From contig OX439052.1 of assembly GCA_949317995.1 (NCBI GenBank), positions 42,280,599-42,344,598 on the forward strand: a stretch of 64,000 bases of DNA, read 5' to 3'. Under the pieces are notes generated by a model. That model searched no databases and was not told the origin of the DNA. It saw only the letters and a program-made list of their open reading frames with translations. Positions 1 to 64,000 of the stretch are shown piece after piece. The stretch comes from Acholoe squamosa (taxonomy: Eukaryota > Annelida > Polychaeta > Phyllodocida > Polynoidae). The translations under genes and the position numbers were made by a program. Each line of letters begins with the position of its first letter. Positions within the stretch are counted from its first letter, which is position 1.

Positions 1-184
1 TATTGCTGACATGTGCAAGCAGCATTTCAATACCTGTCCAGGGCTGAATGTTTAAACAACCATACAGCGGTCTCAAGATGTACTTAAAATTTGCTGAGTC
101 ATTTAATAAATCAACTAATCGGTAACCTTTTAAGTAATACTAAAACATACACGTGTACTCTAAATCTTTGATTTATCATCACAG

Positions 185-275
185 TGGAGAGCTACATGAA
201 GAGTGTCAGTGAGACTGGACTACAAGTGACTCTCAGTGATATTGCTTTGTTCACCGGAAGCTCAACATTTGCACT
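185..275 (+). CDS. internal exon of an unrecognised host gene (gene A)
   Basis: A 91-nt exon is predicted between a pyrimidine-rich acceptor ending in CACAG and a strong donor (CACT followed by GTAAGT). One frame is open across it, reading ESYMKSVSETGLQVTLSDIA and then LFTGSSTFAL. It enters with 2 nt of a split codon and leaves with 2 nt (CT). The next exon at 960 starts with the single base that completes that codon, so the phases agree. I do not recognise the protein. The earlier exons lie left of the window; the first 55 bases also have an open frame but no convincing donor. No membrane segment or cysteine pattern is visible. Support comes only from splice signals, phase and an open frame. 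Confidence 0.5.
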
Positions 276-311
276 GTAAGTATGCTTTCTGATAGACAAC
301 CTATGCAGACA

Positions 312-515
312 CACTGTGAAACAAATGTCCTCGAAATAACGAAGGATTCCTCGTCCCATAGTGGCCAGAGATCCGTCATTATTTTTAAAGAGATTCTGTT
401 ATTTTCACAGAGATTCCTTGTAAAACTACACTGGCTCCCTATCAAATAATTACGATGGTTCACTGTTCAGTTTTACAATGATTCCTGGTAGATTCAACAG
501 TTATTTTTTACAGTG
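312..515. mobile_element. MITE, CACTG-ended family, copy 1
   Basis: Short inverted ends (CACTGTGAAACAA and TTATTTTTTACAGTG) bound about 204 bp. Related copies lie at 13,081-13,262 and about 17,833-17,978. The shared core includes CTAAATAATTACAGTGGTTC and GGTAGATTCAACAGTTATTT with small changes. It has no coding capacity. It sits in the gene A intron. Confidence 0.6.
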
Positions 516-959
516 CAGAGCTGCATGGAAGTTCAATATTTTTAAGCATTGATCCATCCCTGGGGTACCAGTCTCAGAAACAGGCTACCCAAGGCTGAAT
601 TAATGCAAATGCTTTGAACTACGTGTATCTCTGCATTGATATCATGTTAAATTGATATATTTTACATTATTTATCTCTTGTTAACTAGTAATGTGTAACT
701 GAATTTCATATTTTAACTGTAATATGAACAAAGTGATTTTGAAAGAAGTATTGCCTCCCTGACTTTTATGAACAGAGATCAATTTTAGCTAAATAGATAA
801 AAAAAAATAAAAAAATAATATAAATGCAGTTTCCATATAAAGTGTACCTCCAAAGCACAGCCCAAACCTTTTTGGACCCTACAAGGTTCATTCAAGGTCA
901 ATCCTTGCATATAAGCCGCACCATGTACATTAAATATTAAGGTGTATTTATACTTTTAG

Positions 960-1122
960 GTCAGTGTTTCGTGGTAGTCAGATGCTCAACAACATAACAT
1001 CCAAGGGCAATTTAGCCCTGATGCACACAGGTTTCCGGTTGATGGAAAAACATGAAACTCTCACTTCAGTTGATAGAGTTATATCTGCCATATTTAGCAA
1101 ACAATACCATCTGCAGAAGTGA
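960..1122 (+). CDS. terminal coding exon of gene A
   Basis: This exon follows an acceptor ending in ATACTTTTAG and completes the codon left open by the exon ending at 275. It reads SVFRGSQMLNNITSKGNLAL, then MHTGFRLMEKHETLTSVDRV, then ISAIFSKQYHLQK and a TGA at 1,120-1,122. There are 53 codons after the split one with no internal stop. A GT inside the exon (CACACAG followed by GTTTCC, about 1,029) could serve as a weak donor, but reading straight through stays open. No known domain is recognised. The stretch NNITSKGNL contains a possible N-glycosylation site (NIT). The 684-nt intron contains a copy of the CACTG-ended MITE. It looks like the C-terminus of a host protein encoded mostly outside the window. 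Confidence 0.5.
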
Positions 1123-1764
1123 TCAATGCATTAGCCAATGCAGTGATATCCAAGCTCTGGTTAAGGGAAATAAGGATATAATCTAGTGGTGTCTAGGCTT
1201 TGCCTAAAGTTGGCATATCTGCTAAAAAGATAGATTTGAAAATCTCTGGAAACATGTCTATAGAATTTTGAAATACTCATCCCTTGTGCTATGCATATAT
1301 ATTGTTCCCCTCTGCTTGCCCAAAGTGCCTAAACGTGAAGTGTCAAATCACAACAGAATACACTTCATAGGATGGCCCTTGACATTCCTGCTCAACTCAG
1401 TACCACCTGTTGGCTAGTCTGACAGGTTTTGAGTAGTGTTTAGTATACCTTGAATATTCGGACTGGCTATTCAACCACAGCACACAGGCTCCCTCTATAG
1501 GAAATCAGACATACCTGATTTAATATTAGGACAGGAATTCACAGATACAGGACATAGGTTTCCTTTTTTATTTGGAACAGATTATTTCACATACACATAA
1601 CATGTCGGTTTATGCTGGCTAGATGGTGATTGATGAGCAACCCAAAATTTCATGCTATGATAGTGGACATATTTACTTTAAACCGATCCAGTACCAGCGG
1701 AATGAAACTGCACTTTATATTTATGATTGTCTTTTTCAAATTTTGGATGATCGAAGAAATGTAT
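1123..1764. other. 3' flank of gene A, nothing else seen
   Basis: This is AT-rich sequence after the gene A stop codon. No clear polyadenylation signal is close to the stop, and I see no further exon or recognisable repeat. Confidence 0.4.
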
Positions 1765-2128
1765 GTGTAATGGTTCGAGTTCTTATATAACTTCGGTTAA
1801 GTTCGAGATATGTTAAAATCAAGCAAAAAAGTTAGCTTGGGTTAGTGCAACCGGCACATGTTTATTCATGAATCATATGAGTTCGAAGTGGTGCTACAAG
1901 GATAGCTCGGTGCTCAACAGGTGTTGCTCTGGCCATTGCCAGAAGCCGACTGAACTCCCTACGCAGTCCCAGGTAGGGACTGGAGCAGCAATGACCAGTG
2001 CTGCCACCACCTCATAGTGGCCAGAGATAGAAGTAACCTCTGGTCCTACCGGTGGTAACCGCACCGACTGATCTGCCCTCTCGAATAGGGAGCTAAAACC
2101 ATATAAGACGCTCTACGAGCCCCTACAC
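1765..2128 (-). mobile_element. 364-bp dispersed element, copy 1 (inverted relative to 27,483)
   Basis: The segment is a diverged inverted copy of 27,483-27,837. On the minus strand it runs from GTGTAGGGGC to CCATTACAC. The ends share only about 5-6 bp of inverted repeat (GTGTA / TACAC). Near its start it carries TCTTATATGG, which could act as a TATA box. A solo LTR is possible (TG...CA lies one base in), as is a short terminal-inverted-repeat element. The direct flank here is only TAT/TAT. Confidence 0.55.
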
Positions 2129-3983
2129 TATCCCCATTGGCTATGACTAGGGTAGAAAACACGTAGGAAATAGTCTAAAAACTACAATAGGGCTTGAGGT
2201 AAGTATTTACACAATGATAAAATGGAGTGAAATACATTATAAAGTATGTAGCACTATGAAGCTAACAAACCGTAGTAGTAAGTATACTACTTCCAAGTGA
2301 GATACAGTTTTAACTTCGAGGGTAAGTTTAGTTAAATTATACAACAGTAGTTCAAAGAACAACTATTATATTTAATATGTTACAAGTACCTGGTTTTAAA
2401 TAAGCATTATGTCGTTACAATACCTATACACACTTTTACCCGAAAAAGAAAAGTTTAGAACTCACGTATGAGTTACCTTTTTAGATTTTTTTGGTCAGTT
2501 CGTCGAACTGATTTTAGTTTTATACAATGATACTAAAAGAATAAAGTTTCTATTCACACTCTAATTTAACTATGTTTTATATTTAAACAAGGATGGTGGA
2601 CATCTAAGTGACTTAGAGATATGTTAACATAGTACCATCTTGAGATACCAACTTCTTGAGATAGTTTTCAGATCAAAGGTACATAATACTGTAGTTCAAT
2701 CTTATACACATATATTATATTATGAGATCAACTCATTTATGTGTAGTTGAATAGTAGAAGTCACTTTTGGAAGTAATTAAACATAGAAGTATATGTGTAA
2801 TAAGATGTGGGCAAGTTCGAACCCATTCTCTAAATAATAATATGTAATAATGTTATAGTTAAAGATAACCCACCAGTGTAGTGGGTTTATCTGTACAATA
2901 ATAGTAAGACTTCAAGTGTCTTCGTATTTATATCACTGCTTGTCTGCAGATCCATTCGGCGGGTAGGTTGAACTTGGCGGTGGCAAACCGTGTTGCTGTT
3001 ATGCTGTGCCCTGATAAAGATGGGAAGATGTAGATCATTGAACACGATTCGAGGCTGCATCAGTCCGGTCGTCATGGCCATCAACGCATCCGTTTTGTGT
3101 TTAACTCTTCCTTTACCAACTACGCATTAATGCGTAGTTTTGGCCGATTTTGGCCGATTTTGGGCCCATATTGAGTACACTGTAACTTCCACAAAATCCA
3201 TTGAGACTCTTTGATTTTTTTGTTAGACCTAGCTTGAGTTTGGTTCTCCACAGAGTCCAAATAGTTAGTCTCTATCTCTTATACTTTTAGCATGGCAGTT
3301 TTACAAACTTGAGACAAAAACTTAAATTACCTTAAAAGTTTTCTATAGATTTAATCAATATTTAGGCTAAAAATCATGAAAAATGTCAAATAGTATTAAT
3401 TTTTTGGTGAAAATTGACTTTGTACATTTTTTCATGCTCAACAAAATGGCATGGAAAATATTTGTGTATTTTGATGCATTATTGGCCATTTTGGCTGGTT
3501 ACCATGGCAACAGGTGTGAAAAAATGCCGAATTTTCCATGGTTTTGGTTGCCATGGTAACCGAAAAAGAATGTCTTCCAAAATTCATTATCTGCCAAAAT
3601 TTTAACAAAACAAAATATTTACTACAATATTCACTTTACATCATTGCAATTGATACAGGGAGCACTGAGATATTGCAGTTTGAAGTTAACTCATGAGATC
3701 AACTTTTCTCATCATATCACCACATTTATGATGATATATCTCATTAATCAAACTAGATAGAGGAAACTCGGGTGTTGTTCTATCTAACTGATTAGCCTAG
3801 CTTAACCAGTCACCAATTCCCTTCTAATTTGAATATTCACATAATTCCAATGGTTTTTGAGAGTTTATGTTATAAACTTAAACCCAAAAATTTGCTCTGA
3901 AATACTCTGGTAAAAGAAGAGTTAAGTAAAGAGTTCTAACCTAGAAAATGAGTTATCTCTAAGTTGGATCGGCAGCAAATCAG
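2129..3983. other. AT-rich stretch without a convincing gene
   Basis: This 1.85-kb stretch lies between the 364-bp element and the degenerate gene at 3,984. A less AT-rich patch on the minus strand (2,887-3,105) is open for 65 codons and may be a further remnant of the same dead element, but no family is recognisable. At 3,140-3,165 the string TGGCCGATTT is repeated in tandem. Two perfect X-box palindromes lie at 3,498-3,560. Confidence 0.4.
3498..3560. promoter_or_regulatory. two full X-box (RFX-type) palindromes
   Basis: GTTACCATGGCAAC (3,498-3,511) and GTTGCCATGGTAAC (3,547-3,560) both match the RFX-family X-box consensus GTTRCCATGGYAAC at all 14 positions. They are 49 bp apart and are reverse complements of each other, so they can also pair as a hairpin. 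No start of a gene is visible beside them. They could be real RFX sites or the arms of a small fold-back repeat. Confidence 0.45.
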
Positions 3984-6900
3984 TTATTTATCTGAGGTCT
4001 CCATTGCACAGGCCTGGTCGGACTTCAGATTTTCTGGTATGTTACCAGTCGGTTTATCAGACCTAGCAGGTGAGGCAGTTGAAGCAGAGCCGGCTGCTGT
4101 ACTGGGACCTGACCTGGGATTCAGTGATGTAGATGGTCTGTTCTTCAATTGCTGTTTCATCAGCAACTCGAAGGCAGACTCAGGTGTAACATCCCATTCA
4201 GAGAAAAGGCACCCGAAATCCCCCATGAATTTAGCATCCATGAAGTCTATCTCTTCCCTTAGTTTCCTAAGCTTCAAGTCACACATGCCCTTCGTGGCAG
4301 CTTCCTTCAGATTCCTATCTGCGGTTTTGCGGTCCTCATCAACCTTAGCATGGGCCTCGGTCATGATCCGCTCAATCTCTCTTCGCTTTATTTCATGAAG
4401 GCATTCAAATACGCCTTCGGTCATACTGCGAAGATAAGTCACTCTCTGATTTAGGTGGCGTTCTTGCCAGGCTTTGGAAACCTCCTTCTGGATGTTGATG
4501 GACTGTTTGCATCATTTTTTGATATACTCATCTGGGTCCCTGACATCCAGGTCAGTCGTAGTTTGAACCCTATGGAGAATAGGTCGCCAGTAAATTCTGG
4601 CAGATGACGGTGCTGGAGGTGTAGGAGAACCCTCCCCACCACTAACATAGCCGGACTGTGCAGAGCTCATGGTTACAGTGCTCAGAGTCGTGCTGGCACA
4701 TGTGGCAGCTGGCAGAGCACCTACCCCACCTTGAATAGGCAGTGGTTGGTTTGGATCTTTCATGGCCGCCTCCTTTCCAGGACCGGAAGTGCACCTTTTG
4801 CAGTCGGTGCTCGGTTTGAAGGTGGACCCATCGATCCTTGAGTCTTCCCTCCAGCAGACAGTACCTGCGACTCCTTACCAGGAGTCACAACTGTCTGAAG
4901 GGCAGGAAAATCATCTTTACTCTTCTCACCTCTGACAATTTGTGCGATGGTATGCACATTCGGAGTCGTTTCAATTGTATTTGATGGCGTTCGAGATTGG
5001 TCTACCCGACCTCGAATCCAATCATCGTACGTATACTGGGTCCCTGACCTGAGCTAGGTCAAGAAGTCGCCAGCATTCGATTGTTGCATCAAGGGGGAGA
5101 CTTGTTCCATACCTCGAGGACCAGTCTGGGACATGTTCTCCTCTCGGAAGCCTCTGGTGGCGCAGGTGACTACGACTCGGATCTCGATCTCTTCTTTTCC
5201 TTATGGCTTAGATCAACCCCGGGGTGGGGCTTCACCTTGCCATGCTTATCCAGGGTATCCCTGTCCTTCCTCATGACCTTTACTTCCCAGTGGGTTTCAG
5301 GTGTCATGTCGAACCTGTGAGACTTCACATTTCTCGTAAAGTAGGCATCCTGTCTGCCTTCGGACACATGACAGAAGTACTCGGTTGTAATGAGTAACTC
5401 ATTTCTTTCCTTCTGTTTGAGGTCGTACCATGCACTCATGAGTTGGAATGCAACTTATGGACTCTGGCCATGGCGTCTTCGGCCTTCAGTCCATGTTTCT
5501 CAACAATGTGTTTCGTCAGTCGTCCGCGACGGCGTGTGACATAACCATTGCATTTCTTGTTCTTCTGTTTTCTCGTTCTTCTCGTTGGTACATCGGTATA
5601 TCAGTCCATGATGCATGTGTGTTTCTACAAGATGTCGATAGATGTGATCCTTACAGGACCACTTCTTCTCAGTCTCATGCATATTCACACACACTTCGAA
5701 AGGACAAGTCTTTCATCGGCTAATATAATTTGAAGCTGCATACTCGAGCTTCGTCCTGTGTTCGTAACCATAATAAGTTCTCGGGGTTTTTGAGGTGTCA
5801 CTCAAGCTCGCTACCCACACTCGGTAGAACTTTGAGGGTGTTGTCTCATCCAATCCTCGTCATCACTTTCGTCATGACGATTCCTAGCAGGTGGGATCGA
5901 ATATGATTTGGCATATCTTTCACAACGGCCAAAATATCTCGGGGTGAACGTTTTGAAGTATGATCTGGTGTTGGACCAGATTTCATTCTGTTCTCTGGTG
6001 GTAGCATCCTCAAGGGGTTCGTCATTCCGATCAATGTCTCCATTCCCATTGGTGTCGACCTCCATATCGGAGATTTCACCCTCCTCAGTTACCTCAAAGG
6101 CTGGAACTGGTGGGGGAGCCTGTACCTTCTTCGGAGTCATAGACTTTGAAGAGGCACTGGGTACCCCACGTTCAGGTGAGGTCGGTTTCCCAGGTTTAGG
6201 ACCTGATTGATTCCGTGATCGAGAAGACCTGGTGGATGCACCAGAGTCCTCACTGTCGGAATCCTCTTTAACCTCCTTCTTTGAGAGTCTTTTCCTGTTT
6301 CGACGAGGTTTAATCTCTTTGAAACCTTCCTTCTGGTCTTTCTCCTTCTTGAGTTTCTCGATGTTCTTTCTCAAGTCGGTTTTCTTCTTGAGGAGAGCTT
6401 TTCTCTCCTTCTCCATTTCAGCCTGTCTCTTTTCAAGGTCCTCAAGGGTTTCCTCGACAGAGTCAGGGTGAACAGCATCAGGGACTACCTTGGCGCCAGT
6501 GTCTTCTCTCGTAGACTCCTTGGCCATTCTAGTGTCCTCCTTCATCAGTTCTTCATCCTCCAACAGCTTGTCTTCGGATTCTCGAACTGGCACACAATAC
6601 GCATATGAATCGGAGGTTGGATCTGCCCCCAGCGGTAGATGCTTGGCAGTCTTTCATCTATAGTCCATAGATCAGTGGTGTCTCAAGGGACATTCGAAAT
6701 CGCTCATCCTCAGCGATCTCGTCGACTACCTGAGTTAATGCGTCAGAGCCGCACATGGCCTCAGCTAGACTGTAGTAGTCACACCAGTATGTGTCTCTAG
6801 TGATGTTGTCAATTTGGTTGTCTGTGACGCCCTTGACTAATCTCATCTGTAAATCCATGGAGATACAGTCTGGTGGCAGACCCTTACCTCCAAGCATCCG

Positions 6901-7251
6901 AGGAGAGATCCAACGGTCCTTGCCTGAAGCGGTACGGATGTACCCCTTTGTCACATTAATCCATCCTCTCAGTGTTGGCTCTAGTCCGGGGACAGTGACT
7001 GGCACTTCGAGAATGGCGTCAGCCAATTCGGGGATTACTACCTCCACTCTCGAGTTGGTTCCTACGTTCAACAGAACTTCGGAATGGTGACTTGGTCCTT
7101 CTGGAGTCAGTGGTGCTGGTGTAGAACCATTGGTTGTCGTTGGTTCGGCAATGACCTCCTAAGTGTCCATTGCTTCCTCAGATTCGGTGGCTGGGACAGG
7201 GTGTCCCTCGGGGTCGGTGTTTAAGGTCACCGTAACCCGGCTCTGGGCCAT
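3984..7251 (-). pseudogene. degenerate coiled-coil / C2H2-finger gene, possibly gag-like
   Basis: A continuous protein signal runs on the minus strand from an ATG at 7,251 (MAQSRVTVTLNTDPEGHP) to a stop at 3,984, broken by stops and frameshifts. In order it holds an N-terminal globular part (about 7,100-6,660) with GWINVTKGYI and DRWISPRMLGG; a long Lys/Glu coiled coil with acidic and Ser-rich stretches (6,640-5,811); two C2H2-type fingers (about 5,710-5,450), the first with TCPFEVC and HLVETH, the second ending LTKHIVEKHG; a charged stretch; a Pro/Ser/Thr-rich stretch (4,957-4,512); and a second coiled coil (LHEIKRREIERIMTEAHAKV) with a low-complexity tail. Breaks seen: an in-frame TAG near 7,170; a stop and shift near 6,655; a shift between 5,811 and 5,710; a one-base loss in finger 2; at least one shift between 5,450 and 4,960; and a TGA near 4,510. 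The codons are GC-richer than the surroundings. No reverse transcriptase or transposase is seen beside it. It may be a retroelement gag-like protein or a dead host zinc-finger gene. Confidence 0.55.
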
Positions 7252-9060
7252 TGTAGAAGTCCAAAAGCAGCCAGTCCTTTCTTACACTCTACTTCGAATA
7301 GTATTCGATACACCGCCTCGCTCAAGAATTGGTTTTAATCGCAGTGGAGACTCCCACCAAACAAAAGCACGTCCATTTCCTTCGGATTGAGACGCCTGCT
7401 ATGAGCGACAATGGGTGCACAACAACTCTCGGCGCTTTGGTATGCATGCGCACGGGGGGCTGCGCCACTCCAGTTTTTAACCAGCACGCCACCTTTCCCA
7501 CTGTGGCAAGAACTGGTACTGCGTCAAGCAGCGCCTCTCGTAGTTAGAGAATTTTTCTCTCTGTTTTGTCGTTGCGTTGGTGTGTACCTACGCTGGACAG
7601 AAAGAAGCACAAAAGCATGGACACAATAAATTGGGGGTGTGTAAATCAATTTCAGAGTGGGTGGCACCAGGGGGGATTTTCGGCAATTCTTCACCTCCCT
7701 TTGTTTGAACTTTAAGGTTGGGGGCTGGGGGATGGGTCAAAAGTGACAGATCCCCCTTTCCCCTGGCCCCTACTTTCCATGCCTATGATACTTGACATAC
7801 AAACAAGGCTAGATAATGCTACAAATTTACCAACAGGACCATGGACTTAAACAGGGTCACAGTGTTTGACACAGATGGACAGATTAACCTTTGCTAACTT
7901 TTAATATGAAGTGTTTCTCAAAAAGTAGGAGTACCCAGTAGAACACAAGAAATAGATTTTAGTCTACTCAAAGAGATGATGTACTAGACTTACATACAAT
8001 GATGCATGTGGCTGCTGCAATTCAGGAATAGATTGTTCCTCATTTTGTTTACATCAAGGACCAAGATGATGTTGATAAGAGTGGCAGTGCCTGAGGACAG
8101 AATAAGTTGTGTGATGACTAATAAGTGGGGCTTATAGTATTATCTAGAGCTAGAGGTGCACCTTCTAGGCCATCTAAAACAGTACTAAACTTCTCAAAAT
8201 AAAGACCCAGCTGCACCTCTAGCTTTTCCTTCAACTCAGTGTATGACCTATACATTTGGTGCAGCTTATATGTAAGGCATTACAATAGGTCAGGAATTAT
8301 ATAGGGAGGCCAAATGCCTTCATGGAAGTGAGAAAAATGGATTAATTAACATTTGAATCATACCTCTTGCCTGTTCATATGTGTCTTAAAGCTGAACAGA
8401 ACCAACAGCATTCAGGCTTTTACTTATCCAGTAATATCCCTATATGCATGTCTATTAGTCAAAGCTAAAAGGTAAATACAATGATAACTGGGGATAGTAA
8501 GGTACTTGAGCAAGTCATGGCTTGCAAAAGAATTGCTTCAAAATAAAAAATAAATTTGGCTGACAGTTCTAGCTTGATCCAGGATTTCAATGATTTTTTT
8601 GGCCAAAATTAGCGTCGTTAGACACGTAATTAGGTCAATAATCCATGATTGAGCCAGATATCCTCTCAGAAACAGTCGGTTTGTATTTCCTGACCTAAAA
8701 AACATACTTCTTGCCTTTTCATTTGTGTTTCTAAGTTGATTAGAACCAGAGATAGAGAGATTTCAAGTTATGAATAGCGTTTTGGCGACCATCTTGAATA
8801 TCTCAAATTGCTCAAGGGTGAGAGCTCCACATCCGCTTGGATATTTTCACCTAGACCCTATAGATGAATAATCAGCAGAGAAAAACCTATATTGGAGAAG
8901 TTGAGTTACCCCTCATGGCTACCAGACTATACAGTATAGGCAGGTTTTTAACACCTGCTTCAACCTGTTGCAACGCCGGAAAATCCTGCGTCCTGCTCTA
9001 ATACTAGTAGATGTGTTACTAAGTATGTCAAATTCCCTTCATTCAAATAAAAGCCTACCA
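7252..9060. other. non-coding stretch with short diverged repeats
   Basis: No gene is supported. G-rich and C-rich tracts occur at 7,630-7,770. A segment near 8,360-8,410 (CTTGCCTGTTCATATGTGTC) recurs diverged near 8,705-8,755, about 345 bp later. The string CTTTTCCTTCAACTCA near 8,225 recurs inverted near 17,730. Confidence 0.4.
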
Positions 9061-9067
9061 AAAGCTT

Positions 9068-9245
9068 ATAGATGTTGTTCCCTATGGTGCTGTGAAATAT
9101 GACATGGTGCCTCTGATCCCATCATCAGAGAGAGAATTGATTGGCAATTTCTCACCCAGCTTGACTCTTGATGTAATAGAAGATAGGTGATGGGAGATCT
9201 CAGATGGTGAATGGTAATGTAACTTCCGTCAATGAAGATGGATTG
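9068..9245. repeat. dispersed repeat U2, copy 1
   Basis: It is shared with 16,150-16,300, 29,855-29,945 and 52,585-52,690. Common strings include AGAGAGAGAAT, GGTAATGTAACT and a variant of CTTGATGCTTGATGTGATGG. It has no coding content and appears to be a leftover of older segmental duplication. Confidence 0.5.
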
Positions 9246-9295
9246 TAGCGGATGGATTAGGATTAGGAAAAGATGTGGATTGGTGAATAGGGTAA

Positions 9296-9552
9296 GGGAG
9301 TGGTCATTACCGTTATCATTTATCAACAGGTGGGTGGTGGGGTTGAAGGGGGGGTTAATATTTCACACCCCTGCTGGGATGAGGGGGGGGGGGGTAAAAA
9401 CTTTTGACCCTTCTTGAGGGTCAGGCTAAAAAATTTATCATCTTTTTAGCAACAATCCAGTGCATTACTATAGATCAAAGGGGGGCACGAAAAATTGTTG
9501 TGCGTCCGTGTGAAAACCCACCACCCCCTGTTGATAAATGATGACCTCTCCC
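9296..9552. mobile_element. Harbinger-like MITE, copy 1
   Basis: Inverted ends GGGAGTGGTCATTA / ATGATGACCTCTCCC bound 257 bp and continue inward through TTTATCAACAGG. It is flanked by TAA on both sides (9,293-9,295 and 9,553-9,555). A 3-bp TAA/TTA target duplication is the hallmark of PIF/Harbinger elements. A relative lies at 42,117-42,432. It is non-autonomous, with a run of ten or more G near 9,385. Confidence 0.65.
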
Positions 9553-9596
9553 TAAGCTACCCCTGACTTGCCCAGGGAGCCCTTAGGTACCCTATA

Positions 9597-9760
9597 TCTC
9601 TTATAGATTGTCCCTGACACTGAACCACTGACGGATACAGGCCGTATGTGTTGACATGGCAACCATTCTGCCACCTGGTGACAAGAAATCAGCCCTTTTA
9701 GGACCTCCTTTATCCTATGTTTATAAATAATTCATGGTGGCCTTTGTAAAATGACGATCT
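9597..9760. repeat. dispersed repeat U1, copy 1
   Basis: One of seven copies in the window (others near 24,256, 29,338, 36,908, 45,160, 51,755 and 63,783), all on the same strand. The conserved core is GTTGACATGGCAACCATT followed by a variant of CTTTTAGGACCTCCTTTATC. On the minus strand TGGCAGAATGGTTG and GGTTCAGTGTC sit at roughly tRNA A-box to B-box spacing, so an old SINE is possible. The core also differs from an X-box palindrome at only one base. Confidence 0.5.
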
Positions 9761-9778
9761 AACATTACAACTTTTTAG

Positions 9779-9807
9779 CGACGCCTGCCGAGGGCCAAGC
9801 TGGTGAT
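9779..9807 (+). CDS. possible 29-nt microexon of gene B
   Basis: The acceptor ACAACTTTTTAG and the donor GTAAGT (from 9,808) bound 29 nt. In the frame that ends at a codon boundary it reads TPAEGQAGD. The next candidate exon (13,471) begins in phase 0, so the two join cleanly. Its GC content is higher than the surrounding intron. A 29-nt exon is short and the entering phase cannot be checked, so this may be a chance pair of splice signals. The intron that follows holds the truncated retrotransposon at 10,039-12,785. Confidence 0.3.
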
Positions 9808-9915
9808 GTAAGTTTCATTCATAGATAACAGCCAATCAGGACGCCCTGTTTTTTTTTTAGTTTTACTATCATAGTAAAGGTCCTTTACAGCATCAGATAT
9901 AGCTTGACATCAAGT

Positions 9916-10038
9916 ATCGCACTGATACCTGATGCCTTGTTATTCCATGCAAACTACATATCGAGTGGGATAAAAGGCATTTTTAATGCGTCTCTTCCTC
10001 CCCTCTGCGCATATTTTCACATAAATTACCTTGCTCAT
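9916..10038 (+). repeat. left copy of 123-bp direct repeat flanking a retrotransposon
   Basis: It matches 12,786-12,908 over 123 bp with two adjacent mismatches (GATGCCTTG against GATGAGTTG). The repeat abuts the poly(A) end of the inserted element. The simplest reading is an unusually long target-site duplication. Confidence 0.8.
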
Positions 10039-12785
10039 TTTTTTTAAGGTTTGAAAATTAATTTTATTGTAAGACACAATTTAACAAAAGTGGATAATGA
10101 CAATAAAGGTGATTCCTCATCCAATTCATCTGTTACAAATCCAGTTATTTTCACATTATGACATATATGAATGTACATGATGAAATGAGGTCAAACAGCT
10201 AAAGAATATATGTATTATATACACAAAAACAAGACTACCATAGGACTTAATGGCCACACAACAGTGACACAGCGGATAACAGGGTAAAGCGGGCTCGAAC
10301 ACATGCTTCATTACATATTACATTTAGTATAGAGTACGAGAGTAAGACAATACAAGATTTGAAGTATGTAGTTATTAAGTGACTCCCGCAAATAAGCAGT
10401 AAAGATTGTCAATGGGTGTAGTCGTTAAAACAGCTCCCACAAACAATAACATTGCAGCACACGATAACCATACGACAACCATTACTAGATTTCCAAGATT
10501 AGGCAACATACTCAGTGTCCAGTAAGAGTAGTCATTACAACAGCTCCTACTTTACACAAGGGGGTAGTCATTACAACAGCTCCCTCAGTAAAACATATCA
10601 ATCATCCATGTTAACAGGATTCTTACTGACTTTAGTCAGGTCAGTTATGCCAGATAATCTCTTCTTAAATATAATCTTATCTTTACTGTGCTGATACCAG
10701 CTCCCTAAATTATTCCATAAGGTTATACCACGATGCATAGGTGATTCATTGTAACCATGATTTTGAGCAGTGTATTCTTTAAACTTTACATTGTTATCCG
10801 ATCTTAAACCAGGCCGCCTTGGTTCATTCTCTAGATATTCAGGATTCTTTGCAAGTTTAAACATGTAACACAGTAGCATTACCTCCCTTCTCCTCTTTAA
10901 AGTTGGTATATCCGCTAATTTATACATCTCAGCCTCAGACAAGTTCCTACCCCTAAATACAATCTTCAGACCTCTCAGTTGAAGCCGATCCAATTTTTTA
11001 AGACAGTCCTCATTTGCACCATCAAATACAAAACTAGCATAATCAAATAATGACATAATAGTAGTTTTATAGACAGTAAGAGCCACATTTTCAGTCAAAT
11101 TGTGCCTCAGTTTACTAAATCTGAACAGTCTATGGCTTACTTTAGAATTAAGATCCTTCAATGCACTATTAAAGCTCAAGGTCTTATCTATTTTTAGGCC
11201 TAGGTAACAATAGTTCTCAATCACCTCTAATTCAGTAGTACCAATTTTAAGTGAGTGTACTTTCATCCTCTTTAACTTATGACTATTACCATACCAGACC
11301 ACTTTGGACTTACCAATATTTATTGTCAATCTTTTTGATATAAACCAGGACAGTATACTATCTAAAGCACTCTGCATTTTTCCTTGGGCCCTGTCAGCAC
11401 TGCAACCAGAAGTTAGTAAAACTAGATCATCAGCATACATATAAAAAATCACAATTTTGTAGCACAGTACCAATATCATTTACAAAAAGAATAAACAACA
11501 GGGGTCCTAACACTGACCCTTGTGGGACTCCAAAACGAACTGGCATTACTTGCGATGTATAATTTCCCATTTTTGTAAATTGACTTCTTCCCGTTAAATA
11601 GCTCATTAACCAATTGAGGTTACAATCATCCAGTCTCAATTCCCCCAGAGTTTCAATAAGATATAAATGATGCACAGAGTCAAATGCCTTTCTAAGGTCG
11701 ATATAACTGGCACAAAATGTCCTCTATCTCTATTTTCATATAATTTGTTTAAAAAGGCAAATATAGCGTCTCCTGTTCTTAAACCTTGTCTGTAACCATA
11801 TTGACGTACTGACATTGTACCAGCTCTATTAGTAACATCTATTATATGACCATGCATAATTTTTTCAGCAATCTTTCCTGGCACCGGGAGAAGAGAGATA
11901 GGCCTCCAGTTTTTGATTAGTTTGTTGTTTCCATCCTTTGGAATAGGACGTACCCTAGCAATTTTCCAGATATCAGGAAAGATCCCTGAGTCAAAGCTTA
12001 ACTGATACAGCCAAGTCATTGGTGTTAAAAGAAATTTTAAAGCCGCCTTTAAAATATCACATCTGATGCCCATTATACCGGATGTTTTATGAACATTTAT
12101 CTCGTCAATGTAGATTGAAACAAGCTCCTTTTCAACTCTAAGCTTAGGTACCAATGCATCCTCTGGTTCCTTGAAAACAACACGTTCAGGATAACCTTTT
12201 ACAGTCATATCATTAGATAGCTGCTTACCAATACTGGAAAAATATGTATTCATGTAATCCACAGACTATATCATTACCATCAATCAATTCGGGTGGTTCA
12301 ACATCAACTTCAGGTTTCAATATACCATTCACAATTCTCCAAAATTTCTTTGGATTATTTTTACAATCCTCCAAGGCTAGCTTGCACTGATCTGCTTTCG
12401 AGTACTTTATAGCCCTATTGATTCTACAATGTAGAGACCTAGCTACAATTAGATAGTGTTCATCTCTAGACTTTAGAAACAAATCAACATTATTTTCTCT
12501 TTCATGAATAAGGCTCATTATTTCAGGCGTCATCCACCTATGCCGCCTGTCAACATATTCTACTCTCACCCATGGACAGTAGGTATTTAGGAAGTCTTCA
12601 ATATGTGCTTGAATCATCCTCCAGCCTTCTTCAGGATCAGAGCAGGAATAAAACGAGTCCCAATCAAGTTCACATAACCAATCTTTAAAAAGATTCTCAT
12701 TGAAATCCTTGTACCTACGTATATACATTATTTTCTTTGTATATGTAACTTTCATTTTACATTTGACACTAAATACAGGCAGGTG
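10039..12785 (-). mobile_element. 5'-truncated, poly(A)-tailed non-LTR retrotransposon
   Basis: A minus-strand non-LTR element of about 2.75 kb. Its 3' end is an A-run (8 T on the + strand at 10,038-10,045). Its 5' end stops inside the endonuclease domain at the Asp-His of the SDH motif (DHLPVF). The 3' untranslated region (10,046-10,597) holds diverged copies of GTAGTCATTACAACAGCTCC. It lies between the two copies of a 123-bp direct repeat. At the 5' junction the bases GATC could belong to either the element or the target. The tail type (poly A) differs from that of the intact element at 45.6-51.0 kb, so it belongs to another family. Confidence 0.85.
10598..12785 (-). pseudogene. reverse transcriptase ORF2 remnant with three frameshifts
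   Basis: This is the ORF2 remnant of the truncated element. It begins at DHLPVF, the end of the apurinic-type endonuclease, followed by a linker and then the reverse transcriptase. Visible motifs in order: NWRPISLLPVPGKIAEKI; RQYGYRQGLRTGDA; DLRKAFDSVHH, reached only after a frame change; FGVPQGSVLGPLLF; YADDLVLL with both catalytic Asp; LTINIGKSKVVWYG; and NYCYLGLKID. A C-terminal region follows and ends at 10,598. Three frame changes, near 12,250, 11,660 and 11,450, break the reading, so no full protein can be made. Motif spelling fits the CR1/jockey-like group. Confidence 0.85.
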
Positions 12786-12908
12786 ATCGCACTGATACCT
12801 GATGAGTTGTTATTCCATGCAAACTACATATCGAGTGGGATAAAAGGCATTTTTAATGCGTCTCTTCCTCCCCTCTGCGCATATTTTCACATAAATTACC
12901 TTGCTCAT
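12786..12908 (+). repeat. right copy of the 123-bp direct repeat
   Basis: Partner of 9,916-10,038. It starts exactly where the retrotransposon's truncated 5' end stops. After it the sequence is unrelated to the element (CTTTCCCCTCCCTTACC). Confidence 0.8.
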
Positions 12909-13080
12909 CCTTTCCCCTCCCTTACCAGCTTCACATATATTACCTAGTCTGAAGGTCTTCTTGATTATTCAGTGTATGTGATAAATCTGTTAGACATGAA
13001 GACATGCCTTGCACTCATCAAGATAGGAGCCTGGTTACTGCCTTTGCCAGAGACCAATTTAATTAAGATTTGATAACATG

Positions 13081-13262
13081 CACTGTAATCACACAAATCC
13101 ATCATCATTTTCACAGAAATTCCTTGTATATTTTTGTACCACAGCACTGCCATCTGAGGTTTCTTCTAAAATCTAGACGGGTTCATTGCAAAACAATTAC
13201 AGTGGTTCTATTTTCAATTTTACGAAGATTCCTAGTAGTTTCAACAATTCCTTTTTACAGTG
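13081..13262. mobile_element. MITE, CACTG-ended family, copy 2
   Basis: About 182 bp from CACTGTAATCACAC to CTTTTTACAGTG, related to 312-515 and 17,833-17,978. The core ACAATTACAGTGGTTCTATT is conserved. Non-coding. Confidence 0.6.
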
Positions 13263-13470
13263 TAGATCGTGTGTACAAATACAAAGCTTTTCCTCTATGA
13301 AAAAGAAAAATATTGAACAATATTTTCCATGTCTGTCATTCGCTAATGTTGATATCATCCTAGAGATCCGGACTTGAAATGCCTCCAAAACCCTCTTTTA
13401 CTCATTTCAACAAGGAGCACCCCACTCCAGGAGAAACCACCCAATACGATCTTCTTTTTTTATCTCACAG

Positions 13471-13504
13471 TTCATCAATGCTGGCCCCGATGGAGTAGAC
13501 ATCA
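13471..13504 (+). CDS. possible 34-nt exon of gene B
   Basis: A strong acceptor (CTTCTTTTTTTATCTCACAG) precedes TTCATC, and GTAAGT begins at 13,505. The open reading is FINAGPDGVDI plus one base, which joins in phase to the exon at 16,007 (giving Asn). Using the alternative donor at 13,518-13,519 would add SKLYEG but would not fit the next exon's phase as well. The exon is short but has one of the best acceptors in the window. No domain can be assigned to so short a piece. Confidence 0.45.
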
Positions 13505-13906
13505 GTAAGTTGTATGAAGGTAATGGGACGATGAACTATGTTTATCGGGTCAGATCTCGAGAAACAATCAGTGAAACTCAAGCACTGGGGCACAGGGGGA
13601 CATGGGGGTCTTGGGTCTGAAATTAACAAACTCAGTATTTCTTAATAACATTATATTTTATTGATAGCCCTATATCTTGGCTTATTAAAAAGTTTCATTC
13701 AAGGATCCAACTCCTAACATGTCAGTTTTTATCACAGATGCCGTAAAACCTTCCAAAACATGAGGCGTGAGTGAACAGAAACAGTTGCAGCATGATTCTA
13801 ACTATTAAATATATAGGTCTAGCTGAACCAAATTTGGTGTATAAACTGGTACAATATATATCTTTATGTACACCAAAGAAACTAAAGTAAGGGTCAAGAA
13901 CTCCTA

Positions 13907-14600
13907 TGGTAGAGAAATATATCTTAAAATACACCAAATACTCTTTTTTGATAACTCAGATAGGTCTATTGTGGAATAGAAATGATGCAAACACCATACA
14001 AGATGATAGGTTGATATCATGGAACTTCAACCATCTAAAATCCTTAAAAAGCCTATGCAATTCACTCACGCTTCACACTTTATCAACCTTTACTAGAAGG
14101 GCCAAAGCTCAGCTATACATGATCATATACCAATGGGGTGTCATAAACAATGAAATAAGAGGTTATACTACCTGTCTAGAGTCCTTCATATACACATAAG
14201 GTCCATCTTGACTGACTACTAGTTAATATTTTGAAAAAGAAAAAATTCTACACTTGAAAAAGAAAGATTTCTACACTTCTTGCAATATATGCATGCCATG
14301 TGGTACAGAAATATATTTTAACATACACAAAAATATTCTTTTTCAATAACTCAAACATGTCTAAAGTGAAATGGAAATGATAGAAACACCATACAAGATG
14401 ATAGGTCAACCTCATAACACTTTAACTTTAACCTTCCAAAAACCCTACGCACTTCACTCACGCTTCATGTTTTATCATCCTTTATGAGAATGACCACAGC
14501 TCATCATATATCATATACCTATAAAAACACTTAGACATCACATAAAGAAGTTGTACTACCTATCTATAGTTATTTATACACACAAATGTCATAAGGCCCA
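13907..14600. repeat. two tandem units of about 300 bp, period about 395 bp
   Basis: The segment from 13,909 (AGAGAAATATATCTTAAAAT) recurs from about 14,303 (ACAGAAATATATTTTAACAT). Both contain ACACCATACAAGATGATAGG, TTCACTCACGCTTCA and an end like TATACACA. They are clearly diverged. Neither holds a gene; both lie in a gene B intron. Confidence 0.6.
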
Positions 14601-14906
14601 TTATTACTGACCGGTAAAAGACCGGGAAGCATGAGTAAATTCGGTGATGCGTGAGTGAATTCGGTGTGTATTGCACATAACCTTTATCTTCCTGGTTTGG
14701 GTAATTTTCTAAGTAAATCAAAAAGATTTCTATTAATGTTACCCCCATAGGGTAGCTCTTGATTGTATTTGTATATAATAAGAAGAATTGTGCTCTGTTG
14801 TAAAGGTCTGGATGGTCAATTTGAAAATAAATTATGCCTTCAGACCCCCTCAAACCACATGGAAATCTTAGCTATGACCCCTCACAAAGGAATAAAAATA
14901 TTATTG

Positions 14907-14909
<3 letters not shown>

Positions 14910-14968
<59 letters not shown>
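14910..14968. repeat. TA microsatellite
   Basis: An uninterrupted run of about 29 TA units, then ACACCAGG. Confidence 0.95.
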
Positions 14969-14972
<4 letters not shown>

Positions 14973-16006
14973 CAGGTCAACTCATTGTCAATCCTGACAT
15001 AATGTAGATACATACCCCTGAGTACTTAGAAATGTGACTGACATCACTTTATTCTAAACTGTGAATAAGCAGGATATGTTATCCTTTCTCCAATTAATTG
15101 GGTAACACATATACAATAGATGAAGCAGTCTTCCAGGTATGGATTTGTGTCTGTTTCTTCATTGAGATGGATTCCATTGATAAAGTAGGGATGTCATTAA
15201 TCATGACCCCACAACTAGATCTATGCAGACATTTGCTACTAGCCTCCCATATCATCGTTTTTTAGTGCTGGGTGTCAAATGGGCACCAGTCTTGTTTAGG
15301 CGCCAGGGGTATGGGGGTCATGAAATATACCTTTAGCAATGAAAACTAGACCTTGAATAAGCGCCTGTCTTGTACAAGGGCTGGGGATAATGGCCCCTCC
15401 AAATCTATAAGCGCCAGGCTGGTTTTCCAAGATGATGCAATATTTGTCAGGAAAAATTAATGATCGATCTGTCAGATTTGTAATATAAGGCAAAGCCTAC
15501 AGACAGAACTTGGTAACGTCTAGGCACTTTTCTTTGCTTCTCTGGCTTCTCTTTCTGTCACATAGACTGATATTGTTCCTGGCAGGAATGGGATGTGATG
15601 TATTATTAGTATTATCGGTAAAAGTTCTATTAGGAAAATAGACAAGTAGATGAGAAAGGGAAGAAGAGATCTAGTCATGCAGCTGAGAGTAACTATACTA
15701 TACTCCTCATAGCAATAGAGCAATAAGGCCTCATAGCCCTAAACAGTAACACTATACTGCAGTTGGCACCATGGGGTTAAAAGACTACAATAACTACATT
15801 ACACATTGTTGTCTTAGGTAATAAATGTTTTAATACTTAATGATGGAATATATGCATTTATCATTTTGTGAAATTGTAGCATACATTATCTCCTACCCAC
15901 AAGAGGAACAATGGGAAACAACATATGGACATGGACCAGTGAAACATACCAGTCTACTTATTAACAAAAATGAATAAAAACAAAATAATAATTTTCTTTT
16001 AAACAG

Positions 16007-16118
16007 ATAGTGAGCTGACCAGACTACAGCGTGTTGGGTACTGTTGGTGCAGCAATAATGGTTACCGCATACCTGTAGATGGGACACTCACCTGCACTGT
16101 ATGCTTCAACCCCATCTG
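16007..16118 (+). CDS. exon of gene B with thyroglobulin type-1-like cysteine cluster
   Basis: An acceptor (TTTTCTTTTAAACAG) precedes a 112-nt exon with a GTAATT donor. In the frame set by the previous exon it reads SELTRLQRVGYCWCSNNGYR, then IPVDGTLTCTVCFNPIW. The pattern GYCWC..NG..I...GT...C is the signature of the second half of a thyroglobulin type-1 domain (usual core CWCV, then G and GT). These domains occur in secreted and matrix proteins and often bind proteases. The first half, with its Cys pairs, is not visible in the upstream microexons, so the domain is partial or atypical. The exon ends with 2 nt that join the exon at 16,326 to make Trp. Recognition rests on the CWC cluster. Confidence 0.55.
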
Positions 16119-16149
16119 GTAATTAATACAGTGAACAATATAATTGTTC

Positions 16150-16300
16150 CTTGCCAAGAATGACATAGTGTCCCTGATCCAATCTTCAGAGAGAGAATAG
16201 ATCGGTATTTGCTCTTCCAGTTCGATGCTTGGTGTGATAGGAGATCTCAGATGGTGGATATGGTAATGTAACTCCTGTCAGTGAAGATGGATTGTCAAGG
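16150..16300. repeat. dispersed repeat U2, copy 2
   Basis: It matches 9,068-9,245 in AGAGATCTCAGATGGTG-type and GGTAATGTAACT strings and in the following GTGAAGATGGATTGT. It lies in the intron between two gene B exons. Confidence 0.5.
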
Positions 16301-16325
16301 ATTCACCTCGGTTTCCCTTTGACAG

Positions 16326-16389
16326 GTTGTCATATGAATCGTCGAAGAGATCAAATAGGCATAAGAAGGGCAACACCCCAGTACCATGA
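16326..16389 (+). CDS. possible terminal exon of gene B
   Basis: The acceptor TTTCCCTTTGACAG is followed by a base that completes the split Trp codon. The frame then reads LSYESSKRSNRHKKGNTPVP and stops at TGA (16,387-16,389). The tail is strongly basic. A second frame through the same DNA is open further (to about 16,486), but it does not fit the phase of the exon at 16,007. No good AATAAA is near; GAGTAAATAATG at 16,481 is the closest AT-rich candidate. Confidence 0.4.
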
Positions 16390-17374
16390 TTTGACTGATA
16401 TCACTTTCCTTATTCCTGTATTTGAAATGAATCAATACATGATGATTTTAGAATTTAAAAGAAGTATTATATCAAAATATGAGTAAATAATGTTATTTCT
16501 TTTCATTGAATTTCACTGAATGCTGTGTTTCAACGTCTTACACCCTAATATTACTGAAATAGAGGTGTTATAATACCCATAAAATGATGTCCTGGAATAC
16601 ATTGAAGTTCCCATGTTTGAATGGTTTTTATCATGACCAGCTGGTTATTTCATCAGAATTCTCCAACTTTGGTTCGATAATTTGAAGATAACAAGTGCTT
16701 GCATATACAACATTCCGACTCTAGGCATAGATAAATATCTTTGCTAAATGATAGCATAAGGAAAAGTGCAGAAATGTTAAAAACTTTCTGTAAAGGACTT
16801 ATTTCCTATAACTACCAATTTCGCCTTGTGATGACCATGATTTTACCTTGAGCAGACCAACCCTTACTGAGTTATTTATGCATTTCATTGAATAGATACC
16901 ATTTATGATATAGCATTACATCCATATCCAGATTTATATTTAGAACAGTTTCGGATACAAAACTTCCCTGGATGATGTTCTAATACACACATTTCAACCT
17001 TTACTGGAATCCTACTACTAGTAGTATGTAGAGTAAGTTTGTGATACTGAGAGCACAATTAAAACGAAGCTTTTTAAATGCAGGGTTAACATTATCAACT
17101 CTGTTTTGATGAGATTTACGATATCATTGGGCATGCCATTGTTCCAATTTTCATTTTATTTTAGTCACTCTAAATCATATATTGGTGCAGTATCTTTAAC
17201 AATGCTATTTTATTTCATATGTATTTAAGGAACTTGTTTAATCCTTAATTTGATGTATTAATCAAAAGGGCTTTATCAAAAGGGTGGATATTAAGTGGTC
17301 AGCTCTATGTGCAAAGTGGTCGTCTCAAGGTGAAATTGAACTAAATGGAATGTTTGTAGTAAGGATGATAAACT

Positions 17375-17378
<4 letters not shown>

Positions 17379-17425
<47 letters not shown>
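17379..17425. repeat. TA microsatellite
   Basis: An uninterrupted run of AT/TA of about 47 bp. Confidence 0.95.
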
Positions 17426-17428
<3 letters not shown>

Positions 17429-17832
17429 GGATTTTCCAAATATAACAGGTACAAAAGCCCAAACAACTATCTTTCATTCAGTGTATTTTGTAAACTTCCA
17501 GAGATATTAACAACTACAAACACCTGATTGAGAACCTGCACAGGAACGGTCGTCTTTAGGTTAATCTACCCTATAACTGAGCTTTATTTATGACGTGGAC
17601 CTGTTTTTTTTGGCCTGATATTTACTAATTCGGGCCTGCTCCAGTTAGGTCAAAACCAGCACTCTTAGAAATGCACTGAGAGCAATTCCAACAAATAAGG
17701 TGCAGCCCATGTACCCATGTAGAAGGTGCACCTTGAGTTGAAGGAAAATATATAATGCACAGCTTGCTATGCAGGAATGGACATTGAACATCAGCATCAA
17801 CAGATCGTGTTGTATAGCCGCTGTCCGTACAT

Positions 17833-17978
17833 GCTGTAAAGAAATGTTGTCAAAATAACGATGGATTCCTTTTGATTGTTGTAGAAACTACACTGCCTCC
17901 CCGCTAAATAATTACAGTGGTTCACTCTTCGGCTTTACAAGGATCTCTGGTAGATTCAACAGTTATTTTTTTGCAGTG
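17833..17978. mobile_element. MITE, CACTG-ended family, copy 3
   Basis: About 146 bp related to 312-515. It shares AATAACGATGGATTCC-type, CTAAATAATTACAGTGGTTC and GGTAGATTCAACAGTTATTT. The left end has decayed (GCTGTAAAGAAATG); the right end is TTTTTTTGCAGTG. Confidence 0.55.
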
Positions 17979-19596
17979 CACGATCCATAGCCTCAGTGGA
18001 TATGTATGCATGGTCACAGAAATGAGAGCAGCTAACCCTATTAACTTTTGGTAATTGGATCAAGGTGACCTGGATTTCTGTCTGGTAGCCTTGGTCATTG
18101 AACTGGATTTCTTTGATAATGTTGTAATGTCAACAATTATTGTGATCGCCCAACTACGCACACACTTGGTACTTGCCCATATGTCAGAGGAATGACCGAT
18201 CTCTCAGATGTGTAAGGCAATGCCTGCAGATTCCTGACTAAGGAATCGCAGAACTTGGTAATGTCTGGGATGACCTATGCAGAATGTCCTACTTTCTTTA
18301 CTTCTGTGGCTTCTCTATTTGTCACCTAGTCTGACATTATCAAAATTTTCTGACAGGACTGGTTTGTAATGTATGATTGGAGAAGACCTTGGTAAAGGTT
18401 TTCTGGTGGCATAATATAATAGCTAAAATCAGCAAAAGGGGAAAGGGGAAGAAAAGAAATAGACACATAGATCAGAACGAGACGATGACATCCACTGTGG
18501 CTCCCACAGGGTAGGGGCATACTCCTGCCTTGCCTGACACTCTACTCTAGAGTGTGTATAGCCCAGCTGTACCCTCTCTACTGCAACAGTGCCTGAGTCT
18601 CTTTAGAGACAGGCTCAGGGTCAACTGGAGTAACATAATAGAAGAGAAAAGGATATTGCCTGAGTATCTCTATGAAGAGGGTCAGGCAATGCTGGACCCT
18701 ACCTGAACAGGCTCCAACATTGCAGGAGGCTTTCTTACCCTACTACATCCTAGGTCTTACGAAGGCCTTACAAACAGGCAAAATTGTAATAATCATATAG
18801 CCCTGCATTTGTAGCATTTATTAAACTACTCAGCTGTAGGATGTATTAAGTCGAACTCATGAGTGGTTTGATAAACACTTTAAACAAATATAGAAATTAA
18901 GGGCACCCTATGACAAAAACCCATTGTTTCATACATACAAGGATTTCAGATGGTTGAATATTCCACTTCTTATGACAGTCTAAGTAATCCATGAATAGTT
19001 TGTATTCTTGGTTTCAGTTTCCTTATTGCTCCTTAATGGGATTTGAACTGGGTACCTCCTGATTGTGACTCCTTTGTGCTCCTATCTGTGATAGCAGGGC
19101 AGGTGTTGACAGTGGCACTATCAATATGATATTTAAACCATAGACCTACTAAAGTGAGATGTCATTGGTCATATGAGGCCCAATAGACTAATAGGAAACA
19201 CAAACTGGAGTGACCATAGTAAAGAAAAATGCCCATAGTAAGGACAAATGTCCACCATGTCCTCAGTTAGTATGGCACAGTCCTACTTATATGCCTATTG
19301 CAACCTGGCTCAATGGTTGTAGAGGTGGCACAGTGGTAGGATTCTTGCTTTGCATGTGAGGGGTCTCAGGTGCTGTGAAACATTTTTATATTTTTTTTCA
19401 GTTTAATAGAAAACATCTCATATATTGCAGTGCACTTTTCTAAGACCTAACTTTGTAACTAATTGAGATAGACACTTGCTTGAAAACTGACAGAATCTTC
19501 AACATCTGCCAAGTCAGAAAATAGCAAATAAATAAATTCTTTGCATAACAAAAACATTTCTGGTGGAAAAGATGCAGCTTTTCAAGAGCATCGATC

Positions 19597-19673
19597 CATG
19601 GGCTGGAATTGAACTCAGGATCTTCTGATATGAAGGTAAACATGTTACCACTACAGCATCTTGACTGTGCTGA
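19597..19673 (-). repeat. tRNA-derived SINE head (degenerate)
   Basis: The minus strand reads ATGCTGTAGTGGTAACATG as an A-box-like segment and GAGTTCAATTCCAGC as a B-box. Spacing is close to that of a tRNA. The stems do not pair well, so it is a SINE or tRNA relic rather than a working tRNA gene. A second, weaker tRNA-like stretch lies at 19,325-19,375 on the + strand (GTGGCACAGTGGTAGGATTC). Confidence 0.5.
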
Positions 19674-19940
19674 AAGATCTCCACTTGAAGTCTCATACTC
19701 TTAATATTTTAGTGACCCATTCCTATTATATTTCTATATAGATAAGATTACATTCTTAGATATCATGGCTACAAGGACTAGAGGATAAAAGAAAGGATAT
19801 TGAGTATGTGCAAGAATGGGTGAGAGGGAGGCTTAATAGGGAACAATTTTCTCATAAATCCATTATGAATACATATTCATTCGCACATTGTAGCAATAAG
19901 ATTGATTTACCAAAATAAGTAATCATTACAAAAATTCTCA

Positions 19941-20010
19941 ATGGGGCTTGTACATACCACCTTCAGATGCAAAGTTCAGTGCTGTATCAACTGAGCTAAC
20001 GAGGCATGTG
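19941..20010 (-). repeat. tRNA-like relic
   Basis: The minus strand has CGTTAGCTCAGTTGATACAG, a good A-box, followed by TTGCATCTGAAGGTG. The B-box is decayed (GTATGTACAAGCC). Probably a tRNA-derived SINE fragment. Confidence 0.45.
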
Positions 20011-20845
20011 GTGTGGTTGTTGCTAGGATATGATATAATCTCAGACATCAGTGTAGGGGCTAGACCCCTGCTTTGCTGTAGTATTCAGTTAGATTCAGAC
20101 TGAGTATGGCACCATGCCTTTTTCCCAATGTGTGGCATTGAAGCAGGCTCAGCATGAGTATGGCATGTCAGGGGATATCCTCTACCAGAGGCTCTCATGT
20201 TTGTTGATTTCAGAAGTGTTGATTTTAAATTTATCAAATGAATTAAAATAATTCAGTGTTTTTGCCCTCAATTTGCGAGGTCATCCAACAGAGTCTCAGT
20301 ATTGTTCAGCTTTATAGAGGTGTGACTTTGTACTGATTCCTCATTGTGTTACATGTCTGATCACTGTCACGTTTTGCGATTTTAGTCTAGTGTGGAAAAA
20401 GAGCCTTCATCTTACAGGTACAGGACTTTGCTATTTGAGGGTCAATGGCCACTGTTTGTAGTTATAGCAGGCATAATTCAGGCCTGAACTATCCTTTTAA
20501 TATAGTGGATATGGAATATCATATATTGGTATCAAAACCTTTTCATTTTCATTTGCAAATGCATGGTATAAACAGATGAAAAGGTTATCTGCAAAATCTA
20601 GACGTAGCAAATATAGAAGGAATTTTTAACAATGCATTGGTGTCACTCTTCTCATAGATGATAAACATATTAAGTAGAAACTATTCACTTGAAGAATTGC
20701 TTTTGGATTTGATAAATCAAGCATATGAGGAGCTACTGATTTGACCGTTTTCCTCTGTCTCCCTCTCAGTGTGTTGTCTGTGTTGTCTGTGCATGTCCCC
20801 CTATCTACATAAATGTAGCAAGTGTGAGTTCTAGACAATCATTAC

Positions 20846-20965
20846 ATGACAGAGCTTATTAGTCCCTGGCGTGCCACTTAGCCCTGTCCCTAATCCTTGC
20901 TCCTCTGTGCTTCCATAATAGTGTTATTGAGGGCACAGGTCAGTTCCCTTCATAATAATAACCTC
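20846..20965. repeat. dispersed repeat U3, copy 1
   Basis: It is shared with 26,515-26,650 (same strand) and 45,045-45,165 (inverted). Common strings: ACAGAGCT, CCCTAATCC, CTGTGCT.CCATAAT and CACAGGTCAGT. Non-coding. Confidence 0.5.
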
Positions 20966-21995
20966 ACCCTCCCAATTGCCCCAAACAACTATTCACATCT
21001 CTGTATTCATATCACACTGCTATGTTTTCCTACATAATGCTAATTAAAGACACCATATGGGTCAATATCCTTCGAATGCCCATTTCATGAAACGCCCGTG
21101 AGAAAGATCAAGTGTTTTTAAGTTAAAACTAGTCAGATTTCCAGAAAATACATTCATTTTACTTCAAAGAACACTTAATGGGATGATTCAGTTCACAGCG
21201 GTTCAGTTTTTACAGCCCAAATAACATGACCATTTCCTAGCGAAAAAAAACGCCCATCATTTTAATTCATTTCCCAAATCCCATCCCTGAAAACATACTT
21301 ATAACCTACTTTCTGTGGGTTTTATGGCTTCATTTTACAGGAAAGAGGTGTGTTTCTCATTTCCATAGCTTTCAACCTACCAGGAAGAGTTATAAGGGAG
21401 TAGCATCAAGCTGATATAGGGTCTTTCACCAACAAAAACTCAAGTTCTCATGTCACGTCAGGTATGCTTCCTGAAAGTTGTTCCTACTTTTTTATTGGGC
21501 AGTCTATGGAATAGCTGTTCAATGTGATGGAACTTCACCTAATTCCCTGTCATGGGGACCTACAACAAGTCAGGATAGTTACCTCAATCCCACTGGCACA
21601 CCCTCTCTAAATTGGGGTGATTTTTGTATTTAAATGACGGGCGTTTGTCTGTGGCCTCTCTATCCATTAAAATGTGGTACTCACATCTTCCTGGCCACAC
21701 CTCCCTCCATGATGCTCTCAGAGCCCCCAAATCCAACACATATACACCAAAGACATGTAGCATGATTATGAAACCCTTCTTTCTCTCCCCCATCTGAATT
21801 TTCACTGACATCCACTATACATAAAAATGAAAAAAAAAAGCAAAAAAGTAATTTCCCCCCCCTTCCTTTCATTGCTAATCCAGGCCATATCATGGTATGA
21901 CATATCATTCAAACACCTTCCAACAGCTAGCTGCATATGTTTCATGTACTCCTTACCTTAAAATAGACTGATATCTTTAAATCTCAGCCTCCACC

Positions 21996-22130
21996 TTAGC
22001 TGTGGCCCTCTTGGTCTTCGAATAACTTCAGGTTGTCTCGGTGGGTCTGAGACAACTCCTTCGGGGTCTTCTTCTCTTTCCCAAGCCGTGGCCTTCTGAC
22101 TGGCCGCCTTCCATCTCCCTGATCAGACAT
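21996..22130 (-). CDS. short coding-like exon inside the 3.0-kb transposon
   Basis: On the minus strand a good acceptor (TTTTGTTTTTCCCACAG) precedes an ATG whose 44-codon frame reads MSDQGDGRRPVRRPRLGKEK, then KTPKELSQTHRDNLKLFEDQ, then EGHS and a stop. It is Arg/Lys-rich at the start, GC-richer than the flanks and bounded by a GGTGGAGG that could be a weak donor. It may be a captured host exon or the remains of a transposase exon. No family is recognised. Confidence 0.3.
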   Translation of the reverse strand: MSDQGDGRRPVRRPRLGKEKKTPKELSQTHRDNLKLFEDQEGHS

Positions 22131-23159
22131 GATCAGTGATGCTGTGGGAAAAACAAAAGAGAATGAATTAAACAAATGCCCGTGAACGCCCATAATAAAA
22201 ATACAATTCAAAGTGGTGATGGGATTGTGCTGAATGGCCTGTCTGGTAACTACATATAACATGCATGTTAACCCCTGATACCACACCCCTACTCTTTTTT
22301 TTCCTATGTCAAACCACCAAAAACAATAAAATTCTGGACATTTGCATTGATGAACGTCCAGAATTTTAATTAAAGGGTAGGGTTTCTGACTGTTAAGAAA
22401 GGAGGAGGAAGATAAAAGTTGGCATGAGCTAAGCACTCAGGGAGGTCATAAGTTCTAAGCTAGGAAGGAAGAGGCAGGGGCAATGTACGAATAGCACCTT
22501 ACACTTTTTGACATTAGACAAACGCCTGCAAATGCCCATCATTTAAAGCCCGCCATGATACCGAAACTCGCTTCTGGGGGAAAAAAAGAGAAAACGAACA
22601 AAATATGTGGAGATAAAAGGACAAGGGGGATTGCAATGTCATATAAGACCAAAAACACCACAGGAAAACAGACAAATAAGTAATAAAAGCTGTTTCTGTG
22701 AAGGAAGGAATCTGTGTTTGGGCAGGATTGGAGAGGAAAAGTTGGAAATATAACTTAGAAACAATTTAATGTCCAGCACACAGCTTCTGACCAAGAAAGG
22801 ACTTTGTTTTCTTACATAATGAGTACATTTATGCATCTCTGTTGCATTAGAATGCCTGTATATTCTATAATCAAAACAATGACCCAAAAATTCTGGGTGT
22901 TTGCAGGCGTTATGTTACATCACATTTTAGAACGTCGCAGAAATGTCATTGTAGGCAAGCTGGCACATCACCCATGCTTTTCAGATGTGCTAAACTAAGT
23001 TATAATGAGATAACAAACACTACTTTTACTGTTTGGCTGATCTTTGGTCCAAAAACAGTGTCCCTAACATCAAAAAAGAAGTGATATCTTATCTTGCTTG
23101 AAGAAAAATGATGAAATTCGAGGTAGAGATTGAAGTTCCTCTCCTGTTCTTGATGCAAG

Positions 23160-23240
23160 ATGGCGGCCTGGTTATCCGGCCGCCGAGCTGCCAGGTACCA
23201 GCTCATGTGGTACCGAACACTGGCTGTAGGGGGCACCTAG
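23160..23240 (+). CDS. 26-codon ORF with strong start context
   Basis: GCAAGATGGCGG gives a good animal start context and also matches a YY1 site. The frame reads MAAWLSGRRAARYQLMWYRT, then LAVGGT and TAG. The patch is GC-rich in an AT-rich region and contains CCGGCCGCCGAGCTGCCAGG. The Arg-rich, hydrophobic N-terminus resembles a mitochondrial leader, but this could equally be a captured promoter and first exon. It lies inside the GGGTCA-ended transposon. Confidence 0.3.
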   Translation: MAAWLSGRRAARYQLMWYRTLAVGGT

Positions 23241-24255
23241 AATTCCCGGCCCTTTTAAAATGACGGGCATTCGTGGGCTGCAAATACCCAGAAGACGAGT
23301 TAATATATTTGGATAAGAGAGGGGTGTGATAGGGGGAAATGTGTCAGAATTGCTATGCAAGGGAGAGTTAGGAGAGAAAGGCAGAGATGAGAAGAGAAAC
23401 TGAAGACTTAAGGGTGGTTTTAGGGGTATATTTTGGCTATGGAAACTTTCAACACGGCAAAGGCCCAGAATATTAATGACGTTTGCAAAACTCTTCTAAC
23501 TCGAGTAAAAGTGCTTAAAAGTGGCGATGGAGGTCTGTTTTTCAGTTAGAATTTGAGGAAACCTAGGGAAGTACTCCCCCAAAGAAGAAAATTAGAGGTA
23601 TTTCTCTCAGAATCGAAGTAGGACTCCCTGGGGAGGTAAGGTAAAACCTCCCTGACAGATGAGGGTCATCTGAGAAATGAGAGCCAACATCATAGGTATT
23701 GCAGGTAGAGGCCCATAAATGGTACAAGTAAGGACCAAGACATAGTAGTTCAGGGGAAATAAAGAGAAAAAGATGCGTGGCTGTCCATTTCTGATTTATT
23801 GTGCCAAGTTCATTGCCATTTCAGTGAAAAAACGATAAAAAACACTTTGTCTCATACTTTGGACCTCTTTTGAGGAGACTAATTGGAGAAAAACAACCTG
23901 AAAGTAAACATTTTCCTTTAACCCAAGATGTTTTGAGTCAGTCAGGGGTGAACATTAAGATATTACACCCATTCTCACTACCCAAGGCCAGTTTGAATGA
24001 AACAAGTACCCAAACGCCCGTCATTTAACTCAAAATGGGCGTTCGAAAGATATTGACCCATATGCATCGGATATAGTAAAAATTGTTCCCTTGAAATATA
24101 ATTTTGCTTACACAATCAAATACACTATCTTTGACAATTAGACTATCACTTATATCTCTTTGAATAGTTCAATTTGGTTCTGAATAACAGTAAAAAAAAA
24201 CCAAGGTTCTCCCTTTTGCCTGAAGCTACCAGTAATCCCCATTCGTATCTATCCT

Positions 24256-24420
24256 TAATAGATGGGTCCTGACACTGAACCACTGAGAGGTACAGGCTGC
24301 ATGTGTTGACATGGCAACCATTCAGCCACTAGGTGACAACAAATAACCCCATTTTAGGACCTCCTTTATTCCTCGATTGCATGTTATTCATGAGGGCCTT
24401 TACAACCTTACCCTTTAAGA
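24256..24420. repeat. dispersed repeat U1, copy 2
   Basis: Core GTTGACATGGCAACCATTCA followed by ACCTCCTTTATT. It belongs to a block (24,180-25,240) that matches 36,840-37,800 over about 1 kb, including CTACAACC.CTGTAAGTCATG and GTGACAAGTCCTTCCCATTA. Confidence 0.6.
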
Positions 24421-25721
24421 AGGTCGTCCATTCATAAAGCTTGTATTGCTTGTTGTCCTGGTGAGTTCAGTATCCCATTCAATGGAGTACCAGGAAGATT
24501 GGGTGTACACAAGACAGGGGAGGACAAGGGTTGTCCTAGAGCCACTATATGCAATGGTATCAAAATGACATTCAAAAGCTAAGTTTTATGTTTCAGATTG
24601 GGGGCAAACCTTTTATAAATTATTGAGATAAAGTCAGGCCTGTTCAGCAGAACTTTCAGAGTAAACAAGTCCCTCTGTGAATTATATGATCCTGTCTATA
24701 TTGAGAAACATTGTCTTGTCAGGAAATAAAGGCCCATCATATGAAGAAAAATAAATAAAGAAATACAACAACTTGCAATTGTAATCTAACCCCAAAATTA
24801 GGGAACAAACTGTTGGTTGTCATATTAAGCGTCTTACTATGAGTGACCAATGCTGAGGAATATTTTATTTCTCCTTGCAAACTAAATGGTTGTGGCTCAT
24901 ACCTTTAGTATCGATATCAATTACACTTTGGTATGTTATGCACATGCTGGATTCATGCAGATACGTGGACGCATAACATTGCGATGCTTCTAAAGTCTAA
25001 AGGTTCAAGTATGTGATATATTGGACAAAATATAACATATACTGGACATTTTGCTCCCACCTCCATCATAGTAATGGCCCATGTAGTGAGTCCCTACAAC
25101 CGCTGTAAGTCATGTGGGTGTGTACCATGTTTATTGATTGGTTCATCACATGTGACATGTGACAAGTCCTTCCCATTAATCCACTATAGTAAGAACCTTC
25201 ATATTGGCCAGTACCGTAAAACCTGGTCTATAAACTTCACCCATATAAAAGAAACATCCTGATGCTAGGGAAATGCCAAAAGCTGTAAATGAGGGCTCAA
25301 ATGGTTGCCATTCCATAGCATGATTTATAGGCTTTGCGTATAACCTCATATTTAAGCCACACCTTGCCTTCAGGAAGACTATAAGCCACAGTAGGCCTAT
25401 CATATACCATTTTATTATTCCATAAATTCTAACATATTTTGTATTAATCAAAGAATATCTATGAAATTAATACATAGGTTGGTTTCTAAGAGCTATAAGA
25501 GCGCTCAAACTTTGTATAAGAGCGTTCATGCCCCACTGCACACCAAACCAAGTCAGTTAGACAGAGTTTATGACATCAAAGGCTCCGACCTAATGGTTCA
25601 CTGCACAATATAATAAAAATGAGGGTCTCAGTGTGCGACCTCATGGTTCAGTGCACAAACTAATAACTTGTAAGTGAATGCAAACGGCCGTTAGGGGTGG
25701 TCAACTGAGAATAAAACAAAA

Positions 25722-25792
25722 TCACACCAGGGAGTTTGAACCTGTGTGGTCTAGATTTCTATTCCCAGGCCTTCACCACTACACTAGATTGT
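25722..25792 (-). repeat. tRNA-derived SINE head
   Basis: The minus strand has TAGTGTAGTGGTGAAGGCC (A-box type) and ACAGGTTCAAACTCCC (a near-perfect B-box) at tRNA-like spacing. It is part of a SINE-rich patch ending near 26,135. Confidence 0.55.
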
Positions 25793-25896
25793 CCAGTCAA
25801 ACTTTCAAAGTGAAATCATCCTGTTTATATATAATTGATTACTCAGTCATAGAAGTAGCATATTGCCCTTCAGTAGATGTTCTAACACCCACAGCT

Positions 25897-25972
25897 GAGG
25901 ACTCATGGTGTAATGGTGAGCACAATGAGACTAAGGATCCCAGCACTGTCTGGTGCGTGGGAATCCTATATG
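25897..25972 (+). repeat. tRNA-Gln-like relic
   Basis: CATGGTGTAATGGTGAGCAC closely resembles the 5' half of an animal tRNA-Gln, but the anticodon arm and B-box are decayed (GTGGGAATCC). It is a SINE or pseudogene rather than a working tRNA. Confidence 0.45.
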
Positions 25973-26009
25973 GGACAGAATTTTCCCAAGAATTACATCT
26001 GCTGTTCAA

Positions 26010-26135
26010 AAATGACCTTATTCATGAAACCTCCTGCTGCACTTGGCCTATTTCACAAAACCTCCTCCCAGATCTGACTCAATTCTCAGAACCTCCTGCT
26101 AGAACTGACCTAATTCATAAAACCTCCTGTTGGCC
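26010..26135. repeat. four diverged tandem units of about 30-35 bp
   Basis: Variants of GACCTAATTCATAAAACCTC and CTGCTG repeat four times after the tRNA-like sequence. The arrangement resembles tandem expansion of a SINE tail. The + frame through it is open by chance because units lack stops. Confidence 0.55.
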
Positions 26136-26514
26136 CCCAAACTGTAGAATATGGAAATAAACCTAGAGTAAGAACAGTAGGGTGCAGAGCCAGGTGGAGT
26201 ATAAACATTTAAGACATTGTTTACTTGCATTTCCATAACTGTAATGTGAGGTCTGTGTCTTATTCAACTATTTTCCCTTAATAAATTACACTGTTCTTTT
26301 ACCTTTGGTTTACTGAGTTCTACTGTTTCCTGAATGAGTCTCTTTTAATGTTCCTGTCTATATCATAGAGCTTATATAATGGTAATTCTATATCCAATCC
26401 TTAAGAATCCTTGAAAGAAAGTGTAATGTTCATTTCATTTTATGTGTGTCTCTTTCTTTGTCCCTCACTCTCTTCTTTCTCCCAACCTGTGTGTATACAT
26501 GCAGGTTCTGAGAG

Positions 26515-26650
26515 GAGCAAGGCATTACAGAGCTGATTAGACTCATGTATGGCTCTTGGCCTCATCCCTAATCCCAACCCTTTCTGTGCTACCATAATGT
26601 TATTACCGATGGCACCTACAGGTCAGTCCCATCCATAGAAGCCTCTCACC
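26515..26650. repeat. dispersed repeat U3, copy 2
   Basis: Matches 20,846-20,965 (ACAGAGCTGATTAG, CATCCCTAATCCC, GCTACCATAATG, ACAGGTCAGTCCC). Confidence 0.5.
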
Positions 26651-26704
26651 ATTTCCTTGGTCCCAAAAAACCCCATTTACTTAGACTTAGTGTTGTATCC
26701 TTTA

Positions 26705-26956
26705 CACTGAGAAATTATTCTTACTCACATGAGTCTAGATCCAGACTCAGGCAATGTCGCCAAAATGACTATTGTTTGAGACTCAGCCTGATCCTTGGAT
26801 GTTATTCAGGCATATCCTGAGGCTGATTCTGGGAAAATACTCTGGCTTTGCCTGAGTATCATCCAAGGATCAGGCTCATCTCAAACAATACTCATTTTGG
26901 CGACATTGCCTGAGCCTGGATCTAGACTCATGTGAGGAAAGAATATTTTCTCAGTG
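26705..26956. mobile_element. near-perfect hairpin MITE with TA duplication
   Basis: A 252-bp palindrome with arms of about 120 bp. The left arm starts CACTGAGAAATTATTC; the right arm is its complement with small changes and ends TTTTCTCAGTG. It is flanked by TA on both sides (26,703-26,704 and 26,957-26,958). The arms include GGCAATGTCGCCAAAATGA and GCCTGATCCTTGGATG. TA duplication suggests mobilisation by a Tc1/mariner-type transposase. Transcribed, it would fold into a long duplex. Confidence 0.75.
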
Positions 26957-27482
26957 TACAATTCACTGCAATCTTTTGCAATCCAAACACAAAATGTACG
27001 TTTTATAGTGAGAACAGTAATACATGTCGCCATTGATCATCACAATTCCCGAATGCAGCTGTGTCATGTCTACTTGTCAGCTCTGTATTGGTGCATCTTA
27101 CAATGAGGATCTCTCAGCATCATTATTGACCATTTAGCTCTTTCGATGATTTGACTAAGTTAAGATACAAGTGACATTGTGCAAATCAATTGGGTGGGTA
27201 AATTGTCCCTCACATATTGTACATTACACTGTTAGTAGTAGCCAAAGTTATTTTACAGCAGAAACCTTTGTCAACTTTGGTTCCAATACATATTTTTTAG
27301 AAAATCAATGAAGAATTTCATTAGTTGTAAATTAGCATAAGTCTCTTCCATTTACCTGTTTTATCATATTGAAATGAAGGCATACCCCACTATTCTTAAT
27401 GTTATGCCCTCTCCTTCTTGCTGAAGCCTTTCTCTCTCATTATGTCACTAATAACCATATTTTATCATTGTTTTGTATCATA

Positions 27483-27837
27483 GTGTAGGGGCGCATGGAG
27501 CGTCTTATATGTTTTAGCTCCTTATTCAAGAGGGCAGGTCAGTGCAGTTACCACCGGTAGGACCAGAGGTCGCTTCGATCTCTGGCCACTATTTGGTGAT
27601 GGCAGCACTGGTTGTCGCTGCTCTAGTCCCTACTGGGACAGCATAAGGAGTTCAGTTGGTTTATGGCTGCGGCTAGAGCAACACCCATTGAGCACTGAGC
27701 TATATTCATAGCACCACTTCAAACTTATGTAAATACTGATACCGGTTGCACTAACCTGAGCTGACTTGTCTGGTTTTGCTTGATATTGACATATCTCGAA
27801 CTTAACCGAAGTTATACAAAAACTCGAACCATAACAA
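27483..27837 (+). mobile_element. 355-bp dispersed element, copy 2, with 7-bp duplication
   Basis: Same element as 1,765-2,128, in the opposite orientation. It runs GTGTAGGGGCGCATGG to CTCGAACCATAACAA. It is flanked by TATCATA on both sides (27,476-27,482 and 27,838-27,844). The matching place in the second segmental copy (about 45,560-45,575) lacks it, which confirms an insertion. It could be a solo LTR or a short inverted-repeat element; a 7-bp duplication is longer than usual for LTR elements. Confidence 0.65.
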
Positions 27838-28120
27838 TATCATAATCTGGCCTTTCTCCTGTGTACCTTTAGTAGACAACAAAGAGTTAAACTAACTTGT
27901 TTATCATCACTCCCCTTATAACCACCATTTTGTTAAAGGAAATGGCCTTCACCTGGCAGCATGCACCTGGCAGGCCTTTCTCAACATTATGCGTTTATGA
28001 TTTGACATCCTCCAAATTTGAATGGATGAATCTGGGTAATGTGCTACACCTAGTCTGTATGGTAGGCACTTAACTCTTCCTTTACAGTAATTCTTCCTTT
28101 TCCTTTGCAGTAATTACATA

Positions 28121-28342
28121 CCCAGCAAATTGTCGTCATCTGTCGCCATGATTGGTCATCAATGGTGACTCCTTTTTGAGTGACAACTCATTCTGTCATC
28201 TTTCGCCACTGTGTGTTAGACTTATGTGGCATAGCAATTGCTATTCCTGGTGATCTTGTGCTATAACGACGTTGTGTTTCATCTAGCAACATGTGTGAGC
28301 CACTTCACACAGGTTGACGAGAACTCACGACAATTTGCTGGG
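28121..28342. mobile_element. 222-bp MITE, CCCAGCAAATTGTCG-ended, copy 1
   Basis: Inverted ends CCCAGCAAATTGTCGTC / ACGACAATTTGCTGGG, flanked by TA (28,119-28,120 and 28,343-28,344). It is exactly as long as the copy at 32,621-32,842, which is inverted relative to it, and highly similar. It carries the internal palindrome CATAGCAATTGCTATTCC. It is the short form of the expanded 38,548-40,404 element. Confidence 0.85.
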
Positions 28343-28861
28343 TAGGGTTTGGTAGGGGATTCGTACCAGTACAATCATTAATAGATGCAGGGCTGCAATC
28401 ACATAAGTGTAAGGGATGCCACTACAATTTGAAGGAGTCTTGTAATACTATCTTGAGGAATACCTTCCTAGCCCCCTTGACTGGGAAGATCTCCAACTCG
28501 ACCCTAATTCATTTTTACAGCTATGGGTATTTCATGGGTGATTGGGTTAGATTTGTGTACGAGGCTTATAGGCTGCTACACTGCGATAAAAAACGAACAA
28601 AGTACAAAATATTCATGGATTGCCAGCAAGTTTGCATCAAAGCTTTTATTCTTATTTTGATAGTGCAGAAATTTCTCACGATTTTCGTTGGTGTTGAAAT
28701 CCTGTCATTTATCTAAGTAATAAATTGATGATGGAAGCTTTAAAGTTTTTTTTGTTTTTTTTTCATTTAGCTCAGTAGCTTTAGAATATGTGCAGCAAGG
28801 GATTTATACCCCAATTATACACTGCTCTATGCAGATTGAATACTTTGTTCTGCCATCTGAA

Positions 28862-29128
28862 CTGGAGGCCATTTCTCAATGTGCTACGACTACACACAGC
28901 CACTATGATTTAAAAATGCCAAGGATAAGCCAGGCTATCATAGGAACTGCCCTAAGACTGCTCACTACGATTAGCAGTTATGCAGTAATTACATAAGGTT
29001 TAATAGGGCAGTCGTACTGGTGCAGACATTAGCGACTACTAGTTCATGGTGCTGTTATGGCCAACTTATTAGGTTCCCACCACGATTTAAAAGGCAGCAG
29101 TCATAGTGTGTTAAGAAATGGCCTCCAG
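28862..29128. mobile_element. 267-bp inverted-repeat element
   Basis: Ends CTGGAGGCCATTTCTCAA and the complement of CTGGAGGCCATTTCTTAA; the arms extend about 50 bp. A poly-T acceptor-like sequence just left (28,745-28,780) makes the region look like an exon, but the open frame runs into this repeat. Its interior (ACATAAGGTTTAATAGGGCA) resembles segments near 28,345, 37,460 and 62,570. Confidence 0.55.
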
Positions 29129-29337
29129 ACCACCTTCTATATCACATAGTTAGTGTACATTCACTACTTAGGACACCACCCCTTATTTTCAGTAGGGTAT
29201 GGGGTCTCAATAGGGATACTATGGCCAGTGTTCATGCCTCATTATCACTGTTATGCTCAGGACCAACAGAGTGTTCCTTTTTTATCCTTAGACTAGTACT
29301 TTCTACATTACACCCCTATACATATATGTATCCATTT

Positions 29338-29480
29338 TATATCGGCCCTGACATATGGGACCACTTACGGTCGTAGGCTGCCCATGTTGACATGGCAACC
29401 ATTCTGCCACCAGGTGACAACAAATCAGCCCTTTTAGCACCTCCGTTACCCGTTGCTCATAAGTTATTCATGGTCACTTT
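29338..29480. repeat. dispersed repeat U1, copy 3
   Basis: Core GTTGACATGGCAACCATTCT with CACCAGGTGACAACAAATCA. Its partner in the other segmental copy is 51,755-51,900. Confidence 0.6.
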
Positions 29481-29854
29481 TGTAACACTGCCCATGTATT
29501 TGAAGTACTTTGTAACTGCCCCTGGTTCTCCAATTCCTCACCTTTTAAAAAGGGCTCTTGAATCTCTATCACTTTGCTGCCTGACTATTCTGATGCTGCC
29601 ATCATAAGGCAGCAATCCATGTATTTTTGATTACAGTGTAAAGGTTTATATCATGATTGTCCTGTTTATCTTCTGCCTTGAAGATTTTTATAAACCTTCT
29701 CTCAGTGATCAATGAAAGGATGAAACCCATTTTGCAAACCATTGCATTGTCTTTTGATACTTAAAATTCAACAGACACCTAGTTTCAGGAGTTCCTATTT
29801 GTCAACATTCGAACATCACAGAGAGGTCATGAATGTATCCATTTTACCTATAGA

Positions 29855-29945
29855 ACTGCTCTGACACCCAACTTGATGCTTGATGTGATGGAAAATCTAT
29901 AAGGGTGTATATATGGTAATGTAACTTCTCTCTGGAAAGACAGAT
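29855..29945. repeat. dispersed repeat U2, copy 3
   Basis: CTTGATGCTTGATGTGATGG and GTGTATATATGGTAATGTAA; the partner is 52,585-52,690. Confidence 0.6.
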
Positions 29946-30711
29946 AGGGGGTTGGCCATAATTCCTCAGACATAGTGCAAGATACAGATTCATGAATAGC
30001 CTTAAGGGATCCTACCTTATAACAGGTTAATAGCTAGTATCCCTTATAATGAAAGGTGCAGATGTCCACTCTTCTTCTCCAAAGCCTTTACCATATACAA
30101 TGTAATAAGTGTCCAGGGCATTAATAAAATCATTATAATGGAACTTTATGCTGAATATTTCAACTGCCTAGAGGTAATGATGTGAGAATTAATCTTCTTT
30201 AGTCTGAAATGAGTGCTAAAGGGGGATGGGCTACTATTAAGGGGTTGGTGCTTATTACATCATTTTTTTTATATGTGTAATCTTCCTTTTTACCTCAAAG
30301 GTAAGTAATGCATATTTGAATCAATTTTCCTCTTGGTGGGTGCCATGCTTTAAAAAGATATAGATCTATGTTGATAATTTTGTTATGTAGTCTAGTACTT
30401 GCAAGTTTCTTCTCTGTTGTATTTGCAAGAAATAATGAATTAATGTGTCCCTTCTAGCTGTAAGAAAACAGTAATTTCCGAGCTATTAGATAGCAATCAA
30501 TCCCAAAAATGTCAATCTGATGTGTGCATAAGCTAGCAGGAAGTCACATTACTGTTGCCTTTGTAAACAAATGGCTTTGAAGATGTTTGCATGGCCACAA
30601 GCACAAGAGGACAGCAAAAGTGCTAACATCTTCCATGCTAGATATGAGCTCACTTACATGTCCTCAGATTAAACTGCTAGCCTAAGGATAACCCTTCAGG
30701 GATCTGCCCTT

Positions 30712-31549
30712 AGTAGTATAGTATGTATCGGAACGCGACTATAGTTAAGTATTGTTTATTTCTCACTCGACCTGCAGCCAATCAGAGGCCTCCATTTGGT
30801 CACGTGACCCTTTGCATGGCAACGTGACCTACTTAGGGGGTCATGTGACTACCTCTCAGCCAATCAGAGGCCAGCATTCTGGTAACCATGGTAATGTGAC
30901 CTGCTTAGGGGATTAGCAGAGGGCTCCCTTTTGGCGGGAAATTCAAATGGGGTTCACTTGACCTGTGATGTCACAAGGGGGCGTGGCCTAATGCAGCCAA
31001 TCAAAGGCCTCCATTTGGTCATGTGGCCTCTGACATCACTGGACCCCCTGTGGTGCATGCCCATATATGGTTATGTGACCTTCACCTTGACCTCATTTGC
31101 ATAATAGGCTGAAAGGTGGTCACTAATCCCCTAATTAGGTCAAGGGGCATGGCATATTATGCAAATGAGGTCAAGGTGAAGGTCACATGACCATATATGG
31201 GCATGCACCACGGGGGGTCTAGTGACGTTGCAGGCCACTTGACCAAATGGAGGTCTCTGATAGGCTGCATGAGGTCACGCCCCTTGTGATGTCACAGGTC
31301 ACTCGACCCCCATTTGAATTTCCCGCCAAAAGGGAGCCATCTGCTAATCCCCTAAGTAGGTCACGTTACCATGGTTACCAGAATGCTGGCCTTTGATTGA
31401 CTGAGAGTTGGTCAGGTGACCCATTAAGTAGGTCATGTTGACATGGCAATGGGTCACGTGACCAAATGGAGGCCTCTGATTGGCTGCAGGTCGAATGAGT
31501 AATAAACAGTACTTAACTGTAGTCCCGGTCCGATAAATACTATACTACT
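30712..31549. mobile_element. 838-bp fold-back element dense in transcription-factor motifs
   Basis: An almost full-length palindrome: arms of about 400 bp around a centre near 31,130. Ends are AGTAGTATAGTAT / ATACTATACTACT. It is flanked by GCCCTT on both sides (30,706-30,711 and 31,550-31,555). The second segmental copy has the empty site, a single GCCCTT at 53,313-53,318. The arms carry AGCCAATCAG (CCAAT/NF-Y type), GGTCACGTGACC (USF/TFEB CLEAR type), ACCATGGTAA (X-box-like), ATGCAAAT (octamer) and AGGTCAAGGTGAAGGTCA (three nuclear-receptor half-sites in a row), each once or more per arm. No ORF. Confidence 0.8.
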
Positions 31550-32620
31550 GCCCTTGCTTTTAACTAATATTCATGATGATTCTTTGGTCCCTGATCTGAG
31601 ATTCTGGTGTCTTTACTGTCACTGGACTTGTGATTGATATTGTAACCATTTGGGTACATTTTGACAACCTTATATAAATATTTAGCAGACTTACAACAAG
31701 GAAGGTGGTCAGAGACATTGACCATTCTCCTCTGACCTCATAAAAATGTAACAATACTAATGCCAATCCCTTCCCTTGGACAGATGTTTTGCTAGTGTCA
31801 CACATAATATATTGGAATCACATATTATGGAGAATACTAAAATCCAAAACAAAGTTTATAAATATCTACTCTTTTTCGATTACAATTGGAGATGGCACAA
31901 TCTTATGGTGATCTTGCATGCTAATCTTGTAAATGGGACCAGTAGAAAAAGGCTGGACATCAAAAGGTATTACTGGGATTTGCAGTATTAGGGCTGTGTG
32001 TAATCATACTATCATTATGTAATTGATGTTTGATGCTGCTATACACAAGATTAACCAGGGCTTCCTACGCTGCCAATAATGATGTAATCCCTTTTACATG
32101 CTGACGTATGAGGAGTGAGTCTCCTCATTTACTAAGGAAGCTGGTACAACTGCTCCTCTTTATTACTAAACACGCACATCTATAGGCTCATCATGGCATG
32201 GCCATTGAATGATTAGTTTGGAAGTATGTCCCAAGGTATATACAAGTGGTTTTCCCACTACAGCAATGGAATAGTAAAGAATAGGTAACTACCCCCTTGG
32301 GTGAAAATAATGAATGGATTGTATACTATTATATGCTGGCTGTGCACTGTCCAAACAGTACCTATGTTCCTTCATGCCTCCCACATAAAACTATTCTGCT
32401 GACCTTACCTCTAAAATCAGGCTAGCACTCAGACTGTTCTCCCATTTGTGAAAGAATGCTTGTATCATCTAGATACAGTGCAATCAAAGAAATGTCTCAT
32501 TTAGACAATATTTATGTCTAATGGTCTGTCTCTAAGAATCTGAGTAGGGAATCGTTAGCTGAAAAGAAATGTCTGCTAGCAGGAAAGATACAGGCACTTC
32601 TTTTCAGAGCAGACACACTA

Positions 32621-32842
32621 CCCAGCAAATTGTCGTGAGTCCTCGTCAACCTGTGTGAAGTGGCTCACACATGTCGCTAGATGGAACACGACGTCGTTAT
32701 AGCACAAGATCACCAGGAATAGCAATTGCTATGCCACGTGAGTCTTACACACAGTGGCAAAAGATGACGGAATGAGTTATCACTCAAAAAGGAGTCACCA
32801 TTGATGACCAATCATGGCGACAGATGGCGACAATTTGCTGGG
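32621..32842. mobile_element. 222-bp MITE, CCCAGCAAATTGTCG-ended, copy 2
   Basis: Inverted copy of 28,121-28,342. Flanked by TA (32,619-32,620 and 32,843-32,844). The other segmental copy (about 55,405) lacks it. Confidence 0.85.
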
Positions 32843-33094
32843 TATTATGGGAGCAAAAAACATCCGTCTAAGAGGCGGGGAGGATATTAGTATCCTTTTA
32901 TGTTTATGAAGAGAGAGATGAATGGTCACTGTCTCTGAGCAGGTTTTCTGCTGTTTTGCATCACCTATATAATAGTGTCATTGATTAAGCTAGCATTGCA
33001 GAGGTCATTTCTTAAAATGATACAACTGGCACCTTTTAAACGATGGTCGAAGAACTTATAGTGGTGACTCATAACCTGTAGCAACTGACACATT

Positions 33095-33096
33095 TC

Positions 33097-33138
<42 letters not shown>

Positions 33139-33214
33139 ATTCTCTGTCTCTGTCTCTCTCTATGTCTATCTGTCCGTCTGTCTCTCTCAATCTCTCTCTT
33201 ATATATTACTCTCG

Positions 33215-33265
<51 letters not shown>
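33095..33265. repeat. TCTG and TC microsatellites
   Basis: Eleven or so TCTG units (33,095-33,138), mixed TCTG/TC sequence, then about 24 TC units (33,216-33,263). Confidence 0.95.
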
Positions 33266-33269
<4 letters not shown>

Positions 33270-45876: not shown

Positions 45877-48702
45877 CTACATGAAACAAGTGGGATAGTC
45901 TGCGAGAATTTTCCTTTTAAATATCTTTGGACATACTATAGTGGTATATTCAATTTTGAGATCGTTCCATCTTTTAATAGCTTTGTAGTAAGACCCCCTT
46001 ATAACAAGTGGTTTCAATGAGTGTGGTAGTGTTAGCCTAATGCCCTGATTTCTCCGTGTAGGGAGGTTTCTATTATCTACTAGATCTTGAATACTTTTTA
46101 ATCTAAAAGCATATGCTAGAAGGTGTATATCTCTTCTGTCGATTAATTTTTTACATCCACTTTTTCCATGTAATTGGTCTGTTGTATACAGGGGGGATTC
46201 TTCAATCTTGACCTTATATACAGTTCTTAGGCCTTTGTTTTGTAAAAGCTGCAATTCCCTTGTTTCACCTCTGTAATCTCTATCCCAAACATAGTCAGCA
46301 TAATCCAGTAATGGTAGTACTAAGGTCTTATATATTATTAGGGCAGTGTCTTCATCGGTATACTTTCTAACTCTATACAAGTCATATAGTCTTTGCCTAA
46401 ACTTTTTACAAGTATTTTCTCTGTGGGTAGTAAACGTTAGACCAGTGTCAATTGTCACACCTAAGTAGGTAAATTCATGAACTTGTTCTATAACTGTGTT
46501 GTTTAAAGTAAAAACAGGTAGTGGATCATGTCTTTTCCTATTAAATACCATCCATTTTGTCTTTGCACAATTAATAGTAAGACTATTTTCAATACACCAT
46601 GTCGATATAAGTCTTAAGGCTTCATGCATTTTTCCACTCGATGTAACAGTTATTACAGCATCGTCAGCATAGAGGGATATTTTATAATCATACAAAGTGG
46701 CCAGGGGGTTAATATATATGGAGAAAAGTACAGGACCCAACACAGATCCCTGAGGAACACCATAGGTTATTGCTTTTTGTGCTGATAGCGTATTGTTAGC
46801 TAATACTTGTTGTGTTCTACCAGTCAAGTAATTTTTTAAGAACTCACATGTATTTTTACTAAGTCCAATTTTTTGAAGTTTAGAGTTCAAGAGTTCATGT
46901 GATATAGTGTCAAAAGCCTTTTTATAGTCTAGATATAGGCAGAAGCTTGGTTTATCATGTATCATATTATTTGTTATATCCATTAGGTGTTCATCAATGG
47001 CAGTCTGTGTAGAGTGTTCAGCTCTATAACCATGCTGATTTTTACTAAGTACACCATTAGTATTAATAAAATTATTCAATCTTTTACACACAATCTTTTC
47101 TAGAATTTTCCCAGGAAGAGGTAAGAGACTAATGGGACGTAGGTCATTTACATCATTAGAGTTTGGTTTTTTATGTAGTGGTTTTACCGTAGCCGCTTTC
47201 CATAAGTCAGGGAACTTCATTTCCTCAAGGCATTTATTATAAAGGCACTGAAAAACCTCAGGTATGGACATGATACAGTCTTTGAGCACATAAGTTTTTA
47301 AATGGGAAATAGATGAAGGCTTGTCTATTTTAATACCTTTTATAATCTTGATTAATTCTATGTGCGACACAGGGTACAATAAATCTCCCCCTTGGGCTGT
47401 CTCATGTCGTGGGGGTCTATAACCTTGGTTCACATTGACCTTTGGTAGAGCGTCAGCTAATTTTTCACCAATGGTTGAAAAGAAATTATTTATATAATCT
47501 GCACAGTTAGAAGGAGGTATTATCATACCTGTATCCGAGTTCCTAAGTTTTATTAAAGTGGCATTGGTCTTATTTGGAACAATTTTTCTTATTGCCTGCC
47601 AGAAAGATCGAGGGTCATCACCTTTAGTTGCAATAAGCTCTTTAATTTTATCTTTTCTATTATTAAAAATAATTGTTTCGACTCTGTTCCTATGAAAATT
47701 TGAAATTCTCCAATCATCAATGTCACCTGTTTGTCTGGCATGTTTATATAGTTCATCTCTAACTCTCATAGCCTCTATTACATTAGGTGTCATCCATTCT
47801 GGAGTAAACTCAGGCAAGGTTAATTTTTTCACCGGGCACATTTTGTCCAAATTTGATAAAATAACTTTCAGTATTTCACCCCACATGATATTAGGATTGG
47901 GTATATTTATTATTGTGTCCCAATTATAATTATTAAGTGCATTTTTCAATGTAAGGAAGTCATAGTTCTTATAGCTACGAGCTTTGACTTTTTTCGTTGG
48001 AATTTTAGTTCTTTCGCATTTAATGACCATATAGATAGGAGTGTGATCTGATATGTGAAAATTAACCAGGCCCGAGTCATTAACATTATGTACATTTGTA
48101 TAGAAATGATCCAATAAAGTACCCGATTGTGGTCTTGTGGGCTGTTTTATCAGCTGAAATAGTTCATTGTCAGTACAGAAGGTATTCACCATAGAGTCAT
48201 CGATGTCTTTCTGATGTAGCAAATTAACATTGAAGTCACCCATATAGATCAGCTTTCTATTTCTAGTGATATTTGTTTTGAGTGTTGTAAGCTTGTTGTA
48301 AATAGCCCCTTTATCAACATCATCGTCAGGAGGCCTATAACAGACATAAATCTTATATTTTATAACACCAATCTCAATATCAACACATAATAATTCATAG
48401 TCTTTTGTTATAACAGAACCTTCCTTGTCAAGTGAGGCTGTGTAGTGATCCCTTATATAAAGCAGTAGACCACCAGCTTTTTTATTCCGGTTAGGATATC
48501 TATCAAGCCTGAAGAACTGATAACCAGGAATTTCCAGGTCAATGTTTTTCCTTCCAGGGTGTAGCCATGTTTCTACAATACCAGCAATATCAACTGACTT
48601 GACTAAGGTGGTAGCATTTACCATTTTATCAAAAATGGATCTCGCATTAAAGCACATTATCAGTAGACCTTTTTTATTTGTTAATTCATGTAACCAGACC
48701 AT
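45877..48702 (-). CDS. retrotransposon ORF2: endonuclease and reverse transcriptase
   Basis: This 941-aa protein nicks target DNA and copies the element's RNA at the nick. The N-terminal exonuclease/endonuclease/phosphatase domain (about 12-228) shows FNARS (Asn19), VETWLH (Glu44), YRPP (122-125), GDFNVN (155-160, Asp156/Asn158) and SDHTP (218-222). The reverse transcriptase (about 500-760) shows LRPISLLPLPGKILEKIV, NQHGYR, LDYKKAFD with catalytic Asp592, YGVPQGSVLGP (647-657) and YADD (678-681, Asp680 and Asp681), then LTINCAKTKWMVF and TYLGVTID. A C-terminal tail follows; no CCHC zinc knuckle or RNase H domain is evident. All catalytic residues are present and the frame is intact. The start chosen places the endonuclease core at the usual distance from the N-terminus. 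It is separated from ORF1, so translation would need reinitiation or another route. Confidence 0.93.
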   Translation of the reverse strand: MVWLHELTNKKGLLIMCFNARSIFDKMVNATTLVKSVDIAGIVETWLHPGRKNIDLEIPGYQFFRLDRYPNRNKKAGGLLLYIRDHYTASLDKEGSVITKDYELLCVDIEIGVIKYKIYVCYRPPDDDVDKGAIYNKLTTLKTNITRNRKLIYMGDFNVNLLHQKDIDDSMVNTFCTDNELFQLIKQPTRPQSGTLLDHFYTNVHNVNDSGLVNFHISDHTPIYMVIKCERTKIPTKKVKARSYKNYDFLTLKNALNNYNWDTIINIPNPNIMWGEILKVILSNLDKMCPVKKLTLPEFTPEWMTPNVIEAMRVRDELYKHARQTGDIDDWRISNFHRNRVETIIFNNRKDKIKELIATKGDDPRSFWQAIRKIVPNKTNATLIKLRNSDTGMIIPPSNCADYINNFFSTIGEKLADALPKVNVNQGYRPPRHETAQGGDLLYPVSHIELIKIIKGIKIDKPSSISHLKTYVLKDCIMSIPEVFQCLYNKCLEEMKFPDLWKAATVKPLHKKPNSNDVNDLRPISLLPLPGKILEKIVCKRLNNFINTNGVLSKNQHGYRAEHSTQTAIDEHLMDITNNMIHDKPSFCLYLDYKKAFDTISHELLNSKLQKIGLSKNTCEFLKNYLTGRTQQVLANNTLSAQKAITYGVPQGSVLGPVLFSIYINPLATLYDYKISLYADDAVITVTSSGKMHEALRLISTWCIENSLTINCAKTKWMVFNRKRHDPLPVFTLNNTVIEQVHEFTYLGVTIDTGLTFTTHRENTCKKFRQRLYDLYRVRKYTDEDTALIIYKTLVLPLLDYADYVWDRDYRGETRELQLLQNKGLRTVYKVKIEESPLYTTDQLHGKSGCKKLIDRRDIHLLAYAFRLKSIQDLVDNRNLPTRRNQGIRLTLPHSLKPLVIRGSYYKAIKRWNDLKIEYTTIVCPKIFKRKILADYPTCFM

Positions 48703-49248
48703 GTGTATAGTAACCAGAATTAATTTTCATGAGGTGATAGGAGATGATATCAAGTATGAAGATGATCGCTGTATGACATATAAGGCTCTCTTGTGGTATG
48801 GCTAGAAAAGTTTTTTCGGGAACGCACCCCGAAGTTGTTGTATACAGACCAATAGGCACAGTTTTAGCTATGTATATTATGCTGATATATATATGGTGTT
48901 TAGTGAATCTTTAGCGTATTATTACAGTCAATGATATAGAAAGAAGATAGGTATAGTAGTATAGAAGGAACATATATACAAGTGTTAGAGCTGCTACTAT
49001 TCTGTGTCACTGGGTTAAAACAATCAAGTCCTGACCGTCGACCTGTTAGCTCCACTTGAGCTTATACCATATTAAGGTTATGTAATGTCATGTACATTTC
49101 AAAGTCAGCTGTGTGGAGACTGGTTGGCGAGGTTCAATGTAAAGGAGATATCTTAACATATTTAGTAGCCAGATCTTATGTTACTATGGCAAGCAGGTAA
49201 AGCTGAATAAAGTGTGGTACATAGTGTATAAATTTCATCTCATAGCGT
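48703..49248 (-). other. gap between ORF1 and ORF2
   Basis: There are 546 nt without a long minus-strand frame. It is unusually long for the inter-ORF region of such an element. It may house an internal promoter or a structure for ORF2 translation; I see no specific motif. Confidence 0.5.
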
Positions 49249-50916
49249 TCACTTTTTATGGGTCAGGACTTTTAGATGTCCTAGAAATTTGGATTGAAAA
49301 TGTTCAGTCTCTGGTTTTAGTACCGGTTTCTGCTTGGGTTTTTCTTTTTCTTTCACTTTCTTCTTCATAGCCATTTGTAGTGGTGATATTGGTGTTGATG
49401 GAGTCATGGTAGGTGTTGTCATAGGAGCTTGTAAGGGTGTGCTGGGCATTGTAGCTGTGATAAGTCCTGTTGCCATGGGGCTTGATACTACTGATACCAC
49501 TGGTGTAGAAGGTGCTATCAGTGGTGGCGGTTGAGGTGCTTGTCTCCTGGGTGATAAGACTATGGGAGGGGGTATGGTGTCAACAGGAGCTGCTACTGTT
49601 GCAGTCGTGCCAGCATGTGAGTTGACTGTAAGGGTCGATGCGGTTTGTGAGGTGGGTATATTATAGCGCTCTCTCATTGTTTTTCTAACCTTCATGAGGA
49701 TTTTTCCACCCATATTTTTGCCCCTGTATGTTCCATTGGCTAAGGTTTTAGAGTTCAAGCCTACCCCAGCCCCCCAGTGGGTGCATGGGGTGGCCTCTAT
49801 CAGCTTCCTGTCTGAGCTATTCAGGAGCATCTCCCGTAGATCTGTATTCTGCTCATACTTCATTTCATTGAGTTCTTCAACTAGTGCCTCGTCATGATTT
49901 TTCCAAGCAGGACATATAACCTTTTTTGCTATATTTTTTGCACCTATAGCTGTGTAACAGTCTTTGATTTTTTGTGCCCTTACGCGGTCACCTGCATAGT
50001 CAGCCTTTTTGAAACAGAGGGCCTGCTCTACTGATGAAAACATGTAGCCGTCAACCAGGATTTTACATGGAAAGAAGTTGCTAAATGGTGCATGCTCTGA
50101 TTGATAGGCAATATAATCATCGCCTATAACAGTCTTAGCATTGGTTAATTGGATGTCAGGGGGTAGGTCCTTAAGGCAGTCATGTCTATAGAATTTTCCA
50201 TTGTACAATATACCTCTCCCCCGTGCTTTGGCATCAATGCCCGCTTCCGACGCAAGCCTAGCAACTGTTACTACATCGGACCTTTGCTTTTTTAGAAGTT
50301 GATTACCATCTTCAGAAATGAAAACCTTGGTGTATATTGGTATTTTCAACAGCTCACTTTTTAGGCCTAGTATCTTGTCCCGACTAGAACACTTTGTGAA
50401 GACAGCTATAATATTCCTATTTGTTGACATAGGCGTGCCCTGTCTGTAGGCGATGTCAATTTCAAAGTAGTCGAAACTTGGGTCAATGGCAGATAGGAGT
50501 GCATACACTTTCTGTTTAGTGTCTTCACCTTGTACAAAAGGGAGGCCTTCAATTATAATATTTTTGCGTTTTTGAACGTTGTCAAGTATGCTTATTTCCT
50601 CCCTATGATCTCTAATTTCTCCCACGTTGACACGCACTTGCCGCTCTGTACTGTCAAGCTTGCCGTCAATGGCTGTCACAGTGTTATTTATTTTGACAGC
50701 GTTCGCTTGCAAATTCACAACATCAGTCTGCGTAAACTCCAGAGAGGATTTGTACTCACTTAATGTCTGCTCAACTGATTCCTTGTTAGCCATTAAAAAT
50801 TTTAGAGCAACTCCTATCCTTTGCAGGTTTGGGTCTAGTCCTCCTCTGGTCTTGCTGCTTATCAGGTCACCTACAGCTCTTTCTGCTTCATCCGCAGTCG
50901 GTATACTATCCGCCAT
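49249..50916 (-). CDS. retrotransposon ORF1 with coiled coil, RRM-like region and NADAR domain
   Basis: This 555-aa protein has five visible parts. Residues 40-115 are a likely coiled coil. Residues 117-255 resemble the RRM plus C-terminal region of transposase-22/L1-like ORF1 proteins: KRKNIIIEGLPF at 116-127, AYRQG at 156-160, NRNIIAVFTKCSSRDKIL at 167-184, GRGILYNGKFYR at 233-244. Residues about 269-415 are a NADAR (YbiA/COG3236) domain: FSNFFPC (278-284), SSVEQALCFKKA with Glu297, LIEAT with Glu374, HWGAGVG with Trp381 and GKNMGGKILMKVR with Asn401. These are the positions usually conserved in active NADAR enzymes. Residues 425-515 are Pro/Thr-rich, and the tail (516-555) is basic. NADAR proteins hydrolyse N-glycosidic bonds (riboflavin intermediates for YbiA; ADP-ribosyl-guanine in DNA for DarT1-linked NADAR). 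In ORF1 the domain should ride with the element's RNA-protein particle. Its activity is inferred, not shown. Confidence 0.88.
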   Translation of the reverse strand: MADSIPTADEAERAVGDLISSKTRGGLDPNLQRIGVALKFLMANKESVEQTLSEYKSSLEFTQTDVVNLQANAVKINNTVTAIDGKLDSTERQVRVNVGEIRDHREEISILDNVQKRKNIIIEGLPFVQGEDTKQKVYALLSAIDPSFDYFEIDIAYRQGTPMSTNRNIIAVFTKCSSRDKILGLKSELLKIPIYTKVFISEDGNQLLKKQRSDVVTVARLASEAGIDAKARGRGILYNGKFYRHDCLKDLPPDIQLTNAKTVIGDDYIAYQSEHAPFSNFFPCKILVDGYMFSSVEQALCFKKADYAGDRVRAQKIKDCYTAIGAKNIAKKVICPAWKNHDEALVEELNEMKYEQNTDLREMLLNSSDRKLIEATPCTHWGAGVGLNSKTLANGTYRGKNMGGKILMKVRKTMRERYNIPTSQTASTLTVNSHAGTTATVAAPVDTIPPPIVLSPRRQAPQPPPLIAPSTPVVSVVSSPMATGLITATMPSTPLQAPMTTPTMTPSTPISPLQMAMKKKVKEKEKPKQKPVLKPETEHFQSKFLGHLKVLTHKK

Positions 50917-50921
50917 CTTGG
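50910..50921 (-). promoter_or_regulatory. YY1-type site over the ORF1 start
   Basis: The minus strand reads CCAAGATGGCGG, combining the ORF1 ATG with a match to the YY1 core AAGATGGCGGC. A YY1 site near the 5' end is known to set transcription start in human L1. Here it lies about 60-70 nt from the inferred 5' end. Confidence 0.45.
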
Positions 50922-51754
50922 AATCTCTACCGTGTCAGATTTTCCCGGCGATGTATTATTTGTCAAAAATATCATGTTCTGCCTTTGTCCCTAACATCAA
51001 AACTTACCACCTTCAGAACACAAGGAGATTACCATATATCACAAATGTTAAGAACATATTCACTAATTACCAAACATTCCCTCATTTCCAAAAGGGTATG
51101 AGCAAGGATCTATTGAAGCTTCTTGGTGAGAGGCCCCAATAATCTTAATGAGGCCAATGTTCATGCCTTATCATTACCATTCCAATGAAAAGTGTTCCTT
51201 TTCATCACTAGCCTGGTGCTTCCTACATTCCATACTTAGCACATTGACCTGTATAAGCGCCTGGGTACTCATTAATTTCAAGTTGGGTTTACCCCCCGCC
51301 CTTATTCAAGACTCAAATTATAGTGGATTTTCTAATTTCAAAACCCCTTATTCAGGACCGGCACGTATTCAAATACCCAGCCCCTATATAATTGTTTTAT
51401 CAGTTTGATACACTAGGGGCTACTCACCCACCCAGCCCCTGTGGTCCCATAGGCCTATTGAGGGGGCAGAAACACCTCTCACAATTATACTGTTTTGAAA
51501 ATGAAAAACGATTCCAAGAGGTTAGAAATCAGAGATATCCAGAGAGAAAGAGGGTATCTAGGTACCCCATCGATATTGGATTGAAAAATCGAGCCAAACA
51601 CCTTCTGTAGCATTTCAAATCTTGAGGTAAACTCTGCAGTGAGTAAGAGAGAACTCACAATGCCCCTGTAGCAGGAGCAGTTTGGCCTGGTCTACACTAA
51701 CGCCATCTGCTGTATATCCTTGATAAAACTTTCGTATACAGGCCAATACGGTAT

Positions 51755-51900
51755 ATGTCCATAATAGATTGTCCTTGGCAAGGTGCCACTTAGGATGTAA
51801 GCTGCACGTGTTGACATGGCAACCATTTTGCTACTAGATGACAACAAATCAGCCCTTTTAGGACCTCCTTTATCCTGCCCTAACAAGTAAGACATGATCC
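51755..51900. repeat. dispersed repeat U1, copy 6
   Basis: GTTGACATGGCAACCATTTT and CAAATCAGCCCTTTTAGGAC; partner of 29,338-29,480 in the other segmental copy. Confidence 0.6.
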
Positions 51901-52499
51901 CTTTTGTTGCACTGGATGTGTATTTTGATTGCTTTGTAAATGCCCTTTCTTCTTGGATTCCTCAACTTTTAAAAGGGGGCTCTTGAACCTCTATCACCTC
52001 GTCTGGTGCTGGTTGCCTTTTCTTCTTTACCTATAGAGTCACTGCCTCCCCATATCTCTAGTACTTTATCTGGATCTTCATAAGATGGATGAATGTTTTT
52101 ACAAAAATTACTTTGAGGTTGCGCTGTAATCATGAACCTATGACAAAAGTTTATGTCAGTAGGTACATATGTTTTTTCCCAATGAATTCATGTCATAGAG
52201 TAAACCAAGCTTTGATGTAAAAATGATCCCATTCCTTCCATCACTCTTTAAAGAAGCAAAACAAAACTTAAAAAAACAAAAACAACAAATGTATTAAAAC
52301 TATGCAATTACCCAGAGTATTTTAGAAACTCAAGACCTTCTTTTCTTTGAATAATTATCATATTTTAATTGTCCTCTGCCTTGAGGGTTTTTATACACTT
52401 TCTCTCATTGATCCATTAAAGGTTAAAACCCATTTTGCAAAATATTGCATTGTCTATCTGATAATTTTAATACTTAAAATTAAACAGACATGTAATTTC

Positions 52500-52503
<4 letters not shown>

Positions 52504-52569
<66 letters not shown>
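52504..52569. repeat. TA microsatellite
   Basis: About 33 TA units. It is absent from the matching place in the first segmental copy (about 29,795). Confidence 0.95.
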
Positions 52570-52571
<2 letters not shown>

Positions 52572-52584
52572 ATCTTACCTATAG

Positions 52585-52690
52585 AGCTGCTTGATTTCTG
52601 CTCTGACACCAAGCTTGATGCTTCATGTGACGGAAGATCTATAAGGGTGTATATATGGTAATGTAACCCCCCTCAGGAAAGACAGATAGG
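52585..52690. repeat. dispersed repeat U2, copy 4
   Basis: CTTGATGCTTCATGTGACGG, then GTGTATATATGGTAATGTAA; partner of 29,855-29,945. Confidence 0.6.
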
Positions 52691-52742
52691 GGATTGGCCA
52701 GAATTCCTCAGACACAGTGTGAGATACAGATTCATGAATACC

Positions 52743-53050
52743 CTTCTGTGTCAAAACAGGTTGAACCCTTATTTTAAAAGACTTATTCTTTATCTCAAAG
52801 TTTATTAATTCATCTTCCTATTTGTGAGTGGCATCGTTTAAAGATATTCTTTCAATGTATCTGATGTATATTCTAGTACTTCTACTAATTTATATCAATT
52901 ACCAGCTGACCTTCTGTGTCAAAACAGGTTGAACCCTTATTTTAAAAGACTTATTCTTTATCTAAAAGTTTATTAATTCATCTTCCTATTTGTGAGTGGC
53001 ATCGTTTAAAGATATTCTTTCAATGTATCTGATGTATATTCTAGTACTTC
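52743..53050. repeat. recent 168-bp tandem duplication
   Basis: 52,743-52,882 is repeated at 52,911-53,050 with essentially one change (CTCAAAG / CTAAAAG), separated by 28 bp. The near identity shows a duplication much younger than the segmental one. Confidence 0.9.
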
Positions 53051-54092
53051 AATGTTATTCATCTTTTCTATTTGCAAGAATTAATGTGGCCCTTCTAGCT
53101 GTCAGGAAACAGTAAGTTCTAGGCTATTAGATAGCATCCAATTCAATCCAACTGTTAATTGTCTCTGCCTCCCAACAGCTCTGGACATGTTTACATGGCC
53201 TTAGGCACAAGAGGACAGGCAAAAGTGCTAACATATTTTGCTTGCTAGATATGAGTTCACTTACATGTCGTCAGTTTATATTGTTGGCCTAAGGATAGCC
53301 CTTCAGGTTTCTGCCCTTGCTTCTGACTTATATTCATGATGATTCTATGGTTTCTGATCCGAGATTCTTCTCAAAGCTTTTGTAGAGACATATGATATTT
53401 CCTTCTGCTTTGTACATCATAGGCCTGTCAGCTTTGTGGAGGATATCTGTCGATGCATCTAGAATCATTTGGTGAGTTGTAAGGGGAGAATATGACAATC
53501 ACACTTCTACTGTCCCTCTGGTATCTGTACTATCACTGAACCTATGAAGTTATTGTGCTTAGATAATCACAGCCAAAGTCAGAACCATTTAGGTACATTT
53601 TGGCAGCCTAATATAAATATTTCCAGCAAGGCACACATTCAGAGACAATGAGAATTCTCCTCTGACCGCATAGAAATGTAAGAATACTAATGTCCTTCCC
53701 TCCCAATTGGAGATCCACAACAAAGTGTGCCCACTTTTTTCTATTAGAATCAGAGATGGAAATTCTGCATACTACTCTTATATATGGGACTGTTAGATAG
53801 ACCTTTGTCGTAAAAATGTGTCACTGGTATTACAATAGTAGAGCTGTGTGTGATCATAATATTATTACAAAACTGATGTTTGATGCTGCTATACACAAGA
53901 TTAACCAGGGCTTCCTTTGCTGCCAATAATGATGTAATCTCTTTTACATGCTGACGTATGAGGAGTGAGTCTCCTCATTTACTAAGGAAGCTGGTACAAC
54001 TGGCTCCTCTTTATTACTAAACACGCACATCTATAGGCTCATCATGGCATGGCCATTGAATGATAAGTTTGGAAGTATGTCCCAAGGTATAT

Positions 54093-55050
54093 GGGTCAGG
54101 TCGTCAGAAAGTGTAAGATTTTGCCCTTGAAGGCCCTGAAAAATTAATTTTCTAATTACTTTATGTAACCTTAACAAATTTGTCAAGGTATATCTCCTCA
54201 GCCCAGAAAACAAAAAATACTGATCTAGGACATCCTGTTCCATTTTTATTGCATGTTTTGTGTCATGTAACGTCCGGTACCAAAATGATGAAATATGGAT
54301 GTAATTGAAGTTGCTCTCAGTAATATAAGAATGTCCCATTATGCATAACAAACACATGAAATAACAAGACCAATATATCTATTATTGACTTCAATTACAA
54401 AATGGGACAACATTTGAGTTATGCATGCACAGTAGACTGCCTCCTACATGATGATAAAAGTACCGGACGTTACATAACGTCCGGTACTTTTATCAGAATT
54501 ATTTCACATAAACTGCCCTCACATGGAGACAAATGCTGACAGACACACAATTTTTTCACCAAAGTAGGGGGCAATAGGGCCCTCCATATGGGTAATAACA
54601 AAGATTTTGAAGCTTCATTTTTTCCATGTTTTATAACTGATTTAGATTTAGGTACCGGACATTACAAATTACAAATTTCCACTTTGAAAGATACATCATT
54701 CTCAATCAGTAACATGTCCAAACCTCATGGAAATGATATATGTGATCATATACAATACAAAAAATAACTTTGGGATACTCCAGATGTTTTTTATTTAATA
54801 CAGGACACTTGTAAAAAATACAAAAAATATAAAAATAATAAATTAAGTCGTTTTTTTCACTTTGGCAGCCTATAAGTCTTAGAGCTTTTGATAAATGACC
54901 ACAAATTGACATCTTTCTGATAGCCCTAAGTGTCCTCTATCAAATGAGTCTATGTAAGACAACTTTGGTTCACAACTTATTTCTTCAGAGCCATAAAGGT
55001 CCAAAATGACCCGAAAACACAAAATCTACTGCTTTCTGGCGACCTGACCC
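54093..55050. mobile_element. 958-bp GGGTCA-ended inverted-repeat element
   Basis: Ends GGGTCAGGTCGTCAGAAAG and the complement of GGGTCAGGTCGCCAGAAAG (one mismatch in 19). ATAT flanks both sides (54,089-54,092 and 55,051-55,054). The first segmental copy has the empty site, AAGGTATATACAAG at about 32,234. Inside, GGTACCGGACRTTAC-type words recur near 54,268, 54,462, 54,478 and 54,650, two forming a perfect 21-bp stem with a 2-nt loop (54,452-54,495). No transposase. Same ends and same duplication as the 3.0-kb element at 21,059. Confidence 0.8.
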
Positions 55051-55970
55051 ATATACAAGTGGTTTTCCCACTACAGCAATGGAATGGTATAGAATAAGCA
55101 ATTAGCCACTTGGATTGTGTACTATGTATACTGGCTGTGCACTGTCCAAACAATGTATCTGTTTCTCCATGCCTACATGGAACTATGCTGCTGACATTAC
55201 CATTACAATAAGGCCAGTACTAAGATTGCTCCCCCATATGTGAAAGTAAGCTTGTATTATCTAGATTCAGTGTAATAAAAGAAATGTCTTGTGCAGGGAA
55301 CATAGTTTTAGATGATGGTCTGTCTGTAACGGTGTTAGTAGGTAATTGTTGGTTGAATAGAGATGTCTTCTAGCAGAAAGGTTATAGACACTCCTTTTTT
55401 AGAACAGCTCCAATAAATGTGTGAGACATTAGCCAGACATCTGTCAAGAGGAAAGGAAGGATGTTAGAATCCTATAATGTATATAAAGCCAGAGGTGAAT
55501 GGTTACTGACTCTGACCAGGTTGTCTGCTGCTGTACATCATATTATGTCTGATTGATCAAAGCGACTACTGCACATGAGGCCGTGTCTTAACATGATACA
55601 ACTGCACTCTTCAAAGCATAGCAGAAAAGCCTGACTCATATGGAACCAGAGTCAGTGGTTATTCCTTCTTGCACTGGTATGACTGCCCTTTCAAACCTTG
55701 TAAAATACATAGTTGGCAATGATCATATGTACCATACGTCTCAGGTCATCTTGGTAACTTACTAACCTAAGAAATAGACATGAGTTCATGGGTAACATAA
55801 TAACTAACTGGGTTATTATTTATCAGGAGATCACTTTAGGTCTATGACTAGTTCTAATCACCATGCTCAATTAATGTAATGTGGTAAATGACACCCAGCT
55901 CGTACAGGATCAGGTAAGGAGGAACAAGATCTGGCTTTTAGGGTAAATTCAATTATCGCTCTTGCTACCA

Positions 55971-56690
55971 ATAGGAATATGTAGGAATGTAATATATAAT
56001 GAATAGACTTGCACGAGTTGGCTTCAGGGGGTGATAGAAGCATGAGCTGGAGGCGAATGCTTCTATCAAACCCATGAAGCCAACAATTTCCACCATTAAT
56101 TCTAAGTATTTACCCTAAAAATGGATAGAATCCATTGTTTTCTTTTGCGAGTCGACAAGACGGCCCTCCGCCATCTTGGTTTCATGTTGATATGAGTTCG
56201 ATCACTATACATGAGGCTGCGCCACTTTCACGGGCGTAAACTTACTCGCAGTGGGAACATACAGAAGGGAGTGTAGTAGCATTGCTTTATATGGGTTCGC
56301 TATGGTTCCTCTTCTATTAAGTTAATGCCTGTGGTTAGTTGATAGGCTATACACCAGATGGCACGAGAGGTCATGTTGACAAACGCAATGGCGAACACGC
56401 ACGGCCAGTCGCTCGCTTCGAAAGTTTAATCTTTTTTTTTATATCAAATACAGCCATAATATCAAGTAATCTACCCAACAGGGAGTTAGAATAAGGTTTC
56501 AACTATGTTATGCCCAAAGCATTTCACCAGATTTGGTCTATAAGCTTCAAAAATGGAGGATTTACTTTCGTGTCAACTCGTTGTCAAGGTATGTCCGGTC
56601 CACTGTCAATTTTGGGTTCTATATCGCTAGATATGAGAACTCATATTATCCACTTTACGAACTGAAATCAGTGCTTAAAATCAGTGCTTA
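55971..56690. repeat. dispersed 0.7-kb repeat, copy 1
   Basis: It matches 61,574-62,255: GAATAGACTTGCAC start, GGTGATAGAAGCATGAGC, TTTCTTTTGCGAGTCGACAA, TCAAGTAATCTACCCAACAG and ATGGAGGATTTACTTTCGTG. On the minus strand both copies hold CCAAGATGGC(G/A)GAGGGC, an ATG opening MAEGRLVDSQKKTMDS, which then stops in this copy. Confidence 0.7.
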
Positions 56691-56790
56691 GCCACGATTT
56701 GTGGGTTACACAGTGCTTTTTGGTGGCTATTCCCATCCACATATCTGTCGATATTGCACACCCTATAGGCTGTAACATCAATTTTTGAAA

Positions 56791-56863
56791 GGCGTGCGGT
56801 TATCCAGGGAAGGCGTGCGGTTATCCAGGTAAGGCGTGTGGTTATCCAGGATAACCGCACGCC
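56791..56863. repeat. three 21-bp tandem units closing into a hairpin
   Basis: GGCGTGCGGTTATCCAGG repeats at 56,791, 56,812 and 56,833, then its complement GGATAACCGCACGCC follows directly. The last unit and the complement form a tight stem. Confidence 0.85.
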
Positions 56864-56884
56864 TCTCATGTCCTCCCATGTTAT

Positions 56885-57032
56885 ATGTTACATGTTAAAA
56901 CCAACAGAATATTTCATTGCCATGGTAGGGGTCGAACCTGCAATCTCAGGTCCGTAGTCCGACTCCCTTGCACTGCGCCACAGGGACTGACGAGATACAC
57001 ACGGTTAGAACCAGGTCTTCGTATGATACAAA
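56885..57032 (-). repeat. tRNA-derived SINE, family 1, copy 1
   Basis: The minus strand reads CTGTGGCGCAGTGCAAGGG (A-box) and GCAGGTTCGACCCCTACC (B-box) with a short body ending in TTTTAACATGT. An inverted copy lies at 60,473-60,610. Confidence 0.7.
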
Positions 57033-57500
57033 GCCGTGTGCGCTGTCGCTGTCCGCTACTGGGCGAGGAGGTGTATTATACACAAACATAACAGCGAGAC
57101 GCGGTCTGAGGAGGAGACGCGGTGGCCTAGCGGTTAGCTCTTTGCGCTCAGCCGTCGGAGGTCCGCGGTTCGCGTCCCGGTCTAGGAGCTTTTTTCGCCG
57201 TGTGCGCTGTCGCCGTCCGCTGCCGGGCGAGGAGGTGTATTATACACAAACATAACAGCGAGAAGCTTCTTTTTTCGCCGTGTGCACTGTTGCCGTCCGC
57301 TGCCGGGCGAGGAGGTGTATTATACACAAACATAACAGCGAGAAGCTTCTTTTTTCGCCGTGTGCGCTGTCGCCGTCCGCTGCCGGGCGACGAGGTGTAT
57401 GTACCTGTCATGGCTGGCTTCGAGTCCCGGGAAGGGGGAATAATTTTTGTTTTCAACTTGAATTTATTGGTATAATATTGATTATTTATTGGTTTCGTGG
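57033..57500 (+). repeat. tRNA-headed SINE with 80-bp tandem units
   Basis: A tRNA-like head (GGTGGCCTAGCGGTTAGCTC and GCGGTTCGCGTCCCGG, 57,118-57,180) is followed by units starting at 57,197, 57,277 and 57,357, an exact 80-bp period, with one more unit upstream at 57,033. Each holds GCCGTGTGCGCTGTCGCCGT, GGAGGTGTATTATACACAAA and CATAACAGCGAGAAGC. The 3' part (TTCAACTTGAATTTATTGG and ATTGATTATTTATTGG) matches the end of the SINE at 60,098-60,345. The open frames in it come from the GC-rich repeat. Confidence 0.75.
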
Positions 57501-57509
57501 TATAAAATA

Positions 57510-57630
57510 AGTAGTCAATGGATAACTTATGACTCGTGGGGGTTATCGACGATAATAACACTTGGCCTACGGCCTCGTGTTATTATCCGTCGATAACCCC
57601 CACTCGTCATAAGTTATCTATTGGTTACTT
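57510..57630. repeat. long hairpin, arms about 50 bp
   Basis: The arms contain GGATAACTTATGAC, GTGGGGGTTATCGACGATAA and TAACAC with few mismatches, around a short loop that includes GGCCTACGGCC. It lies just after the SINE array. Confidence 0.8.
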
Positions 57631-57837
57631 GTTCGATAATCATGGTATAAGTGGACATAGGTCCACCACCTAAATGAACAAGCCTCCCTCTTGACTAAGA
57701 GATACATGATTGACACCAACCTTTGTACAAGCTATGATACATTTACTTTGAGTGAAGTACTTCACAAGCCTGAATACCTTTATTAATGATTCTGCATCTC
57801 TGATACATCAGTAGATTTGAGGCTTTCAGATTGTGAA

Positions 57838-57887
57838 ATGCAAATAAGACTATAGTCTTATTTGCATTGGTTATAACCGATGCAAAT
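57838..57887. promoter_or_regulatory. perfect 30-bp palindrome with octamer (POU) sites
   Basis: 57,838-57,867 is an exact palindrome whose two ends are ATGCAAAT and its complement. A third ATGCAAAT lies at 57,880-57,887 after the palindrome GGTTATAACC. ATGCAAAT is the classic Oct/POU site. No gene start is visible nearby. Confidence 0.45.
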
Positions 57888-57899
57888 AATATACACAAT

Positions 57900-60090
57900 T
57901 CTACAATATGCCAATTGATATATAACTTGTTTCCTGACAAAGGAATAGTAACAAGGTTATGATGAATGCATGGTTTTTCACTATTTCAAAACTTTAGTAA
58001 CATATAATTGTTTGAATTTCAAAGTTATTTTCATATGAAACTGTGCATACCTTTGAACATAAAAAAGACATAGAGTTCATTGTTGGTAAAACTAAAGAAA
58101 ACACTGCATGGACACCTCTAGTCATTAGTTAAGATTAACCATGTTTCAGGTCTTGGACTCTCATATGATACAAAATACCTTGCAGAAACCATTGTCAAAG
58201 TCTAGACCATAGGTGGTATTACTTAGCAGTAACAGTATAATCAAGATTGCTAATTCCAGTGTCTTTCCCTGGTACATGGCCATACCTATCACAGCCATAT
58301 AGAACAACACCTTCAGTATATCTGGTCATTATACATCCTAATTTCTCCATATTTGAGGGAGAAATGTTGAAAATATAGGTAAAGTTCTTTTATATAACCC
58401 TTTGAATGTGTAAAATGTGTCATCCCTTTATAGTGGTGAGACATTGTAATCTTCAAAAACTCTTGGTGTCATACCTGTATTTTCATAACATTCCCAAATG
58501 CAAACACTGCCATTCATATATCAAGAAACCTTTTTTGTTCACAAACCAATAGCAGATTTAGCCGTAAATTTATGCCTCTTTGGGCATCTGTACTTTAAGA
58601 TACAACTTCCAAAATGGTCAAAATATAGGAATTCATAAAACAAACGAAGATATTTTATTCTAATTCCAAATTTCCCAATAGAACATTGCAGATACACTTT
58701 ATTGAGAGGTGAATAGGGGGTCATGTTCGCTTTAAATCGAGACTCATGTAGTGATTATCTGCCTAAAATCATGAAATAAATGACAAATAATTTTCCATAA
58801 CAAAGGAGAGTAACTTTAAGTTTTGGAGCTATATATGGTGGCAGGTGCTAGTTAAAGCCTACCAATCACATGTTTGTAGATGGCACAGCATATGTCTGCA
58901 TATAGCTACAGGCAGGACAGGAAAAACTGCTAGAACTTTGCTCAGCCAGTATTGGATGACATAGAAGTCCTTAGATTCTATGAGATCAATCAACATTCAA
59001 AAGCAGACTTTGCAAATCCTTCACATCATTTTCCTTTTATCACACCGCCCAAACTCTATGCATTTGATTCCTCTTATCGTAGTTCTGCCTGCATGCTACA
59101 AGTTATCCTTCAGGACACATCCCCCTGCTGTCACAGTGATCCATCATATACAGGATACTTCCCTAGTTATCTTTACTGGACCAGTACATTGTGAACCACA
59201 GACGCTGAGAACTTTACACCGACTGGGTACCAATCAAGTTTATCTGGCTGCCATTGTGACATCCATAAGATATGGCTTCCATGAGAGACGATGGTCGGAT
59301 GTGGGTGAAAGGCCTGGCTTGGTCACATAGGTGGAAGGAGTCTAGCACAGTTTGGGTGAGACTTACATCCACATTACACCTCTATGTCTGCTCTGTTTTA
59401 AAGTTGTTGATGATAGCAGCTGTGTGTGTACATTCAACATAGATTTATGCTCTTGTGCAACTACTTATTTTTGGTCTTTCTGCAGGAATTGACTTCTTTT
59501 TGTACGACCAAAATGTAGAGTTAAAGCCAGAATAAACATTTACTTCAAAAATGAATCATTATACCAATGACAATTAAATAAATACAAAAAGAAAATTTGC
59601 TCAGACAAATACAAGCATCACCATATATTTGCTTTTGTCCTTATCTTTTCATATAAATGGAATTTAGAGTCAGAATTTTGCAGTCTACCTTGGGCAAACA
59701 ATACAAGCACTTCCATACATGATAATATTGCACTGGTCTAGGTGTCAGGAAAAGCCCAGGAAGAAGCAGCTAGTAACTGATTTGTCACTGGCTTTTGAGA
59801 AGTTCACCACCAGGTGGTGCCACCAGTATTTACTTCTTGTAGCGCACTCTGTGTAATGGTCAGGTATTAGAGGTCTGACTTATCCTCCTGCACCAATACA
59901 TCATTGTGTTACAGGTCTGGGCTGTCACTCACACCTCAGTAAGGAACAAGTTAGCTTATGCAACATTAGTGGTATGGAAGGAAGGTTATATTAAATTGAC
60001 TATAATTATTTGCAGTTGTGTTGATTACCATCATTATGATATCCTACGATACACTAAATGAGCTGCCCGTTAGCCCATTCTCTACTGTCT
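57900..60090. other. non-coding part of segmental copy 2
   Basis: 58,950-60,020 matches 35,100-36,440 of the first copy (CAGTGA.CCATC.TATACAGGA, GGTGGAAGGAGTCTAGCAC). No exon or RNA gene is supported. Confidence 0.4.
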
Positions 60091-60097
60091 TTATTAC

Positions 60098-60345
60098 ACG
60101 AATAATCAATAAAAAATCAATAAATAATCAATAGAATATCAATAAATTCAAGTTGAAAAATCATTCCCCTCCACCACGACTTGAAGCCTGCCATAGTGTT
60201 TGTACACGATTGGTACACACACCTCGGCGCCCGCCATCGTTGGTTTGGTTTGGACGCGATAAAAAAAGATTCACCCGGACCGGGACTCATCCCGCCTACC
60301 TGTAGAAGCTGAGCTCAATGCACTACCCACTAGACCACTGGGCCT
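60098..60345 (-). repeat. tRNA-derived SINE, family 2
   Basis: The minus strand has CCAGTGGTCTAGTGGGTAGT (A-box) and a B-box region GGGATGAGTCCCGG, then a body, then TTCAACTTGAATTTATTG and a tail of ATTGATTATTTATTGA type units. The 3' end is shared with the SINE at 57,033-57,500, suggesting the two use the same LINE partner. Confidence 0.7.
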
Positions 60346-60472
60346 TTACACCTTGGCGCCCGGCTTGGCTTGCTTTAAACGCGTCCAGCAGTCGTCTATA
60401 ATCATGATGCTATTCTAACCATGCACATGTGAGAGTTGTTGTGGGGGGTCACAGTCATATCAATCACTTATA

Positions 60473-60610
60473 TATAGAGACTTGGTTCTAACCAAGCATT
60501 TCCCGTCATTCCCTGTGGCGCACTGCATAGGGAGTTGGATTTGGGATATGAGACCGCAGGTTCGACCCCTACCCTGGCAATAAAAAATTTTGTGGGTTTT
60601 AACATGTGAC
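60473..60610 (+). repeat. tRNA-derived SINE, family 1, copy 2
   Basis: CTGTGGCGCACTGCATAGGG and CCGCAGGTTCGACCCCTACC with the end TTTTAACATGTGACATGT; inverted copy of 56,885-57,032. Confidence 0.7.
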
Positions 60611-60615
60611 ATGTA

Positions 60616-60649
60616 AGGAGTGCTGATATCCATGGATATCAGCACTCCT
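60616..60649. repeat. perfect 34-bp palindrome
   Basis: AGGAGTGCTGATATCCA pairs exactly with its complement over 34 bp without a spacer. A second, slightly imperfect version follows at 60,654-60,685. Confidence 0.9.
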
Positions 60650-61138
60650 AAGAGTGCCAATATCCATGGATATCAGCACTCCTAGGACCAGCAATATTGA
60701 CAGGTATCAGAACCGGAATATCCAGAAAAAGCACCCAAAATCACAGAGGTCGTGTAATAAGGGAGAATATGAATGTTATCAATCATTATATCAACATAAT
60801 TGCCTCCAGAATGATAATTCCTTCTTCAGTCCTTCGTCAAATAGTAAACCATCCTCAAGCCTTTACCAGGCTGAACAAGGTATAAAGGACACAGTGAACT
60901 AGATACAGAGTTATAGTTTTTTTATTATTGAATTAAATTCTTCGCTGTCAACTTGCTGTCACGTCGTCTCGTCTCTAGTGTCAATATCCATTCAATTAGC
61001 GCGTACTATTCGAACGTCATTATCCGCTCCAGGCACCGTAAAATCGTGCAAAAATGTGATAACCATGGTATAATGTACAGTATCCAGACACACTCAGTCA
61101 TTTACACTTGCAATCAGCCACTCTTTTGTATCAGTATA

Positions 61139-61380
61139 GGTCGAATCCCGCATGGCGATTTAGGGGTTAAATATCTCTGCGATTTTGTCCGTTGTGATTT
61201 TGGGGTCTTCCTGGGCTCCTAGATCACAAGGATTGTTCAACTTATACCGAATCCAACACTGAATCAAGACCAATTAAGCAGTTATCCTTGCGATATAGGG
61301 GCTCAGGAAAGCCCCAAGAGTGCAAGGGCTGAAACCGCAGAGATATTTCAGCCCTAAATCGCCATGTGGGATTCGACCTA
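61139..61380. repeat. inverted-repeat element, arms about 50 bp
   Basis: GGTCGAATCCCGCATGGCGA near the left end is answered by TCGCCATGTGGGATTCGACC at the right end, and ATATCTCTGCG by its complement further in. About 242 bp, no ORF, target duplication not resolved. Confidence 0.6.
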
Positions 61381-61573
61381 ATCGAGTGTTTTACACTGTC
61401 ACAAATCAGATATGTAAGGCCTCATGCCATGATGCATAAATGCCTCATTATTGCACCAGCCTTTCTGAAGCAGTAGGAGATCCAGTTTATTTGGTAAATC
61501 ATTATATATACCATATTTCTTACCACTACAATTATTATCATAACTATCAATAGTTAATCAAAAGGCTAGTAGA

Positions 61574-62255
61574 CATAGGAATGTAATATATAATGAATAG
61601 ACTTGCACTCGTTGGCTTCAGGGGGTGATAGAAGCATGAGCCGAAGGCAAATGCTTCTATCAAACCCATGAAGCCAACGAGTGCAAGTCTATTCATTACA
61701 TATTGCATATATAACATGGTTTCCACCATTAATTCTAAGTATTTACCTTTAAAATGGAAAGAATCCATTGTTTTCTTTTGCGAGTCGACAAGACGGCCCT
61801 CTGCCATCTTGGTTTCATGTTAACGTATGGTTAAGCTGGCAACCTCCTGCAACTCCCATTCTCGTAGGTCTACTACTGTGAATACGTTGAGACAGAGCTG
61901 CGCCAGTCTATAGCCTAATCCATTCTGTACACACCAGGCGGTGGCACCTGTAGTGTAGACAGAATGGCGAACATGCACGGCCAGATGCCCGCTTCAAATC
62001 TTTATGATTTTTTTATGTTAAATTCAGCCATAATATCAAGTAATCTACCCAACAGGGAGTTAGAATAACATGTAAAAGATATACTGCTGAAATTATTTTG
62101 TCAGATTTGGTCTATAAGCTTAAAAAATGGAGGATTTACTTTCGTGTCAATTCGTTGTCAAAGTATGTGCGTCCGCTGTCAATTTTGGGTTCTTATATCG
62201 CCAGGTATCAGAACTCATATTATCTTAGGAACTGAAATCAGTGCCTAAACTCGAT
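61574..62255. repeat. dispersed 0.7-kb repeat, copy 2, with hairpin
   Basis: Partner of 55,971-56,690. Here the first 140 bp (61,581-61,720) form a nearly complete hairpin (GAATAGACTTGCACTCGTTG and GGTGATAGAAGCAT in the left arm). A minus-strand frame of 86 codons (MAEGRLVDSQKKTMDSFHFK and on) runs through the hairpin; it is not conserved in the other copy beyond residue 16. Confidence 0.7.
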
Positions 62256-62860
62256 AACCATGTTATATTATACAATAAGGTGATATTGTTCAATTATGTT
62301 CCTCCACATGAACCTTATTCTAATGTTGTGTTTCAGGACTAAACCTCCCTTACTAACAGGAGTTGAGCTATTCATACTGAATAGGGTATGGATATTTAAA
62401 GCACCTGTGATGTTTTAGTTAAATGTGTTCACTTAGCCTTTAGAAGAAGAATAAGTTTGTTATGTGTAAACTTGAACTTTAGATTTGACTATGATCAGAG
62501 CAGGAAAGCATTTCCCAAGATGGTCATAGGAAATGCACTACGACTGCTCTTGATGCTTTATTTACAGAGGGTTACGTAGGGCAACCATTAGTGATCACTA
62601 GATACAGAGCTGTAATGTCTTTAAATGGGGTCAGATCTCCATGTCTTGATCCCCCTTTTTAAGTGGGTGGTGTTGGGAATCAGGTGCTCACGGAGACTTA
62701 TCTGAGCCCAGGAACCTGATCCATGTTTTTTTCTTACCGTTGGCCTCTCCAAACTCCACCTGTGCCCTAAGTAAACTGCTGCATGTGTTGAGTAGTTTAG
62801 TATTATGAGGGCTACAGGTGGGGCATAGAAAAGGCCACCAGTGTCTGTCACTGATATCTC

Positions 62861-63081
62861 AACCCTTTAAAGGCCACTGATGCAGAAGTGCATCATGCCC
62901 ATTGGTAGTTATGATGCACCTTGGTGCATCTTGGCGACTTCTCTGATCAGGTATATTCACCCTGAAGGGCCAGCATGATGCATGAATGTAGCTCTGGCGA
63001 ATTACTCACCAGGGCTACATTCATGTATCATGATGACCAATGGGTATGATGCATTGATGCATTAGCGGCCCTCAATTGGTT
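62861..63081. mobile_element. 221-bp hairpin MITE
   Basis: Ends AACCCTTTAAAGGCCACTGA and the complement of AACCAATTGAGGGCCGCTAA. The arms continue through CATCATGCCCATTGGT and CATGAATGTAGC, so most of the element can fold back on itself. It is rich in TGATGCA words. No clear target duplication. Confidence 0.6.
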
Positions 63082-63782
63082 AAACAGGTGAGCTGCTTTC
63101 TGACACTGATCTGCTCCAAGCAGTGAGCTCTCCATTGCCACTGGTATAGAAGGTAAAATATCTGTAAAATAAAATTTAAATTTAAAAGTGTTTAAGTTAA
63201 CCGCATAAACCATGGTCATCATGAAAAATTAATATGGCTCTGGTATGAACTGTGAAAGGCATCTTGACCACTGTTAAACAATAATAGGTTTGTCACTACA
63301 CTAAGGCAGAATGCAGCCTTTAAAAGGTTAATAGACTCAAAGCAAGTACATGTATAATTTTATGTTAAGTTGGCTCACACCATCTATTCATATTAGTTTC
63401 CTGTTGAGAAAATACATGATGTTCTCAAATGTACTTCTCCTTTTAGTGTTTACATTTCAATCATGTTGCCTTTTCTCCTTCAAGAATTTTATTTCACACC
63501 CGTAGTCAATCATCGAATATTTTGATAAATCACCACAAAATGGATTTTGGCCTTTCCAATAACTATTTCACAAATGCATTGCCAGATGGAATGCAGTGGT
63601 GGGGGATCCATTCTCCACAATTTCTCAGGTCAGGATGGACCAATTGATTATATAGCAATTAACCAAAATCTACACCCCCCATCCCCCACACCTCTTGGGT
63701 ACATAATTATTATGCTAAACATCCACAAGTTGCTCTTTTGCATCCTTAACCACACAATGCTAGTAACCCAAACTGGTATATA

Positions 63783-63920
63783 TCCATTATAGATTGGCCC
63801 CAAAATTGAACCACTGACAGGTGCAGGCTGCCTGTGTTGACATGACAACCATTCTGCCACCCACTTTAGCACCTCCTTTATCCTGTTCCTATGCATTATT
63901 TATTATGGCCTTTGTAGCAT
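63783..63920. repeat. dispersed repeat U1, copy 7
   Basis: GTTGACATGACAACCATTCT and CACCTCCTTTATCCTG; it corresponds to 36,908-37,050 in the first segmental copy. Confidence 0.6.
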
Positions 63921-64000
63921 TCCTCTTGTATCTGGATTGCTTTGTGAATGTCCATCTAGATCCATTTTCTTCGATTTGAAGAAGCTCTCTTGAATCTGTA

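Follow-up and report, generated by a model that had tools for sequence, protein, structure and literature searches.

NADAR domains in retroelements and in other settings

The closest described counterparts of the element studied here are Tx1 LINEs of the oyster Crassostrea gigas, for which a YbiA-family NADAR domain in ORF1 was briefly reported in 2025, together with the proposal that it plays a part in the processing of RNA intermediates (PMC12477816). The accessible part of that report deals with these ORF1s in a single sentence plus a supplementary figure, with no analysis of selection, fold or active site (PMC12477816). The LINE described below likewise carries a YbiA-family NADAR in its ORF1, but unlike that of the oyster elements its ORF2 is not L1/Tx1-like. 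A captured and conserved NADAR domain is also found in a retroelement of Ectocarpus, which is an LTR element of another eukaryotic lineage with the domain in Pol and not in an RNA-binding ORF1. With this element our LINE shares a NADAR domain that lies inside an element protein and is conserved among copies. A literature search yielded no further papers on NADAR or YbiA in retrotransposons among the matches listed. A survey of 448 Jockey-superfamily ORF1s describes these proteins as modular and evolving reticulately, and a term search of its main text did not find NADAR (PMC4120745).

Outside retroelements, NADARs strip ADP-ribose from guanine, an activity reported to be conserved in eukaryotic members, and a Phytophthora NADAR was found to bind ADP-ribose in an equivalent pocket (PMC11543638). 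Polyproteins of animal RNA viruses contain NADAR domains as well (PMC9503650), which agrees with our fold matches in BFVD, and for the NADARs of DNA viruses and phages it has been argued that soluble derivatives of ADP-ribose are the target (PMC9503650). In nematodes, the trans-splicing protein SNA-3 requires its NADAR domains, the substrate of which is given as unknown in the accessible text (PMC9303266). The fusion architecture is already known in outline; our additions appear to be its occurrence in non-L1 groups and the evidence on selection, fold and active site.

The LINE copy and the architecture of its ORF1

The window, meaning the whole 64-kb stretch of DNA that was analysed, contains one copy of the element, with the following parts (window positions):

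45582..50974 (-): LINE copy, 5.39 kb, ends set by comparison with seven other copies (L021-L027)
50917..50974 (-): 5′ UTR remnant, 58 bp (217-224 bp in L021-L027), from the copy comparison
49249..50916 (-): ORF1, open frame of 555 aa
50569..50730 (-): ORF1 coiled-coil region, about residues 63-116, from the model and a fold match
50317..50568 (-): ORF1 RRM-like domain, about residues 117-200, from the model and Foldseek matches to L1 ORF1p and RRMs
50131..50316 (-): ORF1 CTD-like domain, about residues 201-262, from the model and Foldseek matches to the L1 ORF1p RRM-CTD
49669..50118 (-): ORF1 NADAR domain, about residues 267-416, from Pfam (273-415), the model and the fold search
49252..49668 (-): C-terminal tail of ORF1 (residues 417-555), rich in Pro/Thr and, at its end, in Lys; little conserved
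45877..48702 (-): ORF2, open frame of 941 aa with endonuclease (residues 26-220) and reverse transcriptase (512-751) by Pfam
45582..45876 (-): 3′ UTR with short ACTCAAA repeats at its end, from the copy comparison

Both ORFs are open, the endonuclease (E=2.7e-7) and reverse transcriptase (E=1e-39) of ORF2 are recognized by Pfam, and copies are dispersed in the genome, as is typical of a LINE. The original prediction had called the element intact, which holds for its two reading frames; compared with L021-L027, its 5′ UTR is shorter by about 160 bp, so that the copy is not full length. An exact common stretch of at least 7 bp, as a target-site duplication would give, was not found in about 30 bp on each side of eight copies (window and L021-L027). 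Over 2.2 kb, L021 and the window copy share 99.8% identity, which points to recent movement. With 43 bits to L1 ORF2p and 48 bits to R2, ORF2 is not L1-like and does not belong to the Tx1/L1 group. The window LINE is a recently active element outside the L1 group.

Some other features of the window may be mentioned here. A second, decayed LINE ORF2 lies at 10598-12788 (-), pieces of which are 23-41% identical to the ORF2 described above, and no second ORF1 match was obtained within the 64 kb. Two fragments of a eukaryotic large-subunit rRNA (Rfam RF02543; 384 and 182 bits) are found at 43145-43627 and 43706-43930 (-), about 1.7 kb from the 3′ end of the LINE, and are the sole above-threshold Rfam matches in the window; together with the LINEs they identify the DNA as eukaryotic. 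Minisatellite arrays occupy 38656-39211 (units of 35/71/106/141 bp; rich in TGATCACTCA) and 39655-40294 (83 bp).

The original prediction had placed a NADAR domain in ORF1 behind a coiled coil and an RRM-like region, had proposed a profile search and structure prediction against known NADARs as checks, and was to be given up if no NADAR match or fold was found or if the domain was absent from all other copies. The profile search yielded a PF08719 (NADAR) match at residues 273-415 with 85.6 bits, above the curated cut-off of 35.1 (E=6e-24), and a predicted model combined with a fold search assigned the domain a YbiA-like fold. Among NCBIfam models, the best was that of a riboflavin-intermediate N-glycosidase. 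For the front half of ORF1, the predicted coiled-coil region consists of two helices, the first one long, and Foldseek matched the front to the human L1 ORF1p trimer (5.7e-7); the model of the whole ORF1 is modest in confidence (pLDDT 61.7). By Foldseek on this model, the coiled coil, the single RRM and the CTD of Type II (L1-type) LINE ORF1s are all present, the first two in line with what had been predicted for the region ahead of the NADAR domain. The coiled coil-RRM-CTD fold is common to human L1 ORF1p (PDB 2ykp, 2yko), although no sequence match between the two proteins was among the matches listed, and human L1 ORF1p is not known to have a NADAR. The window ORF1 is thus predicted to have the fold of the trimer-forming RNA-binding protein of L1, extended after the CTD by a NADAR domain of the YbiA type.

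Conservation, selection and the ligand pocket

An ORF1 search of the genome (assembly of 1.48 Gb in 63 contigs), in which 78 of 5,558 first-look candidates were scored, gave at least 86 matches, among them full-length copies with 86-100% identity and a large set at 40-45%. At all 20 ORF1 places that were fetched (9.5 kb each), ORF2 or part of it lies downstream on the same strand, in several cases with frameshifts or deletions. Twenty ORF1s were aligned, those of the window and of L022-L040; L021 was excluded due to a stop within its ORF1. Searches with ORF1, ORF2 and the ORF1 alignment yielded no relatives among the viral records (viral_contigs).

Retention of the domain was examined in a manner blind to NADAR, using the RRM-CTD part only as query (1,937 candidates, 150 scored). 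Read from the table by eye, 57 open frames of at least 540 aa had no stop in the match, and two further frames of this length with a stop inside the match were excluded. NADAR follows directly behind the RRM-CTD in 57 out of 57 frames (46 recognized by ORF1 matches past residue 419, 7 by further search and 4 by fetched sequence and Pfam), a count to be read with the length cut in mind, since an ORF1 without NADAR would be about 400 aa long and the cut therefore favours carriers. For the shorter frames of 380-539 aa, some of which contain stops, NADAR or part of it is adjacent in at least 21 of 29. Absence from all other copies was accordingly not what was found.

Estimates of dN/dS (NG86) were obtained for 20 hand-chosen, non-independent pairs of intact ORF1s, eight of which had saturated dS in NADAR and were excluded from the ranges. 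The remaining 12 pairs with finite dS gave 0.01-0.06 for the NADAR domain and 0.18-0.48 for the C-terminal tail, and 11 of them gave a finite value for the RRM (0.00-0.21). Summed over four pairs without a copy in common (window-L023, L024-L025, L030-L034 and L036-L038), the changes in NADAR amount to 8 non-synonymous and 92 synonymous ones. Invariant positions among the 20 ORF1s number 39 of 150 in NADAR, 21 of 90 in the RRM and 23 of 66 in the CTD, with 0 of 110 in the N-terminal part (where one row starts late) and 0 of 139 in the tail. These sequence comparisons indicate strong purifying selection on the NADAR domain. The idea that the domain is a chance-captured passenger, dispensable for movement, is contradicted by the low dN/dS in all 12 pairs as well as by the presence of NADAR in all 57 long frames and in five ORF1 lineages (see below), and we regard it as very improbable. 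Selection shows the domain to be of importance, whatever its role.

With respect to the ligand pocket, the ADP-ribose contacts of the Phytophthora nicotianae NADAR 8bau (PMC11543638) were mapped by hand via a profile alignment, leaving out Y84 and D86, for which there was no confident position, and two backbone contacts. Residues E43, K50, K75, R79, W89, E125 and W133 of 8bau correspond to E297, K304, K327, K331, W338, E374 and W381 of the window ORF1, all seven of which are invariant in the 20 aligned ORF1s, K331 being a Lys at the place of an Arg. Included are the catalytic Glu and Lys seven residues apart as well as the YbiA-type Glu and the Trp (E297, K304, E374, W381; 20/20). Seven of nine mapped contact positions are invariant vs 39 of 150 NADAR positions overall (hypergeometric p=0.0012), and the enrichment persists with Y84 and D86 counted as lost (p=0.007). 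Two positions differ: the place of R93 is taken by Asp (12/20) or Glu (8/20), and the Asp three residues before the Trp (D130 in 8bau) is replaced by Cys in 8 and Ser in 12 ORF1s. On account of the change at D130, the description of the domain as complete-looking was slightly too strong. D130 is described as making a water-mediated ligand contact (PMC11543638); in the literature consulted it is not a defining feature of the superfamily, so that the assignment to NADAR is kept despite the Cys or Ser.

Judged by its residues, the window family is a YbiA-type NADAR with an altered residue beside the catalytic centre. Compared with 8bau and E. coli YbiA (2b3w), it differs at D130 (Cys/Ser), R93 (Asp/Glu) and R79 (Lys) and in its location within a retrotransposon protein. 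NADAR antitoxins linked to DarT1 have the fold superfamily and the catalytic Glu and Lys in common with it, whereas they carry a DarT1-type Asp where the window has the YbiA-type Glu (PMC11543638). With D130 replaced and the R93 contact lost, the substrate may be somewhat different from that of the characterized NADARs.

Candidate partners, possible roles and further NADAR lineages

In a search for a partner enzyme, the genome was read exon by exon for DarT (PF14487), which gave no match; the control rang in 1 of 14 genomes. DarT is neither linked to the element nor detected elsewhere in this search, as it would be in a DarT1-NADAR toxin-antitoxin pair. The Scabin/pierisin-like family PF22596 likewise had no match in the genome, but the control genomes were silent too, so that this is not evidence of absence. 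Clams possess guanine ADP-ribosylating activity and CARP-1-type guanine ADP-ribosyltransferases (PMC11209040); the idea of such an opponent is unsupported here, given that neither DarT nor a Scabin-like protein was matched. PARP1 is found in complexes of human L1 (PMC5821459), and according to a review PARP1 and PARP2 accumulate in human cells at the nick where L1 integrates and promote its retrotransposition (PMC8535693). This implies that ADP-ribosylation need not be hostile. The original observation is confirmed and the interpretation given to it partly supported: a true NADAR domain that is retained, under purifying selection and in possession of most of the ADP-ribose pocket stands, enzymatic activity, substrate and anti-defence role are hypothetical, and a DarT partner was not matched in the genome.

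Trimers of human L1 ORF1p coat the element RNA. If the ORF1p of the window LINE behaves likewise, many NADAR domains would be placed beside the RNA, the cDNA and the integration complex, where they might hydrolyse, or at least bind, ADP-ribose on element RNA, cDNA or nearby RNP proteins. Host ADP-ribosylation would thereby be kept from blocking packaging, reverse transcription or integration. We favour this reading, at a probability of roughly 0.45, and offer the anti-defence role it entails as a hypothesis, in view of the assistance that PARP1 and PARP2 are reported to give to human L1 and of the missing DarT and Scabin-like matches (the latter with a silent control).

The same human data, along with the fact that most ligand-contact positions are kept while the place of D130 is changed in 20 of 20 ORF1s, would also suit a non-catalytic reader. 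Such a domain would bind ADP-ribose, whether free, attached to RNA or carried by PARP-modified proteins at nicked chromatin, and guide the RNP to integration sites. Within the family, however, the active-site Lys and Trp and both glutamates do not vary, which is more than a binder seems to need, and we consider such a reader unlikely. Of similarly low probability is a repurposed nucleic-acid- or protein-binding module with no ADP-ribose role, comparable to the extra RRMs or zinc knuckles of other ORF1s: the modularity and reticulate evolution of Jockey-superfamily ORF1s (PMC4120745) and the need of SNA-3 for NADAR domains whose substrate is given as unknown (PMC9303266) are in accordance with it, while the conservation enriched at ADP-ribose contacts (7/9 vs 39/150) speaks against it.

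A PF08719 search of the genome yielded 3,224 first-look candidates, and all 150 that were scored exceed the cut-off. The two top scores among these best 150 belong to L041 (184 bits) and L042 (169 bits), open frames of their own outside the LINE set, which are 64% identical to each other, have the D130-type Asp and have bacterial YbiA-like relatives up to 60% identical. From about 1 kb around each, they are likely separate genes. Their existence bears on the possibility that the ORF1 domain acts on small NAD-derived molecules, in damage control or signal removal comparable to YbiA in riboflavin metabolism, with an indirect benefit to the element or the host germ cell. The riboflavin-intermediate N-glycosidase model and the soluble derivatives proposed for viral and phage NADARs (PMC9503650) would fit; against it, the genome has the two gene-like NADAR frames in addition, and in the 20 aligned ORF1s the domain is fused behind an L1-type RNA-binding front, so that it should be localized to RNA. 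We hold this to be quite improbable.

Four further loci (L043-L046), picked by frame length, have NADAR frames upstream of LINE ORF2 sequence on the same strand, which brings the ORF1 lineages with NADAR to at least five, paired with L1-like as well as non-L1 ORF2s. L044 has an L1-like ORF2 with 230 bits to human L1 against 70 to R2, in contrast to that of the window, and the ORF2 of L043 is intermediate (97 and 71 bits); L045 has the ORF2 nearest of the four to that of the window (31% over nearly the whole length). All four lineages keep both active-site glutamates, and three of four have the Asp at the place of D130 (His in L045), which again argues against a mere reader; L044, however, has Arg for the catalytic Lys and L046 Phe for the Trp. 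In a tree of 34 NADAR domains (16 of 65 bacterial loci, 6 phage loci, 10 LINE domains, L041 and L042), L041 and L042 group with bacteria and L044 stands apart from the remaining LINE domains. The data do not reject a single clade of LINE NADARs (p-AU 0.173), and long branches come together in this tree; the pattern may reflect either one capture with exchange of ORF1s or several captures.

The occurrence in LINE groups with differing ORF2s suggests a general pressure. This would extend the favoured reading to the view that the LINE RNPs of this lineage have used NADAR repeatedly, as one of their standard modules, and that host ADP-ribosylation of retroelement RNA or cDNA is a general, so far unseen animal defence against transposons which the ORF1 domain counters; we consider this broader view conceivable, though doubtful. 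What ORF1 domains do beyond RNA binding is little understood. A NADAR that is under selection, largely keeps its pocket and is fused to the RNP protein of LINEs both young and abundant provides a way to ask whether cells ADP-ribosylate the nucleic acid of transposons. The ORF1 NADARs are also a natural collection of domains with a changed active site, in which substrates can be studied.

Two of the further loci contain additional coding sequence. Between ORF1 and ORF2 of L046 lies a 240-aa open frame (L046 2302-3021, +), which matched NarE with 19.7 bits (threshold 27) and nothing in NCBIfam; a toxin-antitoxin pair inside this element was considered and set aside, the sub-threshold match being probably due to chance. 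The 757-aa ORF1 of L043 runs about 200 aa beyond NADAR (L043 1754-2344, +), and this part, for which Pfam and NCBIfam gave no SGNH-type esterase match, resembles by eye the SGNH-type esterase of other LINE ORF1s.
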